Below are positions 1 to 64,000 of a DNA stretch of 64,000 nt, in pieces. Below the pieces are notes generated by a model. The model did not search any database. It was not told where the DNA came from and saw nothing but the letters and a program-made list of their open reading frames with translations. Source of the stretch: Nymphaea colorata. Taxonomy: Eukaryota; Streptophyta; Magnoliopsida; Nymphaeales; Nymphaeaceae. The stretch covers positions 24,011,703 through 24,075,702 of the forward strand of contig NC_045146.1 in the NCBI RefSeq assembly GCF_008831285.2, in the 5' to 3' direction. A program made the translations under genes and the position numbers. Positions within the stretch are counted from its first letter, which is position 1. Every line of letters starts with the position of its first letter.

Positions 1-77
1 GAGACATAACTTAATTCAGTAAAAAGTAACATGATAACTAATAATAGTAATGAAGGAACAAAAATGTTTGGACTCAC

Positions 78-3000
78 AAATGACTGGTTTTGGCTTCTCA
101 ACACCTTGATTCTACCCCCTCTTCCATCCGCACCAACAGCAATCAACTGTCCTACAGCAGGAGGATCTTTTGGAGCCATTTGGCCCTGCCTGCACCATTT
201 TCCTGTTGGTCTGCTTGCTATGTTAGATCCGAAAAGTCCACTAGGAAAGCATTGATCAACTGTAGATTAAAGAGTAATAGAGATTATGAACACCAAGAAG
301 ACGTTAATGACTTGCAAGCCAAAGGAATAGCAAGTGCTAGCAGAAATTAGGCAACAAGATACCTCAATTTAATGTGAAATTTTATTATTGCAGGGTGCTG
401 CAAGTTTTATTAGAAACAATTTACCTGTGTGTGTAACAGAATTAGTATGAGATGTTGCCTTTTCCTTCACAATCGGGATAAAACTTTCATCATCCAAAGT
501 AATTAGCAAACTTGCATCATTCTGATTATTTGACCTACTATTTGTATCATTTGTACAAGCCAGATCCATTAATTCAACAGGCACAGACTTTCTCGTGTCA
601 GTCCGTCCTGACAAATCCATGTCAGCATTAGTTTCAACTGCTGACAACTGATTCGAATCTTCAGGCTTCTTGGAGCACTGGAATGCCATGCAGCTTTTCA
701 GTTCTGTTTTTGACTTTCCAAGCCCAATGATAGAATAATCAACAGTAGCCATCTCAGTCTGTAGAGCAGGTTCTTCCACTTCGATATGGACCATCTCCCT
801 TTTTGAAGCTTTAGGACTGGAGCTGTTTTGATACTTGGGAAGAAAACCATTTTCATTTACATTAAATGATGGACTTGGCAATAAGAAACCTGTGTCTGAG
901 CTAGCACTTGGCAAAGAGGAAGTGGATAGCAGTTGTTGACCAACATCACCAGATTTTTCTTTTGCTTTTAAATTGCAGTTATTTGAGTCACTAAAGCAAA
1001 GTTTGACACCATATTCATCAAAGCCTTCTGCACGAAATCTTTTAGATGAATTCAACTTTAAATTCCTCAAGGAATCATTTCCCTCATCCTCAATGGTCCT
1101 TTCCAGTTCTTTCACTCTTTCCTGATAAGTTGCAAAAAACTCCATTAATACAGGAAGGGCATGATAAAAGAATAAAACATTAAGTGATCAAAAGAGGATT
1201 TTACTTTCAATTTTTCTATCTTTTTCACGGCCTTTTCAAGTTTCTTTTGTGAACTTTGCCCTTCTCTTCCCAAAAGGTTGCATTGAGCCAACAATTCTTT
1301 ATAACTCCTTTGAAATCCACGTGAAATATGAAGTTAGATGCACTGACTCGTGTAGAATGACAGACCAGTGATGAGTAATCATGTATAAAGTTGCTCATAA
1401 CAGTGAAAAGCCCAGGCAATTTTAAACAAAAGGGCCTAATGAAAGCCAATCTTACAATTGGTATCTTGATAATGTGAAAATGGTCATAAAAGCAGAAGCA
1501 GAAACAGAAATAAATTCATGACAAGTGCTAAGTATGATGTATCTTGTACTTTTGTCCAGATTTGCCTCCATTTTTTAGAGATAGAATAACATGATAAAAT
1601 CATAAAATCGCTAAACTGCAGATGAAGCAATTTATATACGTTCTAGAAACCGGCAAAATAATCTGGTAATGCTATATTTTACCAGATTAACCATATCAAG
1701 TTCAACAAACATCAGTAAGATTGCAACCCGATTGCTCTAACCAACCATGTCAAGTAATAGGAGGAGTTTATGTTCATACATGAAGGAGAGAAAGAGAGAG
1801 AGAAATGTATATTCTGAGATGATATAGTTGAGAATTGCCTGAACTGCACCCCAAGAAACATATCCACAAAGTTCTCACTAGGATTGACAGGAGATAAACT
1901 AGGTAACTCAACAAGTCAAATATGGTAGACGGTGCTCATTCAACGCTAGATATTGGGATCTGGCATGAATGAAGCAGGAGGAGATAAAGGTAAAGTCGAA
2001 AGTTTAACATTCAAAAAAATGGCATGCTAACAAGAAACAGCAGCAGGGAACAAAAAGACAAGAAACTGTTCCCTTTCCTTTCAACAAGAAACTAGTTCTG
2101 GAAGCCAACCAAGTCGCTCAGCAGAAACCTGAATGTGGACATCCGTAGGACTAAGGGTCAGCGAAAAGTATATTGTTTCACGCACTCATTTTGACAGGAG
2201 GAGAAGCCCAACATATGAACCATACATATTTAGCATAGTATCAGATTGTCACAACTTAAGCAGGCTCTTTTTCTTCTGGCCACGGACAAAGGAAACCCAT
2301 TGAAATGAAGCAGTTAAATCCAAGGAGCATTCATATGAAAAAACTTCAAAGAAAGGCTACTATGCACTACTATCAACAAATTCGAAGTAATCCAGAATGC
2401 TTGTCCCGAACAATTGAAATTCTGTAATTTTAGCTTTTCATTTGAACTTCCCTTCCTGATTTCATGTCAAGTCCCGATCAATGTTGACAGCGATTAGTGA
2501 CAACTACTTTCCTGGATAAAAAGTCAGAAGTGCACCTCTGAGTCTCGAAACGTGGTCATCACATTTCAGGGAAATGGAAAGCAATACAAGCACAGAATTC
2601 CGAGTCTTTTGAGTAATGAAACTAAAGACGGGGATTTTAGCCAGTGCCTGCCAATTTACACCACACGTTAATGAGGCTTTGATCTATATGCTAAGTTTCA
2701 CGCCAAGGTAAATTATGCAAAAATCTTTTCTTCAAGCATCAGCATCAGATGACAAACAAGGTGCACCAAATGTCAAACAGAACACTCGTGCTACAAATAA
2801 TGGATGATCGTACGCAATCTCGTTTTCCCCTCATTAGACGAAATAGAAAAATGCTTACTTGTTGCGAAGTATTAGAGACCTTCTCAAGGTAATTATGACG
2901 TCTTCGCTATTCGTCCCATGACCAATAGATGTCAGTCTAGTTATCTCTTGCTCGTCAAGATCCAAATTCAACATCCTGGATTTATTAAATGGAAAAGAGA

Positions 3001-4151
3001 AACGCAATCAGGTAAAGTTGTAAATCGATCAAACAAACATTTTATGGCCTCTGAGCCGTTGAATGTCTAACAAGTCATCTTACAATTTATGTGCAGCAAG
3101 CTCCTTTGCTAGAGCTAAACTCCTCTCCTGTGCTTTGGAGCACTCCACACTCGACTGCGCCAGCTCCTGTTGCGTAAAAATGAAAATTGTTACATTCAGT
3201 TCCCCATTGTAGCATTTTTTTTGCTTTATAATTATGAAGCAGTCAAGCAATATAGAGGAGTCTCACGTCTGTCTTTCTCTTGAGAAGCTGCTGAAGAGAT
3301 GTTTTCTCCTTTGCAGCTTCCACCTTCAGAGCCTCTTCCCTTGCACCTCTGTCTTTAGCCACGGATAGCTGCGACAAAATCAACGGTTTTCAAATTCTAT
3401 CGCATTCATATCAATGCATCACCACAGGCGCCATGAAGAATGAAATGGATTGAAAAACTCAAATGTAAACTATCCTATGTACCCACATTGTAATATCCCG
3501 TTCGATGCAACTTTGGCGTCGAATAAATCGCAAAAAATATAAGAATACCTCTATCATCAACTCCTTCAAACGCTGCTTCTGCTGCCCAAATGCCTGATTC
3601 ACCTCAGCGAGCTGTCCCCCCAATTTCTTCAATTCCCCTCGCAGTGCCTGAGATGAAGGACCAAAAGATACGAAGACAAGTCACAATTGCCTGAAACTTC
3701 ACGATGATGGCGTCAAAATTTTCGGGTCGAATCGTACAATAACATCATCTGGGGACGCATCAAAACAGCGAGATTTCTCCGGCGCCTGCGTGGGTTCGCC
3801 AAGCGACTGGAAGTAGAGGCGATGGACGCTCTTCTGACAGCACTGCTGCTTGCACAACGGGCAGGTGTTTTTCTTTCCCGATGGGCAGTATTCGAACCAC
3901 TGCTGCAAACTTCGATGAATGCCAACAAACCAAAGGATCAGAAAAACAGGGAAAAACTCGTAGGAAAGAGATATTGAATGAATGGTAACTGAACGAAATG
4001 GATGATGGTCGCCAAACCAAAGCTCGTGGAAGACGTGACCGCATAGGGAGATGGACTGGAGATCTTCGACTACGGGCCTGAGCTCCTCGAAACATATGGC
4101 GCAGATGGTCCTCGAGAACCCGTCGCTCGGTTTCAGATCGTCCGGTTCCAT
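78..4151 (-). CDS. TRAIP-like RING-finger E3 ubiquitin ligase (3' end outside window)
   Basis: Plant homologue of TRAIP/NOPO, a nuclear RING E3 ligase linked in animals to replication stress and DNA repair. Coding exons read on the minus strand: 4151-4018, 3909-3738, 3647-3549, 3368-3267, 3166-3084, 2975-2859, 1307-1205, 1121-425 and 259-78. All junction phases agree, giving about 563 codons before the left edge. The RING lies at residues ~16-65 (CAICFEEL, then CGHVFHELC across the first intron, then CPLCKQQC). Exons 3-7 are rich in charged and leucine residues and probably form a coiled coil. The long exon 8 is low-complexity and probably disordered. Exon 9 carries KWCRQGQ and GADGRGGRIKVLR, which I recognise as the conserved C-terminal plant TRAIP motif. 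It ends at a strong GTGAGT donor, so at least one more exon lies to the left. The family assignment is secure; the function is inferred. Confidence 0.88.
1308..2858 (-). other. large intron of the TRAIP-like gene
   Basis: This 1.55-kb stretch separates exons 6 and 7 of the TRAIP-like gene, and the phase is preserved across it (phase 2 into phase 2). I see no open reading frame of note and no recognisable transposon, only a short GA run near 1790-1803. An extra small exon cannot be excluded by eye. Confidence 0.6.
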
Positions 4152-5374
4152 CGTCTCCCCAGAGAGAGAGAGAAAGGGAGGGAGTATTTTGCAGATGGCG
4201 CGTGTTTCAAACAGAAGAGCAAAGGACGCAACGCGTTCGCGGGAAATTGAGAAAGAGAACAAATCTCGAGTCACATGGATACGTGAAGAGGACGAGTTGT
4301 GGCGCGCGTTGGATTAATGGATCGGCCGCTTGGATACAGTAAATATTTGATCCAACTGCCGCTGCCGTTCGGCCCACATCTTGTAGTCGGCGGAACTTGT
4401 ACTTGTTGCCCAATTTCTTGCTTAGTTGCTTGTCCAAGACCGACCGGTGGCCATGCAACCTCATAGAGGGACAAAGAAACGGAGACAGACGGAAGTAAAG
4501 TTCTCAGGCGACGTTCCCTATGCCTTTTCTCGTTGGAGGATCTCCATTCGTTGCTGGTCCTTTCTGATACTTAACTTGGCAGCGGGAAAGCAACCATTGA
4601 AATGGAACGCAAGGCATCTCAAATTCCTCGGACTTTGAAGCCAACTCCCTCTTCTTTATAGTTTCTACATCTATATATATACCTATATTGAATGATAACT
4701 GATTATTTAAAGTCACTCAACAATTTAACCAAGACTAACCATTCAAAACATATTTGTTGTAAAGTCACTCAACCATTTAACCAAAATTTTTGAAGCAGAG
4801 TAGTTGATCTAATCAAACTTGTTTATGAGCAGTTGAGAAAAAATAAACAAAAAAAAATGTGAATTAATACTACATGATGAGAATATTCATCACCATTTTT
4901 TTCTTGTTTTTCTCTTAACAGTCTATTTAGATCAAAATTGGATTACTGTTGAAAACTAATGTATATATTAAGATTTTCAACAATTTTAATTTGGCTTCCC
5001 TAATTTTTTTTTGGAAAAATAGGAGTTGGCCTCCGGTAAAGTCTCATTTGGAAAGATAGGAGTTGGCCTCCACTAAAAACGAGGTATTTAATGGTCACAA
5101 GACGGTTGAACCCAAAAACAAAAATCATGGCTCTATGCGCCAAGCCACTATAGAGTACATTCCACAAAGACCACCTATGTTAAACTTTACGAGGACTCAC
5201 GATATTAATGACTGAAAATATATGCAACGATTATGAGAATCAACTATTAAAAATAGTTTCTTTATTTACCTGCTTTTCCAAAGAGAGGTGGGCTTCCGTC
5301 CATCGCATTTGAAAATGAATATGTTATTTAGCGCTTCTTGACACCTTGCTTTATGTATTATAACGGAGGCAATG
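4152..5374. promoter_or_regulatory. divergent intergenic region between TRAIP-like and GT47 genes
   Basis: The two flanking genes point away from each other, so this 1.2-kb interval should hold both promoters. A GA-rich run (4158-4175) lies just upstream of the TRAIP start. Two short imperfect direct repeats sit here: about 23 bp near 4708 and 4751 (aaagtcactcaac..atttaacc), and about 30 bp near 5012 and 5050 (ggagttggcctcc). No coding signal seen. Confidence 0.5.
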
Positions 5375-5382
5375 TATATAAG
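5375..5382 (+). promoter_or_regulatory. TATA box of the GT47 gene
   Basis: The string TATATAAG lies 113 bp upstream of the GT47 start codon. That spacing would place transcription initiation near 5405-5415 and leave a leader of about 75-80 bases. The leader ends in a GA-rich run before the start. Confidence 0.6.
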
Positions 5383-5487
5383 TGCGTATGCACATATATG
5401 GAAAACATCTTTCATAATTTACAATCAATGGCGCAATAACGCTGCTCACAGTAAAAAGGGTAGGTTGGCTGGGAGGGAGAGAGAGCC

Positions 5488-7056
5488 ATGGGTCACGTAA
5501 GGATGCTAGATGCTGTAGGTATGGCCGGAGAAGGAGGTCCTTTCACCCCTAGACGTCTGGCTTTCATTCCCATCGTTTTCTTCCTAGTAGTTCCCGGCCT
5601 CTTGCTGTCATCAACTCTTGTACCAGTGCCTTCCTTCCATGTCTGCCTTTCTTCTCTAACTCTCAACATGTACAACTTCAGTGGCAGAAACAATTCCCTG
5701 CAACAATCCGAGCCTCGTGACGATCCAGCCGGAAGAGTGCATGTAGTTGAAGATGTTTCTTATGCTCCACTTGGAACTGAGACGCAGACTGATCAAGGTA
5801 TGAAGAAAAGTATTCAATACGCAATTGGTATGGTACAGGAGCAGATTCATGGATTGAGATCCCCTGCCCGGAACAGGACGTGCCAAGGAGACGCATGTGG
5901 GCACATGTGTGAAGGAAAGGGCATCTTCGTGTATGATTTGCCTGCAAAATTCAACAGGCAGTTGATGAAGGGATGTGTTGATATCCTGCCATGGATGAAT
6001 TTCTGTGAGTATATAACTCACCAAGGCATGGGGCAGCCGGTTCCCAAACTGGGTCGAGGTTGGTACAAGACAAACCAGTTCTCCCTCGAACCAATCTTCC
6101 ATTCAAGGATCATGAAGCATCCATGTCGAGTTCTTGAAGAAGATAAGGCCTCTTTGTTCTACATACCATTCTATGCGGGCCTGAACGTGCTGCAGAAGAA
6201 CTTTCAGAACGCTTCGGTGGAAGAAAAGGACCAACTTGGCCTGCAACTAGTAGAGTGGCTGAAGTCCAAGAGATCATGGATTCAAAATGAAGGAAAAGAT
6301 CATTTCCTGGCATTGGGCACACTCTCTTGGGATTTTAGAAGGACTAGAGGCGTGTGGGGCTCAAATTTCTTAGAGCTCAAAGAGATGCAAAACCCAGTCA
6401 AGCTAATAATAGAGCGGCAACCGTGGCATTCAAATGATGTTGGAATCCCTTACCCCACAAATTTTCATCCTAAAACTGACAAGGAGATCAGCAGGTTTCA
6501 ATCTAAGCTCTCTAGAACCAAGAGGAGAATTCACGTCAGCTTCGCCGGCGCCGGGAGGCCTAACCTTACAGACAATGTTCGTTCCTTTCTGATCGAGGAA
6601 TGCGCCAACAACTCGAGTTTGTGTACATATCTTGACTGTAAATCTGGCAGTTGTATAAACCCCAAAACAGTGATCAAGCTCTTCATGGAATCAGAATTCT
6701 GTCTGCAACCTCCCGGAGACAGTCCCACAAGGAAATCATTCTTTGATTCTCTTGTGTATGGATGCATTCCTGTTATATTTGATCCTTTCACCGCATATTA
6801 TCAGTACCCATGGCACTTGCCAGAGGACCATACTCTGTATTCGGTCTACATAAACCAAGAAGAAGTGAAACAGGGGAAGGTCAAGGTGCTAACTGCCCTT
6901 CAAAGCATATCAGCTAAGCAAAGAAAGGAGATGAGAAGATACATAATCTCAGAGCTCATGCCGCAGATTGTCTATGCAAATCCGAATTCAAATCTGCACA
7001 GGTTCAGGGATGCTTTCATGATTTCTGTTGATAATCTGATAAACAGGGCGGTGTAA
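5488..7056 (+). CDS. GT47 exostosin-family glycosyltransferase (probable xyloglucan galactosyltransferase type)
   Basis: Single-exon, 522-residue type II Golgi membrane protein of glycosyltransferase family 47. In plants these enzymes add sugars such as galactose to xyloglucan and other wall polysaccharides. A short cytosolic N terminus (~18 residues) is followed by one membrane anchor (~residues 20-41, VFFLVVPGLLL). A variable stem contains possible N-glycosylation sites. The exostosin domain runs from ~residue 145 (GIFVYDLPAKFN) to ~490. Near residues 400-432 lies FCLQPPGDSPTRKS followed by GCIPVIFDP, the presumed nucleotide-sugar binding region typical of GT47. The start at 5488 has an excellent context (gccATGGg); a second Met lies 11 codons later. 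Length and single-exon structure match the clade related to MUR3/KATAMARI1. The exact sugar and acceptor cannot be told from sequence. Confidence 0.9.
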   Translation: MGHVRMLDAVGMAGEGGPFTPRRLAFIPIVFFLVVPGLLLSSTLVPVPSFHVCLSSLTLNMYNFSGRNNSLQQSEPRDDPAGRVHVVEDVSYAPLGTETQTDQGMKKSIQYAIGMVQEQIHGLRSPARNRTCQGDACGHMCEGKGIFVYDLPAKFNRQLMKGCVDILPWMNFCEYITHQGMGQPVPKLGRGWYKTNQFSLEPIFHSRIMKHPCRVLEEDKASLFYIPFYAGLNVLQKNFQNASVEEKDQLGLQLVEWLKSKRSWIQNEGKDHFLALGTLSWDFRRTRGVWGSNFLELKEMQNPVKLIIERQPWHSNDVGIPYPTNFHPKTDKEISRFQSKLSRTKRRIHVSFAGAGRPNLTDNVRSFLIEECANNSSLCTYLDCKSGSCINPKTVIKLFMESEFCLQPPGDSPTRKSFFDSLVYGCIPVIFDPFTAYYQYPWHLPEDHTLYSVYINQEEVKQGKVKVLTALQSISAKQRKEMRRYIISELMPQIVYANPNSNLHRFRDAFMISVDNLINRAV

Positions 7057-9720
7057 TTTGTTTTGCATCTGTACTGTTTATCCTGCTCCCTGACTTGAAA
7101 CTCTCCCATCAAAATTTTGTTATATTTTTCTTTTATTGTCTGTGAGGAGTGCAGCCAAGCTGTGGTGGAGAAGTACTGATCAACCCAAGTTTTACAGGTT
7201 CGGTTGAAGTAAGTAGAGAAGACATATGGGGAGTGCCAATAATGATCTTGTAATCAAACGAGATTGCCAATCAGGATTTTCTGTTTGATCCTCCTGTTTT
7301 ATTTTCCTGGTTAATTTTTGTTTCGACTTTTGTTCATTCACTTTAACGATCAATGGTATAAAACCAAAGGGATTCAGCTTCATCCTTGCATCAATCGACA
7401 ATCACTTCCCTTTGATTGTATAATGCTGGCTTTGTGGATCCTATTTATCCATGCTTTTCACCTCTAAACAGCACGCTAATACAATTATTTGCAATGGTTC
7501 TCATCATATTCAATCGTTTTCTTCTTTAAATTTTCCATTTCCCCTTGCTTTTGGTGTTTGAGCATGCGTTTCTACAATGCCTCTGTTCCTGGAAATATGT
7601 ATAATTGTGGATATTTTTTCTAAATTCGATAATCAAACACTTGATATAATTGCACAATATCAAACACAAACCCTGGTTCAAAACTTGGTGCAGAGGTTCT
7701 CAGTGATCTTGATTCAATACGACCTCCCAAATGGGTCTAAGTTTTGCTCTGAGTGGATCCAAACAGGATCTGTAACAGTGAATGTTCGCTTTAGACATGA
7801 CGCTCAGGATCTAAAAAACTCTTGCTTACGAAACCCGCAATTTGACCAAACCGGGTTGAATTTTATCTTGAGTTCTCCTTACTCCATCTATATTCCTCCT
7901 ACATGAGATTGTTAACAAATCACCTATCATAAGTGTAAAGTGTTTGCAGAGAGCATAAAATTAGCACTAAAAAAAAAGCAAAAGAAACGAGAAAAGGAAA
8001 AAAGCGCATCTTTGTGATACATAATATTAATATCATGGAGGAAAGCAGTAATTATCTGCAAATGGTGTAAGCAAATAGAACAATAATCACCAAGTGATGG
8101 TGATTCTAGTTCAAGGTTGAGTTTGATAGTTTTAGATATTAAATCCAATGCTGTATAAAAAAGTGTCTTCGAAAATATCTCATTAATATGGATTTTGAAT
8201 CTATACCACATGTTAAAAATCATATATTTAAGGTCAGAAGAAAACATGGTTTGAGCTTAAATCTACATATCTCAAATCACGGCGAATCTTAGATCCGTGA
8301 TGAAACAAACACAATCAAAGGTAGGAATTCTTATTCTTGAGCTATGAAGGTGACAAATTTTCTGTAAACAAATCAAATTTTATGAGTCAATAAAGCTAAA
8401 TCTGTTATTTTGATATATATATATATATATATCATGCATTTATAAATAAGAGGCGGATGATGGTAAAAACATAATAATGTGGGTCTTCGAGTATCTTAAA
8501 CTAGCGAAAAATTAAAATATACATTGTCGTAAATTTTGGTCTTTGGCAGTGTAGCTATCACCATTAAAAAGATAAGCTTAAAGAAAATCCCATTACGATT
8601 TCTATCAGAATACATGCTTGCATCGGTAGTTGCGAATGACTTTGAGCGATTCACCTGTGATGTGAATTGTGGCCAAAACTAAGGTTGAGCATCTGATTGG
8701 ACCTCCGGTTCGATTGAGTTCGTATTCAAACTCGAAAAAATCGGTGGATAAATTATTGGGTCAGTCCGATTTGGTTTGATGGGACTCTATTCGGTTTGGT
8801 ATGTTTTTTAATATTATTTTATTTTAATAATAATATATATTTTATATTAAAAAAAGTTACTTTATATTTAAAAATATATATTTTTATTTTAACTGGATCA
8901 AACTTAAGCTAGAGTTTCTCAGGTTTCAAGCTGTGGGTCAAATCGTAACCCGACTCCTAACCGGATCGACCCCTATCCTCAAGCCCATCAAAAACCTTTT
9001 ACTAAAATGGAAATAGAAAAAGCGTTCGTCAGTAATTGAAATTATGATAAATAATATGTGCTTTTCTGACAATTCCAGGTAAGTATGGCGGGTTTTTCAA
9101 GGGTGCACCATGTATTGTCCTTCATCATCGGCGGAGCAAGAGAAATGACAGAAAATACTTTTTTTTTTTAATTTATATTCCAAAATATTAAGATATATAT
9201 ATATATATATATTGTCTGAAAATTTTGAGATCCGTGTGTTTCATATTTCTAATACAGGTTTGTTTGTGCATGTAAATGCCTGTAACTAATCATGGTTAAT
9301 TTAAATATGCAAATAAAGAAAAAAAAGTTTACAGAAATGTATGAAAACAGTTTTAACGGTAAGATTCAACGTCTTTGTGTTCTCAATAGAGTGTCATAAG
9401 ACAATCCATCTCAGAGACACTTAGTCATCAGATCAGGTGTCTCATTCTTTCTCTCCCTCCCTCTCCGTCTGATCGTACTTGTGGTTTACTTTACATGAGA
9501 CCAAGATATTCAAATTTGAAAAGACCCCTGTTTTATGATAAACTGTCTGAAAAGAAAATTTTAAAATTTTGGAACACTCATCCAGCGACTCAAACGTGTG
9601 CGCGTGAGTCAGTAAATGGGCTTAACTCAAACGCTAGAACAGTAAGATTTCTAGACCGAATTTCTATATGAAAAAAAACAATTTTTTAAAAAAAAGTGCA
9701 GCGCGAGTTCGTCCCTCGAT
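7057..9720. other. intergenic region with simple repeats and old repeat remnants
   Basis: The first ~350 bases are probably the GT47 3' UTR. The rest is AT-rich with no convincing gene; a 109-codon frame at 7577-7906 has no recognisable domain. Dinucleotide AT runs lie at about 8412-8432 and 9192-9213. Around 8690-9000 the sequence has the pattern of ggttcgg/ccgatttggttt and gaccc..aaccggatc words seen in worn plant repeats. I cannot assign a family. Confidence 0.45.
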
Positions 9721-10513
9721 CCTCAACTTTTTCCCTTTTCCGCTTCCTCGATCTCCGCATCATTCTCTTTCCCTCCCTCCCTCTCTCTCTCTCTCTCTTC
9801 TGTAGGCGTCCGGAGCTTTCTTCTCCGACACACTTGTCTCAGAATCGAGTCTGAGTCGACGCCTGCTATGTGGTTGCTCCTCTCTTGCTTGGAGCATCCT
9901 TCTTCCTTCTCGCTCCCTGGTACCTCCAATCCACTGTCCTTTTTATCCTTTTCTTCAGATAGCCAGGGAATTTTCACTGAGGCTACTGTGTGAAGTCGGC
10001 CTTCCAGGGAACTCACTATTTGTTATTGTTCTTACGCTTCTTCAGTGGGCTTCACTTACCATTTATAAGTTCTGAGACTCTGACCATTTCTAGGGTTTCC
10101 TCACTCCATCCATTATTCCTCCTCTAGTTCTCTTCCTTTTTTCTTATTGTTGTCGTAACTTGGAAATCCAAGGATAGTTTCCCTGTCCCTTGACAAATGT
10201 CGATCTAGGTTTCTCTATGGGGTTTACGGGGAGCGGCATTTTGGAAGCTAGGTGAGTCGAAAACTAGGGCATAGTTTGCTAGTTCTGGTGTTCGGTTCTG
10301 GGTGGTAGAGTTTTGTGGTTGGGGATTTTAGTGGTAGGGTTTTCTGTCGGGGTTGAACGGATCCGGTGATTGGTGAGTTGAATTATGGCAGATTTTTGGG
10401 GGAGTTTGGTTTGGCGTGGGTTGGAAGCGGGCAGATGTTCGCGAGGTTCCGGTGCACCGTGATCGAGGGAGTGGTCTTGGTTTTGAGTGGGGCTGGCGAC
10501 ACCGAGAAGTCTG
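9721..10513 (+). promoter_or_regulatory. promoter and 5' leader region of the S-acyltransferase gene
   Basis: This segment precedes the DHHC gene. It contains a pyrimidine-rich patch of CCCT/CT repeats at about 9770-9800, common near plant transcription starts, then a G/T-rich leader. A possible leader-intron donor (AG|GTGAGT) lies near 10250. No TATA box is evident. The transcription start is not determinable by eye. Confidence 0.45.
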
Positions 10514-12644
10514 ATGGCGGGCCTTGTGTACCAGAGTTGGAAGGGAAACAATGTAAACTCTCTCTCTCTATTTCTTTTGTCTTTTGCTTGTGCGGCTCTT
10601 GTTTATGTCATTCTGGAAGCATTTTTTGGCTTTTGTTCTCACTTCTCATTTTTTTTTTCCTTTTGAATTGTTTGATGTACTATTTCAAGAGGTGTTTGGA
10701 ACCCTTAAATCCATGGTTTTATACAGGTACAAGTTAGGAAAGTGCATTCTAGCACTGGATGTAGATTTTAGTTTCCTAGCTTATCTTGTTTCTTGTTGTC
10801 TTTGTATTATGTCAAGCTCATAGGAGCAGTTCTCTTTCAGTCAGATTATCTTTTCACTTGTATCTGGTGGAACTAATTTTTTTCTTTCATTTTGCAATGT
10901 TGCAGATATTTGTCTTGGGCGGGAGGTTGATATTTGGGCCTGATGTTAGGTCTCTATTTATCACTATATCACTTATCATTGTCCCTGTGGTGTTCTTTTG
11001 TGCATTTGTTGTAAGAAATCTTCTGCACAAATTTCCTGCCTACAATGCAGGCTATGCAATTCTGGTGGTTACCATAGTCTTCACAATCTATGTTAGTATC
11101 TCTTCCCTTTGTTTACTTAATTCTTCACAATCTATGTTAGTATCTTTTCCCTTTGTTTACTTAATTTGTTCATTGAGAGATTTTATTTTCCATATGAACT
11201 TCTTCCCCCTTCTAGCTCCCATACGCTTGCACTGCTTTATTTTTTTCTTGGATATTGTTTTGTAGTTAGTTGCGACGTTATCAAATAGCTGTTTCTTTTG
11301 GTGATTGTATCTTACTCTTCCTTGTGGTCGTTATGTTGGATTTTTTCTTCTACTTTCATCCAGTGTATGCTGGAAGTCCTTCACAATTTTTAAGTGTTGT
11401 TTCCTTCGTCTAACACACCAATCTCATTCTCCGCCAAAACTGACAAGTTTATCTTGGTGAAACTTAATCAAGGTGTTGGTGCTCCTCCTCTTGACTTCTG
11501 CTCAGGATCCTGGCATTGTCCCTAGAGCTTTGCATCCACCTGAAGAAGAGATATATGAATCAGCAGCTACAAATGATGGTTCTGGACAAACACCAAGGCT
11601 ACGATTTCCTCGTGTTAAAGAAGTTTCATACAATGGAATGACTGTAAAAGTCAAGTATTGCGATACATGCATGCTGTATCGTCCTCCCCGCTGCTCTCAT
11701 TGCTCGATTTGCAACAACTGTGTTGAACGTTTTGATCATCATTGCCCCTGGGTAGGGCAATGCATTGGGAAGGTAATCATTGAAGGTTATATTGAACGTC
11801 TTATCATCTATTATATGTTTTTTTTTTGTTTCTCTTTATGATTTAATTTTGCTTGGATCTGCTGTTTCTATAGGGAAGCAAAGTTCTGCACTTAGTTGAC
11901 AAAAAATGTGTTTGTTATGAGAGCCATGCTGTGTAAAATGTGGTATTAAAGGAATCTCAAATGATTTTCTAGAAGCATATTTTTCTGAAATCTTCCTTTG
12001 GGTCTAAACAAGTTGTTCCTTTCTTTCATTTTGTGGATATGCGTGCCTTTTCTCGTGTTTGCATTCATCTTTACTATCAGTGAGGGGAAATTATGATTCT
12101 TTATTGGAAAGAAAAGTACACTATAGAACCCCATATGTGAAATTTGAAGAAGTCTCACATCTTTTAAATCATCAATGATAAATGAACAATGCCCATATAT
12201 ATCTGTCCTTAGTTGCTACCTTGTATCTTGTTCTAAGTAGTGAAAATCGTAAGTTAGATGCGAGATGGTCAATTCATCAAAAGATTAACCGTGAATAGTT
12301 TGTCTTCCAAAATTAATCAGTAAAAAATATAGAAACACAATAACTAAAGTGTCACAAATGGTAAAAAATGCAAAATATCACTATGAATTATAGTCACAAA
12401 AACTGCTTGTTTTCATTTTCTAATTTTTATTTGTTGCAAATGTACTTATTTTTTGATGTATGTGTTATTAGTTTCTCACTTATTTTATTTTCCTTAATTT
12501 TAGTTTTTGTACTTTCTCAAAAAGAAACATTTTTTCTCCTTTTTTCATGCTCGCCATATTATTCTCGAGAAAAACCTTGCTGTTTAAAACATGAGAAAGT
12601 TTTTTGTGACTATATTATGAATCAAGTAATACATACATACATAC

Positions 12645-12714
<70 letters not shown>

Positions 12715-15350
12715 CCATAATATGCTGAATAAAGATTTTTAAACAAGAAAGGCACTTCTGCAAGGAGAACATATTACAAGGGCAAAGAGTGAAGGAAATG
12801 CAATTTATCTAAAATAAAAACTTATCAGTGAATGGCTGGTCTCTGACTAGTTGACCAAGTTGGTCATGTAGTCATAAAACTGGCCCTTATTGATTTTGAA
12901 CACATGAACTGATTGGCTTCTAAAGCTTTCGTATGGGCTGGCACTCCTTAGTGAAATTAACATTCATGAGTTACTTTGTTAGGCTGACATTGTGCACAAT
13001 GAAATTAAGCATAAATGCTGCTCTAGGAAAAAAGGACTGAAAATTATTACATTCATGAGTCGTTAATTCCGTTTTCTTTCCCTTTTCCACAAATCATGGA
13101 TGCTCAAGTCATTGCCCTCAGTAGCTGCTTTCGTTTCTAGCAATGTATAGTGTTCATTTGGTGAGGCTGTTTCAGGTGCCTCTAGTCAAGTTATTTGCTT
13201 GCAATTTATGGCCAGAAATCTTCTTCTCTGTCTGTGTTTATGCACTTGTTTTGTAATTTTTCATCTGTAAACTGGAATTTTGTGTGGTTGTTCCTTTGCA
13301 TCGTTGTATCTTCAGTTGCTTAACTGATGCTACGTGTTCTTATTTATCTATACTCCAATTGCAGCGGAATTATCGTTACTTCTTCATGTTTGTCTCCTCA
13401 ACAACAATGCTTTGCATCTATGTGTTCACAATGTCAGCTTTGAACATTAAATTTCTCATGGATGAGGATCATCGCACAGTTTGGTGGGCACTCAGGCATT
13501 CTCCAGCATCCCTGATCCTTATGATTTACTGCTTCATTTCTGTTTGGTTTGTTGGTGGTCTCACTGTATTCCATTTGTATCTTATTAGTACCAACCAGGT
13601 CAGTGCTTTTTTATTCTGAAGTACTATATTCTATCTTGTGCCTACAGTTTCTTTTCTAATTATATGCAATATTTCTATTTGTTGTGGGAATGTATTCTGT
13701 GCTATTGTTTTCTCGTCTAAGAGGCTTGATGCATTTGACTTTTGCCTACAATCGGTGTAATATGTTGCTTCCTATGCTACTTTGGGCATAAATGCAGGTG
13801 TCACTGTCTGTGTCGGACATATATGTCATGTTCATTAAGTCCTGAACAAATATTTGGGTTGGAAAAGTATGCAGAAAATTAGTAATAAATTGTTTCATTT
13901 AAAGCTGAAAAAAGGATGATGAGATTTGCATGGAGTCAAACTTCAAGCTATAAAACATATTTGAGCGTTGAGTTACAAAAGGGAGGTTTTCATATAAGCA
14001 AACATTTTGTGAAACTACGTTAAAGAAAATGGAATACTTTTTTTCCTTGGTAAATAAAACCATGAAGGGATTGCCCTCAAAACATCTGTAGCGGTAGTAA
14101 AAGGTACATCTTTTGCAGGTGCGACTTGTGCTTTTCTCTGTAAGCTGAGGGATACAGATCAGTTCATTTATATCCATCAAGGCTTTTAGACTTAAGCTTA
14201 CAAGTCTTTAATATACATTCAACTTCTGTTCAGAATTATGCTATTTCGGTTCTTCTTGGCACTCTGCATTAATAATTGGAGGAGTGCTATGTTGTCAATT
14301 GGTTCTAGTAAGATAACTTCCTAATGAGTTATTGTCAACGTGGATGAAAAAAAAGTGTTTGCTTATCCTTTGTGAGTTCCAACTAATGCTGATATTACTG
14401 GTGGGTGTCTTTCCTGAATTAAAAGAAATCATTGTATATTCATTTCTTATATTGTCAAATTTTTCTTCAGGATCACACTTACCCAAGGTTTTCAAGACTT
14501 GGGTTCCTAGTTTTTTTTTTTTTTTTGGTAATCTGGCTTTTCTAAATAGGCCTATTTGTTAATTATGTGCGTGCTATCTCTGTATCTACTTGCTATTTCT
14601 AACCCTAGAGCTTGATTTTTGAATTATATAATTTATTTTTTCATTGCATGAGGAAGCCTTCTGCAAAGCATGGGCCTCTTTGATTGTTCTTTGTTTTTCA
14701 TTCCCATCCGAAAAATGTAACTAAATGTTGGGGTTGTGGTAGATTGGATGTATTATTCCAACTCTTAAAGTATACTGCAGCTGACAGTACATCCTCCCTC
14801 TTTTCTTATGTTCGCTGTTTTTTATGCATTTCAGACCACATATGAAAATTTCCGTTATCGAGCAGAGAGCCGCCTGAATGTATTTGATCAAGGCTGTGTG
14901 AGTAATTTTTCTGAAATATTTTGTACAAGTGTGCCACCTTCAAAGAATAGATTCCGTGCAAAGGCACAACAAGATGTTCAGAAGCCGCCTCCAACTGCAG
15001 TGGAAAACAAAGACAACGAAGAACCTGGTGAATACATACGCACCAAAGTGGAAGATGATCTGGAGATTGGTGGGGCTTTGTGCAAAGTTTCTGAACGGAG
15101 CTTTGAGGAAAGTGATATACGTGATCGGAACAGTGCTGGTCGGGATGTTGGGCCAGACACCTATACTTCAACGCTTGAGCAAGGGATAGGTGGACAACTT
15201 CCGCTAGACACACATGGGGGGACACACAGGCACTCAAGCTGGGGTAGAAGTGGAAATTGGGAGATCATTCAAGAAGTTCTTGGCATGAGTTCTGCAGCTA
15301 CAGAGAGTGGAAGATTTGCTGGTGAAGGCCCTGCTCCTGAAAGCAGGTAA
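10514..15350 (+). CDS. DHHC-type protein S-acyltransferase (palmitoyltransferase)
   Basis: Zinc-finger DHHC palmitoyltransferase that adds palmitate to cysteines of membrane proteins; it resembles Arabidopsis PAT05-PAT09. Coding exons: 10514-10552, 10906-11091, 11473-11772, 13365-13598 and 14835-15350, giving about 424 residues with all phases agreeing. It starts [13 protein letters not shown], matching the family N terminus. Two membrane segments lie in exons 2-3. The cysteine-rich domain in exon 3 ([17 protein letters not shown]) ends with the catalytic [12 protein letters not shown] at ~residues 163-174. Two more membrane segments lie in exon 4. The TTYENFRYR motif opens exon 5 (TTxE box). 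A hydrophilic cytosolic tail follows. The ATG at 10514 is chosen because the short exon encodes the conserved YQxWKG motif. The reading frame ends at a TAA inside a splice-donor-like AG|GTAA (see findings). Plasma membrane or endomembrane location is inferred. Confidence 0.92.
11079..11166 (+). repeat. 44-bp tandem duplication over the exon 2 donor of the DHHC gene
   Basis: The segment starting near 11079 (cttcacaatctatgttagta) is repeated with a period of 44 bp, starting near 11123. Each copy contains the coding end and the donor TAT|GTTAGT, so the gene has two nearly identical 5' splice sites, at 11092 and 11136. The copies differ at very few positions, so the duplication looks recent. Confidence 0.85.
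12631..12712. repeat. compound microsatellite (CATA)n-(AT)n-(GT)n
   Basis: Runs of ACAT, then AT, then about 18 GT units lie in intron 3 of the DHHC gene. The reading frames through it are artefacts. Confidence 0.95.
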
Positions 15351-16920
15351 AATTTTACAAACATGAAGAGAAAGGAAATATGTTTATATTGATTTCTTTT
15401 CTGTTTCAATGTAGCAACAAGTTCTGGGTTTTAAATTGATATTGGAAGTTAAAAATCTCCATATATTTCCATGTGTCTCATCCACTGCTTTCTTCTTCCT
15501 TTACTCCTCCGTCCCCCTTTCTCTCCCCGCTTTCTTCGTGTTTCCCTTCTCCTTTATTGGGCAACTATGTGGTTCATGGTGGTAAATGTATAAAAACCTC
15601 GTAATGTAAGTGTTGTTTTTGCTCTATAAGCATATTTTACCATAAATTACCCATTTTGTATTTCGGGACAAGAAAGGTGCATGTGGAGAGCTTTGTTTGT
15701 TTTTTTTGTTTTTTTTTTGTTGAAGGAGCTTTACCAAAATTGAGTTTCTATGAAACTGGCATCTCCTAGTATCCGTGGGATTTTAACTCTCAGCCGTATC
15801 TGGCCGCCTGAAAAGATATTAACATACTTCTAACTTGAACCGTATACATAAATAAAATGTGTTCATTATTAGTTAATCATTACCCACCATGCTTTAGTTA
15901 TTCGTTTTCGTTTTCCATCAGTGTCCCATCCTTTACCGTGTGTTTAAATGCAATAATTTTTTGTCTGCACAGGTGAAACGTCTGCGACTTTGGTCACAAG
16001 ATTCAAGCGCTTCACATTTTTGTCCCCAACTGGGTTGTGGTTTTAGCGATAAGCTTAGGGGAGAATACTGTATCTTCTTAACATACTTCCCGTACAAAAA
16101 TAAAGTGAACCTCCGCTGACACAAGATCTTAAACTCTCCCCTCTTAAACATCTAAATTTCCTTCCCTTAAAGAAAGAGATGGAATCCCAAACCAGATACG
16201 AAGTTTTTTGGGTCAAGGTCTTAATCTTCCAGAGGACTCAAGAGGCAAATTGCCCATGTTTTGTTTTTGTGAACACGTTCAAGTTATTCAGCGACATTCC
16301 TATTAGCGTTTTCTTCTCTTCGGATGGTGACATTTATCAACCAAGCTTCCGTTTTTTTTACTATCAGTTAAACCATAAAAGAAGGAAATTGTGCAATTGG
16401 AAGACAGTAAACTCATAAAGGTTGTTGAATTGCCACAGGAAAGCACCCTCTAGATTGTCTCAAAGTGATGCTTCCAAACTCTACTAACTACAGCAGATTT
16501 CCGATACTCATATAGAACTCAATATACCATCGTTCTATATGATCCTCACAAGCAATTCCGCTGACCCCTTTGAATGATCAATCTTTTGAAGGTTCAAACC
16601 CAATGGATTTGGGTCTTGAACTGAATCCACCTTCTGACTTGATCCAATTGAAAAGGAAATTGGTGGAGAAACGGTTCCGGAAGCATCTCCATCTCATGGA
16701 GGTGAAGTGGGAGAGGGAGTGTAAACGAACCACTATTTTTAAGGAGGAAAATGAAAAAGGAAGAGGGAAATGATAGGAGAAGGAAGTAAAAAACGAAAAA
16801 AAGAGAAAGGGTGCAGTCAGCAGCAGGTGCTGTGTCGGGCCGCACCCTAGTCGACTCAAGCACTATCACATCATATTTGGCGAACCCATGTGACTTAGGA
16901 ATATCTATATATCTATCCAT
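15351..16920. other. 3' flank of the DHHC gene and unassigned sequence
   Basis: The beginning should be 3' UTR. A good acceptor at 15972 (ctgcacag) could pair with the donor at 15347 to make a 3' UTR intron. No gene is recognised between 16000 and 16920. A short stretch at 16600-16665 resembles 24738-24800 (both contain ttgaactgaatccacctt), so a dispersed repeat is likely. Confidence 0.4.
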
Positions 16921-17074
16921 CTATGTTAGTTTATTTAGGTTCTGTTTGATGATACTGATTGATTTTCCTTTCACAATTTTTTAGATTAAATGACAGTGGA
17001 ATCTAATTTGTTACATTCATGCTTAGTTTTCATGGTAGCATTAGAAGTGGTAAATTTTTGTACTAATTTGCCTT

Positions 17075-17349
17075 TCAGGTTGCACTTATTTTGTTCCTTT
17101 CTCACATCGGAAGTTTTGTGCCAGCGAAGGCTGCAAAAATTGGACTCACTGATAACAGTTTCATTGTTGAAGTCAAAAGCTATTGGCTTTTACACCTCAA
17201 TGCTTCTTCAACAGGCAATGCAAATGCAACCTTTCAGCGCTTTTTGCAGGATATTTTGTGGAATGGAGAACAAAGTTCTACCCTGTAAACAGTCGACTTT
17301 TCTGACTGATCTGCATCAAATTGGGACGATGCTAATGTACAGAGAATAA
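17075..17349 (+). pseudogene. MSH5 (meiotic mismatch-repair protein) gene fragment
   Basis: Two exon-like blocks match the ATPase region of the meiotic MutS homologue MSH5, which pairs with MSH4 in crossover formation. The first (17079-~17150), preceded by a good acceptor, reads VALILFLSHIGSFVPAKAA then KIGLTD. The second (~17267-17349), preceded by tttttgcag, reads RIFCGMENKVLPCKQSTF then LTDLHQIGTMLMYRE. A short intron-like stretch lies between them, but no GT donor is seen where the first block should end, and the second block runs into a stop soon after. The rest of MSH5 is absent. The retained introns mean genomic DNA was copied rather than mRNA. Recognition is from memory of MSH5 motifs. 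Confidence 0.72.
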
Positions 17350-17396
17350 TCTGTCCATTTCCGTTTTTGCCTTACCTTGTTTGCGCATGCTTATTT

Positions 17397-17745
17397 TCCA
17401 TATCTGAATTTGCAACCACTTTGTGGGTAATTAGCAAGTCTACCAAATCCTGTTACCATGAGTTTCTGTGTTCATCTTAAGTTATATTCTTGTTATATGA
17501 GACATTGGATATGGTGTAGATTTGAAATATATAATTCTGGATTCTGGTAGTGTCTTGTTGAACTATGACTTATTTCCATTTAATAATTTTTTAAAATTAC
17601 TCCTCTTTCTTGAGAGATCATGCTATTTGACATCTGGTTATCAGCCTCTGAATTTTCTAATGGAGATGAACCTCAGTTTCTTTACACTATCATTTGTGAT
17701 AAAAGTTAATTTTATTTTTTCCCATTGCAGTTTTAACCTGCCGTC
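17397..17745 (+). repeat. copy of MurC intron 4 sequence (partner at 29885-30235)
   Basis: About 350 bp here match 29885-30235 in the same orientation. Shared stretches include gcaaccactttgtgggt, tggtagtgtcttgtt, ctaatggagatgaacctc and tttctttacacta. Similarity stops at the acceptor-like cag (17730), where the partner enters MurC exon 5. Two copies within 12.5 kb suggest either a dispersed repeat or a local duplication. Confidence 0.85.
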
Positions 17746-18345
17746 AGAGTAGGGAAAGAACTCATAAGTTCATTTTTCAAGCACACCTTTGTGGGCTGTT
17801 AATGTTGAGGAGGAAGGCCCTCTTTGGCTCAGATTTCAGGATTTGTATTGGTTTACACATACCTTCAATTTTTTATTTTTTATTTTTTTTTTGGGTATCA
17901 CGATAGCTGCAAGTTTCATGATACCAACATGATTTGAGTGCCAGGGCAACCCTCACACCTTTGAAATATAACTATTATATTGACGGCAAATTTTTCTCGC
18001 AGTATCGATGTAGGGAATGTGGGCATGTTTTCCCAGGCTTTTGACTTTTGAGAAAAAAATCTTGGATTTTTTTAAAATAAAAAATCCTAAAAATTGTAAA
18101 ACAACTAATAAGAAAGTGAAAAGTTAATAAAAAAATCATGAAAATGTCAGGAAAATATTCGTCACTGTAAGATATTTATTTTTAATGTACACTAGATTTG
18201 TGAAAAATATGTGACAATTAGAAGCAAATGATCCATGTTGACTGCGTGAAATTAAAATTTTTGTTTTTACAGAAAAAGTCTCGTCAAGAGGAAAATTCCT
18301 TTTCATGAAAAAACACCCAACTCTGATTGTCCTAAAATGAACAAG

Positions 18346-18348
<3 letters not shown>

Positions 18349-18418
<70 letters not shown>
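18349..18418. repeat. (TA)n-(GA)n microsatellite
   Basis: About 18 TA units are followed directly by about 16 GA units. A similar composite sits at 50826-50890. Confidence 0.95.
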
Positions 18419-18422
<4 letters not shown>

Positions 18423-18934
18423 CGATAACACTGTTCTGCCATTTGCTGAGACAAACAATGTAATGAGAGGTTATTTATAATTTTATAACAAAATTATGAA
18501 ACATTTAATACCTTATAAGTATTGCAAATGATAGAAAAAAACATTACTTTCTTTAATTTAAACAACATGCTTATGGGATCACCTATTTCATCAATGATTT
18601 CAAGTTCAATAAATTCACTAAATTCTACCATTTTATCCAACATTTGGTAAATTCCACTATCTAACTCAACATACAATGATCAATAAATTCAAGGTTCGCT
18701 GATTTCATCTAACATTAGTTAAATTCTACCAGCAAGAACGAAAATATTACCAACAAGAAAAAAAATATTGCGACAAAAAAGATACAAGCGTTCATCCAAA
18801 AACCCTGGGAGAGAGACCTGAGCAACAAGTAGTGTAGGCGCACATGAGGCCTTTACACACATGACCCTGGTAATATTTTTTGGCGGGTTTAGCTATTCTA
18901 AGATATACTAGCGATGAAGTGGGGGGTGTAGATC

Positions 18935-19080
18935 TCGTATGTTATACCGGTCGTAAGCAACACCGTTGTAAATATATAACGGTGACGCTGCATCACCGGT
19001 ATAGGCTGGCACTAGCGGCCAGGTACGTCATCGGTATAGATCTATACCGGTTCTAAGAACCACCGGTACAGATCTCATCC
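18935..19080. repeat. cluster of ACCGGTATAG-type inverted repeats (possible DNA-transposon end)
   Basis: The words ataccggt, caccggtatag, atcggtatag, tataccggt and caccggtacag recur in both orientations within 150 bp. One perfect palindrome (accggttat-like halves around agatct) lies near 19035-19060. Dense subterminal inverted motifs like this are typical of DNA-transposon ends such as CACTA or Mutator-like elements. I cannot find the partner end or a transposase, so the family is open. Confidence 0.45.
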
Positions 19081-19988
19081 CAAAGAACCAGCAAATAAGG
19101 TTTACACCTCACAGCACAAAACTTATAAGCTTTGATAAAAATTTCAAACTTTCCAAATACCCAACAGTCATCGAAAGAAACTTCAAGTTGATAAGGCCTC
19201 CAAATGTTCCCCTGGGGATTATACTGCTTGCTGCTAGAGACACTCTCTGGTGGTTTTGGGTTTGTGATGTCCCTGCCGGCGCAGTAACTTTCACAAGTTG
19301 CTCTTACCAGATGAGTGAAGAAGCCTCTTCGTTTTTGGGCATCTAATCACCATTTCTAGGTAGCTTATATTGCATAACATACATGCCTCAAATTGTTCTT
19401 TCCTTTAAAAAAAAAACTACGTGTTCCTGTTTCTCCAAAGACAACCAGCTTCAACCGTGATACGGGGAACATCTATATGGGCTTCAAAAATGTGGCATTC
19501 GACTAATTTGGTGGTCTTATTTGTTTCTTCTGCATGTGCAGTGGACGAGAAGCAAATCTCCGAAGAAGCGGCAGCTGAATTTGAAGAACCAAGTATCCTT
19601 GTGCGACATGCTTGACTATCAAACTATCAAAAACTTCATCCACCAGACTAAGAAATTGGGCCTAAAACTAATGTTAAAAAAATCTGCTGCCGTCGGCGGA
19701 TCCAAATCTAGCGGGTGTCAAATTAGCCTTCTAAATTTATTCGACACGATCCATATATTGTAAAACTTGTTTTAGATTAGTTTTCGGCAAAACTTTGCAT
19801 TGACGACTACATACAATGCATCTGTTTGGTAACCAAGATAAAAAAAAATTTGACACTTGGTTTCGGCTTATGGATCAATTTCTCACGTTACATTCTGATA
19901 AGGACAAAGGACACAGGTTATGGACAATCTGCCCTTCTGTTTTTCATATAACCAGTGTTCTCTACCTGTTTATATGGAGTGAAAAATC

Positions 19989-21103
19989 GTCACATCATTT
20001 CGATGGACTCAATAACAATACTGAGCTCTCTTTATTTGGAATGAAAGAAGATGTAAACGATAAGGTTGAAAGACAACCACTTTTAAGGAGATTCAAGGAA
20101 AGAATCTCAGCAAAATAAATCAAATTAAATGATAAAGGGAAAGAAAATCTTTCTACAAAATTAGATTAGTTTCCATGCTTATCGTCAAATGGATGCCAGT
20201 GTCGCTTATTTAAACTCTTTCTTTGCATTGTGTAATCAAGGTTCGTGTTGGTCCGTGCAAGATTAATGAAAACAAGTTTTTCATTGCTTGTTTTTATTTG
20301 TTCTACTTCTTTTATATTTTTTCAATATAGTATCAGAGCATGATGCTTGATGAAGAAGAATGAATCACATAAATGGCCTTCAGACGGCCAACAACATTGT
20401 TGCCTTCTTCACCAAAGCGAGGACTCGATGATCAATTTTTACAAAGTTCTGCTGCAAAGGACTTTTAGATCCATCGTCCAGTTTGAGGGAGGATGTAATG
20501 ATAAAGTTGAAAGACAACCATTTCTAAAGAGATTCAAGGAAAAAATCAAAATGAGATATAAATCAGAATTAATGATAAAAGAAAAAGAAAATCTTTCCAC
20601 AAAATCATATTTAGTTTCTTATGTTTATCGTTGCCAATATTATGAGAACTTTACTTATTTAAACTCTTTCTTTGCATTGTGTAATCAAGGCTCATGATAG
20701 CATTTCATGGTGAAAAGCCGTGCATGTTTAATATTTACTTTGCTTCTTTTATATTTTTTCAACATCATTGAAAAAAATATTCTTTAAGCAAATGCAATGA
20801 AAAGATTATTTTCATTAAACATGCATGATTTTTAACCATGGAAGGCCATCATGAGCCTTGATTACACAATGCAAAGAAAGAGCTTAAATATGTGACATTG
20901 ACGATAAACATGGAAACTAAATCTAATTTTATAAAAAGATTTTCTTTCCCTTTACATTTAATTTTAATTTATCTTGCTGTGATTCTTTTATTGAATCTCT
21001 TTAAAAGTGGTTGTCTTTCAACCTTACCGTTAGCAAAAAAAAAAAGTCACATCATTTTGATGAACTCAAGAACATTATTGAGTTCTCTTTATTTGGCATT
21101 AAA
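19989..21103 (+). repeat. 58-bp direct repeat flanking the LTR fossil
   Basis: The stretch 19989-20046 (gtcacatcatttcgatgg...) recurs at 21046-21103 with a few differences. The pair brackets the LTR fossil exactly, with the LTR starting a few bases after the first copy. It is far too long for a normal 5-bp target duplication, so it more likely reflects a duplication or rearrangement after insertion. Confidence 0.75.
20052..21032. mobile_element. Copia-like LTR retrotransposon fossil, small and broken
   Basis: Two similar direct repeats of about 270 bp lie at ~20052-20325 and ~20494-20765. Both begin TGTAA and end in a run such as ttttttca, as LTRs do. Directly after the first is a primer-binding-site-like TATCAGAGC (20331-20339), and directly before the second is a purine-rich tract (tttgagggagga). 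The internal part is only about 170 bp, so no protein-coding domains remain. A third copy in reverse orientation lies at ~20780-21032. The element is a heavily deleted, non-autonomous fossil. Divergence between copies suggests considerable age. Confidence 0.68.
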
Positions 21104-21710
21104 CTGCCCAAGATGCATCACAATGGAAGATATAAACATAGCTTATGTAAGATCGGCAACCATTTTAAAAACTTGCATTGCCCGGACTATACGTGTGTGG
21201 CCGCGCCCGCGCCTTCTTTACAATGAAAATTATTGGAAAAGGAAGCCAACTTTCCGACGAATAAAGCTATCATGCAAAAGGGGAAGGTATTGGAGTGATC
21301 TGGAGCATTTAGTTCAGCGTTTTGCACCATGTGCATGGAGAGACCGATCAATCATAAAGCGTCAACATTTTCCACATATTAAATTGATAATCATTCTGCG
21401 AATAATGTGCCAGTTTGCACATTTACAGTCTGCATACAATTTTTATTTCTCTGCTGCATCGCACAAGAACATGGAAAATCTCCTGTTTCCTGCATTTTCT
21501 GATACATTGATCAACCAATTATGACCAATGTTTTATGCATCAATATATACCAAGAAAGTACTAGTGCAAACTAAAAAAACTCAGATGTCAAAAACTTAAT
21601 TAATCTTACTTAATGTGTGTTGTATGTGAGAAATGACAACGTTTTCTTTGGAGTTCATATGGTTATCCCATTCTAACATTAATGTGTATTGTCTGATCTA
21701 CTTCGGACTC

Positions 21711-21804
21711 AGAAGGATATGCTGTTTGTTAAGAAAATCTGGGTTTGGATGAATATGAGAAGGATATGCTGTTTATTAAGAAAATCTGGGTTTGGATGAA
21801 TATG
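21711..21804 (+). repeat. 47-bp tandem duplication
   Basis: Two head-to-tail copies (21711-21757 and 21758-21804), starting agaaggatatgctgttt and ending gggtttggatgaatatg, differ at one base. This is a recent local duplication in noncoding DNA. Confidence 0.9.
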
Positions 21805-24790
21805 AATTATAAACTGGACCTGACTCGATCCATTTGATCAAGACAAGTGGTATATATTGTGAAACGGGGGACTTGGGAAGGACCGTAAAAAAGACGGGTG
21901 ACCATTTCGAAATCCATTTTGGAAAGTGGAAGTTTCATGAAATTCGAAAACATAAGGTCCGTTCCCTTAGTTAGGGTTAAAATCCTGAGCGTCGACGAAA
22001 TATTTTCCCTACAAATACCGGGTGGCGGCAAAAGAAAGACTCGAAATCTCCGACGCTTCAAACGTACAACTCTCGGTAATATTGAGAGGAGAGAGAAAAC
22101 CAGAGAAGCGAATGAACGGTCCCTTCAGAAGGAGTCGATGAGAGGAGGTCGAATCTCAGGTGTTTTCTTGATCACGGCCCAATTCGTCGAAGCTCTGGGG
22201 AAAATCGTCGATCGGAAAAATCTTTTCCAAGGAAACCTTTCAATGCAAGGTTATCAAGGACCACGAAGAACCAGAGCATCTTCTCCTTTCTTGAGCCGAA
22301 TTTTGCTTTTACTGAGTTTATTCCTTTGAAAACACGAAAATCGATTCGGCTTTCTAGATAAGTTACCTTCCGAAATTTCTATTTGTCGTCGATCCGCGAA
22401 TTGTTTTGCTAAAGATCAAGAAAGCGAAGAACCAAATCATTTTATCGTCCGCTGATCCGAGTTTCCCTTCAAGGAAACAAAGAATCATAATATCTTCCCA
22501 TAGGTTGACCCGATCTTCCTTTCTTTAATCGTTTCTGCTTTACGAGACTCAATTCTTGGATAAAGAGAGAAGAACGTCACAGAACCTGTTATCCATTCTT
22601 GATTGACAATTGACCTTACAGAAGATGATAAAAAGGCGAAGAACAAGGTCATTTTCTCATAGATTGGCCAGATGTTTTCCTTAACGTATTTGCTATGAGA
22701 TGCAGAGTTCGGTTTTCTTAGACAAAGAGAGAAAATGGGCTGGGAAAGTGTTTTAAGTTATTGTTCCATGAATTATAGGTCGTTGCACTTAAAATTGGTT
22801 TCCGGGAATGTGCTGCTAAGGGAAGGTATTTCAGAATCGTGTGTAAAGATGTGCTGGATATTTTCCGAGATGTAGTTTCCTCCGTTTTAGTGGCTGTTGG
22901 TTTTTCTCCTTTTGATATGCTAAAATTGGGGAAAACGTGTACGCCAGTTCCTCTCTTGTGCGAGAATCGTCGGTATGAGGTAGTTGTTTCATGGAATTAT
23001 TTCCTTTCGCTCCGCACAATCTGATATATGTCTGTGATACTCTGTCGTTTTTTCTTACGGTGTATGCAGAGTATGTTCGTTTCGAGTGGTAACAAGAAGA
23101 GAAATTTATAAAGTCTACCTCTGCTGCCCTTTTTTTCTGTTTCTTTTGCTTTGGGGTTCTGACTGTTAATGCGGGTGAAATGCTATGTTATAACATACTC
23201 TGATTTCAACAGAATCATTTTATAGAGGATTATAAGAAAAATGGAAACAAGTCCAAAGAGAACCTCCCTTTCTCTAATGACATTTGCTCTATGTAAAAAC
23301 ATTTTCTACATGTACTCATCTTGTTACACTCGTTGAGCTAATTATATTGTTAGGATATCAAAGATAAGCGTCGGAGGGTGTCTGATCTAAAATATGTTCT
23401 CATAAATTAAGCGTCTGTTCAGCTACGTTCTTGATATCACAATCTGGACATGTTTCGACTCAGCCTCTTGAAGTTATCTTGCTATGTACAAATCGATTGT
23501 TTACATGGCTCTGCTATGATGTATCTGCTCTTTTATTGACTTACTGGCTAAATGTTATTGCCCTTATTGGACCAGGTTTACGTGGCATGTATCATGCAAG
23601 GGCACCGGTAATCATCCAGCTGGGCTCCCTGTCATGTTTTGTGGCTTTGAACTTTTGCAGCAGTATGTTTACTATAAAATATCACAGAACTAAGCCTTGA
23701 TCTTTTATTAAGACCATGGCACTGGTTTGGAGCAAATACTGTAATTTTAATGAACATGGCCAGCCAATGCACATAAATTAAAATTTACTGATTTTTTTTT
23801 TAATGTTGAGATACTGGTTTTTGGGGATTGCATATTATGGTGTAGGCATCCACCAGCTTCAAGTACTGGAGGTATGGGAGGATGGAATAGATGACTTTCT
23901 GCTAATTAATCTTGGTACTTGCTGTTGACTTTAACATCATTATATTCACCGAGTTCCAAACTTGGATATGTCCATTATGCTTGCGTCTCTTTGAATCAAT
24001 AATATGATTAATCAATGCATATTGGTTTTAACGAGATTAAGCTGCTTGTAAATGTACTTTTGTCCTTCAGATTTTGACTAATATCCCATAGAACATGCCA
24101 CTTTGAAATGAGGCATATACTTTGTCATGGCTTGAACCTTTGAAAAGAGTATGTTAAAACACTAAGATAGCAGTTCACGTTGTTCCAAAGGTAAATTTGG
24201 TTAGTGGACTTCTTGATCTATCCTTTCAGCCATACTGAAGCTGGGAATTACAATGAGCAGCAGCTGCAACTCAAAGTTCTTTTTCTTTTTGGTGTTAAAT
24301 CCAAGAGCTCACTGCCGAATTAGGTTGCAGGCAATTGTTAAGCTATAACAATTGGTGGAAATGGGGAATACAGGCATTACATTCGGTTCATGACTATACT
24401 TGATAACGCTGAAAAAACATGTAGGAAGCCCACCAATACTTGTTATTTCGTGACCTTTTAATTGATTGTGTTAACTATCATGCGTCAGTTTCCTTTGTCC
24501 TCTCACTGCATCTCTTTTTCGGCCATTAAAGAGGAGCGATTGGGTAAGTAGCGAAAGATGGGCAATTGACATCCGGGACAAGTGGGTCATCCTTTCAATA
24601 CAAATCTAAAACGGAAATCAAAGATGACAAGGTTATCCTTTCAACAAGGGAGAAATTGTACTGAATAAATTGTCCACATAGAACTTATATGGGCGTGCAA
24701 ACAACCCCGTACGGAGCAGTCCAAACGTTATTGAACCGGATTGGATTTTGAACTGAATCCACCTTACGGAGCTTGGTCCAGTCAAAAATG
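21805..24790. other. unassigned region, possibly a noncoding transcript
   Basis: From ~21970 the sequence looks like a plant promoter plus leader: ttagggtt, a TATA-like ctacaaatacc near 22010, then a purine-rich stretch with short upstream frames. Frames at 21898-22329 (143 codons) and 23431-23700 (89 codons) have no recognisable domain. I find no convincing downstream coding exon, no known microRNA sequence and no tRNA. Similar short phrases (gcgaagaac.., ttcggctttct..) recur between 22320 and 22730. Confidence 0.3.
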
Positions 24791-24803
24791 AAATTAGTGC
24801 CTT

Positions 24804-25050
24804 GTGAGAGATGGCTAGTTGTGTACATGTGAGTTTTGGTGTGTGCAAGTACATGTGTTTGCATTCTTGTACACGTGCGTATGATTGTGTGCCATTGACA
24901 ATTTCAAATATTATAAATGATTTTCTTTTTCTTTTGTATTAATATGGTTTCATATTTGTTTATCACTTATTTTTTTATACTTTGTAGCTGTTTATTTCTC
25001 TTTTGTGCGCCTTTAATTTTTAGGAAAAAGTACTTGCATTTGTTTTAAGC
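24804..25050 (+). repeat. duplicated piece of MurC intron 3/exon 4 upstream of the gene
   Basis: This segment matches 28486-28967, inside the MurC gene, in the same orientation: the stretch around ttttggtgtgtgcaagtacatg, then tattaatatggtttcatatttg, then taggaaaaagtac...tgtttttaagc-like sequence that is the start of exon 4. About 220 bp of intron and 14 bp of exon are missing from the upstream copy. It ends about 105 bp before the MurC start codon, so it lies where the gene's own promoter or leader must be. Confidence 0.85.
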
Positions 25051-25155
25051 CTCGCGGAACCAGTCTCTGTCCGGCGGGTGGAATCGAATAGAAGGCGATC
25101 GAGCGCTGGCGTGGTCCGGCGGATAGCCTTCCCGTGTTCAACTTTTTTCTTATCC

Positions 25156-28100
25156 ATGGAGATTGTTTGTCATCCTCTGATCTCTCTACCGGGAGTTCGC
25201 CGAGATAGGCTGGAGTTTGGTCGGAGAACGGTCTTCTTGGGGCAGAGACTCCGCTCTAAAGACTTGAAGCATCGGACGCTGCAAATCACCGACGCTGCGT
25301 TGTCGATCACGAAGGAGAAGGATGTCACCCTCGAACGGCAGGGCGATGCTTCCGCTTCAGGCGACGAGAAGACGGAGTGGCTGCATTTCGTCGGTATTGG
25401 CGGCAACGGCCTGTCCGCCATCGCGATGCTTGCTCTGCGGCAGGCAAGAGACTCTCTCTCTCTCTCTCTGCATTGTTGTTTCAACGCGAACTGAGAGGGA
25501 ACTTCTATAGGGACTCTGGTTCTTGGGTTCTTGATGTCTTCATCTCCTGCTTCCGTTTTTGTTTGACGAAATCAATACAAGCGTGGGTCGGTTTCACTTT
25601 TTTTAGGATTTCTAAACGTGTTTCCCTTTTCTGTCATGATCGTTGATTTTGGCGGCTACGGTGATACTTGAAAACTTGTTAAAGGGGAATGTTGGTTGGT
25701 AATTGCAGGGTTTCAAGGTCAGCGGCTCGGATTTGGTATGGAGTAGCAACATGTCTAGATTGAAGAAAGCAGGGGCGAGGTTGCACCTGGGCCACTCATC
25801 GTCAAATTTGCGTGACTATGATGGATTGGTTACACCTTCTGCAGTCATCAAGTCGAGTGCGATTCCTGCTGACAATGAGGAGATTTTGCAGGCAGAGGCA
25901 TCTGGCATGCCTGTGTTAGTGTTACCCACCGTTTCCGCTTTTCCTGCTCGATCATCTTCTCTTGCTGACTTTTTCCGTGATTAAAAGTATTTCCTGATGC
26001 TAATGGTTGGTAGTAAATTCATGTATTGTTGCTATAAGGGCATGCATTTGGAGAATGTTTTTGAATAATTTTTTTGTTGGGGTGAGAACTGAGACGATGC
26101 ACTTCGTGGTGCTGGAGTATGCACATGTGCTCTAGTATCTCTACTCTCTATATCAACGAGGGAAGGATTTGTATAACGAAGAACCTGTAGGCTTGCTAAT
26201 GGTTGGAAATTTTATTTACTATATTTCTTAGCACAGGTTGCTCCCTATGTGACTTATAGTCATTTAACACTTGTCTGCTTCTCCTCAGTTTCAGCAGTAT
26301 CTCGTTTTATTAAGTTTGACATTGCGTCTTGGACCTCTTGGTCACTTCGTGGTGCTGGAGTATGCACATGTGCTCTAGTATCTCTATTCTCGATATCAAC
26401 GAGGGAAGGATTTGTTTAACGAAGAACCTGTAGGCTTGCTAATGGTTGGAAATTTTATTTACTATATTTCTTAGCACAGGTTGCTCCCTATGTGACTTAT
26501 AATCATTTAACACTTGTCTGCTTCTCCTCAGTTTCAGCATTATCTCGTTTTATTAAGTTTGACATTGCGTCTTGGACCTCTTGGTCTTGTTTTACAAGAA
26601 AATGTGTAATGGACACCAAACAAGTTCAGATGATTCAAGTACCGCACTACCTCATAAAGTTATCGCATCTGAAAAAATCTTAATTTTGTACTTTTGTTAT
26701 CAATCACTACGTGCACATAGCAGCAGTAACTTCATGGCCTTTCCATGTGCACGATGAAACCAGGCAACTTGGCAACCAAAGGAAGCATTCAGAGACTAAG
26801 AAAATAAACTACAAGAGACATTTAATGTTTCTATGATAATTTACCAATCAAATTTCTGTTGCCGAGAAGCCACATGTTTCAACTGTCATGTACTACATTA
26901 GCATTCGAATTTATTAGTGGATGGATATTTATTGGTTCTATTGCATTACGCTTCACTTAGCAACCAAAAATCTTGATTCTGATCAATGCCTTTTGATAAA
27001 TGGACTTCTTATCTGCTTGCTTCAATATTTTCTTATTAGCCTGATGGTTAGGGGCCTACTTTTGAACTGCTTCATTAGAGTATTATTGATATGCAGACGT
27101 GCTGACGAGATTGAATCTATGATTCTTCAATACTTGTTTGCTCTTTTTGATGCTTCATTTGAATCAGCTATTTTGTCTATGTTTTTGTTGAAGCATAACT
27201 CTGCAGTATGATGCTATGTGTATGCAAATGGTTATGACACTTCTTTCATGTAGCACGTAAAGCTTTTGTACATTTCATTCACTGGTTATATTTTCTGTTT
27301 GCATGTTTCAGCCACAGCAGGGGTGCTTGGTTGGGGAAGATAACAAACCAACACAACCTTATTGCTGTCAGTGGAACTCATGGTAATCATATACTGCTGC
27401 AGTGGTGTCCCCACAGCTATAGGGACTGTTTGGACCTTTCTTTTTCTTAATGTAACTGCAAGTTGTTTACTGTGCCAAAGTACTATTGTACTTTCTTGTC
27501 TTTGTCTATGTGCCTGTGGTGCCTGCATGCACATTTGTGTCTACATGTGTGCACCTCTGTTTCTCCCCACCCATGCATGTTTACATGCTGTGTGAGAGAG
27601 AGAGAGAGAGAGTTAGTTAGTTGGAAGGTTGATAGCGGATACCCATTGCATATTACTATGACATGATTTAGCTTCTTACACGTAAAGGGTGCAGCCAAAA
27701 AGATGAATCATGCTGAAACATGGGATATAAATGGATGGGAATATGGGATATATCCAATCACTGATCTGATTTTGGATCCATTTAGTTGGATTAAAAGAAC
27801 TCTAGATCAATCTACTAAGCGGATTTGGATTTAATATGCAATTGCATGACTAGATCCGAATATCATTGATATCCAATTGGGTTCAAATAAAGATCCGACC
27901 TGGTTACATAAAAATATCGGATCCTGTCACATAGGTATGGGTTTGGGTATGGGAACGAGGAAGCAGGTATGGGTACTGCTTCATTTCATAATTTCTACAT
28001 ATAATCTCATAAAACATAAATAAAGTAACAAAAATGTGGTTAAAATGTAAGAAAAAATGGTTTGGATCAGTTCTGACCCGAAACTTATCCAAACGTACCA

Positions 28101-31100
28101 CTGTCGTACCGCCGTACTGGTACTGGTACGTGGGCATAACCCACATACCACTGTGACATAGGTCAGGTCTTATGCTAGTTAGATCCAAATTTGTTTTTTT
28201 GAAGAGTGTGAATCCAAATCTGATTACATAGAAGCTGATTAAGACTTTAAGTTGCCCTCAGCTAAGGCTGGATCAAACCTGAATCTAAACCGTCTACATC
28301 CCTAAAAACGTGTACTACTTAGTAATGTACTGCATATTTTATTTTTATTTTTTATCTTGCAGTGTTTTTATTAACTTTGTTAATCTTCTCTGTATCACAA
28401 TGAACCCCACCTATTGGGACTCAGGAGCCTATGAAGAGTGTCATTGCTAGTGACTTTGTTCCTTAATTAGGAAAATTTTGAAAGTTGTGAGGGATGGATA
28501 GTTCTATACATGTGTGTTTTGGTGTGTGCAAGTACATGTTTTTGCATTCTTGTGCATGTGCGTATGAGTGTGCCATTGATATTTTCAAATATTATAAATG
28601 ATTTTTTTTCTTTTGTATTAATATGGTTTCATATTTGTTTATCACTTATTTTTTTATACTCATTAGCTTTTTATTTCTCTTTTGTTTCTCTTTTGTGTCC
28701 TTTAAAGACATTACAAAAAGTTCTTTTCCCCATGCTCTCCTATATGCTTTTACCAGGAGTTGTATACTATGGCACCTACCGTGCACTAGGCAGCCCACTG
28801 CATTTAGGGCTAACATTTGCATGTAGGAAACATTTCAATTGAATTGAATGCTTTTTATTGTTGTTATTGCTGGATAATATGCATCTTCAGTTCTTATGCT
28901 TTATTATGTTATCTTTTAATTTTTAGGAAAAAGTACAACAACTGCTATGCTTGCGTTTGTTTTAAGCGAGATGGGTGAAAATCCTACTGCCCTAGTTGGT
29001 GCACATGTACCACAGGTATGCTTGGCTAACTTACATGGGTTTAAGACCGTAAAATGAAACACTGTTATTGGTGTACTTAATGATGATTATGACCTTTTCT
29101 TTTGCTTATTATTTGAGTTATATGTTAGTTTCTAGGCATCACTTTGGTAGTCTATATATCTTTTTTGCAAAACAAGTGCATATCTATCTTTTAATACATT
29201 AGCCAAAATCATGGTATCCTTGAGAGCATTAAGTACCCGAAGGGTTGACTTGGCTGAGTTTTATGGAGGCTAGTCACTGCAATTTGGAGCTGTGAATGCC
29301 TGTGTTATGAGGGTTCTGGCGAGTCAAAATTAGAAAGGCAATTGGCCTTGCAAGAATGGAAGCAGATGGGCTGTTGTTTTGTGCTTGAGATGTAATCATG
29401 TAAACAATTTTTTCTTGAAGGACTTATTGTTTATATTCCTGCCTTCATATGAATGTTAAGTGTATTTATTGGGGAATTAGTTCATATTGGTGATAGCTCA
29501 TGATATAACCAACTTTAATGTGCTAATAGCAAACACATTCATACAACAAATTGGCCTTCTGAGATAAATCATATGATGCCTGAAGAATAAGATCACATCA
29601 TGTGAAGGATGTTTGTGAATGCAAAATTCACGATGGTCAAAGGCAGTTCCTGGATGAGGAACAAATACAATTAGACATGAGTTTTTTGTGGTCAACTCAG
29701 TTAACTGTCTGTCATATGGAATTTGTAGAAGAGAAATTTTGTGAACTTCAGGAAAGTTCTAATTAATGTCCTCACTTTGTCAAGTGAACTTTTATACTGT
29801 TTTATAGGGTTCTTTCTCTTTGACAAGGGACTTGATTATGTGAAACATTTTGCTGAGTTAGTCATTTTGGGTCCTCAAAAACCCAAATTCGAGTATCTGC
29901 AACCACTTTGTGGGTCATCAGCAAGTCTGGCAGATCCTGTTACAATGATTTTTTTTGTTCACCTTAAGTTAATTTCTTGTTATACAAGGCATAATAGGCA
30001 TTGGATACAGTATAGATTTTAAATATATAATTCTGGATTGTGTATTCTGGTAGTGTCTTGTTAAACTATGACTTATTTCCATTTAATTTTTTTTTTTAAA
30101 TTACTCCTCTTTCTTGACAGATCATGCTACTTGCAATCTGGTTATGAGCTGCTGAATGTACTAATGGAGATGAACCTCGGTTTCTTTACACTATTATTTG
30201 TGATAAAAGTTCATGTTATTTTTTTCCATTTCAGTTTTCAGGAGGTAACATCCTTTCTGGATGTGGCTGCCATTTTGTGTTGGAGGTACGCATTTTGTGT
30301 TTTGAATTTGATTTTTTGGCTTTGTATTTTTACATTGACACTCATTTCCTTTCTATTCAACTATAGGTTTGCATAGTGAATAGTAAAAGCTAAACGAATC
30401 AGGATTTATGTTTAGTGTTTAAATGATATGCTATTACTGCCTTTTTATTTCTTTGGTTGCTATTACTTAGTAATGTAGCAAAGTATAAATGTAGTATTTG
30501 GTTTGTGTATGACAGGGTGATGAATATGATGGTGCTTTCCTTGAGCTTTCGCCATCTGTTGCTGTGGTGACAAATATTGAGTGGGAACATGTTGATCTTT
30601 TTGAAGATGAGGTTGGCTGAAGCATCTGTTTATAATGCTTGAAACTGCTTTTTTTTTGAAGGTTGTCTTTTCATTTATTAGATGGCAGTATTAGAAGTTT
30701 TCAAGAGGTTTCTGTTAAGGATGAAGCCGGGAGGACAAGTTATAGCATGTGGAGATAGGTAGTTGCTGTTCTTAGTTTCTAATAATATCTTATAGCTTCA
30801 TCCGATGTTTTCTGTCGGTTAATGCCTTTAATCTCCTAAATCTCCATGGTAAAGTATGTTGAAAGTTGAAACTGATTATTTGTTATTCCATATGTAGGCT
30901 ATTGTGGTGTTGAGAGAAACAGGGAAACTATTGCATATATTTTTTGGATAGGAACCTATTCATACTAATGTGTTTCTTCACAATGGTGATGATTCAAAAG
31001 CATTAAAGGAGGAAGATCTTTTTTTATAGAATATATACTCAAACAATTATGATAAGAGATCATTTGTTGCTGGAGATGATCATGGATGTGTTGAGTGTTA

Positions 31101-34100
31101 CGGGCAAAATTAAAACAGGTTCCCTTGGAGGCTATTTGGGAGCAATAGTAGGATGTTATGGTTCCATGCATTTGCCCCAAAAGGTGGGGCAGGTTCATGG
31201 CACACATTTTAAAGCGTCCAATGGATGTAACCAATTTTGGTTTAGATGCATCGGACAGTAATATAATGTTACTGCTCCCAAACAGCCCCTTAGGGATCAC
31301 TTGGAGGACTTGCCAAGAATTTGTTGTTAATGTGACGGCGCCTGCAGTTTTGCTACAAAGGAGATACTACCTCACCAAGGGATACTGTACTCCACATAAT
31401 TGTCATTCTTTGACATGATGATAGATGGCATTATTCTTCCTTAATTGCCTGAGCATTCATATGTCACAATGGTTAGAGGAAGGATAGAAGCGATGAGAAA
31501 ACAAGCGGTCCATGCATCATACTGAGCATATTCAGATGCAGTTCTACTAGAAAGAATATTCTGTGTTGTTCAAACGGCAAATCCACCAATTAATTGATGG
31601 ATATCAACATATTTAGACCTGGGAAACTGAAATGGAATGTCTAGGCCTTTATGTAGATGTAGAAATCAACCTTCCATAAATCAAGCAGTTACCCGAGCAA
31701 AAGGAAAAGTCATCCTTTCCACATGTTTTTGGCTTACGTGGTTTTCAATGAGTGGAATTGTATACATGGCTTTTCACATCTAACATTTTGAAAAGCTGCA
31801 AGATTTCCAATCAATACAATGGTACAAATTGCACTGTGCGAATTAGTAGACTGCATAAGCAATATAGGTGGGCAAAAAGTTTATGATTTGAACTGAAAAA
31901 TCCTGCAGATTACCATATAGATCAATTGAGTAAACCATAGTTGAATGTGACTCAGTAACTTAATCATCATACTTTTAGTTTGAGGATTGTGCTATCTATC
32001 TCTAACCTTCAAGCATTTTGCTTCAGTTTTCTTGGTAAATGTGTAGAAGATCAGAAATGTTCTCATTTTTCAGTGCAGGAGTTTGTGCTTTATTAGGACG
32101 TAGAGGGCAAAGTTCAGGTATAGGGCTTCAAGTATCAAACAGCCACCTGAACGTGCAGCGTTTTTATTCTACCAATAGAATAGCAACTTATGGAATCTCC
32201 AGTACAAATGAATGGTATGCGTCTTCTGTTCATCCAAACAAGGAAGGGGGAATTGATTATCTACTGGCAAGTCCCCATGTCTTCTCTTCATGTTTTAAAG
32301 CTTGCATTTTCGTTTGTATTAGTCATCGTCATAATCAGTGTAAAAATCTCTATGTTTTTGTGGACTCATTGCTTTTCTTTTCCCAAATGGTTTTCCTTGG
32401 TTTGTTTCTTTATTGTTCACTTGCTATTGTATGCAAAGCTTTTGTTATTTGTTTGGTAGTTCTTCCAATGCTGAATCAATCAGTCAGTCATGCATTTCTT
32501 GTTGTCTGGTTTTAATATCTTGCGATATGTAAAAGTTTTTGGTAAATTTATATGTGAAGCATATATAATTTGTAACATGAATAAAACTTTTTGCATAAAT
32601 TTGTATAATAATATTTGAAAGGTTCATATTCATTTCAAAGTGTACTAAGTCCATGTCAAGATCGTCATGGTCATTACTTCATATTATGCATATTATTTAT
32701 TTTTTGTCTGCCTTTTTACGATTTTAATGTCATACTAGTCATTTCATGACATTGCATTTTCATGACTATCTTATGACATGATGAACACCAAGTATGTAAT
32801 GGAGGATCCTATATCAAAGATTTAAGTAATCTTCAGGGGCTTATATACCTGTGTGCTATACTACCAATTGTCCTGATATGATAAGTATCTCTTTTTGGAC
32901 ACAAATCAGAGCAAGCTAGAAGATAGCTTAAAATCTGTTAGACAAGGGCACATATGTGAATTTTAAATGGGGCCGTCACAATTAGTATTAAAGCTACATT
33001 CGATGCTCTGACTTATGGTTCCCATATGTGGATGCATGTGCCTTAAAGGGAGTGGAGTGTAACACTCCAAACAAAGTTGTAAAAGCTATATCGTATCATG
33101 TATTGGTTGGGCCGACCTATATGCATATCGTAAATTTATTTCTAATTCATTAAAAATAAAAAATCCGGAAAATAGAGAAAAGTTCTGAAAAAAATCAGGA
33201 AAAATGTTTTCTATATGAAATGATTCATCATAGGTACCACACACATAAATAAACATTCATAATTTGTCATGCACACACAATAATAATAATAACGATATGA
33301 TAAGCATGATAAAGTTTAAAGACTTAAAAGACTATTACAGTCAAAGTTTCACTGTTTTACATCATATCATCAAAGATTTAAAACATAGAATCTATCTATT
33401 CATCTTCTTCATCTTTGTTAAAATCTTGATCCTCATTTGCTTCATTTTCTTCTCCCTTCAATGCAGTGATTTCTCCTTTCAATCGTCCATTTTTGGTTAT
33501 TTCTTTCCAAAATGACAAAATCTCCTCCTCCACAGCTCTTACAAATGCTGGAAATGAAAGGGGGGAGGAGTTTTAAACATAAAACGTTTGAAAAGTGTCC
33601 AAACATCCTTTTTTAAGAAAAAACCTTGTATTGTACGATACGCACCATATCCCTGTATCGTACGATATGGGTACAATACACAAACAATTTGTGTATTGGT
33701 TGCATATCGTGCCCGTATCATATCATTTTTCTCATACAATATGATACATCCATATTGTACGATGCAGATAACATTGATACCAAGTATGTGAAGAGGGACT
33801 TGAAAGTAGTCTTACGTCTAAAATTTTAAATTTGAAGTTTATATACATGTGTGACAGACGACCAATAGTCCTGATTTTTAGCCTTTTTGGGTGGGAACCT
33901 AAGCCAGCTACATGGCAGGTGAGAATCCTCAAAGGCAGGGCATACATATCAATTTTGATCCAGCCATTACACCTAAAGCAGAAAGCAAAGTGATGGTTAA
34001 AGTCTAAAAATTTAAATGTTCATTTAGACATGTATTTTGTTGGTTTGCAGTCAAACTATGAGTGTAAACTTTTCAAACAGGAAAAATGTGTGTGTCATCT

Positions 34101-36720
34101 AGCAAGTAAGCAACTTCTCTTCTCCTTCTCCTTGGTGAAAGTTTTTGTATTCCTTTTCAAGTAAGTTGGTTGTATGCAGATTATTTCCTTACTCTCTTTC
34201 CTCTGGGACACATGCAAAATCTAACCTTGTGTCACCTGTAGCATTATATGGGTCAACCAGTCACAAGCATCAGCCTTCAATTACCTGGAGTTCACAATGT
34301 TCTAAATTCTTTGGCTGTAAGTACTGAACTCTGTAACGTTTGCTTGTTATAAGCTGTACTGTAGATTCCAAAATTAATATGAAACTTATCTGAACCCTTT
34401 CCATTTACAATGATTTTTTTGTTTCTTACAAGAGAACTATTGTGGCCTGTCATCACCTGCATGTCATATTCTAAATTGCTTTTTTTATTTGTAAGTTCCG
34501 TATAAGATATCATGTCGCATTATACATGCATATCTTACAAGCAAAATGAATCCCATCATTTAGTCCTTTCATGATCATATTGGGAAATGATATAAGTTGT
34601 ATGCATGCCATATTGCCATACTGGTTGTATTCGATATTCATGATTCTTTGGTTGTAATCATGTTCATGTTGTGTTCAATTTTTGCCATGGCAGGACATTG
34701 GATGGTATTATCATATGATATATGTACACATGTATATATTTGTGCATGTCTTCATGGGTTAAAATAAGTTCATGTCATGCAGACAAAGCTCTCTGTGCGC
34801 AAAGTAGATGTCTTTTTTCTGGTTCATTTTCTTGTGGAATAAGCTCTAGAGGTATGATGTACACCATTTGTAAGATCCATTTGTCATGCCATCACATTGT
34901 GTAAGTATGCATTGATGTTTCAACCACGGACCAAAAAAAAGAGTAAAAATCAGTTTTTTGCATCAAAATCACTAGTTATATCGTCAGGGTAAGATTGGGT
35001 AAATAAATAGCAGACGGATGACTTCCCACAACAATAATATGATTTTAATAGCACAGACTTTACCGCACCTCTACATGAATTGGAAGCACATAAAGCAAAA
35101 CAAAAAGGGAAAAAAACTTTGGCTGGCGTATTTTACATGTCACTGGCTTCCTTGGATGGTGCTCCTGTTGGTTTTGTCAAGTGCTGTCACCTGTCAACAG
35201 TAAGCCAGTAATTATGTTGCTTATGTAATATTTCAATAATTAGAGAATCATGGCTGTGGATCGTTGGGCAAACATGTTCTGATACGTCTCTTCTGGCACT
35301 CGGCTTTAACCTTTTGGTTATGGCTTTAACAAGATCATGGCCCTTAGTTACTCACGGTTCATCTCTTTCTTTTTACTTTAGGAACAGAAGTCAATCGTTA
35401 ATATTTGAATTTGGTAGCTTTCTGTATAATTGAATAGTGTTTCTCCTTGTAGTCAATATTTTTTTCTGAGCCATGTTTTTAAGTCTTTTGGGTGTCAAAG
35501 TTGTATAATCTATCCGCTTCTATTTTCCTGTATCTTTTTTATATTTGAATGTTATTGGAGCATTTTGCTGCTTTTATTAGGTTTTCTGTTTATATCAACT
35601 GGCTAATTCATATTTTAATAATTTAATGACAGGTTATTGCCGCAGTAACCTCGCTAATGGATAATAAAATGTTAGTCTATGACACCATTGGCAAAATTAA
35701 GACCCATTTGAAGAATTTTGTGGGTGTTTCTAGGCGTTTTGAATTGATTGGGAAGTTTAACAACTGCTGCATATATGATGACTATGCACATCATCCAACA
35801 GAAGTTTGTGCCGTGCTGCAAACAGCTCGACTGATGTTCCCGACTCAGGCTCTATGGGTTGTTTTTCAGCCTCATACGTTCAGGTTCTTTCTCATAGTCA
35901 CTGAAATCAAGTAATTCATTTGATGTGATTGCATCAGATGACATGTGATGTGAAGTGAAATTTTTAGTTTTCTTTCTTGAAACCAAAGAAAAAGCATACT
36001 GGTTAACGTGTAGCCTTAAAAGAATCCTTTAATTCTTTGCAGCCGTCTGGCAGCATTGTTAAAGAGCTTTGTTGCTTGCTTCAATGGTGCGGATTACGTG
36101 GTAGTTACCGAGGTATTCATGATTGCTTTAGTAAGAAAATTTTCCTAGTAATGGACATTTATTTGACTGTTGGACCGGTATAGGTTTATCCTGCTAGAGA
36201 AAAGAATCTCTGGGATGTTCATGGGCAAGACCTAGCGTCTTCTGTTACAGGCCAGGCTTCTGAATATATCCCCAGGCTGGTATTTATCTAATTTTCTTTT
36301 GTTAAGGTTTTTCAGAAATTTAGTCTGTCCCTGGACACTTTTCATGGAATTTTTGTTATGCTCCCAAAGATATTTCAACTAATGTAACGTGGCATTTATA
36401 TGAAATCATTTTATTTGGAATCTTGGATAAAACTTGTATTCCACTTGGACTTAGTTTGCATCATTATCGGTTGGCAGGAAGATGTAATCAATAAGCTGCT
36501 GTTCAAGATTTTTTGTAACCGCAATCAAGGAGTTGTTATCTTTACACTTGGTGCCGGTACGACAAAAACTCTATTAACCAGTTTTATGTATGTGAAAGTT
36601 GAGCTCCCTTTTGACATTGGAAAATAATATTTACAGGCATCTTTCTTTTTACTATAACCAGGCAGTATAACAACTTTGGGGCCGAAATTGCTTGCTGAAC
36701 TAAACAAGCAGACAGAGTAG
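25156..36720 (+). CDS. MURC: UDP-N-acetylmuramate--L-alanine ligase, plastid type (MurC)
   Basis: MurC joins L-alanine to UDP-MurNAc using ATP, the first step of the peptidoglycan stem peptide. Fourteen exons: 25156-25443, 25709-25914, 27312-27382, 28927-29015, 30235-30285, 30516-30611, 30682-30758, 32074-32266, 34242-34316, 35633-35883, 36043-36112, 36184-36279, 36478-36556 and 36662-36720. They give 1701 nt, 566 residues and no internal stop. Residues 1-~70 are basic and Ser/Thr-bearing, like a transit peptide. Then come FVGIGGNGLSAIA (Rossmann loop), GFKVSGSDL, the P-loop GTHGKSTTT (186-194, split by an intron), GDEYDGAFLELSP with TNIEWEHVD, ATYG, LPGVHNVLNSLA, DDYAHHPTE (~431-439), FQPHTFSRL, VYPARE and the terminal TLGAGSITTLGPKL. 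All three Mur-ligase domains are therefore present. Introns 1 and 8 appear to use GC donors. Family certainty is high; plastid location is inferred. Confidence 0.93.
26100..26585 (+). repeat. 243-bp tandem duplication in MurC intron 2
   Basis: Two head-to-tail copies, 26100-26342 and 26343-26585, begin cacttcgtggtgctgg. They differ at only about half a dozen positions, so the event is recent. It is wholly intronic and does not disturb splice sites. Confidence 0.93.
27690..28300. repeat. repeat-derived segment in MurC intron 3 (inverted relative at ~43330-43440)
   Basis: The block at ~28030-28165, with gtactggtactggtacgtggg and ccactgtgaca, matches the reverse complement of ~43333-43440 in RPN3 intron 1. 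Both share gtcacagtggtac, the ggtacgtggg motif and actgatccaaacca. The left side (27720-27930) has repeated atatgggatat and ggatccg words. A gtcacatagg/ccactgtgacata pair near 27927 and 28150 hints at inverted ends. It is probably a nonautonomous DNA transposon family; class not certain. Confidence 0.5.
31127..31290. mobile_element. MITE in MurC intron 7
   Basis: A ~160-bp element is bounded by inverted ends: ggctatttgggagcaatag at the left and ctgctcccaaacagcccc at the right, which is the reverse complement with few mismatches. Inverted similarity continues inward (ggatgttat versus ataatgtta). The ends resemble the GGGGCTGTTTGG-type termini of plant hAT- or PIF/Harbinger-derived MITEs. No coding capacity. 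Target duplication is not clear. Confidence 0.65.
33060..33800. repeat. repeat with nested TACGATACG palindromes in MurC intron 8
   Basis: Around 33620-33770 the words tgtacgatacg, tatcgtacgatat, catatcgtgcccgtatcatatc and attgtacgatgc alternate in both orientations. A related patch (atatcgtatcatgtattgg) lies at ~33088-33110. This suggests a worn repeat with its two related ends ~0.6 kb apart. No coding frame of note. Confidence 0.45.
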
Positions 36721-38942
36721 TCAAGCAGAAGCAGTCCAAATCATGATAGTCCTGACCTGCCGACTTCCATGATGATATCAGTTTCCACTATCACCATGAT
36801 AAATGTTTACTAGATGGTTATAATGAAGCACCTATTTGAGCACCGAGGAAGAAGATCCTTTGCTGATTCTCAACCAAACACCAAAGTTGGTCGTCTCTTG
36901 CGTGATGGGAAATGCTGATAGGCTGATGCCATTCTAGTCCTTCCCAACTTCATTCACTGGCATCGGGTAGCAACCAGAGAATTTACTTTGCGCGGCTACG
37001 TATGCATAGTTTGGCCGTACTGTCGTGAATAAGTGTTTGATTGTAAGCATTATCAAAGCACTGTGACGTTGCTGAGATGAAGTGCTATACGCAATCTCCA
37101 ACTTGGTGATGGAAAATACTTGGGCAGAAGGTATTTAATGAGCAACAATACTGAGACGGGATTGATTCATGAAAGAGTGAAGAAAGCTTTGGCTCGGCAA
37201 ACAGAAAGACGGTAGTCCAATCCAATTGAGCCATTCCTAGTCGTCTCGTAGACATGGGTGATGTGATCTGCCTCAACTGCTTCAGCAGGAACTGCAGCAC
37301 GAGGGAACGGTAAGAAGATGGTTGAGTTTTTGCGGCCTTCTTGCTGGTAGTGAACTGCGTTCATGCGCCATTGTCTTGTCTGTGGTTGTATATCAGCACA
37401 GCAGTAGATTCGACGGAATCGTTCCAATGTTATCAGATGTCTTCTAGGAGATTGCTTGTGTATCAGCAGTAGATTTGACGGAATGACGTACCGTCATCCT
37501 TGTGCATGATCCTCACATGGATACTTTTTTATATACATTGCATTGATGTCTTCTAAACGCCTTCCATTCATCACGTACCATAACCTTGTGTGACATGGAC
37601 ATGTTTTAATATAGACTGCATTGAAGTCTTCTGACCGCCTTCCTTGTTCATGTCTCTGTTGGCCGAGTCGGAAGTAGATGCTTGCCCCTTAATGAATAAA
37701 GAGCGCAGAAAGCAGTGACGTTTTAAACTCTTCACTTAAGAGTTATAATCTGCTTTGAACGTCACAGGAAGCTTGAACGCATTTCTGGCCGCAGCTCCAT
37801 AATGTGATCGTTAATTACTAAGTACTTGGAAAAACAAGGTTTTTGCTTTTCTCTTTTTTTTAAAAATACTAATCTACCAAGAATCGTAAGGTAAATGATC
37901 ACGAACCGGCTACCGCTGGTGCCGCCTGGATACCTACTCAGCGCCAGCTGGCACCTGTCCTGGCGCCAGCTGGCGTCTTCGGGAGCCGTTCGCTGGCCAT
38001 CAGGACGTGCCAGCTGGTAAGGTACCTTCTCGGCCGGGGGCTGAGCGATTGAGCAACAACCAGGTGCCTTGCCAGCTGGCACATGCTCGGCCTGGTGCTC
38101 ATCCCTGAGCTCTCGATCGGAAAAACGGGCCTTGCTAGCTGGCGCCAGCTGGCGTAAGCGGTCTCCTTGACCTGCTACAAACTGGGAATGGACTTGAGAA
38201 AATTCATTTTAAGCAAGAAAGTGTGCAAAACAGGCGTAGGATTCTACCGCTTGCTTGTAATTGCCGAAGTTTGAAAGGTAACCTGTATTAGGCGTTTTAT
38301 AGGCAAATTTTGACAAAGGAAATTGAGGGCTCCAACAACGTGGTGTAAAGCATGAATTACTGGAATCGCCGGTTGCCTTACAAGTGCTGAATACAACGAA
38401 CGCTCTTTTAATCCTTTTCCACGTTAATTATTTCCAGCAGCCACACCAATAGACCTTTGAATTGAAATCCTGATATTCAATCCAAGTTAAAACAGCTCCA
38501 GAGAGATAAACGCTCAATGGATGCAAATCCTGGAGCGTATTTCTCAACGGCGCAGCACGACCGATGATGATACAGGGGCCCAGTCACGTACTTAGAAAAC
38601 TAAAGAATGCAAGACAACTAGCAACAAGATTGTACAGCGTTGTAAAGGAACACGGTCAATTTCCTCCTGCTGACTCACCACATGTTAAATCTGATTCATT
38701 TAGGAGCATATTCCGCAATCCAATTTGTTGCTGCAATTTCATTCATAATTTTCATCAATCTGGTCTTCACTTTCCAGGGAACCATTTGAGTATCGAGAAT
38801 AAAAAAAGGTTGAATATAACAAGCTACTCCAAAACTAACATAAGATACAGTAGGTATGGTAGGAAACAAAAAACTCAGCTGCGGCACAAATAAAACTGGT
38901 GGTAGCAGGAAAGTGGGAAAACCATGGAATTGTCAGGCAGAT
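36721..38942. other. convergent intergenic region between MurC and RPN3
   Basis: Both genes end toward this 2.2-kb interval. It holds the MurC 3' UTR, an unassigned 86-codon minus-strand frame (37167-37427) without a known domain, an imperfect direct repeat of ~50 bp with ~80-bp period (near 37513 and 37593, acatggata..tgcattga.gtcttct), and the GC-rich palindrome cluster at 37943-38153. Confidence 0.5.
37943..38153. repeat. cluster of six GCCAGCTGGC-type palindromes
   Basis: The 10-base palindrome gccagctggc, or a near copy, occurs at 37943, 37965, 38009, 38071, 38134 (gctagctggc) and 38144 within 211 bp. Two occurrences extend to ggcgccagctggcg. The stretch is GC-rich in an AT-rich neighbourhood. 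It could be a transposon end or a foreign insert. No open family match from sight. Confidence 0.8.
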
Positions 38943-41900
38943 CTAAAACTCATCATCGTCCTCCTCTGCGATATGCTTTGCAAGCTCCTGTTCCTGTTGC
39001 TGTCTCTCTCTTCGCTTCTCTGCGCTCTCCTTCTCCTTCTTGTGGGCATTTGGAGGGAACCTCAGAGCCCTTACAGCCTCATTATGCATGTTAAGACAAA
39101 AGGCTATTCTAGTGTGGAAAGCCAACTGAGGCTCATTAGTAGAGTAAACATCCCCTGTTTCCTTCGACAACATGTAACCATTTCCATGATCAATTGTGGC
39201 GTCTATAGCACCATCTCTTATAGCTTTTGCTACTATGCATTCAGCATCTGCCACTGGGGTTGCTGAATCCAATCTCAGTTTAGCAGCAACATCAGCAAGT
39301 GAAATGCGGGAATAGGATATACTGATGTTTCTAAGCCCTGTCCTGATCACATTGTGACGCAGTCTTACGATCAAGTTGTTGGTCCTGTCAGTACTAAATT
39401 GCTCGACATACTTCTCAGCAACGTTCCTGAAAAGTTCAAGATCTCCAATGCGGACCGCCTGTACAAGTAATAAATCAATATACGCTAATTGAATTGAATA
39501 AAAAAGAGTTTCACATATGGAAAAGGTAAAACTTACATTGGTCAGCTCAAAGTAAGGCCTCAAGGCCTTCTTCATGCCACTTTGCATGAACACTGTACGC
39601 TCAGGTATCTCACCAAGCAACAGACGGACAATAACAGCCCATTTGCTGCATTGGATTCGAAAACCTCGAGCACCCACTGGGGCCTTTCGAGCAGCCTGAA
39701 GAAGACTCTCCTTAGCATCAGTGTACTCCAGCTGGATGGTACGAATCCTTCCCAAGTAATATAAATACCTACAGAACTGGTACAGAACTGAACAAGTCAC
39801 CAAGAAGCAATAAAAAGTGTGGCAATAAAGAAGACCACCACTAACTAACCTGCTGATTGGAGTGAGCCTCGAAACGTGGAGTTTTGGACCGAAGTTTCTC
39901 AGCCTGGTCATACAGATTGTAGTGAAGATAGTTGCGGAGGAGGAGATTCAAAAGTGTCTCCTGATAGGATGATACTTGTTAATATATGCAATGATTAGTT
40001 ATGCCTTCATAGCAAACAAACTGATTGGTGCAAACCTGCCCAAGCTCATCCCGTCGAAGAGTAGCCATGCGATGCAGCGCAAGGAGATTACTGTCGAATG
40101 CAAGAAAAGAATCTGAGGTAATACCCTGAGGTGTAGTATGTGCATATAGAGTGGTGAATATTGCAACTTCAATGAAAAACTTCAAAGGCTGTAATGCTTA
40201 CCCTCTGATTTCAGAAAGGCTACCAGTTAATTCATAGCTGTATGAATAGTAGAAATATAATCTGGCTGCCAGCACATCAACAGTCCTGCGGTTCAACTGC
40301 TTCAATCTAACAATCGCAGCTGAAGCACAAGATTTTGCCTGCAGATGAGCCAAACAGAAGTTAAAAACCAATAAACAAACCAATAGCATAGCCCGGCAAA
40401 ACATGAAATCACTGAAACGTCAAAAGTCAGTTACCTCTTCATACTGCTTATGATCGATCAGAAAAATTAGAACAAGCAAATATGAGTAGATCTCAAGCTC
40501 CGGAAATGAATATTTAATAGGAGCTTGAGCTGCAGAAGACGCAGTGTCAATTTCCATATCATGGATATCATCCTGTAGAGAGAACCAAGTGAAAGGTCAA
40601 ACGCCAAAAGCCACATACAGGCATTAAAGTGAGACAAATCAACTGCTCTAAATTTTTTCCACACGTCAAAACTGCATTAACCCAAGAATTAACATGGCAA
40701 CGAGACTGCAACTCATCCAGCATAAAAAAAGATGGAAAGACTATCCACTGCAACTAGTGCTAGGAACAATGTAAAAGTGAGGTTGATAGGAAGTTCTAGA
40801 GACATTATAGGTACAGCATACATTTTCTGTTATTCATATGAAAAACATAAAATTTTTAAATGTTTCTCTTTCTTCCCTGTTGAAAAGGAAGTATACATGG
40901 TGAAGCTGCAGCTCTTTTATACAGCAATATTTTGGATCATTATCCTGTTGTTCCTTTTCATGAAGTTATTAGTTTGTTTCATGTCACATATGAGCAGAGC
41001 AAAAAAGAGCTCTCAATGCCCCTTTGTCAAGCATTACATTTCCTGATTGTTTTCTAGCTTCATCGCACTGTATAACATGACCTAATGGAGTAAAGACAGT
41101 TGAATTTCTACCAGGATTAGCTATCACATTTACAGAAGTAATTCCCCACATCTTTTGTCTCCCTTTCCTTTATCATTTGTTCCCATACTGCAGGTCACCC
41201 CAATCAAGAATAAATGCATGATAAAGTAGGAAGGGTGGAAACAAGTGAACCTTAATCTCAAGTACATACACAATAAAAACTTCATTGACAGATAGGAATA
41301 AAAGATCGCATTCAGTGGAACACCTGCCTCACAGATGAGCAGATACTTAAAGATCCAAAAAGTACAGAAGAACAGACATTATTTCTGCAGCTAGATGAGT
41401 ATCATGTTCATGAATGGAGAAAGTCGAGGGCACACGGAGATAACAAAGGCGTGAGAAAGGGACATTAGCGTGTAAACAAGACAAAGAATGAAAATCATCA
41501 TAACTTTTTTAAATGCTATTGCTGATTTGAGAATCCAAACTGGAGGCAAACAATCTCAAGCCATTGTATTTTTTATGAGAAAAGAAGCAAGCATCATACA
41601 AAATTAGAAAGCAAAGAAAAATTACAGTAATCTAGCATCACAGAAAGTAGAAAGAAAAGCTCAATTACAAAAGCAAGAATAAAATGGGATTCTTTTAAGG
41701 CATCTTTATGCGAAGCTGAGAACTCACCAAGATCAATTCTCTTGCTAACGAGAATACGTTCATAATAACAAATCTAGCTCAGTATTGCAAAATTGAATGT
41801 ATCTAAAAGTAGATCAAGAATTGAGTTCTTTAATGGCTTTGAAATCAAACAGAAATTTCGTCATCAAGCATCGTAGAAGTGCAACTGTCACATGCTGCAA

Positions 41901-44900
41901 CGGCTGTAGATTTTCTTTGGGGGCCTGTCTTCATCCTTATGTTTATGTAAGTGACCACTATGTAGACAAAAGTTGTGACCAATTTGACCTATCAACAATA
42001 TTATGATATCCAGGGAACAAATAAATTTTCCAGGAAGCTTCAAATTTGAATTGAAGTGAATAAATTCAATTTGTTAAAAAAGACAAAGAATTTCCAAACC
42101 CAATTTCAACTCAGTCTGAATAAAGCGACTCTCGAGCCATTATAAACCTCATTCATTTTTCAAAACATGGGAAAAATGTTTTAGCTTTCTAGTTGATATC
42201 CAAACATGATTGTCTTTTAACTTCATGCTCCGAATTCATGCAGAACAGAAATCAGAAACAATAAAGTTCCTGTGAAGCAATAACAAATGAGTCAATGACT
42301 CTTCCATCAATAACAGTTGTGGTACGAGAAGAAACTAAAAAGAGGAGGTGCAAAGATAAAATTTAAACAATATGCATCAGGCAACTGCAAAATCCATTAC
42401 ATAGTTAATCTGGAGCAGAGCATGCACTGTCAGGTCAAGTTATCCATCAACATGTTTGCTGATGCAAACAAAAGCATTATGGGCATCTTCTCTAGAAGAA
42501 AAGGACAAAAGAATAACAAATACCAAGGCAATTAATTTCCACTTAATGCCAAGGAAAAGAGTGCCCAAGGAAACTTGCAAAGAGAAATTCCAGAAGGCAA
42601 AATGACCATGACAGCATGACTGATGTTTATATTGATGTAATAAACATCTAACAATTATCTCATTTCTTGTCCAACTGATGTTTATATTGACGTTGCAAAA
42701 AATCTAACAATCATCTCATTTCTCATCTCTTGCCAAGTTGCAACAGGTTCTTTTCTTACTTCAGTTTATCACATTATAAATTTATTCAACAAGTACATGA
42801 AGTGTTTAACCAGCAAAATTACCATTTCTTCCTTTTCACTAAGCCGCAGTAATGTTGACATAATGCATTGACCAAGATAACAACATTACTAGGGCATTAT
42901 TAGAACAGCCTGTCCCTATTAACCGTCAAAGGCAAGTTCTCATGTTGCCTTTTTCCTGCACATTTCCAAAGCGATAAGTTTTTTTTCTCTGCTAGGTTAC
43001 TTTCATACAGGATTTTGTCTGATAATGCTTTTAAATTTTAAAGTCAAGAAAAGGTCCTTGACGAGATTCTGGACAGAAATTTAAACATAGAATCCTGAAG
43101 GGGATAAATAGAAGTAGAATCAATTTGTGAAAAGCCCTTTTATGCAAAATGTACCTTAGCAGTCAAAAGTGTGCCTCAGCAACCAGCTTCTTGACTAGGG
43201 TGTAAGATGCAAGCCCACCTAGACTACCTTCTCTAGAAGGTGCCTTGGGCCAAGATAGGGCAACACACGGCTGAGGATGAGGAGAGGTTAGTAGGGCAAT
43301 GTAAGCTGATAAGGACAGCAACAACTTGTAGACTAAGTCACAGTGGTACGGGGGGAATGAGCCAATACAGGTATACCGGTACGTGGGTGGTACATTTATT
43401 CGGAACTGATCCAAACCACATTCTTAACTTATTAACCTACGTACCCGATGTCTCCTCCTTCCATTGGCACCTCTTTTGATTCTTCTTTAGCCTCAACATA
43501 ACACAAGCACAAAAGCATGGCCAGCAGTGGAGAGCTTCACCAGCCAGCAACGACCGGTAACAGATAGCGGCAATATTCAGCGTCGCTGGCGGCGTAAGTT
43601 TTTTTTTTTCGTTTTCATTTGACTATGTTTTTAGGGTTTTTGCATTGTTTTCCCCTTTTTTGTTTCCCATATGAGTTTCCCCCTTCTTTTTCATTTGATT
43701 CTGTTTTTTGTATGTTGTTTCCCATTTTTCTGTTTCCTTTGTTATTAGACTTATTACTAGTGACATTTCTTCATGACTTAGGTTTTGCACTGCTGTACTT
43801 TTTTCCTAGTTCTGCTTTATTTATGCTTTATGTTTCATATTTCCACCATTCCTTCAAAATCTGCCGTAATGAATTTTGTTTTAATTTTATTTTTCTTTCC
43901 TGGAATTAATGCACATACGTTTTCCACGTACCCCAGTACCAAGATTTTCTAAAATCATCTACCAAGGAATGACCCCGATAACTATCTCCAGCTGCTACTG
44001 ATCTTTGAGAGACCTCTCAACCCTACACCTACCTTACAAAACTCAAAACTCTAGACAAGTCAGCATTACCACTATGCCCACCAACACCTAACCTACTCAA
44101 TCCAGCCAAGCATTCACTTGAACAGCACAGGCGCTGCCTCTGAAGCCTCTACCACAGTCCGTGTTTGACTGTTTTCTCATCCAGCCATATGTGAAGTCCC
44201 TATGACAGATGACTGCTCACAGCCCCTGCTCTTACAGCAAAGTGCCAACCAATCACCCCAAGATCTGTTCCACCCTATGTCTCAAGACCCCAGCTACATT
44301 TTGTCGTTTGTGATTATTCAAACCTGCAGTCATGGTGGCCATCTTGAGCATCTTGGCCCAAAACCACCCTATTCCGACTACCAGTTGTCTCCAGATAACA
44401 ACACCATCGACTTAATCAGAATTTATGAACAAGCAGTGTTGCACCTTCCGCCTAGGCGACACCACACACTTGAGTCTTGGCCAACATGCAGGCTAGAAAT
44501 GCCCACCTGTCGACAGCCAGTTCGATTAACAACCTATGTCACATGGGTGCAAGGTGAAGGTGAGGATGCAGGTGCGGGTGGGGGTGAAGAATGCAGCATT
44601 TTCCAAAAAACTTGAGTGAGAGTGTGGTGAGGGTATATACACATATACACAAAAAAAAAATGTCAAAACTATTTGCTAACATAAATATGTTGATTTAAAT
44701 CTAAGGAGTCATGAAATCTACAAAGCATCGCCATTAATGCAAGTAAATTAATATACAAACTTCATTAACGAGACTAATACAGTAGCCAGATTAAATATTA
44801 ACAATAAAATTTAACCCTGCGCACCCAGACACCCAGGCCATTCCACCCTGTGCTTTTTAGAAGCTATGGCTGAAAAGATAAAACTACAAACAAACACATG

Positions 44901-46596
44901 AAGTTACCTTTCTCTTCAATAGGCTGACCATATATGCAGTGGTATAAGCCGAGGTAGTAGCTTTTCATGTGAATAACAAGCAATGATCCTAAAACTATAA
45001 GAACGTCTGGCACCATGAATCTATTATGCCTATTCCTAATCCTCTCTTAACTTGTTGATTCTCTTTTAGGACTTCTATGGAGAGCACCTGCGGAGTTTAA
45101 AAACAACCCTACTTATATGTGTTTCAAATTAGTCCAATTGCAGGAATTAACAAGCTACATTCACATAAATACATTTTCAAAGTAAATGATAAAACACATG
45201 GAGTGAAAGCAAGCATGTTATAAGTTCACGTAATCACTAAGAGGTAAAATTTTGTATTTGGCCCCACATAAATAGCTCTATCGTGGAAAGACTGCTATTA
45301 TATGCCTCACTCCGATCAGCCCAAAGAAAAGGAAAAAAAAGGGGGAAAAAAAGGACCCAAAAGACTGATCACAAAAAGCACGAGGGATAGATATCCAACT
45401 AAACAAATAGACTTGATGAAAACACATCGATATGCATTCAAATAAATCTAAAAGGAAAACTACCCAAAAACACTTATGTTTATAGAGACATGATCGAAAA
45501 AATATATGAACCAAAGCCACAGAAAGATTACAGGCCCAAAAGGTTGCATAGAGTGATCAATATCCAAGGTCGATGAATTGTTTCCAACTTGAAAACTTCC
45601 AAACGAGTGGTGTCCACACACATGCTACTTCTGGAAGATGACCTGATAGTAATAAATGCACATATGTAAAGCAAGGATTCCATATCCACGCAGACAACAT
45701 GGTGTCAGGAACGGAAATCCTCAACAAATTACGTAATACGCCTATGAAAGAGCTCAACTGCTGAAGAAATCCATCTGTTTACTACTTCAACGGACTCAAA
45801 CATCCACAGAACGACACTCTCACATATCCACAGGATAACTCAACTACGAACGTCAATTCAAATAGCTTTGTGAAAATCCTGAAAATTCTATGATGTCCGG
45901 AGCATGCACTACTACACTAGTAAGAGAATCAATCCAATTTTTCCAACCATCAAACCAGGCATTAGTTAAACAAACATTTAAACCCCAGTTCACATAACTA
46001 TCCATTGTCACATTTGACACATATAACAACAAGAGTCGATCATAAAAGACAACCCTAATACATGCAGCCACACCCGTCTGTCGACACATGAAACTAGACA
46101 TTGAATTTACCAAGTAACAAATGAAATAACCAGTTAATCAAAAGCAGAAGCCATATAAAGTAAAAACCCATCTTAAGGAAACCTGTTGAAAGTCCTATAA
46201 AGAACGTGCCGGATTCGACTTACTTTCGGAAGGTAGGAAGACAACCGAACCAAGACGTCCGACCCAGACACTAAGATGTGCTGAAGGAAGGCCGAGAGGA
46301 CTGACGCAGTGAGCTTGCGGCGCAGCGCGATCGTGTGGCGGACGGCACGAACGATCCGGCGTACCTCCTTCGTGTACGCCCCCGTCTCGATCAAGGTCCC
46401 GATCTCTTTCAGATCTTTAACCCAGGAAAACAAGAAATGGGCATCAAAACCAGATCGATACCCTAGAAGAGAAAACCCTAGAAAGAAGCACACAAATGGG
46501 GATTTAGGGATGATTACGCTGAAGAACGGGAGAAGTGGAGGAGGATTGAGAGAGAGGTGGGGCAGGCTGATCCTTCATCTCCACGTCCTGCGTCAT
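38943..46596 (-). CDS. RPN3: 26S proteasome non-ATPase regulatory subunit 3 (RPN3/PSMD3)
   Basis: RPN3 is a PCI-domain scaffold subunit of the 19S lid of the 26S proteasome. Exons on the minus strand: 46596-46518, 46414-46224, 40572-40435, 40338-40202, 40090-40036, 39960-39850, 39776-39537 and 39458-38943. These sum to 1467 nt or 488 residues, all in phase; 488 is also the length I recall for Arabidopsis RPN3a. It begins [17 protein letters not shown]. Recognisable blocks include [67 protein letters not shown] and [17 protein letters not shown]. The C-terminal PCI domain contains RVGDLE-like RIGDLELF, and [15 protein letters not shown]. The tail is acidic (AEEDDDEF). Intron 1 is 103 bp, while intron 2 is 5.65 kb, unusually long. 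No lesion was seen, so the gene is probably essential and functional. Confidence 0.95.
40573..46223 (-). other. 5.65-kb intron 2 of RPN3
   Basis: This intron interrupts RPN3 after LSSYLPK. It contains an imperfect 55-bp tandem repeat (42619-42673 and 42674-42728, actgatgtttatattga), the repeat related to MurC intron 3 (~43333-43440), a T-rich stretch (43590-43800) and an open frame of 137 codons on the plus strand (44202-44615) with no domain I recognise. It probably grew by insertion of several elements. Confidence 0.6.
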
Positions 46597-47934
46597 CTTC
46601 TCCTGGTTTCGCTCTGCGAATTATCTCAGAGAGAGGGGTGGAGAGAATGAGAGAGAACTTGAAGAACAAGAAAAGGAGTAAAGGGCCGGTCTCCCTTTTT
46701 CCTTTCTCCATTGAAACGGCTCTACGACTCGTGAAATAATCGAATCGGTAAGCGAGTATCTCGGCTTCCGAAACGATCTTCCAGCGGAGACGGGTCTGGG
46801 TCTAGGACTACCGCATCCTACATAATCAGATTTGGAATTAACAGTTCAGGATCCAAATAATCCTTGTCATATTTTTCTATGTGATGGTTCCACCATAGGT
46901 ACTTATATTTTATATTTGAATGCAAATTTAACAGGATATGAGGCTGAGAAATTGATTGGGTTGGATACCAAATCCAAACTTTAATCTGTAGACACGTTTG
47001 CTTGGAAGGGCTTGCCGGTGCGATCATGGATTCACGTCCACCTCAAACAAACATGGTGTACATGACAATGGATGAATAGCTTGAGACTTGATGTCCTTGG
47101 TAATTGATTGATTGTCTTGAACTATTCGTCCGTGGATCATTTGGCCAAGCAGACAAACACCCGGATAACTTGTTCCAGATGGAACCCATCTCATAAATGT
47201 AAGACACCAAACAAATGCGCGACTATTTTAGTCACTACTTTTTGGAATTGCCCAAAAATACAAGAAGCCACTTATCTCATCTTAAGTAAGTTTGTTAGAA
47301 GGTGAAACGAGTGCGACCTGATCTTTAATTGTCTCAAAAACACCTATATCTCAGCATTCAAATATGCACTTTGATATATTTCAGCAGCGAAGCAAAATGG
47401 TTTGAGATGACCGCTTCTTTTTTGTCTTTTCCCCATTCAAACACGGCAGAGGATAAAAGTTTCAGTTGCTTTCAGTTACTTACTGTGCATAACTAGCGAG
47501 CTGCTGATCATAGTGACAGTGACAAAAAGATGAACTTTTTTAAGGAATAGATTAGCTTATCCCTCATACGTTCAGGCTTGATCACATAGCATAATTAGAA
47601 TCAGCTTTTCACAAGGTCAGATGGCTATGAAAAAAACAGAGGTTTTTGCACCCTGAAAGTATGAGGTCCAACACCATAGGTCCATAACGAGGTTAATTAA
47701 GCTCTTCTAAACACTGTCAACATATTCTTAAAAGAGTTAAATATTTTACTTTTATTGTATGAAAATGACATACGCAAAAACTTAAGAGTATGAAGCAGTT
47801 GTTCTATATTCTAAAAGAGATATATATAGAGAGAGAAGATTCTGCATAGCAGAACACATGCATTACAAATACCGCCATTGCCAAGCTAACACAATCTCAT
47901 AATACTCCAAATGCTGCAACCCAATTTACTGAAA
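46597..47934. other. upstream region of RPN3 and downstream region of the monooxygenase pseudogene
   Basis: About 150 bp next to the RPN3 start are pyrimidine-rich on its coding strand (46597-46730), consistent with a leader. No TATA box is evident. The remainder to 47934 is AT-rich without recognisable genes; a short TATATAGAGAGAG run lies at 47820-47836. Confidence 0.45.
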
Positions 47935-50824
47935 TCATCCTTGAAGCTTCCCGCAGTCAAACATGGAAGTCTGCACTGTGACCCAAGAAAGCATCCTAAT
48001 GAGCAACCTATTCCTCAAGAAGTTGATCGTCGTACCACCACTCTGCTGCAGCCTCCCCACCGAGTAGGCCGTCAAAATGAGCCTGAACCTTCTTCCCCTC
48101 CTCTTCCTCACATACTTCTCCAGTCCATCTTTCACTCTTTGGTCTCTCTGTTCTTCACTCCCCGTGATCCCCAAGAGGGCTTCTCCCAAGCACCTTACAA
48201 GCACCACAACATCCTCCAGAGCAGAGCATCTTCCCAATTGGTCAGGAGTCATTGGGTGCATGGCATCCTCAATCATAGTCACCTTTCCCTTGCGGAGCTC
48301 ATGACCCCACAGCATCGTCCATGGCGACCTGTACCTTAGAGGTGAACACATTATGGAGTTCAGGTCGGTGTGCTCTACGACACTCACTGCTTCCCGTGCC
48401 CCCTCTATTCCACTTAAAACAATTTCTCTCAGCTTCAGCGGGTCGTCTTTCATTGTCACATCATCTGCAACATCATCTGCAATAGATGAGGAAAACAATG
48501 AGATTTCAGTTTGTGCAATTTTTGTTTTCGAAAACAGAATCTCGCTTCATATTATAACGTGTGGAATGCCTAAATCATTAATGCCAACTGCATTAATAAT
48601 CTCTCAACAGTATTGCATTATCCTATACAAGTGACAAAATAAGAACCACCAACCTTCCATACTGCGATGAAGCTAAAGTTTGGTTAGATGGTCTCTAATA
48701 TGTAAACAGTTTGTTGCTAATAAGACCATTTATGTGGGTTTATCTAAGAGTTATGGGAGAGTTAGGAGGGGCATCTGCCCTCCCTGGCTTATACAAGGCT
48801 CGGCAACTAGATCAAGCTCATATTACCCTAATCTACTCATGTTTCAATGAATTAAAAGATAAAGAGGTTGTGTGGTCTTCGTTCTTATACCTTGAGGGTT
48901 AAAAGAAAGAGTAGAGAACCAATAGATCGTTCGCTCATCACAAGGCAAGATCCCAAATCGAGCGTCATTGCCAAAGAACTGAGCAAACCGGGGTTCAAAG
49001 CCGTGGCCTTCAGGGTAGTGTGCGAGTCCTCTTATGGTGGAGACGAGCTCTGGAAGCCCCAGCCACTTGGCGACCACAGAGTTCACACCATCACAACCTA
49101 TCAGCACCTGAAAGTTCATAGAAAACATCCCATCCGACGACGTTCATGCTTTCCATCAAAACATAGGTGGAGAGAGTCATGGATATCCAGTTGAATCGGG
49201 TAAGAGCCGGTTTGTATCCAGATTCAGAAAGCTGGATCCAAATGAAATCTAGATAATATATGTTTGGTTGATATCCAAGCAGCGTGTAGTCTTATGACTC
49301 TTTGAATATTTGAAGCAATGAAAAGATATATACCTTAGCTCTAATAAGGGTTCCATCAGCCAAATGAATGACTTCTCATCTTGTTGTTCTATGGATACCA
49401 CCTTGGATCCAAACCTGATGATCCCATGCGGCAGCTGCTTCGATGGAGTCTCCACCAGCATCCGTCGGCTAACCCATCGCACTTCAACGGCGTTGCTGCA
49501 AAAGAAGCAGCCGCCTCGGTTATTTATTAGACGCGTGTTTTCTTTAGGCCGCCCAAGTTCGGCTGCTTTCCCTTCATCCGGATCTACCAATATAATTGAT
49601 GCTTACTTCTTCTTTTTTTATACAACAATTCCATATCAAAAATTCAATTTATGACATCTAGAACATGACGATCAGGAGAGCCGTTTGGGTTTTCCGGCGA
49701 CCGAAATTTCTTTCAATGAATTTCCATTCCACATTGTGATTGGACGTATAAGAAAAGTCACAAAAAGAACATATGTCTAAATTGAATTGTATGAGTTTGT
49801 AACAAAATTCCATTTGCCTACCAACTTTTCATGATTTTTTGGGTTATTTTGATCATACCCATTTCACTGATTGCTAAAAATTGTTTTTTTTTTTTTTTAA
49901 ATTGTCGTTAAAAAAACAGTTGTCAAGACATTAAGGACGACTTATAATGTGGAGTGTTTTTAGCAATAATTTATATTTTCCTTCAACTGTCAAGCAACCT
50001 TGGGGCATTGACATATTTATATTCTCTTATATATATATATGTAAAGACAAAATAGATTTTCACTTCTACAATCCTCGACAATTTTACCACTCTACAACTG
50101 TATCTACATTATTTAGCTAATAATGAACCCAAAGTCATGGTTAACAAAAGCCAGAATCTACCAAAGTGAGCCAATCTACCACAAAGGAGCCAGAAAAGAA
50201 GAAAGAAAGGAGAGGCAGATACGAGGGAGACCTAGTGGGTTTACTGGTATAACCATGGTGGCCTCCCCAACAGGTTTATACCCAACATTAATTTTTCTTA
50301 CCTTTTTCCAGACCTGGTGAAGGTTAAGTCTGTTACAGTTTCTCCAGTGACATTGGAAGTGAACAGTTATAGCACTTATGAATTTAGGAAACAAACAACA
50401 TATTTTATGTAATCTATGTCAGTTGAGAATTAAAGTTTTCATCAGAATATCTATAAATACTTATACAAAACAGTAGTAACAAATTACACTATATCTCCAA
50501 CATCTTTACTGTCATTAGATTCTACACATCGTTTGTTTTCTCATAACTGAGGCTTGAATCAGTGCTCTTGGATATATACGGATCAAAATATTAAGATTAG
50601 TTCCAAAGTAGAGAAAAAAAAGATTAAGAAGGAACAAATGCAGCACCTGCGAAGTTGGGTGTGGTGTTGTATAAGTAGATCCCCAACACCGAGAGCGTCC
50701 TTGGCTTTCCAGGCGTTGCTCCACTGTGTGAGAGCAAACCCACTGGCTCTTAGGCTATCGGCCAACTCCAAGACCAAGCTTCTCAATCAAGTCTGGGTAA
50801 CAGAGCTACCATATTCCAACAAAG

Positions 50825-50890
<66 letters not shown>

Positions 50891-50979
50891 GGAGATATTT
50901 TAGACCTGTGAAGGCCTAGGGCTGTTGCAACACCTCCAATACCAGCACCAACAATCACCAAATCCTCGGAGACCTCTAT
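47935..50979 (-). pseudogene. decayed FAD-dependent monooxygenase gene (MO1/CTF2-like)
   Basis: Exons on the minus strand: ~50979-50906, 50792-50647, 49495-49334, 49107-48891 and 48476-47935. They encode pieces of a plant aromatic-ring-hydroxylase-like flavoprotein: SEDLVIVGAGIGGVATALGL (FAD Rossmann motif), SLRASGFALTQWSNAWKA, EVRWVSRR, VLIGCDGVNSVVAKWLGL (DG motif) and EDAMHPMTPDQLGRCSALED. Three lesions are visible. The expected start codon reads ATA (50979-50977). Exon 2 lacks one base near its beginning. Exon 3 lacks one base before HLADGTLIRAK. Phase arithmetic of exons 2 and 3 independently shows each one base short. The GD motif, normally GDAxHPxTPxLGQGGC, is altered. The last two exons remain open. 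An extra exon between 50647 and 49495 may be missing. Recent inactivation is likely. Confidence 0.8.
50826..50890. repeat. (AT)n-(AG)n microsatellite in the monooxygenase pseudogene intron 1
   Basis: About 24 AT units are followed by AG units, between exons 1 and 2 of the pseudogene. Confidence 0.95.
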
Positions 50980-52826
50980 GAGAAGGAGAAAGGGAGAGAG
51001 AGGGAGAGTGAGAGGAACGAATCTCGATAGAGAAAGTGAGAGAGATACGGGGAAACTGTCCTCTCAGACTCCATTTTATTTTAGGAGCAGCAAAGTTGCA
51101 TAGGATTTTCTCAAAGGATGCACAGCACTGCATGAGAAGAGAAATGTAATTTGTCTTCACCGATGGTCAGTGCTGGTGCCATGGCACTCCAAAGCTAACC
51201 CCATCAAGACCATGCAGGGGATGGTGTTAAATTGTCATATTATTTAGGAGACCTTTTGGCTACAACAACACTTTGTTATTGAATCTTCCTCAATCTTTAA
51301 AGGAGATTCATAAAACAACAAGAAAATGTTTCCATTGCCAAGCAGCCCCTTATGCTCCATGGAGAGAGAGAGCTCAAGTAATTCAACTCTAAGCTTGACA
51401 TCAATTCTAAGCAATAGTAGAGAATTTGAATCCATATTCTAAGACTTGGGCAGCCATAATTTGTTTACCTACCTATGGTTTCAAAGGAGTTTAACTTTCA
51501 GCAAAGAAAATTCACCCCGAGTGGACCCACTTTTATAAATTTCCACTTTTTGTGTAGACTCAGCGATTTAGGTTAAGATTTACCTGAGAATATCTATCGA
51601 ACCACAAACTACATGTGCTTGATAATTCTAACCAACTGCAATTCGAGAACCAGAGATTTGATTTCCTCGTCATCTTTCAAATCCATGGGATTGAGGATCT
51701 AAAATCTTGAGTCTAAGATCCCAAAATCTTGTATCACTCTTGGTCAGGGATCAAGGAAATCGAACGGCTGACCTGGATTATCTCCTTTCTTGACCGTAGG
51801 CATCGTGCAACTATGAGAATGGAACCCATATAACATAGACAAAATAAGTTCCCGAGATTTCATCTTGCTCTTAACCCACCCCTAGTCAATGAGCGGATAT
51901 TCGTTTTACTCGGGTTTTTCGTTTTTGTAGATCAAACCTTCAGTATGTGGAATGTAAAAAAATTGGTGATTCAAAAATGTATAAAAAGTTTGATCTCTCC
52001 AAAGAGTGAGAGTCACTCTCACATCAGGGAAAGACGACCCAAGTTTAACTCTACCAAAATAAACAGCGTTAAAATGGTAACACAGTCTTCAGATTAGACT
52101 CACTTTGCAACTTTGGTATTTCCTTTAATTGCATGTGTGACAAAAAAATTAAAAAGTTGTCGTACGCACTTTCTTTGATGTACAAAGCTTTAGAAGCTGA
52201 AGAGTTGCGATTTGACGAAACCTGGTGCTGATGTCACAAATGATATTCAAGTCACTCATGTTAAATGGTCTGGCTGGCATAAAGTATTCGATTTTAATTG
52301 AAAAAGCATTTCTGAACTAAAAGAGCCTCGAGCCCTATATATAAAAAACTCGTCAGTTTCATTGAAGAACCACCACAACAAATGTTGGATCCCCTTTGAA
52401 AACAGATTTGCCTTTCCTGGATCGCGCATCCTCACTTTTCATAATGAAAATTTTATATAACCAAATCGACTTGATTTTCGGTTTGTGCAATTCAAGAATA
52501 CATAAACTTCCCAAAAAATCAGCCACAAGATAACAAGATTGAGAAAAACTGGAAGATTTCATCTGGTAAAAAAAAATGAATAAAAGAATGTACTGCTCCG
52601 TTAGTTAATTGTACAATAGGTTACATAAATAAGGTCAATTTCTCTGAAATTAAAGACCTACAAGACATAAAGCCACGAGAGAAAACCGGCCATCATCCAG
52701 AATAAAAATACAAATTTTGGGTTAAGAATTATAAAAGACTAACAACAAACATGAACTTGGGAGCAGGCATCCAGGAAAAGCATAAAGCATAGAACTGCTC
52801 AAAGATGATCAACCAGCTCTATGCAG
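50980..52826. other. intergenic region without recognised genes
   Basis: It holds the GA/CT-rich former leader of the monooxygenase (50985-51055) and, at its right end, the 3' UTR of the Alba gene. Between 51180 and 52550 I see no coding segment, RNA gene or clear transposon. Confidence 0.5.
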
Positions 52827-55800
52827 CTACAGTGCGGCAGCTGCATTGACTGAACCATTAGATCCACGACCCCTTCCACGCCCACGCCCCCTGCCACGAC
52901 CACGCCCTGCAACAGTGTGAAACAAGCCAGGCAGTGTAAATTACAAAAAGCACTTTTGGAGGAAGACTATTTTTGAAGTTAGCAGGATGCACCACCTCTA
53001 CCATAGACGGGTGCTTCATCATTGTAAGCATTAGTTTCGTGATGGGTATCAGCTGGGCCACCATAGCTTCTCCCACGTCCACGGAAGCCACCACGCCCAC
53101 GACCACGGTTGTATCCTCGGCCTCTGTCCCAGCCACCATTGACATATTCACCGCCAGCATTACCATTTCCTGCAACCCATTCAATAATCAGAGACAGCAT
53201 ACCAATAAAACACAAGAAACTTAAGAAAATTAAAGGGACTGTCTTTACCTCTGCCTCGCCCCCGTCCACGAGAACCACGGCCTCTACCACCTCCACCAGG
53301 AGAGGCCTCTGAAAACATTGAAGCCTGTCAGAGACTTCTATTTAACTACTGTTTAGGTTTGAAGCAGACAAGATAATTTATACCTGCTCCATAATCAAAG
53401 TCATTCAATGGCTTGACTTGCTCTGCAGGTAAAGGTGGCTGGTATCTGCATAAGAGCAGACATGTATTGTGAATTCAGGGAGCTAATAATAATCAAAGCC
53501 ATTCAACATCTGTTCGTTTGCCTACTTAATAAAAGAAGGAATCCAAGTAAATTTGACAAAGAAACTTCTTTGGATCCATATTCCTGGCAGAAACTTAATG
53601 CATCATCTTCGAGATGGAAGTCAATTGTGAAATATTGCATTTAGAGTCTTAGACAATCACAAGCATTGGGATGACAGCATCCACCACCACGAAATCAGAA
53701 GAAGAAGAGGTCATCGTTAAATCATGATCTCAAAACAAACTATAGGCGCATAACCAAATATAGATATAAAAAGTAATGCCACAGAATAATTTACAAGCGT
53801 GGCTAACTAAAGTAAACCACATGACGTGTACAGTTCAGACTACTATTCCCAGTGGTTGGTATAGTAGAGCAGGCTTCTAGTGTTTTTGATGGACCGTGGC
53901 ACCTCCAATGCCATGGGCCTAAGAATCCTGTGTGCCAACTGGAGCATGCACAGGCCCAAAAGGTTTGTAGGAATAGTAATTGCCGTAATAACCAACCATG
54001 AAAATGGTAACCAATAGGTTTGCTGAACAGTTTTATAGAACAGGATAGGTTTGCTGAACCACTGACAGCAAGAAGCAAAAGGCAACATCCCTGGTTTTTC
54101 CACTATAACATTCCAATTGTTGACAAAAAAGAAAGAACGCAAATAACATGCAAAGGACAGTTGTAGCTCGTAAAGAGAGATGCAAAACATTTCTTTTTAA
54201 AAAAAAAAAGAAATTTATGAAAAGCGCCAAAAATTTGGAAAAGGCTGAAAAAACAATTAATTTCTGATCAACAAAAAACTTAAGGAAAAGGGGAACGAAG
54301 CTGAGGATGCCCAGGGGAGCAATGGTTTGGTGCTCAATATTTCAACTTTCAAGTTAAAAGATAAGCCTCCTCCGATCAAATAGGAGTATAGAACTAACAT
54401 ACATATGATGATGCACAGACCTTCAGTAACAGTATGAACAACTCTCTGGAGATGAAGCAAGAAAATGCTGTGTTCCAAACATTCTTTGAAACATAGGCAC
54501 ACCATGAATCAAAATACATGGGATCAAAGAACAGTACTATGTCCAACACTTATTATCACTTGAGGCATCACTAAAAGAGGCAGAGGAAACACGTTACTTA
54601 TTCACAGATGCATAAGGTTTGCTCTATCCTATTATTACCCGTACCTTCAGAAACCCACCAACACTGATGGCTAGAATAATGTAACAGAGAGAGAGAGAGA
54701 GAGAAAGAGAAGGCGAGATGTTACTCAAGATTTTTTAAATCGTTTGTCATACTTTTTTTAATAAAATGTCCTGCACCATAAATGTCAACCATTGTCATAA
54801 ATATCGTTCAAGGGTTTCATTGGCGAGGTTTTTTTTTCACATGTTATAAGGAAAATTTGCTTTCCTCTGTGAAACATTGATAATTCAAAAAATTACAAAA
54901 TACAAAAAAGAAAGAAAAAGTCTTTCACAATGACGTCAAGGAACCAAGAGTGTACTCCAAACAAATGGGGTTTAAGCACAAGAAAAATCAAACCAACGAT
55001 GCAGAAATCTAACAATTTTTCGTTACCAACTGGATGGCTAGCTACTTAGTGGCATGATTTTTTTTTTTTTGCCTTTTTATGTGACTTGTTAAAAACATAA
55101 ACACTGTAAGAGTTTGAAATATTGGTTACCCAAAGCTAGCTAAGACTAACATTTTGATGTCTAGAGAAAATGAGCACGAGTTAAATACCCATTAACATCA
55201 GACCATCAACAGGTATTGAGCAACACTACTGCTAACATTCCCTCTTAAAGATTACCACTACAGGATGGGGGCAAGTGAATGTTTGAACCCAGAGAACTCC
55301 TTGTCAGTCAAAAAGGGAAATTAAGATATTAGAAATCACAAACAATCTAAAACACAAAACACTAATCCTCATGTCCTAAAATGGTTTATCAGAAAATAAA
55401 ATTCATACTTAATAAATGTCTACCAATTGAAAAAAATAATTAAAATATCAAAATTAAGTACTTGTTATATTTCATAACTTTCACTTTTTAAACTTTTGAT
55501 GTTAAAAATCACAAGTCAACTGGTGGAAAGCAAGTCAATTTTACTCTTCAAATTACTTAACCCTTAAAAGATTTCAAATCCACTTTCCTTGTTGAGTAGT
55601 AATGTTTAAACAACTTGACATTAAATTACGTATTCAAAAGCAGCGGGTCTAGGTGATGAACCAGTGAACCTTCAAAGAGCATAGGTGAAAACCTGAGTTG
55701 GCCAGAAAAAAAAACTCTAAAACAAAGATCACTACACAATTTTCAGCAATATTTACATTTAATCTAATATCCAGAAGTGGAAGGACAAGTAGACACAATC

Positions 55801-58466
55801 AGTATAATACTCAACAACATTTATTTGAAACATCAAGCAAAAATGGAAAAAAAAATGTCATAAATATACATTTTAATTTTTACTGGCAGACATTTTTGCA
55901 ATCTGAATACTTAAACCACATATATAAAGATAAATAACAGATTACTCTTCTCAAAAAACGAAAGCTCCACATTTTCAAGACAAATCATTTGGGATTCAGA
56001 TAGTTGAATTCATATTGGTTTCTCTTGAATTAATCTAATGAGAATAGTCACTAGTTTTCTCCCAAAGCACCAATCAGGAACTCCTAACAAAGGCCATTCG
56101 GCCCTCACTTGGCAAGAAATTGAAATGGCTTGCAAATTGCTAGTCATTTAGACCCTAATGGCCCTTGATAATCTTGCAGCAACTGACATTGTTTGTTGCA
56201 TCAAAACACATGCGTAACATAAGAATTCCTTACAGTTAAACCTAATTCACAATAGTTGTATACAAATACTCCAATATTTACAGAGCACTCGCAATACTCC
56301 AGAAATGCAATGAGAAAGCTACACGAGTTAATAAAACAGTAAGAAAAAAAAAGTGAATTGTAGAAAAAAAAAACTCATCAAATTTATACAAACAATTTCC
56401 AGTTCTTATTTAAGAAAGGTATGTGAGTCTTCCTCAATAGTTCATCAGGATCTTAATAGCAAAAAGACCTTAAAGTAGTAAACCCCCATGCTTCAAACAG
56501 CAGTTACCAACATACTCAAGTAAGGTTTTCCATGAATTACAAGACAATGATTAGGTGACAGGATTCTCCATGGGGTTGTCAAAAGCAATCAAGATCAATA
56601 TGTTAAATGTCTTAAACAATAAATTGGCATACATGTCAATGAATGATACAGCAAGAAAAAATGAATACTTTGGGACCACTCATTAAAATTTGAGATGACC
56701 ATGACCATCATAACCCTAAATGTGAGATTTATTGGACAAATATGTAAACTATAGCATTTCATAATTCATATGGAGAAAATGAGATGAAAACTAATTCCTG
56801 GCCACAAACCAAAAAACACAAGCTCATAAAGATAGCAACAAGCAAGCAGAGAAAATAAAGTAATGTCTCACCCTACAGATGAATTGTCCAGCTCCTTCTT
56901 TGACAAGACTATTGTAATCATCGATACATGCCTGGTAGTCTCCAACCTGCAAAAACACGAGCATATATAAAATTTTCATTTAGAATAGCACAAGCAAGCA
57001 GCATACATTTCTTGCAACACCAGAAGTAGGATGTATCATAACACAATGGCCAACTGGCATAAGCTGCACACTGTGGAGATTATTTGAGACTCCAGCTTTG
57101 AACTACACTCATGGATTCACCTTGGGGGCATACCCCACTAGTCTCAAGTGGACAACTGACTCTTGGTAATCCCCACACGCAAGTCCTCATAACTGACTAG
57201 AAAAAGAGCAGAGTTTGTACAATGATTTCTTACGTAAGGAGGCCTTCTTCTAACGGTTCCCATGTATCAACTATGTCGGTTGAGCCAATTGATGTAATTT
57301 GGTGAAGACCCACAATCCTTCTCTACAATAATGGGAGCATCAACAGTTTACACATTTGTATGAAAATCATTTTTGACACATAAAAGAACATGATACTATG
57401 AAATCATACAAAGAACTTGTCGAGCTTAGAAACAGAACATACCTTAATGAGCTCAACAATCATCACAGTCTTGTTGATAGCTCTTCCCATTGCCTTTAGG
57501 ATGATCTCATTTGAACCCTTTTCCTGTAGAAAGAACAACCACAATATCTCTGAAATAATGAAAACGTACACCAAAATAGGCAGTCAAAACAAGACAATAG
57601 AAACAAGGAAAGCGTCAAAAACTAGATCTTAACTGCATTGATGACAATCCTGCCTTACACATAAAGGTTGTCCAATGTCTCATGTGTGATTCATAAGGCA
57701 AAATACATGGTCAAAAACCTTACGAGCACATGCCGATCACATGGTAATGAAACACAAGAACTATAAAATATCAGTTTCAGCATTATGAGAGAGACTGGTA
57801 AAAATCACAGCACGGTCTTTTGAGGAGGAAAAATCCACACAAGAACCAAAGCACTGCTACTGAACTAACAATTGACTGAACGTACACGGAAGATAATTTT
57901 TTCGGAAAAACGAGGGGAAAAAACAACAAGGATGAAAGAACACAATCCATACAGAAACTAGAATATAACTTGCGGAACAACGATACAGAGATACACAGAC
58001 ATAAACTCAACCCAGAAAAGTAAACTAAACCAATGTCACTCGTAGATGGCCACATCAACCAACCAAAAAGACTTCATCGTGCCTAATATTCCTATCCTTA
58101 TTATTTATTTTCAGTGCGGACAGACCCATAGAGCTGCAAACTGATTAACCAATAAGCTTAAACTCGATACAAGGTTCCTCGAAACACCAAGCACATCCAA
58201 CGACCAAACGGGAAGACATGACAACCCTTCCCCGCACAAAAACTATCGTAAAATCCCCAAAAAGACACGTGCAAAGCGCAACCAATCAAGAACCAATGGA
58301 ACAAAATCCAACTCGTGCAACCAACTTTCTTGAAAAAGTTTACCTGGAGCAAAGTAGTTGCATACGTGATATAGCTCCGCATTCTTCCCTGTGTAGTGAT
58401 CCTGATCTCGTTCTCGTTGATGGGCGCCTCCGGCCGTGGCTTCTCCACCCTCTGGTACCGATCCAT
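52827..58466 (-). CDS. Alba-domain RNA/DNA-binding protein with RGG tail
   Basis: Plant Alba-family protein of the long, RGG-bearing type (as Arabidopsis At1g20220 and At1g76010; related to RNase P/MRP subunit p25). It binds RNA or nucleic acid hybrids. Exons: 58466-58344, 57523-57443, 57322-57234, 56946-56872, 53445-53384, 53308-53249, 53169-52996 and 52906-52827; 744 nt, 247 residues, all in phase. The N terminus MDRYQRVEKPRPEAP leads into the Alba domain (residues ~18-105: NEIRITTQGRMRSYITYA, KAMGRAINKTVMIVELIK, RRIVGLHQITSIGSTDI). RHVSMITIVLSKKELD ends the core fold. Residues ~145-240 are RG/RGG-rich (DRGRGYNRGRGRGGFRGRGR), a typical low-complexity RNA-binding and methylation-prone segment. 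Intron 4 is 3.4 kb. No lesions seen. Confidence 0.94.
53446..56871 (-). other. 3.4-kb intron 4 of the Alba gene
   Basis: AT-rich sequence without coding segments that I can recognise. A short AG run lies at ~54689-54710. No inverted ends or LTR pair found by eye. Confidence 0.6.
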
Positions 58467-58685
58467 CTTTCGGAACCACAAAAAAATCCCCACAAAATCG
58501 TCACGAAAATCAGATCTCGCGACTCAATCACAATATTCTCCACAACCGAACGAAAACAATTTAGCACCTGGACGGTACGCTCAGGGAAAATATATAACGA
58601 AAGAGGAGGGAAGAGAACAGATTTTACCCACCTTTGCCCCCACTCCTTTGTAGCCCTAGAACGGCTTCGTTTCTTCTGTTCCGCC

Positions 58686-58720
58686 CTAAAACCCTAATCT
58701 CCCTTCGACTCCCTTATATA
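58686..58720 (-). promoter_or_regulatory. core promoter of the Alba gene: TATA box and telo-box
   Basis: On the minus strand, TATATAA lies at 58720-58714 and TTAGGGTTTT at 58697-58688, about 30 bp downstream of it. The telo-box (AAACCCTAA) is a known element of plant genes for translation and ribosome function and often sits near the transcription start. The leader would be about 220 bases. Confidence 0.65.
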
Positions 58721-61700
58721 GCGACAAGTCGAGCCGCTATGTTCCTCCGGTTTTTTCTTCTTTTTTTCCCCTCATTGATAATTATTTTTAGCTTTTCTAT
58801 TATTTTAAAATTAATTTCTTGTGTATTTTAATAACGATCGAGGGCCGTGAACCATGGATTCTCATATTTCTTGAGAAAGCCCGCCGTTTCGATATAATTG
58901 CCAGCACGGTGGTCTCAAATTTTCTGTTTTTGGCATCAGCCCCTTTTCTTTTGACAACCTGCTTAGGAAAAGAACAACAAATTACTTCACGTCACGTCGT
59001 ATTCATACGAAAGCTTACCTTTTCAGCATCATTTGCTTAATTTGAAAGCCACCTTTTTTGCCTTCACATTAAAACAAAATTTTATAATCAAAATGCTTAT
59101 TTTTTAATAAATTGGAATTGTTAAACAGACGTAGCATTTTTGTTTTCAGAAATAAGAAACTTAAACTTGAAATTTTGATTCTATTTGAGTTTAGTTTAAG
59201 GATAAATTATGATTTTGGAACCTTCATTTTTGAATCAAATTTTCAGACCATCAAATGTTATTGATGAATCATTATTTCAAGTGTCGTCCAAAGGCTTCCA
59301 ATTTTTCTAGATATGACAGATTCCCATGTTCAAATACTCAAAAGGAACCACTTGAGGATCATTCTTGTTATTTATCAAGAGAAAAAATATACTTTATCTC
59401 TTAATTTTTTGTCCTTTTACATTAAATGATTCTCTCTTAACTACCAAATGCATTTATAGAACAATGGGTCATATAAACACTTCATTACTTTGATTCTCAT
59501 TATGGGTAGGGGTCTTGCATTAAGGTGGTGGTACAATATTATCAGGAAAAAATGGACTCAGAAAATTTTTTAGAGATGGACCTAATTAAAGTTTTTAAAT
59601 TATGATTAGGGTTAAAATATTATTTTTTTAAATTTTTGTATAAAACAAATGAAATTTTTTAAAAAAATTATAAATTTATAAAAAAAAATTATGAGGTGCA
59701 ACTAGGGCAGGGCTCTACCTTGGCTCTACCCTGAAACTTTTTTTTTTTTGTTTTGGTCAATCCATAAACCACGCGTAATGGTGAGCAAACATCCTATATA
59801 ATTTTTTTTTCCCCCAACTTTTTTGAGTAACAAACTTTGTTCTGAAGTTTCTGTTCAAAATAATGGTTCGTTTTGAAAATAATAAAAAATAGAGCGTCTT
59901 TTTTAAAAAAAAAAAAGGTACAAGGACTTGCCAACACGTTACTTAAACTGGCTGTCCCTTTCCTCGCTGACCTTGCGCAGGGTTGCATCGTACGGTTTGT
60001 ATTTGAGTTTGGAAAAGGATGGAGGGCCATCGTTCCATGTATTTTGACTTGAAGAATTTACAATTGAAAATTCAAAAGTGGATGAGATGATAGGGCAACC
60101 ATATTCTTTTTTTTTTCTCAACTAAAAATTATTTATTAATTTAGTTTCAAAAACATGGATGGAGACTTGAGTGTCAGAGCTCATACATTTTTTTATATAT
60201 GAAGGGACACTCGTATACATAACAGAATAAATATTTAAAAAATTAATTACAAATAAAAAAAATTTGAGGAGAAACATGCATATGGCTTCACCTCGACAAT
60301 GAATTAATTTGGCTTCTTCATCCTCATATTGAGCACAAACCCAGCTTGAATTGTTCCTGAAAGAATTGATACGTGTGTGCAAAAATAATGTGTGTGAATA
60401 TATTCTCCACCTACCATCAATATGTCACTGTAAGCCTGACGCTAATATTTGAAATGAAATGTCAATATTTATTATCACACTTCATTCTCACAAAATGAAA
60501 TGTCAATGTGTGTGAATTTATGATCACACTTCATTTATGTAAATAAATTCGAAATGAAATGTCAATTTGTCACTGTTAGCGTGTCATCATCAATATGATG
60601 ACATGGACGTCAAAATCACTTATACACTTCATATTGCTGTGCATAATTCATGATGCGATCCGGTCTCAATTTATTTAGACCTATTCACTGCTATCACGCC
60701 ACCATCGTCACCATCACAACCACCAAAAGCAGCATCACCACAGCCACAAATGGACTTTTTAAGAAACATGTAGAGCCAATTATACCCATATAGTACGTTC
60801 ATGACAAATTGATGTCTTTAGTGCGGAACAGGCTGTTTCCGATGAAGTTGGCGGCACAACGATCGGAGCAGGGGTTGGTAAGCAGATAATTCTCATTTAC
60901 ATGCAAGTAAAAGTGTAGTGGGGGTGGTATCACGGGACACTGAAAGCATACCATGCACCCTAAAGAGACAAAGAGTTGAGTGAAAACTTCGGCTCTGCTC
61001 GTAGTCCTATGGAACCTGTAAGAGACAACAAAAAAAAAAAAGATCGGCAATTAGAAGAGGAGGCAACAAAGTCAAAAGGAAAAAGTGAATTGGAAAAACA
61101 TAGATTAGATTAGTGTTACCACAAGCATTGCAGTGATCATTTTCCGGCAAACCACCTCCCTTTTAGAGCTTACTGTGCATATAGTAACAGAAGCAGCACT
61201 ATCAAACCGCAAGCACACTACACTTAGAAGGCCGGGCCATCATAAGAATGAGCTAGAGGTGGAACTACGTGTGGGCAATTGCCCATACTGTTTAATAAAA
61301 ATCCTCTATTTACATGCTGGGTGACCTCAAATTTATGCATACTTATATACAAAAGGCCGTTCAACTATATGGTGAATGCCCCTTAAACCAAGCATATTTG
61401 AGAAAAAAATTTGAGCTTGAGAAGCTTTTAAAAACAATAAAGCACGTCCCAGTTCAAATTTCCCAGACGTGCCAACATTACCTGTAAGCATACTGAACCA
61501 AGTGTCATGCCAAAGGGAGAAGAAGAATATTGTCATATATTGTAACTGACAACCAACACTAGAGTAGACCAAATACAGGCACAATGAAATCCAAGACCAA
61601 CTTAAAAATAGCCATGAAGGAAGAATTCTAAACAAAATCCAGAGGCTCCAGAAATGTTGTTGCATTTATGCAGTAAGGAACAATAAGTACTGATTTGAGT

Positions 61701-63280
61701 CCATAGACAAGCTAAGCTAATGCTTATGAAGTATTAGCATAAACAGTCACTTCAACTCTGTTTACCATTTAATTGATAAAGCTTGAAACAGAAAGCAAGC
61801 GACTATAAAATACCACTTCTATGATGCGCCACACATGCTTTGCACTGATTAAACTGGCTCTCAGCTAGCAGAGGTGATGAAAATTGGAGCTTCAACAATG
61901 ACCAGACTTGCTTGACAGACATAAGTAGATTGATGGACAGGGTATCCAGAAACTGTAGGCAGCAAAATTTCCTTTTAATGAGGGGAAGAAAAGAATCCCC
62001 ACCAAACCAAGTCATCAAATGGCAGGAGAGGAAGGGAAGGGCAGACAAGCAGGCTATGAAGAAGACAGAACACAAAGGAAGTAATTTAATTAACCAGCTG
62101 TAGTTGACCTCCATGGAACATACAATTTTGCATTCCATCAAAGGTCCTTCTCAATGCTTTCTTGTCACGACGCAACCACAGCTAAGAAACAGATTCCCAT
62201 TTTCAGAGAAACTCTAGGATCCATAACCTGAGTCCTAACCATGGCCCATTTTCAGAATCTAATGTTCAATATAGGGAGTTTCCAAGAAACATGAGCAAAC
62301 AATTGATTGTGAAAATGACAAATCCAAAAATCTCACTTGCACTCATAAGCATGTGTCAGCCATAACAGAAGATAGTGCTAAGGAAGTTTCTCCCTGCACA
62401 AAAGCTCTTAGGAAAGACTTGGCAGAAAAGATTGATTTTTTACATTAACCAGCAGCTCGCCTGACTGAGCCAGAGACAGTATTAGAAACCTCAGTTACTC
62501 CAATAATTTCATCAAAGGCTTTAGAAAAAAGTACATTGTATATTTCTATTTTGTATGATTACGATCACATATTATGTAATTTTGCTATGGATAACTAATT
62601 GACCCATTCTACAAGCGTGTTCCTTTGCACAACTAGGAGAGCAGTTGCGTTTCTGTAAGCTCCTATTACAACTCTGTAGAATCAAGTGACAAGAGGTTTC
62701 AAAATTTAAGTAGAAAAAACCATTTTTAAGGTTTTAAATGTCACTTCCTTTTCCTAAGTCCATATTACCTGTCGACTGTCGTCACATCTTTGCAGAACTA
62801 GTATGCCTTTGTTTCATGCTAATGATTCAGGCTTTTATTCTTGGCTGCCTTTTCAGATATAATTCTTGTATATGAAATAAACATGCATGTACAAAATGTT
62901 GTTAATCAGGTTCATACTGGATAACCTGCAGCTGCATGCTAAAATGTACAAAGAGTACATGTGTATGACCATCTAAACATGTACAAAGAAGACTATCAAT
63001 CTGCCTAATAACAGTCAAATGTTGTAAATTGTAAGACCCTGTCCTTCAGAAAGGAATAGGGATAAATCTAAACAAATAAGTTCGTAGCACAACCACACGC
63101 AGGAAATTCTGAACAAAAATTAACTAAATTAAGAAATATAAATGCATGGATGACACATGAATGCAGATGAGGATGGGAAGAATGTCTTATTCCTGTCCTT
63201 CGTCTATACGAGTATGTCCTACGTCAAATTTTGTTAAAAACATTGCAAATGTTTTACACAGCAAATAATTAGCATGGTCA
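58721..63280. other. right-hand noncoding region
   Basis: No gene was assigned. Noted items: AT-rich DNA to 59700; a worn repeat-like patch at 60440-60600 where gaaatgaaatgtcaat recurs three times; a CACCA/CATCA-rich run at 60690-60750; and an 83-codon minus-strand frame at 60799-61050 preceded by an acceptor-like tct(c)ttacag, which could be a terminal exon of an unidentified gene. Nothing recognised between 61330 and 63280. Confidence 0.35.
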
Positions 63281-63283
63281 CCT

Positions 63284-63659
63284 GCTATCTCGACCTCATA
63301 ACTCCCTCTTCTTCTCTCTTCCTCTTTCTCCAGCACTTTCTCTGAATTCTTTGTCTCTGCTTCTGTTTCCATCCCTTTCCTGCTCCCACACTTCATCCCA
63401 ACAATGTGATGCCTGTCAGAGTGGCCGAACTTGTCAGATCTCCTTCGTGCTCAGTCTCCCTTTCCTAAACCCTGTTCCCTCTTTCTTGATCTCTGTAATT
63501 CCTGTTCCTCTCCTCACGCCCACCATGTCCATATCCCCGCGCATACTGCCCTCTGCTGCTCCGGTGTCCACCCTTTTCTCCTCTATCCAAGTTACTATGT
63601 TCAGAAGAATCACGGAAAGTAGTTCGATTCCTTTTTTTTTCCCCACTACCCTCATTCAA
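63284..63659 (-). pseudogene. possible decayed RS/RE-rich exon
   Basis: The minus strand from 63659 encodes a charged repetitive peptide (RSSRGQYARGYGHGGREERN, then NYRDQERGNR) that ends in a stop. Further on, a different frame continues in the same style (ERDGNRSRDKEFRESAGERG, then REKKREL) up to a possible donor at ~63284. The switch of frame with conserved composition suggests a broken exon of an RS-domain or splicing-type protein. Low-complexity purine-rich DNA can mimic this, so confidence is low. Confidence 0.3.
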
Positions 63660-64000
63660 AAGATGGGAAATGCTTGCTCAGCTGCCCTGGATGGATGCTG
63701 GTGTGATTACTTTCTTTTTTAGAACAGCAGCTGATTGAAGAACCGATTTTTCAAGGGAAACTATTGATCTAATAGTAGTAGGCAAGATCCGACACAAAGG
63801 AACCCAAAATCTGCCAAAACACATAGGCGATGGGTGCCCAAATGCCTTAAAAATCCACTGACGCCGTGTCATGACCTTAACTGTAGCGGTCTGTCATGGC
63901 TTCATGGTCGTAGTTAGTTGCAGGAGATCGTGGCATTAAGTTCTTAGTTAGTAGTAGTTAAGGTTCAGTCTTGATGATGCCTGCCCGCCCCGCCATTAAT

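Follow-up and report, generated by a model that had tools for sequence, protein, structure and literature searches.

Genes of the peptidoglycan pathway have been described from moss, from spruce and from a number of angiosperms. According to the Fig. 1 legend of the Picea paper (PMC12681378), MurA and MurB make UDP-MurNAc and MurC then adds L-alanine. By that account MurC carries out the first amino-acid ligation, and not the committed step as an earlier note on this DNA had called it. For moss grown on D-cycloserine, the detection of UDP-MurNAc-Ala in extracts is described (PMC9434261), and for spruce (Picea abies) the isolation of a full set of Mur cDNAs is reported (PMC12681378). The LysM protein PPASP is reported to occur along with the pathway (PMC4815162).

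Angiosperms with nine of the ten peptidoglycan genes have also been published (PMC9434261, PMC12681378, PMC9954125), and one of these accounts sums up the holders of near-complete Mur sets as a diverse number of eudicots (PMC9434261). MacLeod et al. 2023 ascribe to Asparagus officinalis and Citrus sinensis a full toolkit that includes PBP-family orthologues (PMC10784329); the Picea paper, where it treats the same two species, counts nine genes and states that a bifunctional PBP is known from no angiosperm (PMC12681378). Nicotiana benthamiana is named as a further species of this kind from the authors' unpublished analysis (PMC9954125), and the same paper, by Tran et al. 2023, describes peptidoglycan signals around angiosperm chloroplasts. 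A literature search on peptidoglycan, plastid and MurE in Amborella found no entries.

The locus presented here lies in a 64-kb stretch of Nymphaea colorata DNA, referred to below as the window, which was analysed as a whole. We consider it likely that this nuclear locus, whose 14 exons keep an intact frame, encodes the plant MurC that serves the peptidoglycan pathway of streptophytes. What was found in the window is a nuclear, intron-bearing MurC gene among eukaryotic neighbours, which include genes for a GT47 exostosin, a DHHC palmitoyltransferase and the proteasome subunit Rpn3. Table 1 presents the coordinates of these features.

Gene model and family identity

Rebuilt from the sequence, the gene comprises 14 exons with a coding sequence of 1701 nt, equal to 566 codons and a stop. 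Exon phases agree at all junctions and there are no internal stops or frameshifts, which bears out the exon and codon counts given in the earlier note. The four Mur-ligase motifs listed in that note, GTHGKSTTT, GDEYDGAF, DDYAHHPTE and FQPHTFSR, were all located as well. The first of these is divided between exons 3 and 4 and the last between exons 10 and 11; the other two each lie inside a single exon.

Table 1. Features of the window, with positions counted from its first base.
Feature	Position	Strand	Remarks
ORF	3702-4274		Weak RING-finger matches
Exostosin GT47 gene	5488-7056		Pfam above gathering score
DHHC palmitoyltransferase exon	11473-11841		Pfam above gathering score
Fragment copied from MurC (end of intron 3, start of exon 4)	24802-25050	+	Source 28485-28685 and about 28914-28973; directly 5' of exon 1
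MurC gene	25156-36720	+	14 exons
MurC exon 1	25156-25443	+	N-terminal extension (about aa 1-73), then first part of N-terminal domain (HFVGIGG); GC donor at end in model
MurC exon 2	25709-25914	+	GFKVSGSD...
Tandem duplication, 243 bp	26100-26586	+	Inside MurC intron 2; 98% identical
MurC exon 3	27312-27382	+	3' end within P-loop
MurC exon 4	28927-29015	+	Remaining P-loop (GKSTTT)
MurC exon 5	30235-30285	+	
MurC exon 6	30516-30611	+	GDEYDGAF, TNIEWEHVD
MurC exon 7	30682-30758	+	
MurC exon 8	32074-32266	+	22-residue insertion; GC donor in model, open GT donor alternative 12 bases further
MurC exon 9	34242-34316	+	LPGVHNVLNSLA
MurC exon 10	35633-35883	+	RRFEL, DDYAHHPTE, FQPHTF
MurC exon 11	36043-36112	+	
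MurC exon 12	36184-36279	+	
MurC exon 13	36478-36556	+	
MurC exon 14	36662-36720	+	Stop codon included
Proteasome subunit Rpn3, C-terminal part	38943-39911	-	Pfam above gathering score; adjoins MurC downstream, opposite strand

Eleven of the 13 introns begin with GT and end with AG, and the model places GC donors at intron 1 (CAG/GCAAGA) and intron 8 (CTG/GCAAGT). GC donors occur at about one in a hundred plant introns, and two among 13 are unusual against that frequency. Their usual context is AG/GCAAGT, which both donors fit. Alternatives for these two introns were sought among every GT donor and AG acceptor no more than 60 bases from the modelled ends. For intron 1 (25443/25709), seven GT-AG pairs keep the frame open, each at a cost of 15 to 37 residues. 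For intron 8 (32266/34242) there are 15, and one of them, with its donor after 32278 and the acceptor unchanged, adds only four residues to give a protein of 570; its donor, CAT/GTCTTC, appears to fit the donor consensus poorly. The GC donors are the best model and no necessity. Since open GT-AG alternatives exist, the 566-residue protein is likewise the best model and other lengths are possible.

These donors bear on the reading that the gene was recently silenced or is dying, with an intact coding sequence but with splicing or promoter function gone; it would then be a stage in the loss that the pathway has undergone repeatedly among angiosperms. Two GC donors, one of them at an intron where all seven GT-AG alternatives found shorten the protein, are what such a reading would call upon. 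Against it stand the fit of both donors to the usual GC-donor context, the small price of the alternative at intron 8, and an alignment to the bacterial profile that runs without an indel at either junction. No indel falls at any of the 13 exon junctions in that alignment, the nearest, one residue long, lying two positions beyond junction 4. Further evidence on this reading comes from the sequence upstream of the gene and is taken up below.

The family identity of the protein is clear from several kinds of match. It scores 393.2 bits against the NCBIfam equivalog model for murC (TIGR01082; cut-off 335.1), covering positions 2-448 of 449 with an E value of 1.8e-117, and in a sequence comparison with the PDB it is matched best by chains that bear the name UDP-N-acetylmuramate--L-alanine ligase. 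The Pfam domains PF01225, PF08245 and PF02875 follow one another as N-terminal, middle and C-terminal parts, all above their gathering scores. When 57 MurC sequences from bacteria were made into a profile, it aligned without a break to residues 70-564, with a score of 443 bits. All 14 exons contribute residues to match states of this profile, with a mean posterior of 0.81 to 1.00 per exon, and the 22-residue insertion in exon 8 (aa 306-327) stands out against it. Because of the TIGR01082 match, the three domains and the presence of all 14 exons on the profile, an origin by chance is excluded. Mur-ligase domains are common to MurC, to Mpl, to MurD and to general Mur-ligase-domain proteins, and the protein might on that ground be one of the others. 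Among the 20 NCBIfam models listed for it, however, murC alone passes its cut-off; mpl (TIGR01081) reaches 157.3 bits where 388.7 are needed, and the murD, murE and murF models each fall below theirs. In the tree described below, three mpl sequences form a clade of their own (100/100) that leaves out the Nymphaea protein. That the protein is another Mur ligase is therefore extremely improbable.

Conservation against bacterial MurC and the N-terminal extension

The bacterial references were drawn from MurC-like ORFs at 65 loci, of which 57 were kept. Four duplicates (L001, L003, L005, L006), three mpl sequences (L016, L017, L078) and one broken or partial ORF (L073) were dropped; L014, L015 and L056, which fell below the cut-off, and lower-scoring matches were left out of the set. 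Measured against these 57 references, an unbalanced set in which 28 members are Myxococcota and the plasmid-borne members were not scored against TIGR01082, the Nymphaea protein keeps 62 of the 66 columns that are at least 90% invariant, 40 of 42 at 95% and 29 of 30 at 98%. The four departures at the 90% level, given as reference letter, position and Nymphaea letter, are M86L, T191S, G214A and F355Y. All are conservative substitutions, and T191S sits in the P-loop, where GKS replaces GKT. In a leave-one-out comparison, the Nymphaea protein retains a larger share of the conserved columns than 12 of the 57 references do, and is somewhat less conserved than the median bacterial reference.

As a separate observation on the Myxococcota, the best murC matches in 57 genomes of this phylum fall mostly into two score groups, at about 465-560 and about 340-395 bits. 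This suggests that the phylum has two MurC types or that some of its members have diverged strongly.

Twelve residues of the Nymphaea protein are identical in all 57 references: G186, H188, G189, K190, E235, E238, H260, R416, R417, H435, H436 and R467. Structural work on bacterial MurC gives a catalytic or binding role to the P-loop lysine, the two glutamates of ExDE, the histidine of TNIEWEH, the arginines of RRF, the paired histidines of DDYAHHP and the arginine of FQPHTFSR; every one of them is present. The glycine of the EGDE motif is shared with two of the 57 references, and 51 have alanine at that position. Judged from the sequence, this degree of conservation would imply long purifying selection. 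The earlier note had argued for selection on a MurC with preserved catalytic motifs, and the presence of those motifs together with the conserved columns is in keeping with it.

Conservation at this level also bears on a possible exaptation of MurC, in which the protein is made but its role in a peptidoglycan wall is gone, as has been proposed for angiosperm MurE (PAP11). The precedent is described for the plastid RNA polymerase complex (PMC12681378, PMC9434261), and the statement in the Picea paper on the bifunctional PBP of angiosperms would suit such a change of role. A purely structural role, however, would not need conserved positions kept at the level of a bacterial enzyme, and the angiosperms with early genes are described as keeping nine genes together (PMC12681378, PMC9954125). 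We consider exaptation very unlikely.

Some 70 residues precede the part of the protein that aligns with the bacterial profile. This N-terminal extension could be a targeting sequence. Its first 40 residues contain ten Lys and Arg, four Asp and Glu, three Ser and Thr and no Ala, and plastid transit peptides do not typically have so few Ser and Thr and no Ala. Of the view in the earlier note that the extension is compatible with plastid import, the existence of the extension stands, and plastid import, which a sequence so poor in Ser, Thr and Ala does not show, is a prediction. By analogy with the published moss pathway, and not from its sequence, the Nymphaea protein probably acts in plastids.

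Upstream fragment and genomic surroundings

A copied part of the MurC gene lies some 105 bases upstream of the gene's start codon. Over 201 aligned bases, the segment 24802-25006 agrees with 28485-28685, inside intron 3, at 187 and shows two small indels; 25012-25033 is an exact match to the boundary of intron 3 and exon 4. Fourteen bases are then missing from the exon-4 part before the likeness continues to about 25050. Since exon 4 encodes the P-loop, the gene is the source of the fragment, and since its exon-4 part lacks 14 bases, the copy is dead. Near 28690-28910, intron 3 has about 220 bases that the copy lacks, unless the source gained them by a later insertion. Two histories fit these findings. 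In one, a tandem duplication was followed by loss of exons 1 to 3 from the first copy, and the gene now stands behind intron-derived sequence and not behind its old promoter. In the other, a copied piece was inserted during break repair and the old promoter lies further upstream. The original promoter may thus have been displaced. A blastn search for a further MurC copy upstream returned only the intron 3/exon 4 fragment.

The fragment lends some weight to the silenced or dying gene introduced above, as does the record of MurA, which is described as lost many times among angiosperms and as encoded in 178 of 857 species of a transcriptome set (PMC11588093). It also provides a clock. On an equal division of the differences between copy and source, the gene copy has collected about 0.037 substitutions per neutral site since the copying. 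The expectation for a neutral coding sequence would then be about 2.0 stops, with a probability of 0.13 that none arises, and about 8.5 indels, the indel rate being taken from two events in low-complexity sequence; none of either is seen. The joint probability of this outcome is about 3e-5 under the equal split, 0.005 if the gene copy took a quarter of the change and 0.12 if it took a tenth. The clock favours selection on MurC after the rearrangement and is not proof of it. With the evidence from the splice sites, it leads us to regard a silenced or dying gene as unlikely.

Other repeats were seen in and near the gene. The tandem duplication in intron 2 is probably recent, since its units are 98% identical. 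The segments 29895-30238 (intron 4) and 17408-17734 (about 12 kb upstream) share a repeat some 340 bp long with 84% identity, probably a dispersed element. At 20056-21103 lies a cluster of direct and inverted repeats, with arms that are 88% complementary over 112 nt and stand 752 nt apart; this is probably an inverted-repeat mobile element.

When ten ORFs of the window were compared with Pfam, three passed the gathering score, one gave weak RING-finger matches and six had no match. The spacing and the kinds of the genes point to an angiosperm more than to a conifer, and the neighbours together with MurC itself point to a plant host. Bacterial contamination of the MurC locus is excluded because of the introns and the eukaryotic neighbour genes. 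A very recent transfer from bacteria, which the bacterial origin of the MurC family could bring to mind, fares no better, as the 14-exon structure and the eukaryotic genes on either side count against both. Among the 65 bacterial sequences fetched, BLAST identity reaches 36.3% at most. Plasmid records give the same picture, with 35.6% identity for the first listed of 74 and all 74 below 60%. We give contamination or very recent transfer next to no chance.

A scan of genome contigs for a bacterial sister group returned nine loci, the best at 36% identity. In a tree of 61 rows, whose bootstrap is not fully settled, the Nymphaea MurC sits on a long branch (1.78) and joins no supported group; its highest identity to a bacterial sequence in the tree columns is 40%. 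Published work places plant MurC as sister to a 'plant type' Frankia MurC2 and describes the plant Mur enzymes as not cyanobacterial (PMC7231273). The present tree contained neither cyanobacteria nor Frankia, and the non-cyanobacterial origin reported there is neither supported nor contradicted by it.

Searches for further elements in the window returned little. To look for pieces of other Mur genes, 366 bacterial ORFs from the fetched loci, each 200 aa or longer, were compared with the window, and none matched it outside the MurC exons at E 1e-4, in a search that matched only exons 1, 2, 6, 10 and 11 (5 of 14) and that genes with small exons would escape. Scans of the 64-kb window for tRNA genes and with Rfam gave no matches each. 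Upstream of MurC, two sigma-70-type promoters were predicted where 1.2 are expected, a result that is not meaningful for a plant gene.

Predicted function and comparison with known systems

As a working plant MurC, the protein would most likely bind ATP at its P-loop and activate UDP-MurNAc. It would then most likely join L-alanine to the activated precursor, yielding UDP-MurNAc-L-Ala as the substrate for MurD. This activity, the location in plastids and the expression of the gene are predictions, as are the presence of its partner genes in Nymphaea and any peptidoglycan product. Speaking against a working MurC are the GC donors, the upstream fragment and the untypical N-terminal composition. 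Retained Mur genes may also be inactive in leaves, since a 2024 study describes MurA in potato as retained without leaf expression (PMC11588093). An unlikely variant is an active MurC under selection in an angiosperm with no cross-linking PBP, where UDP-MurNAc peptides or uncross-linked lipid II serve a use other than a wall, for example as a plastid division signal or an envelope component.

An intact early-pathway gene makes Nymphaea a candidate plant in which to study the role of peptidoglycan or its precursors in plastids for which no cross-linking enzyme is known. By the published accounts, Citrus sinensis and Asparagus officinalis (PMC12681378) and Nicotiana benthamiana (PMC9954125) already offer that question, and the Nymphaea locus is an added case. 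The upstream fragment and the GC donors illustrate why an intact frame alone does not equal a working gene. Near-complete Mur sets of angiosperms having been published, the Nymphaea MurC is a well-preserved example and no new phenomenon.

Compared with bacterial MurC as modelled by TIGR01082, the Nymphaea protein shares a full-length match over the cut-off, the three domains, the P-loop and the Mur-ligase motifs. It differs in its 14 exons, its N-terminal extension of about 70 residues, the insertion in exon 8 and a BLAST identity that reaches at most 36.3% over the 65 fetched sequences. The 'plant type' MurC2 of Frankia is the reported sister of plant MurC (PMC7231273). The MurC proteins of the plastid pathway in Physcomitrium patens and Picea abies stand at the pathway step that is predicted for the Nymphaea protein; those two plants also possess a PBP gene, and their pathways are backed by transcripts or metabolites. 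Close in kind are also the MurC proteins of Asparagus officinalis and Citrus sinensis, which, likened here by their published descriptions (PMC10784329, PMC12681378), represent this enzyme in other angiosperm hosts, a group in which only some members have kept MurC.
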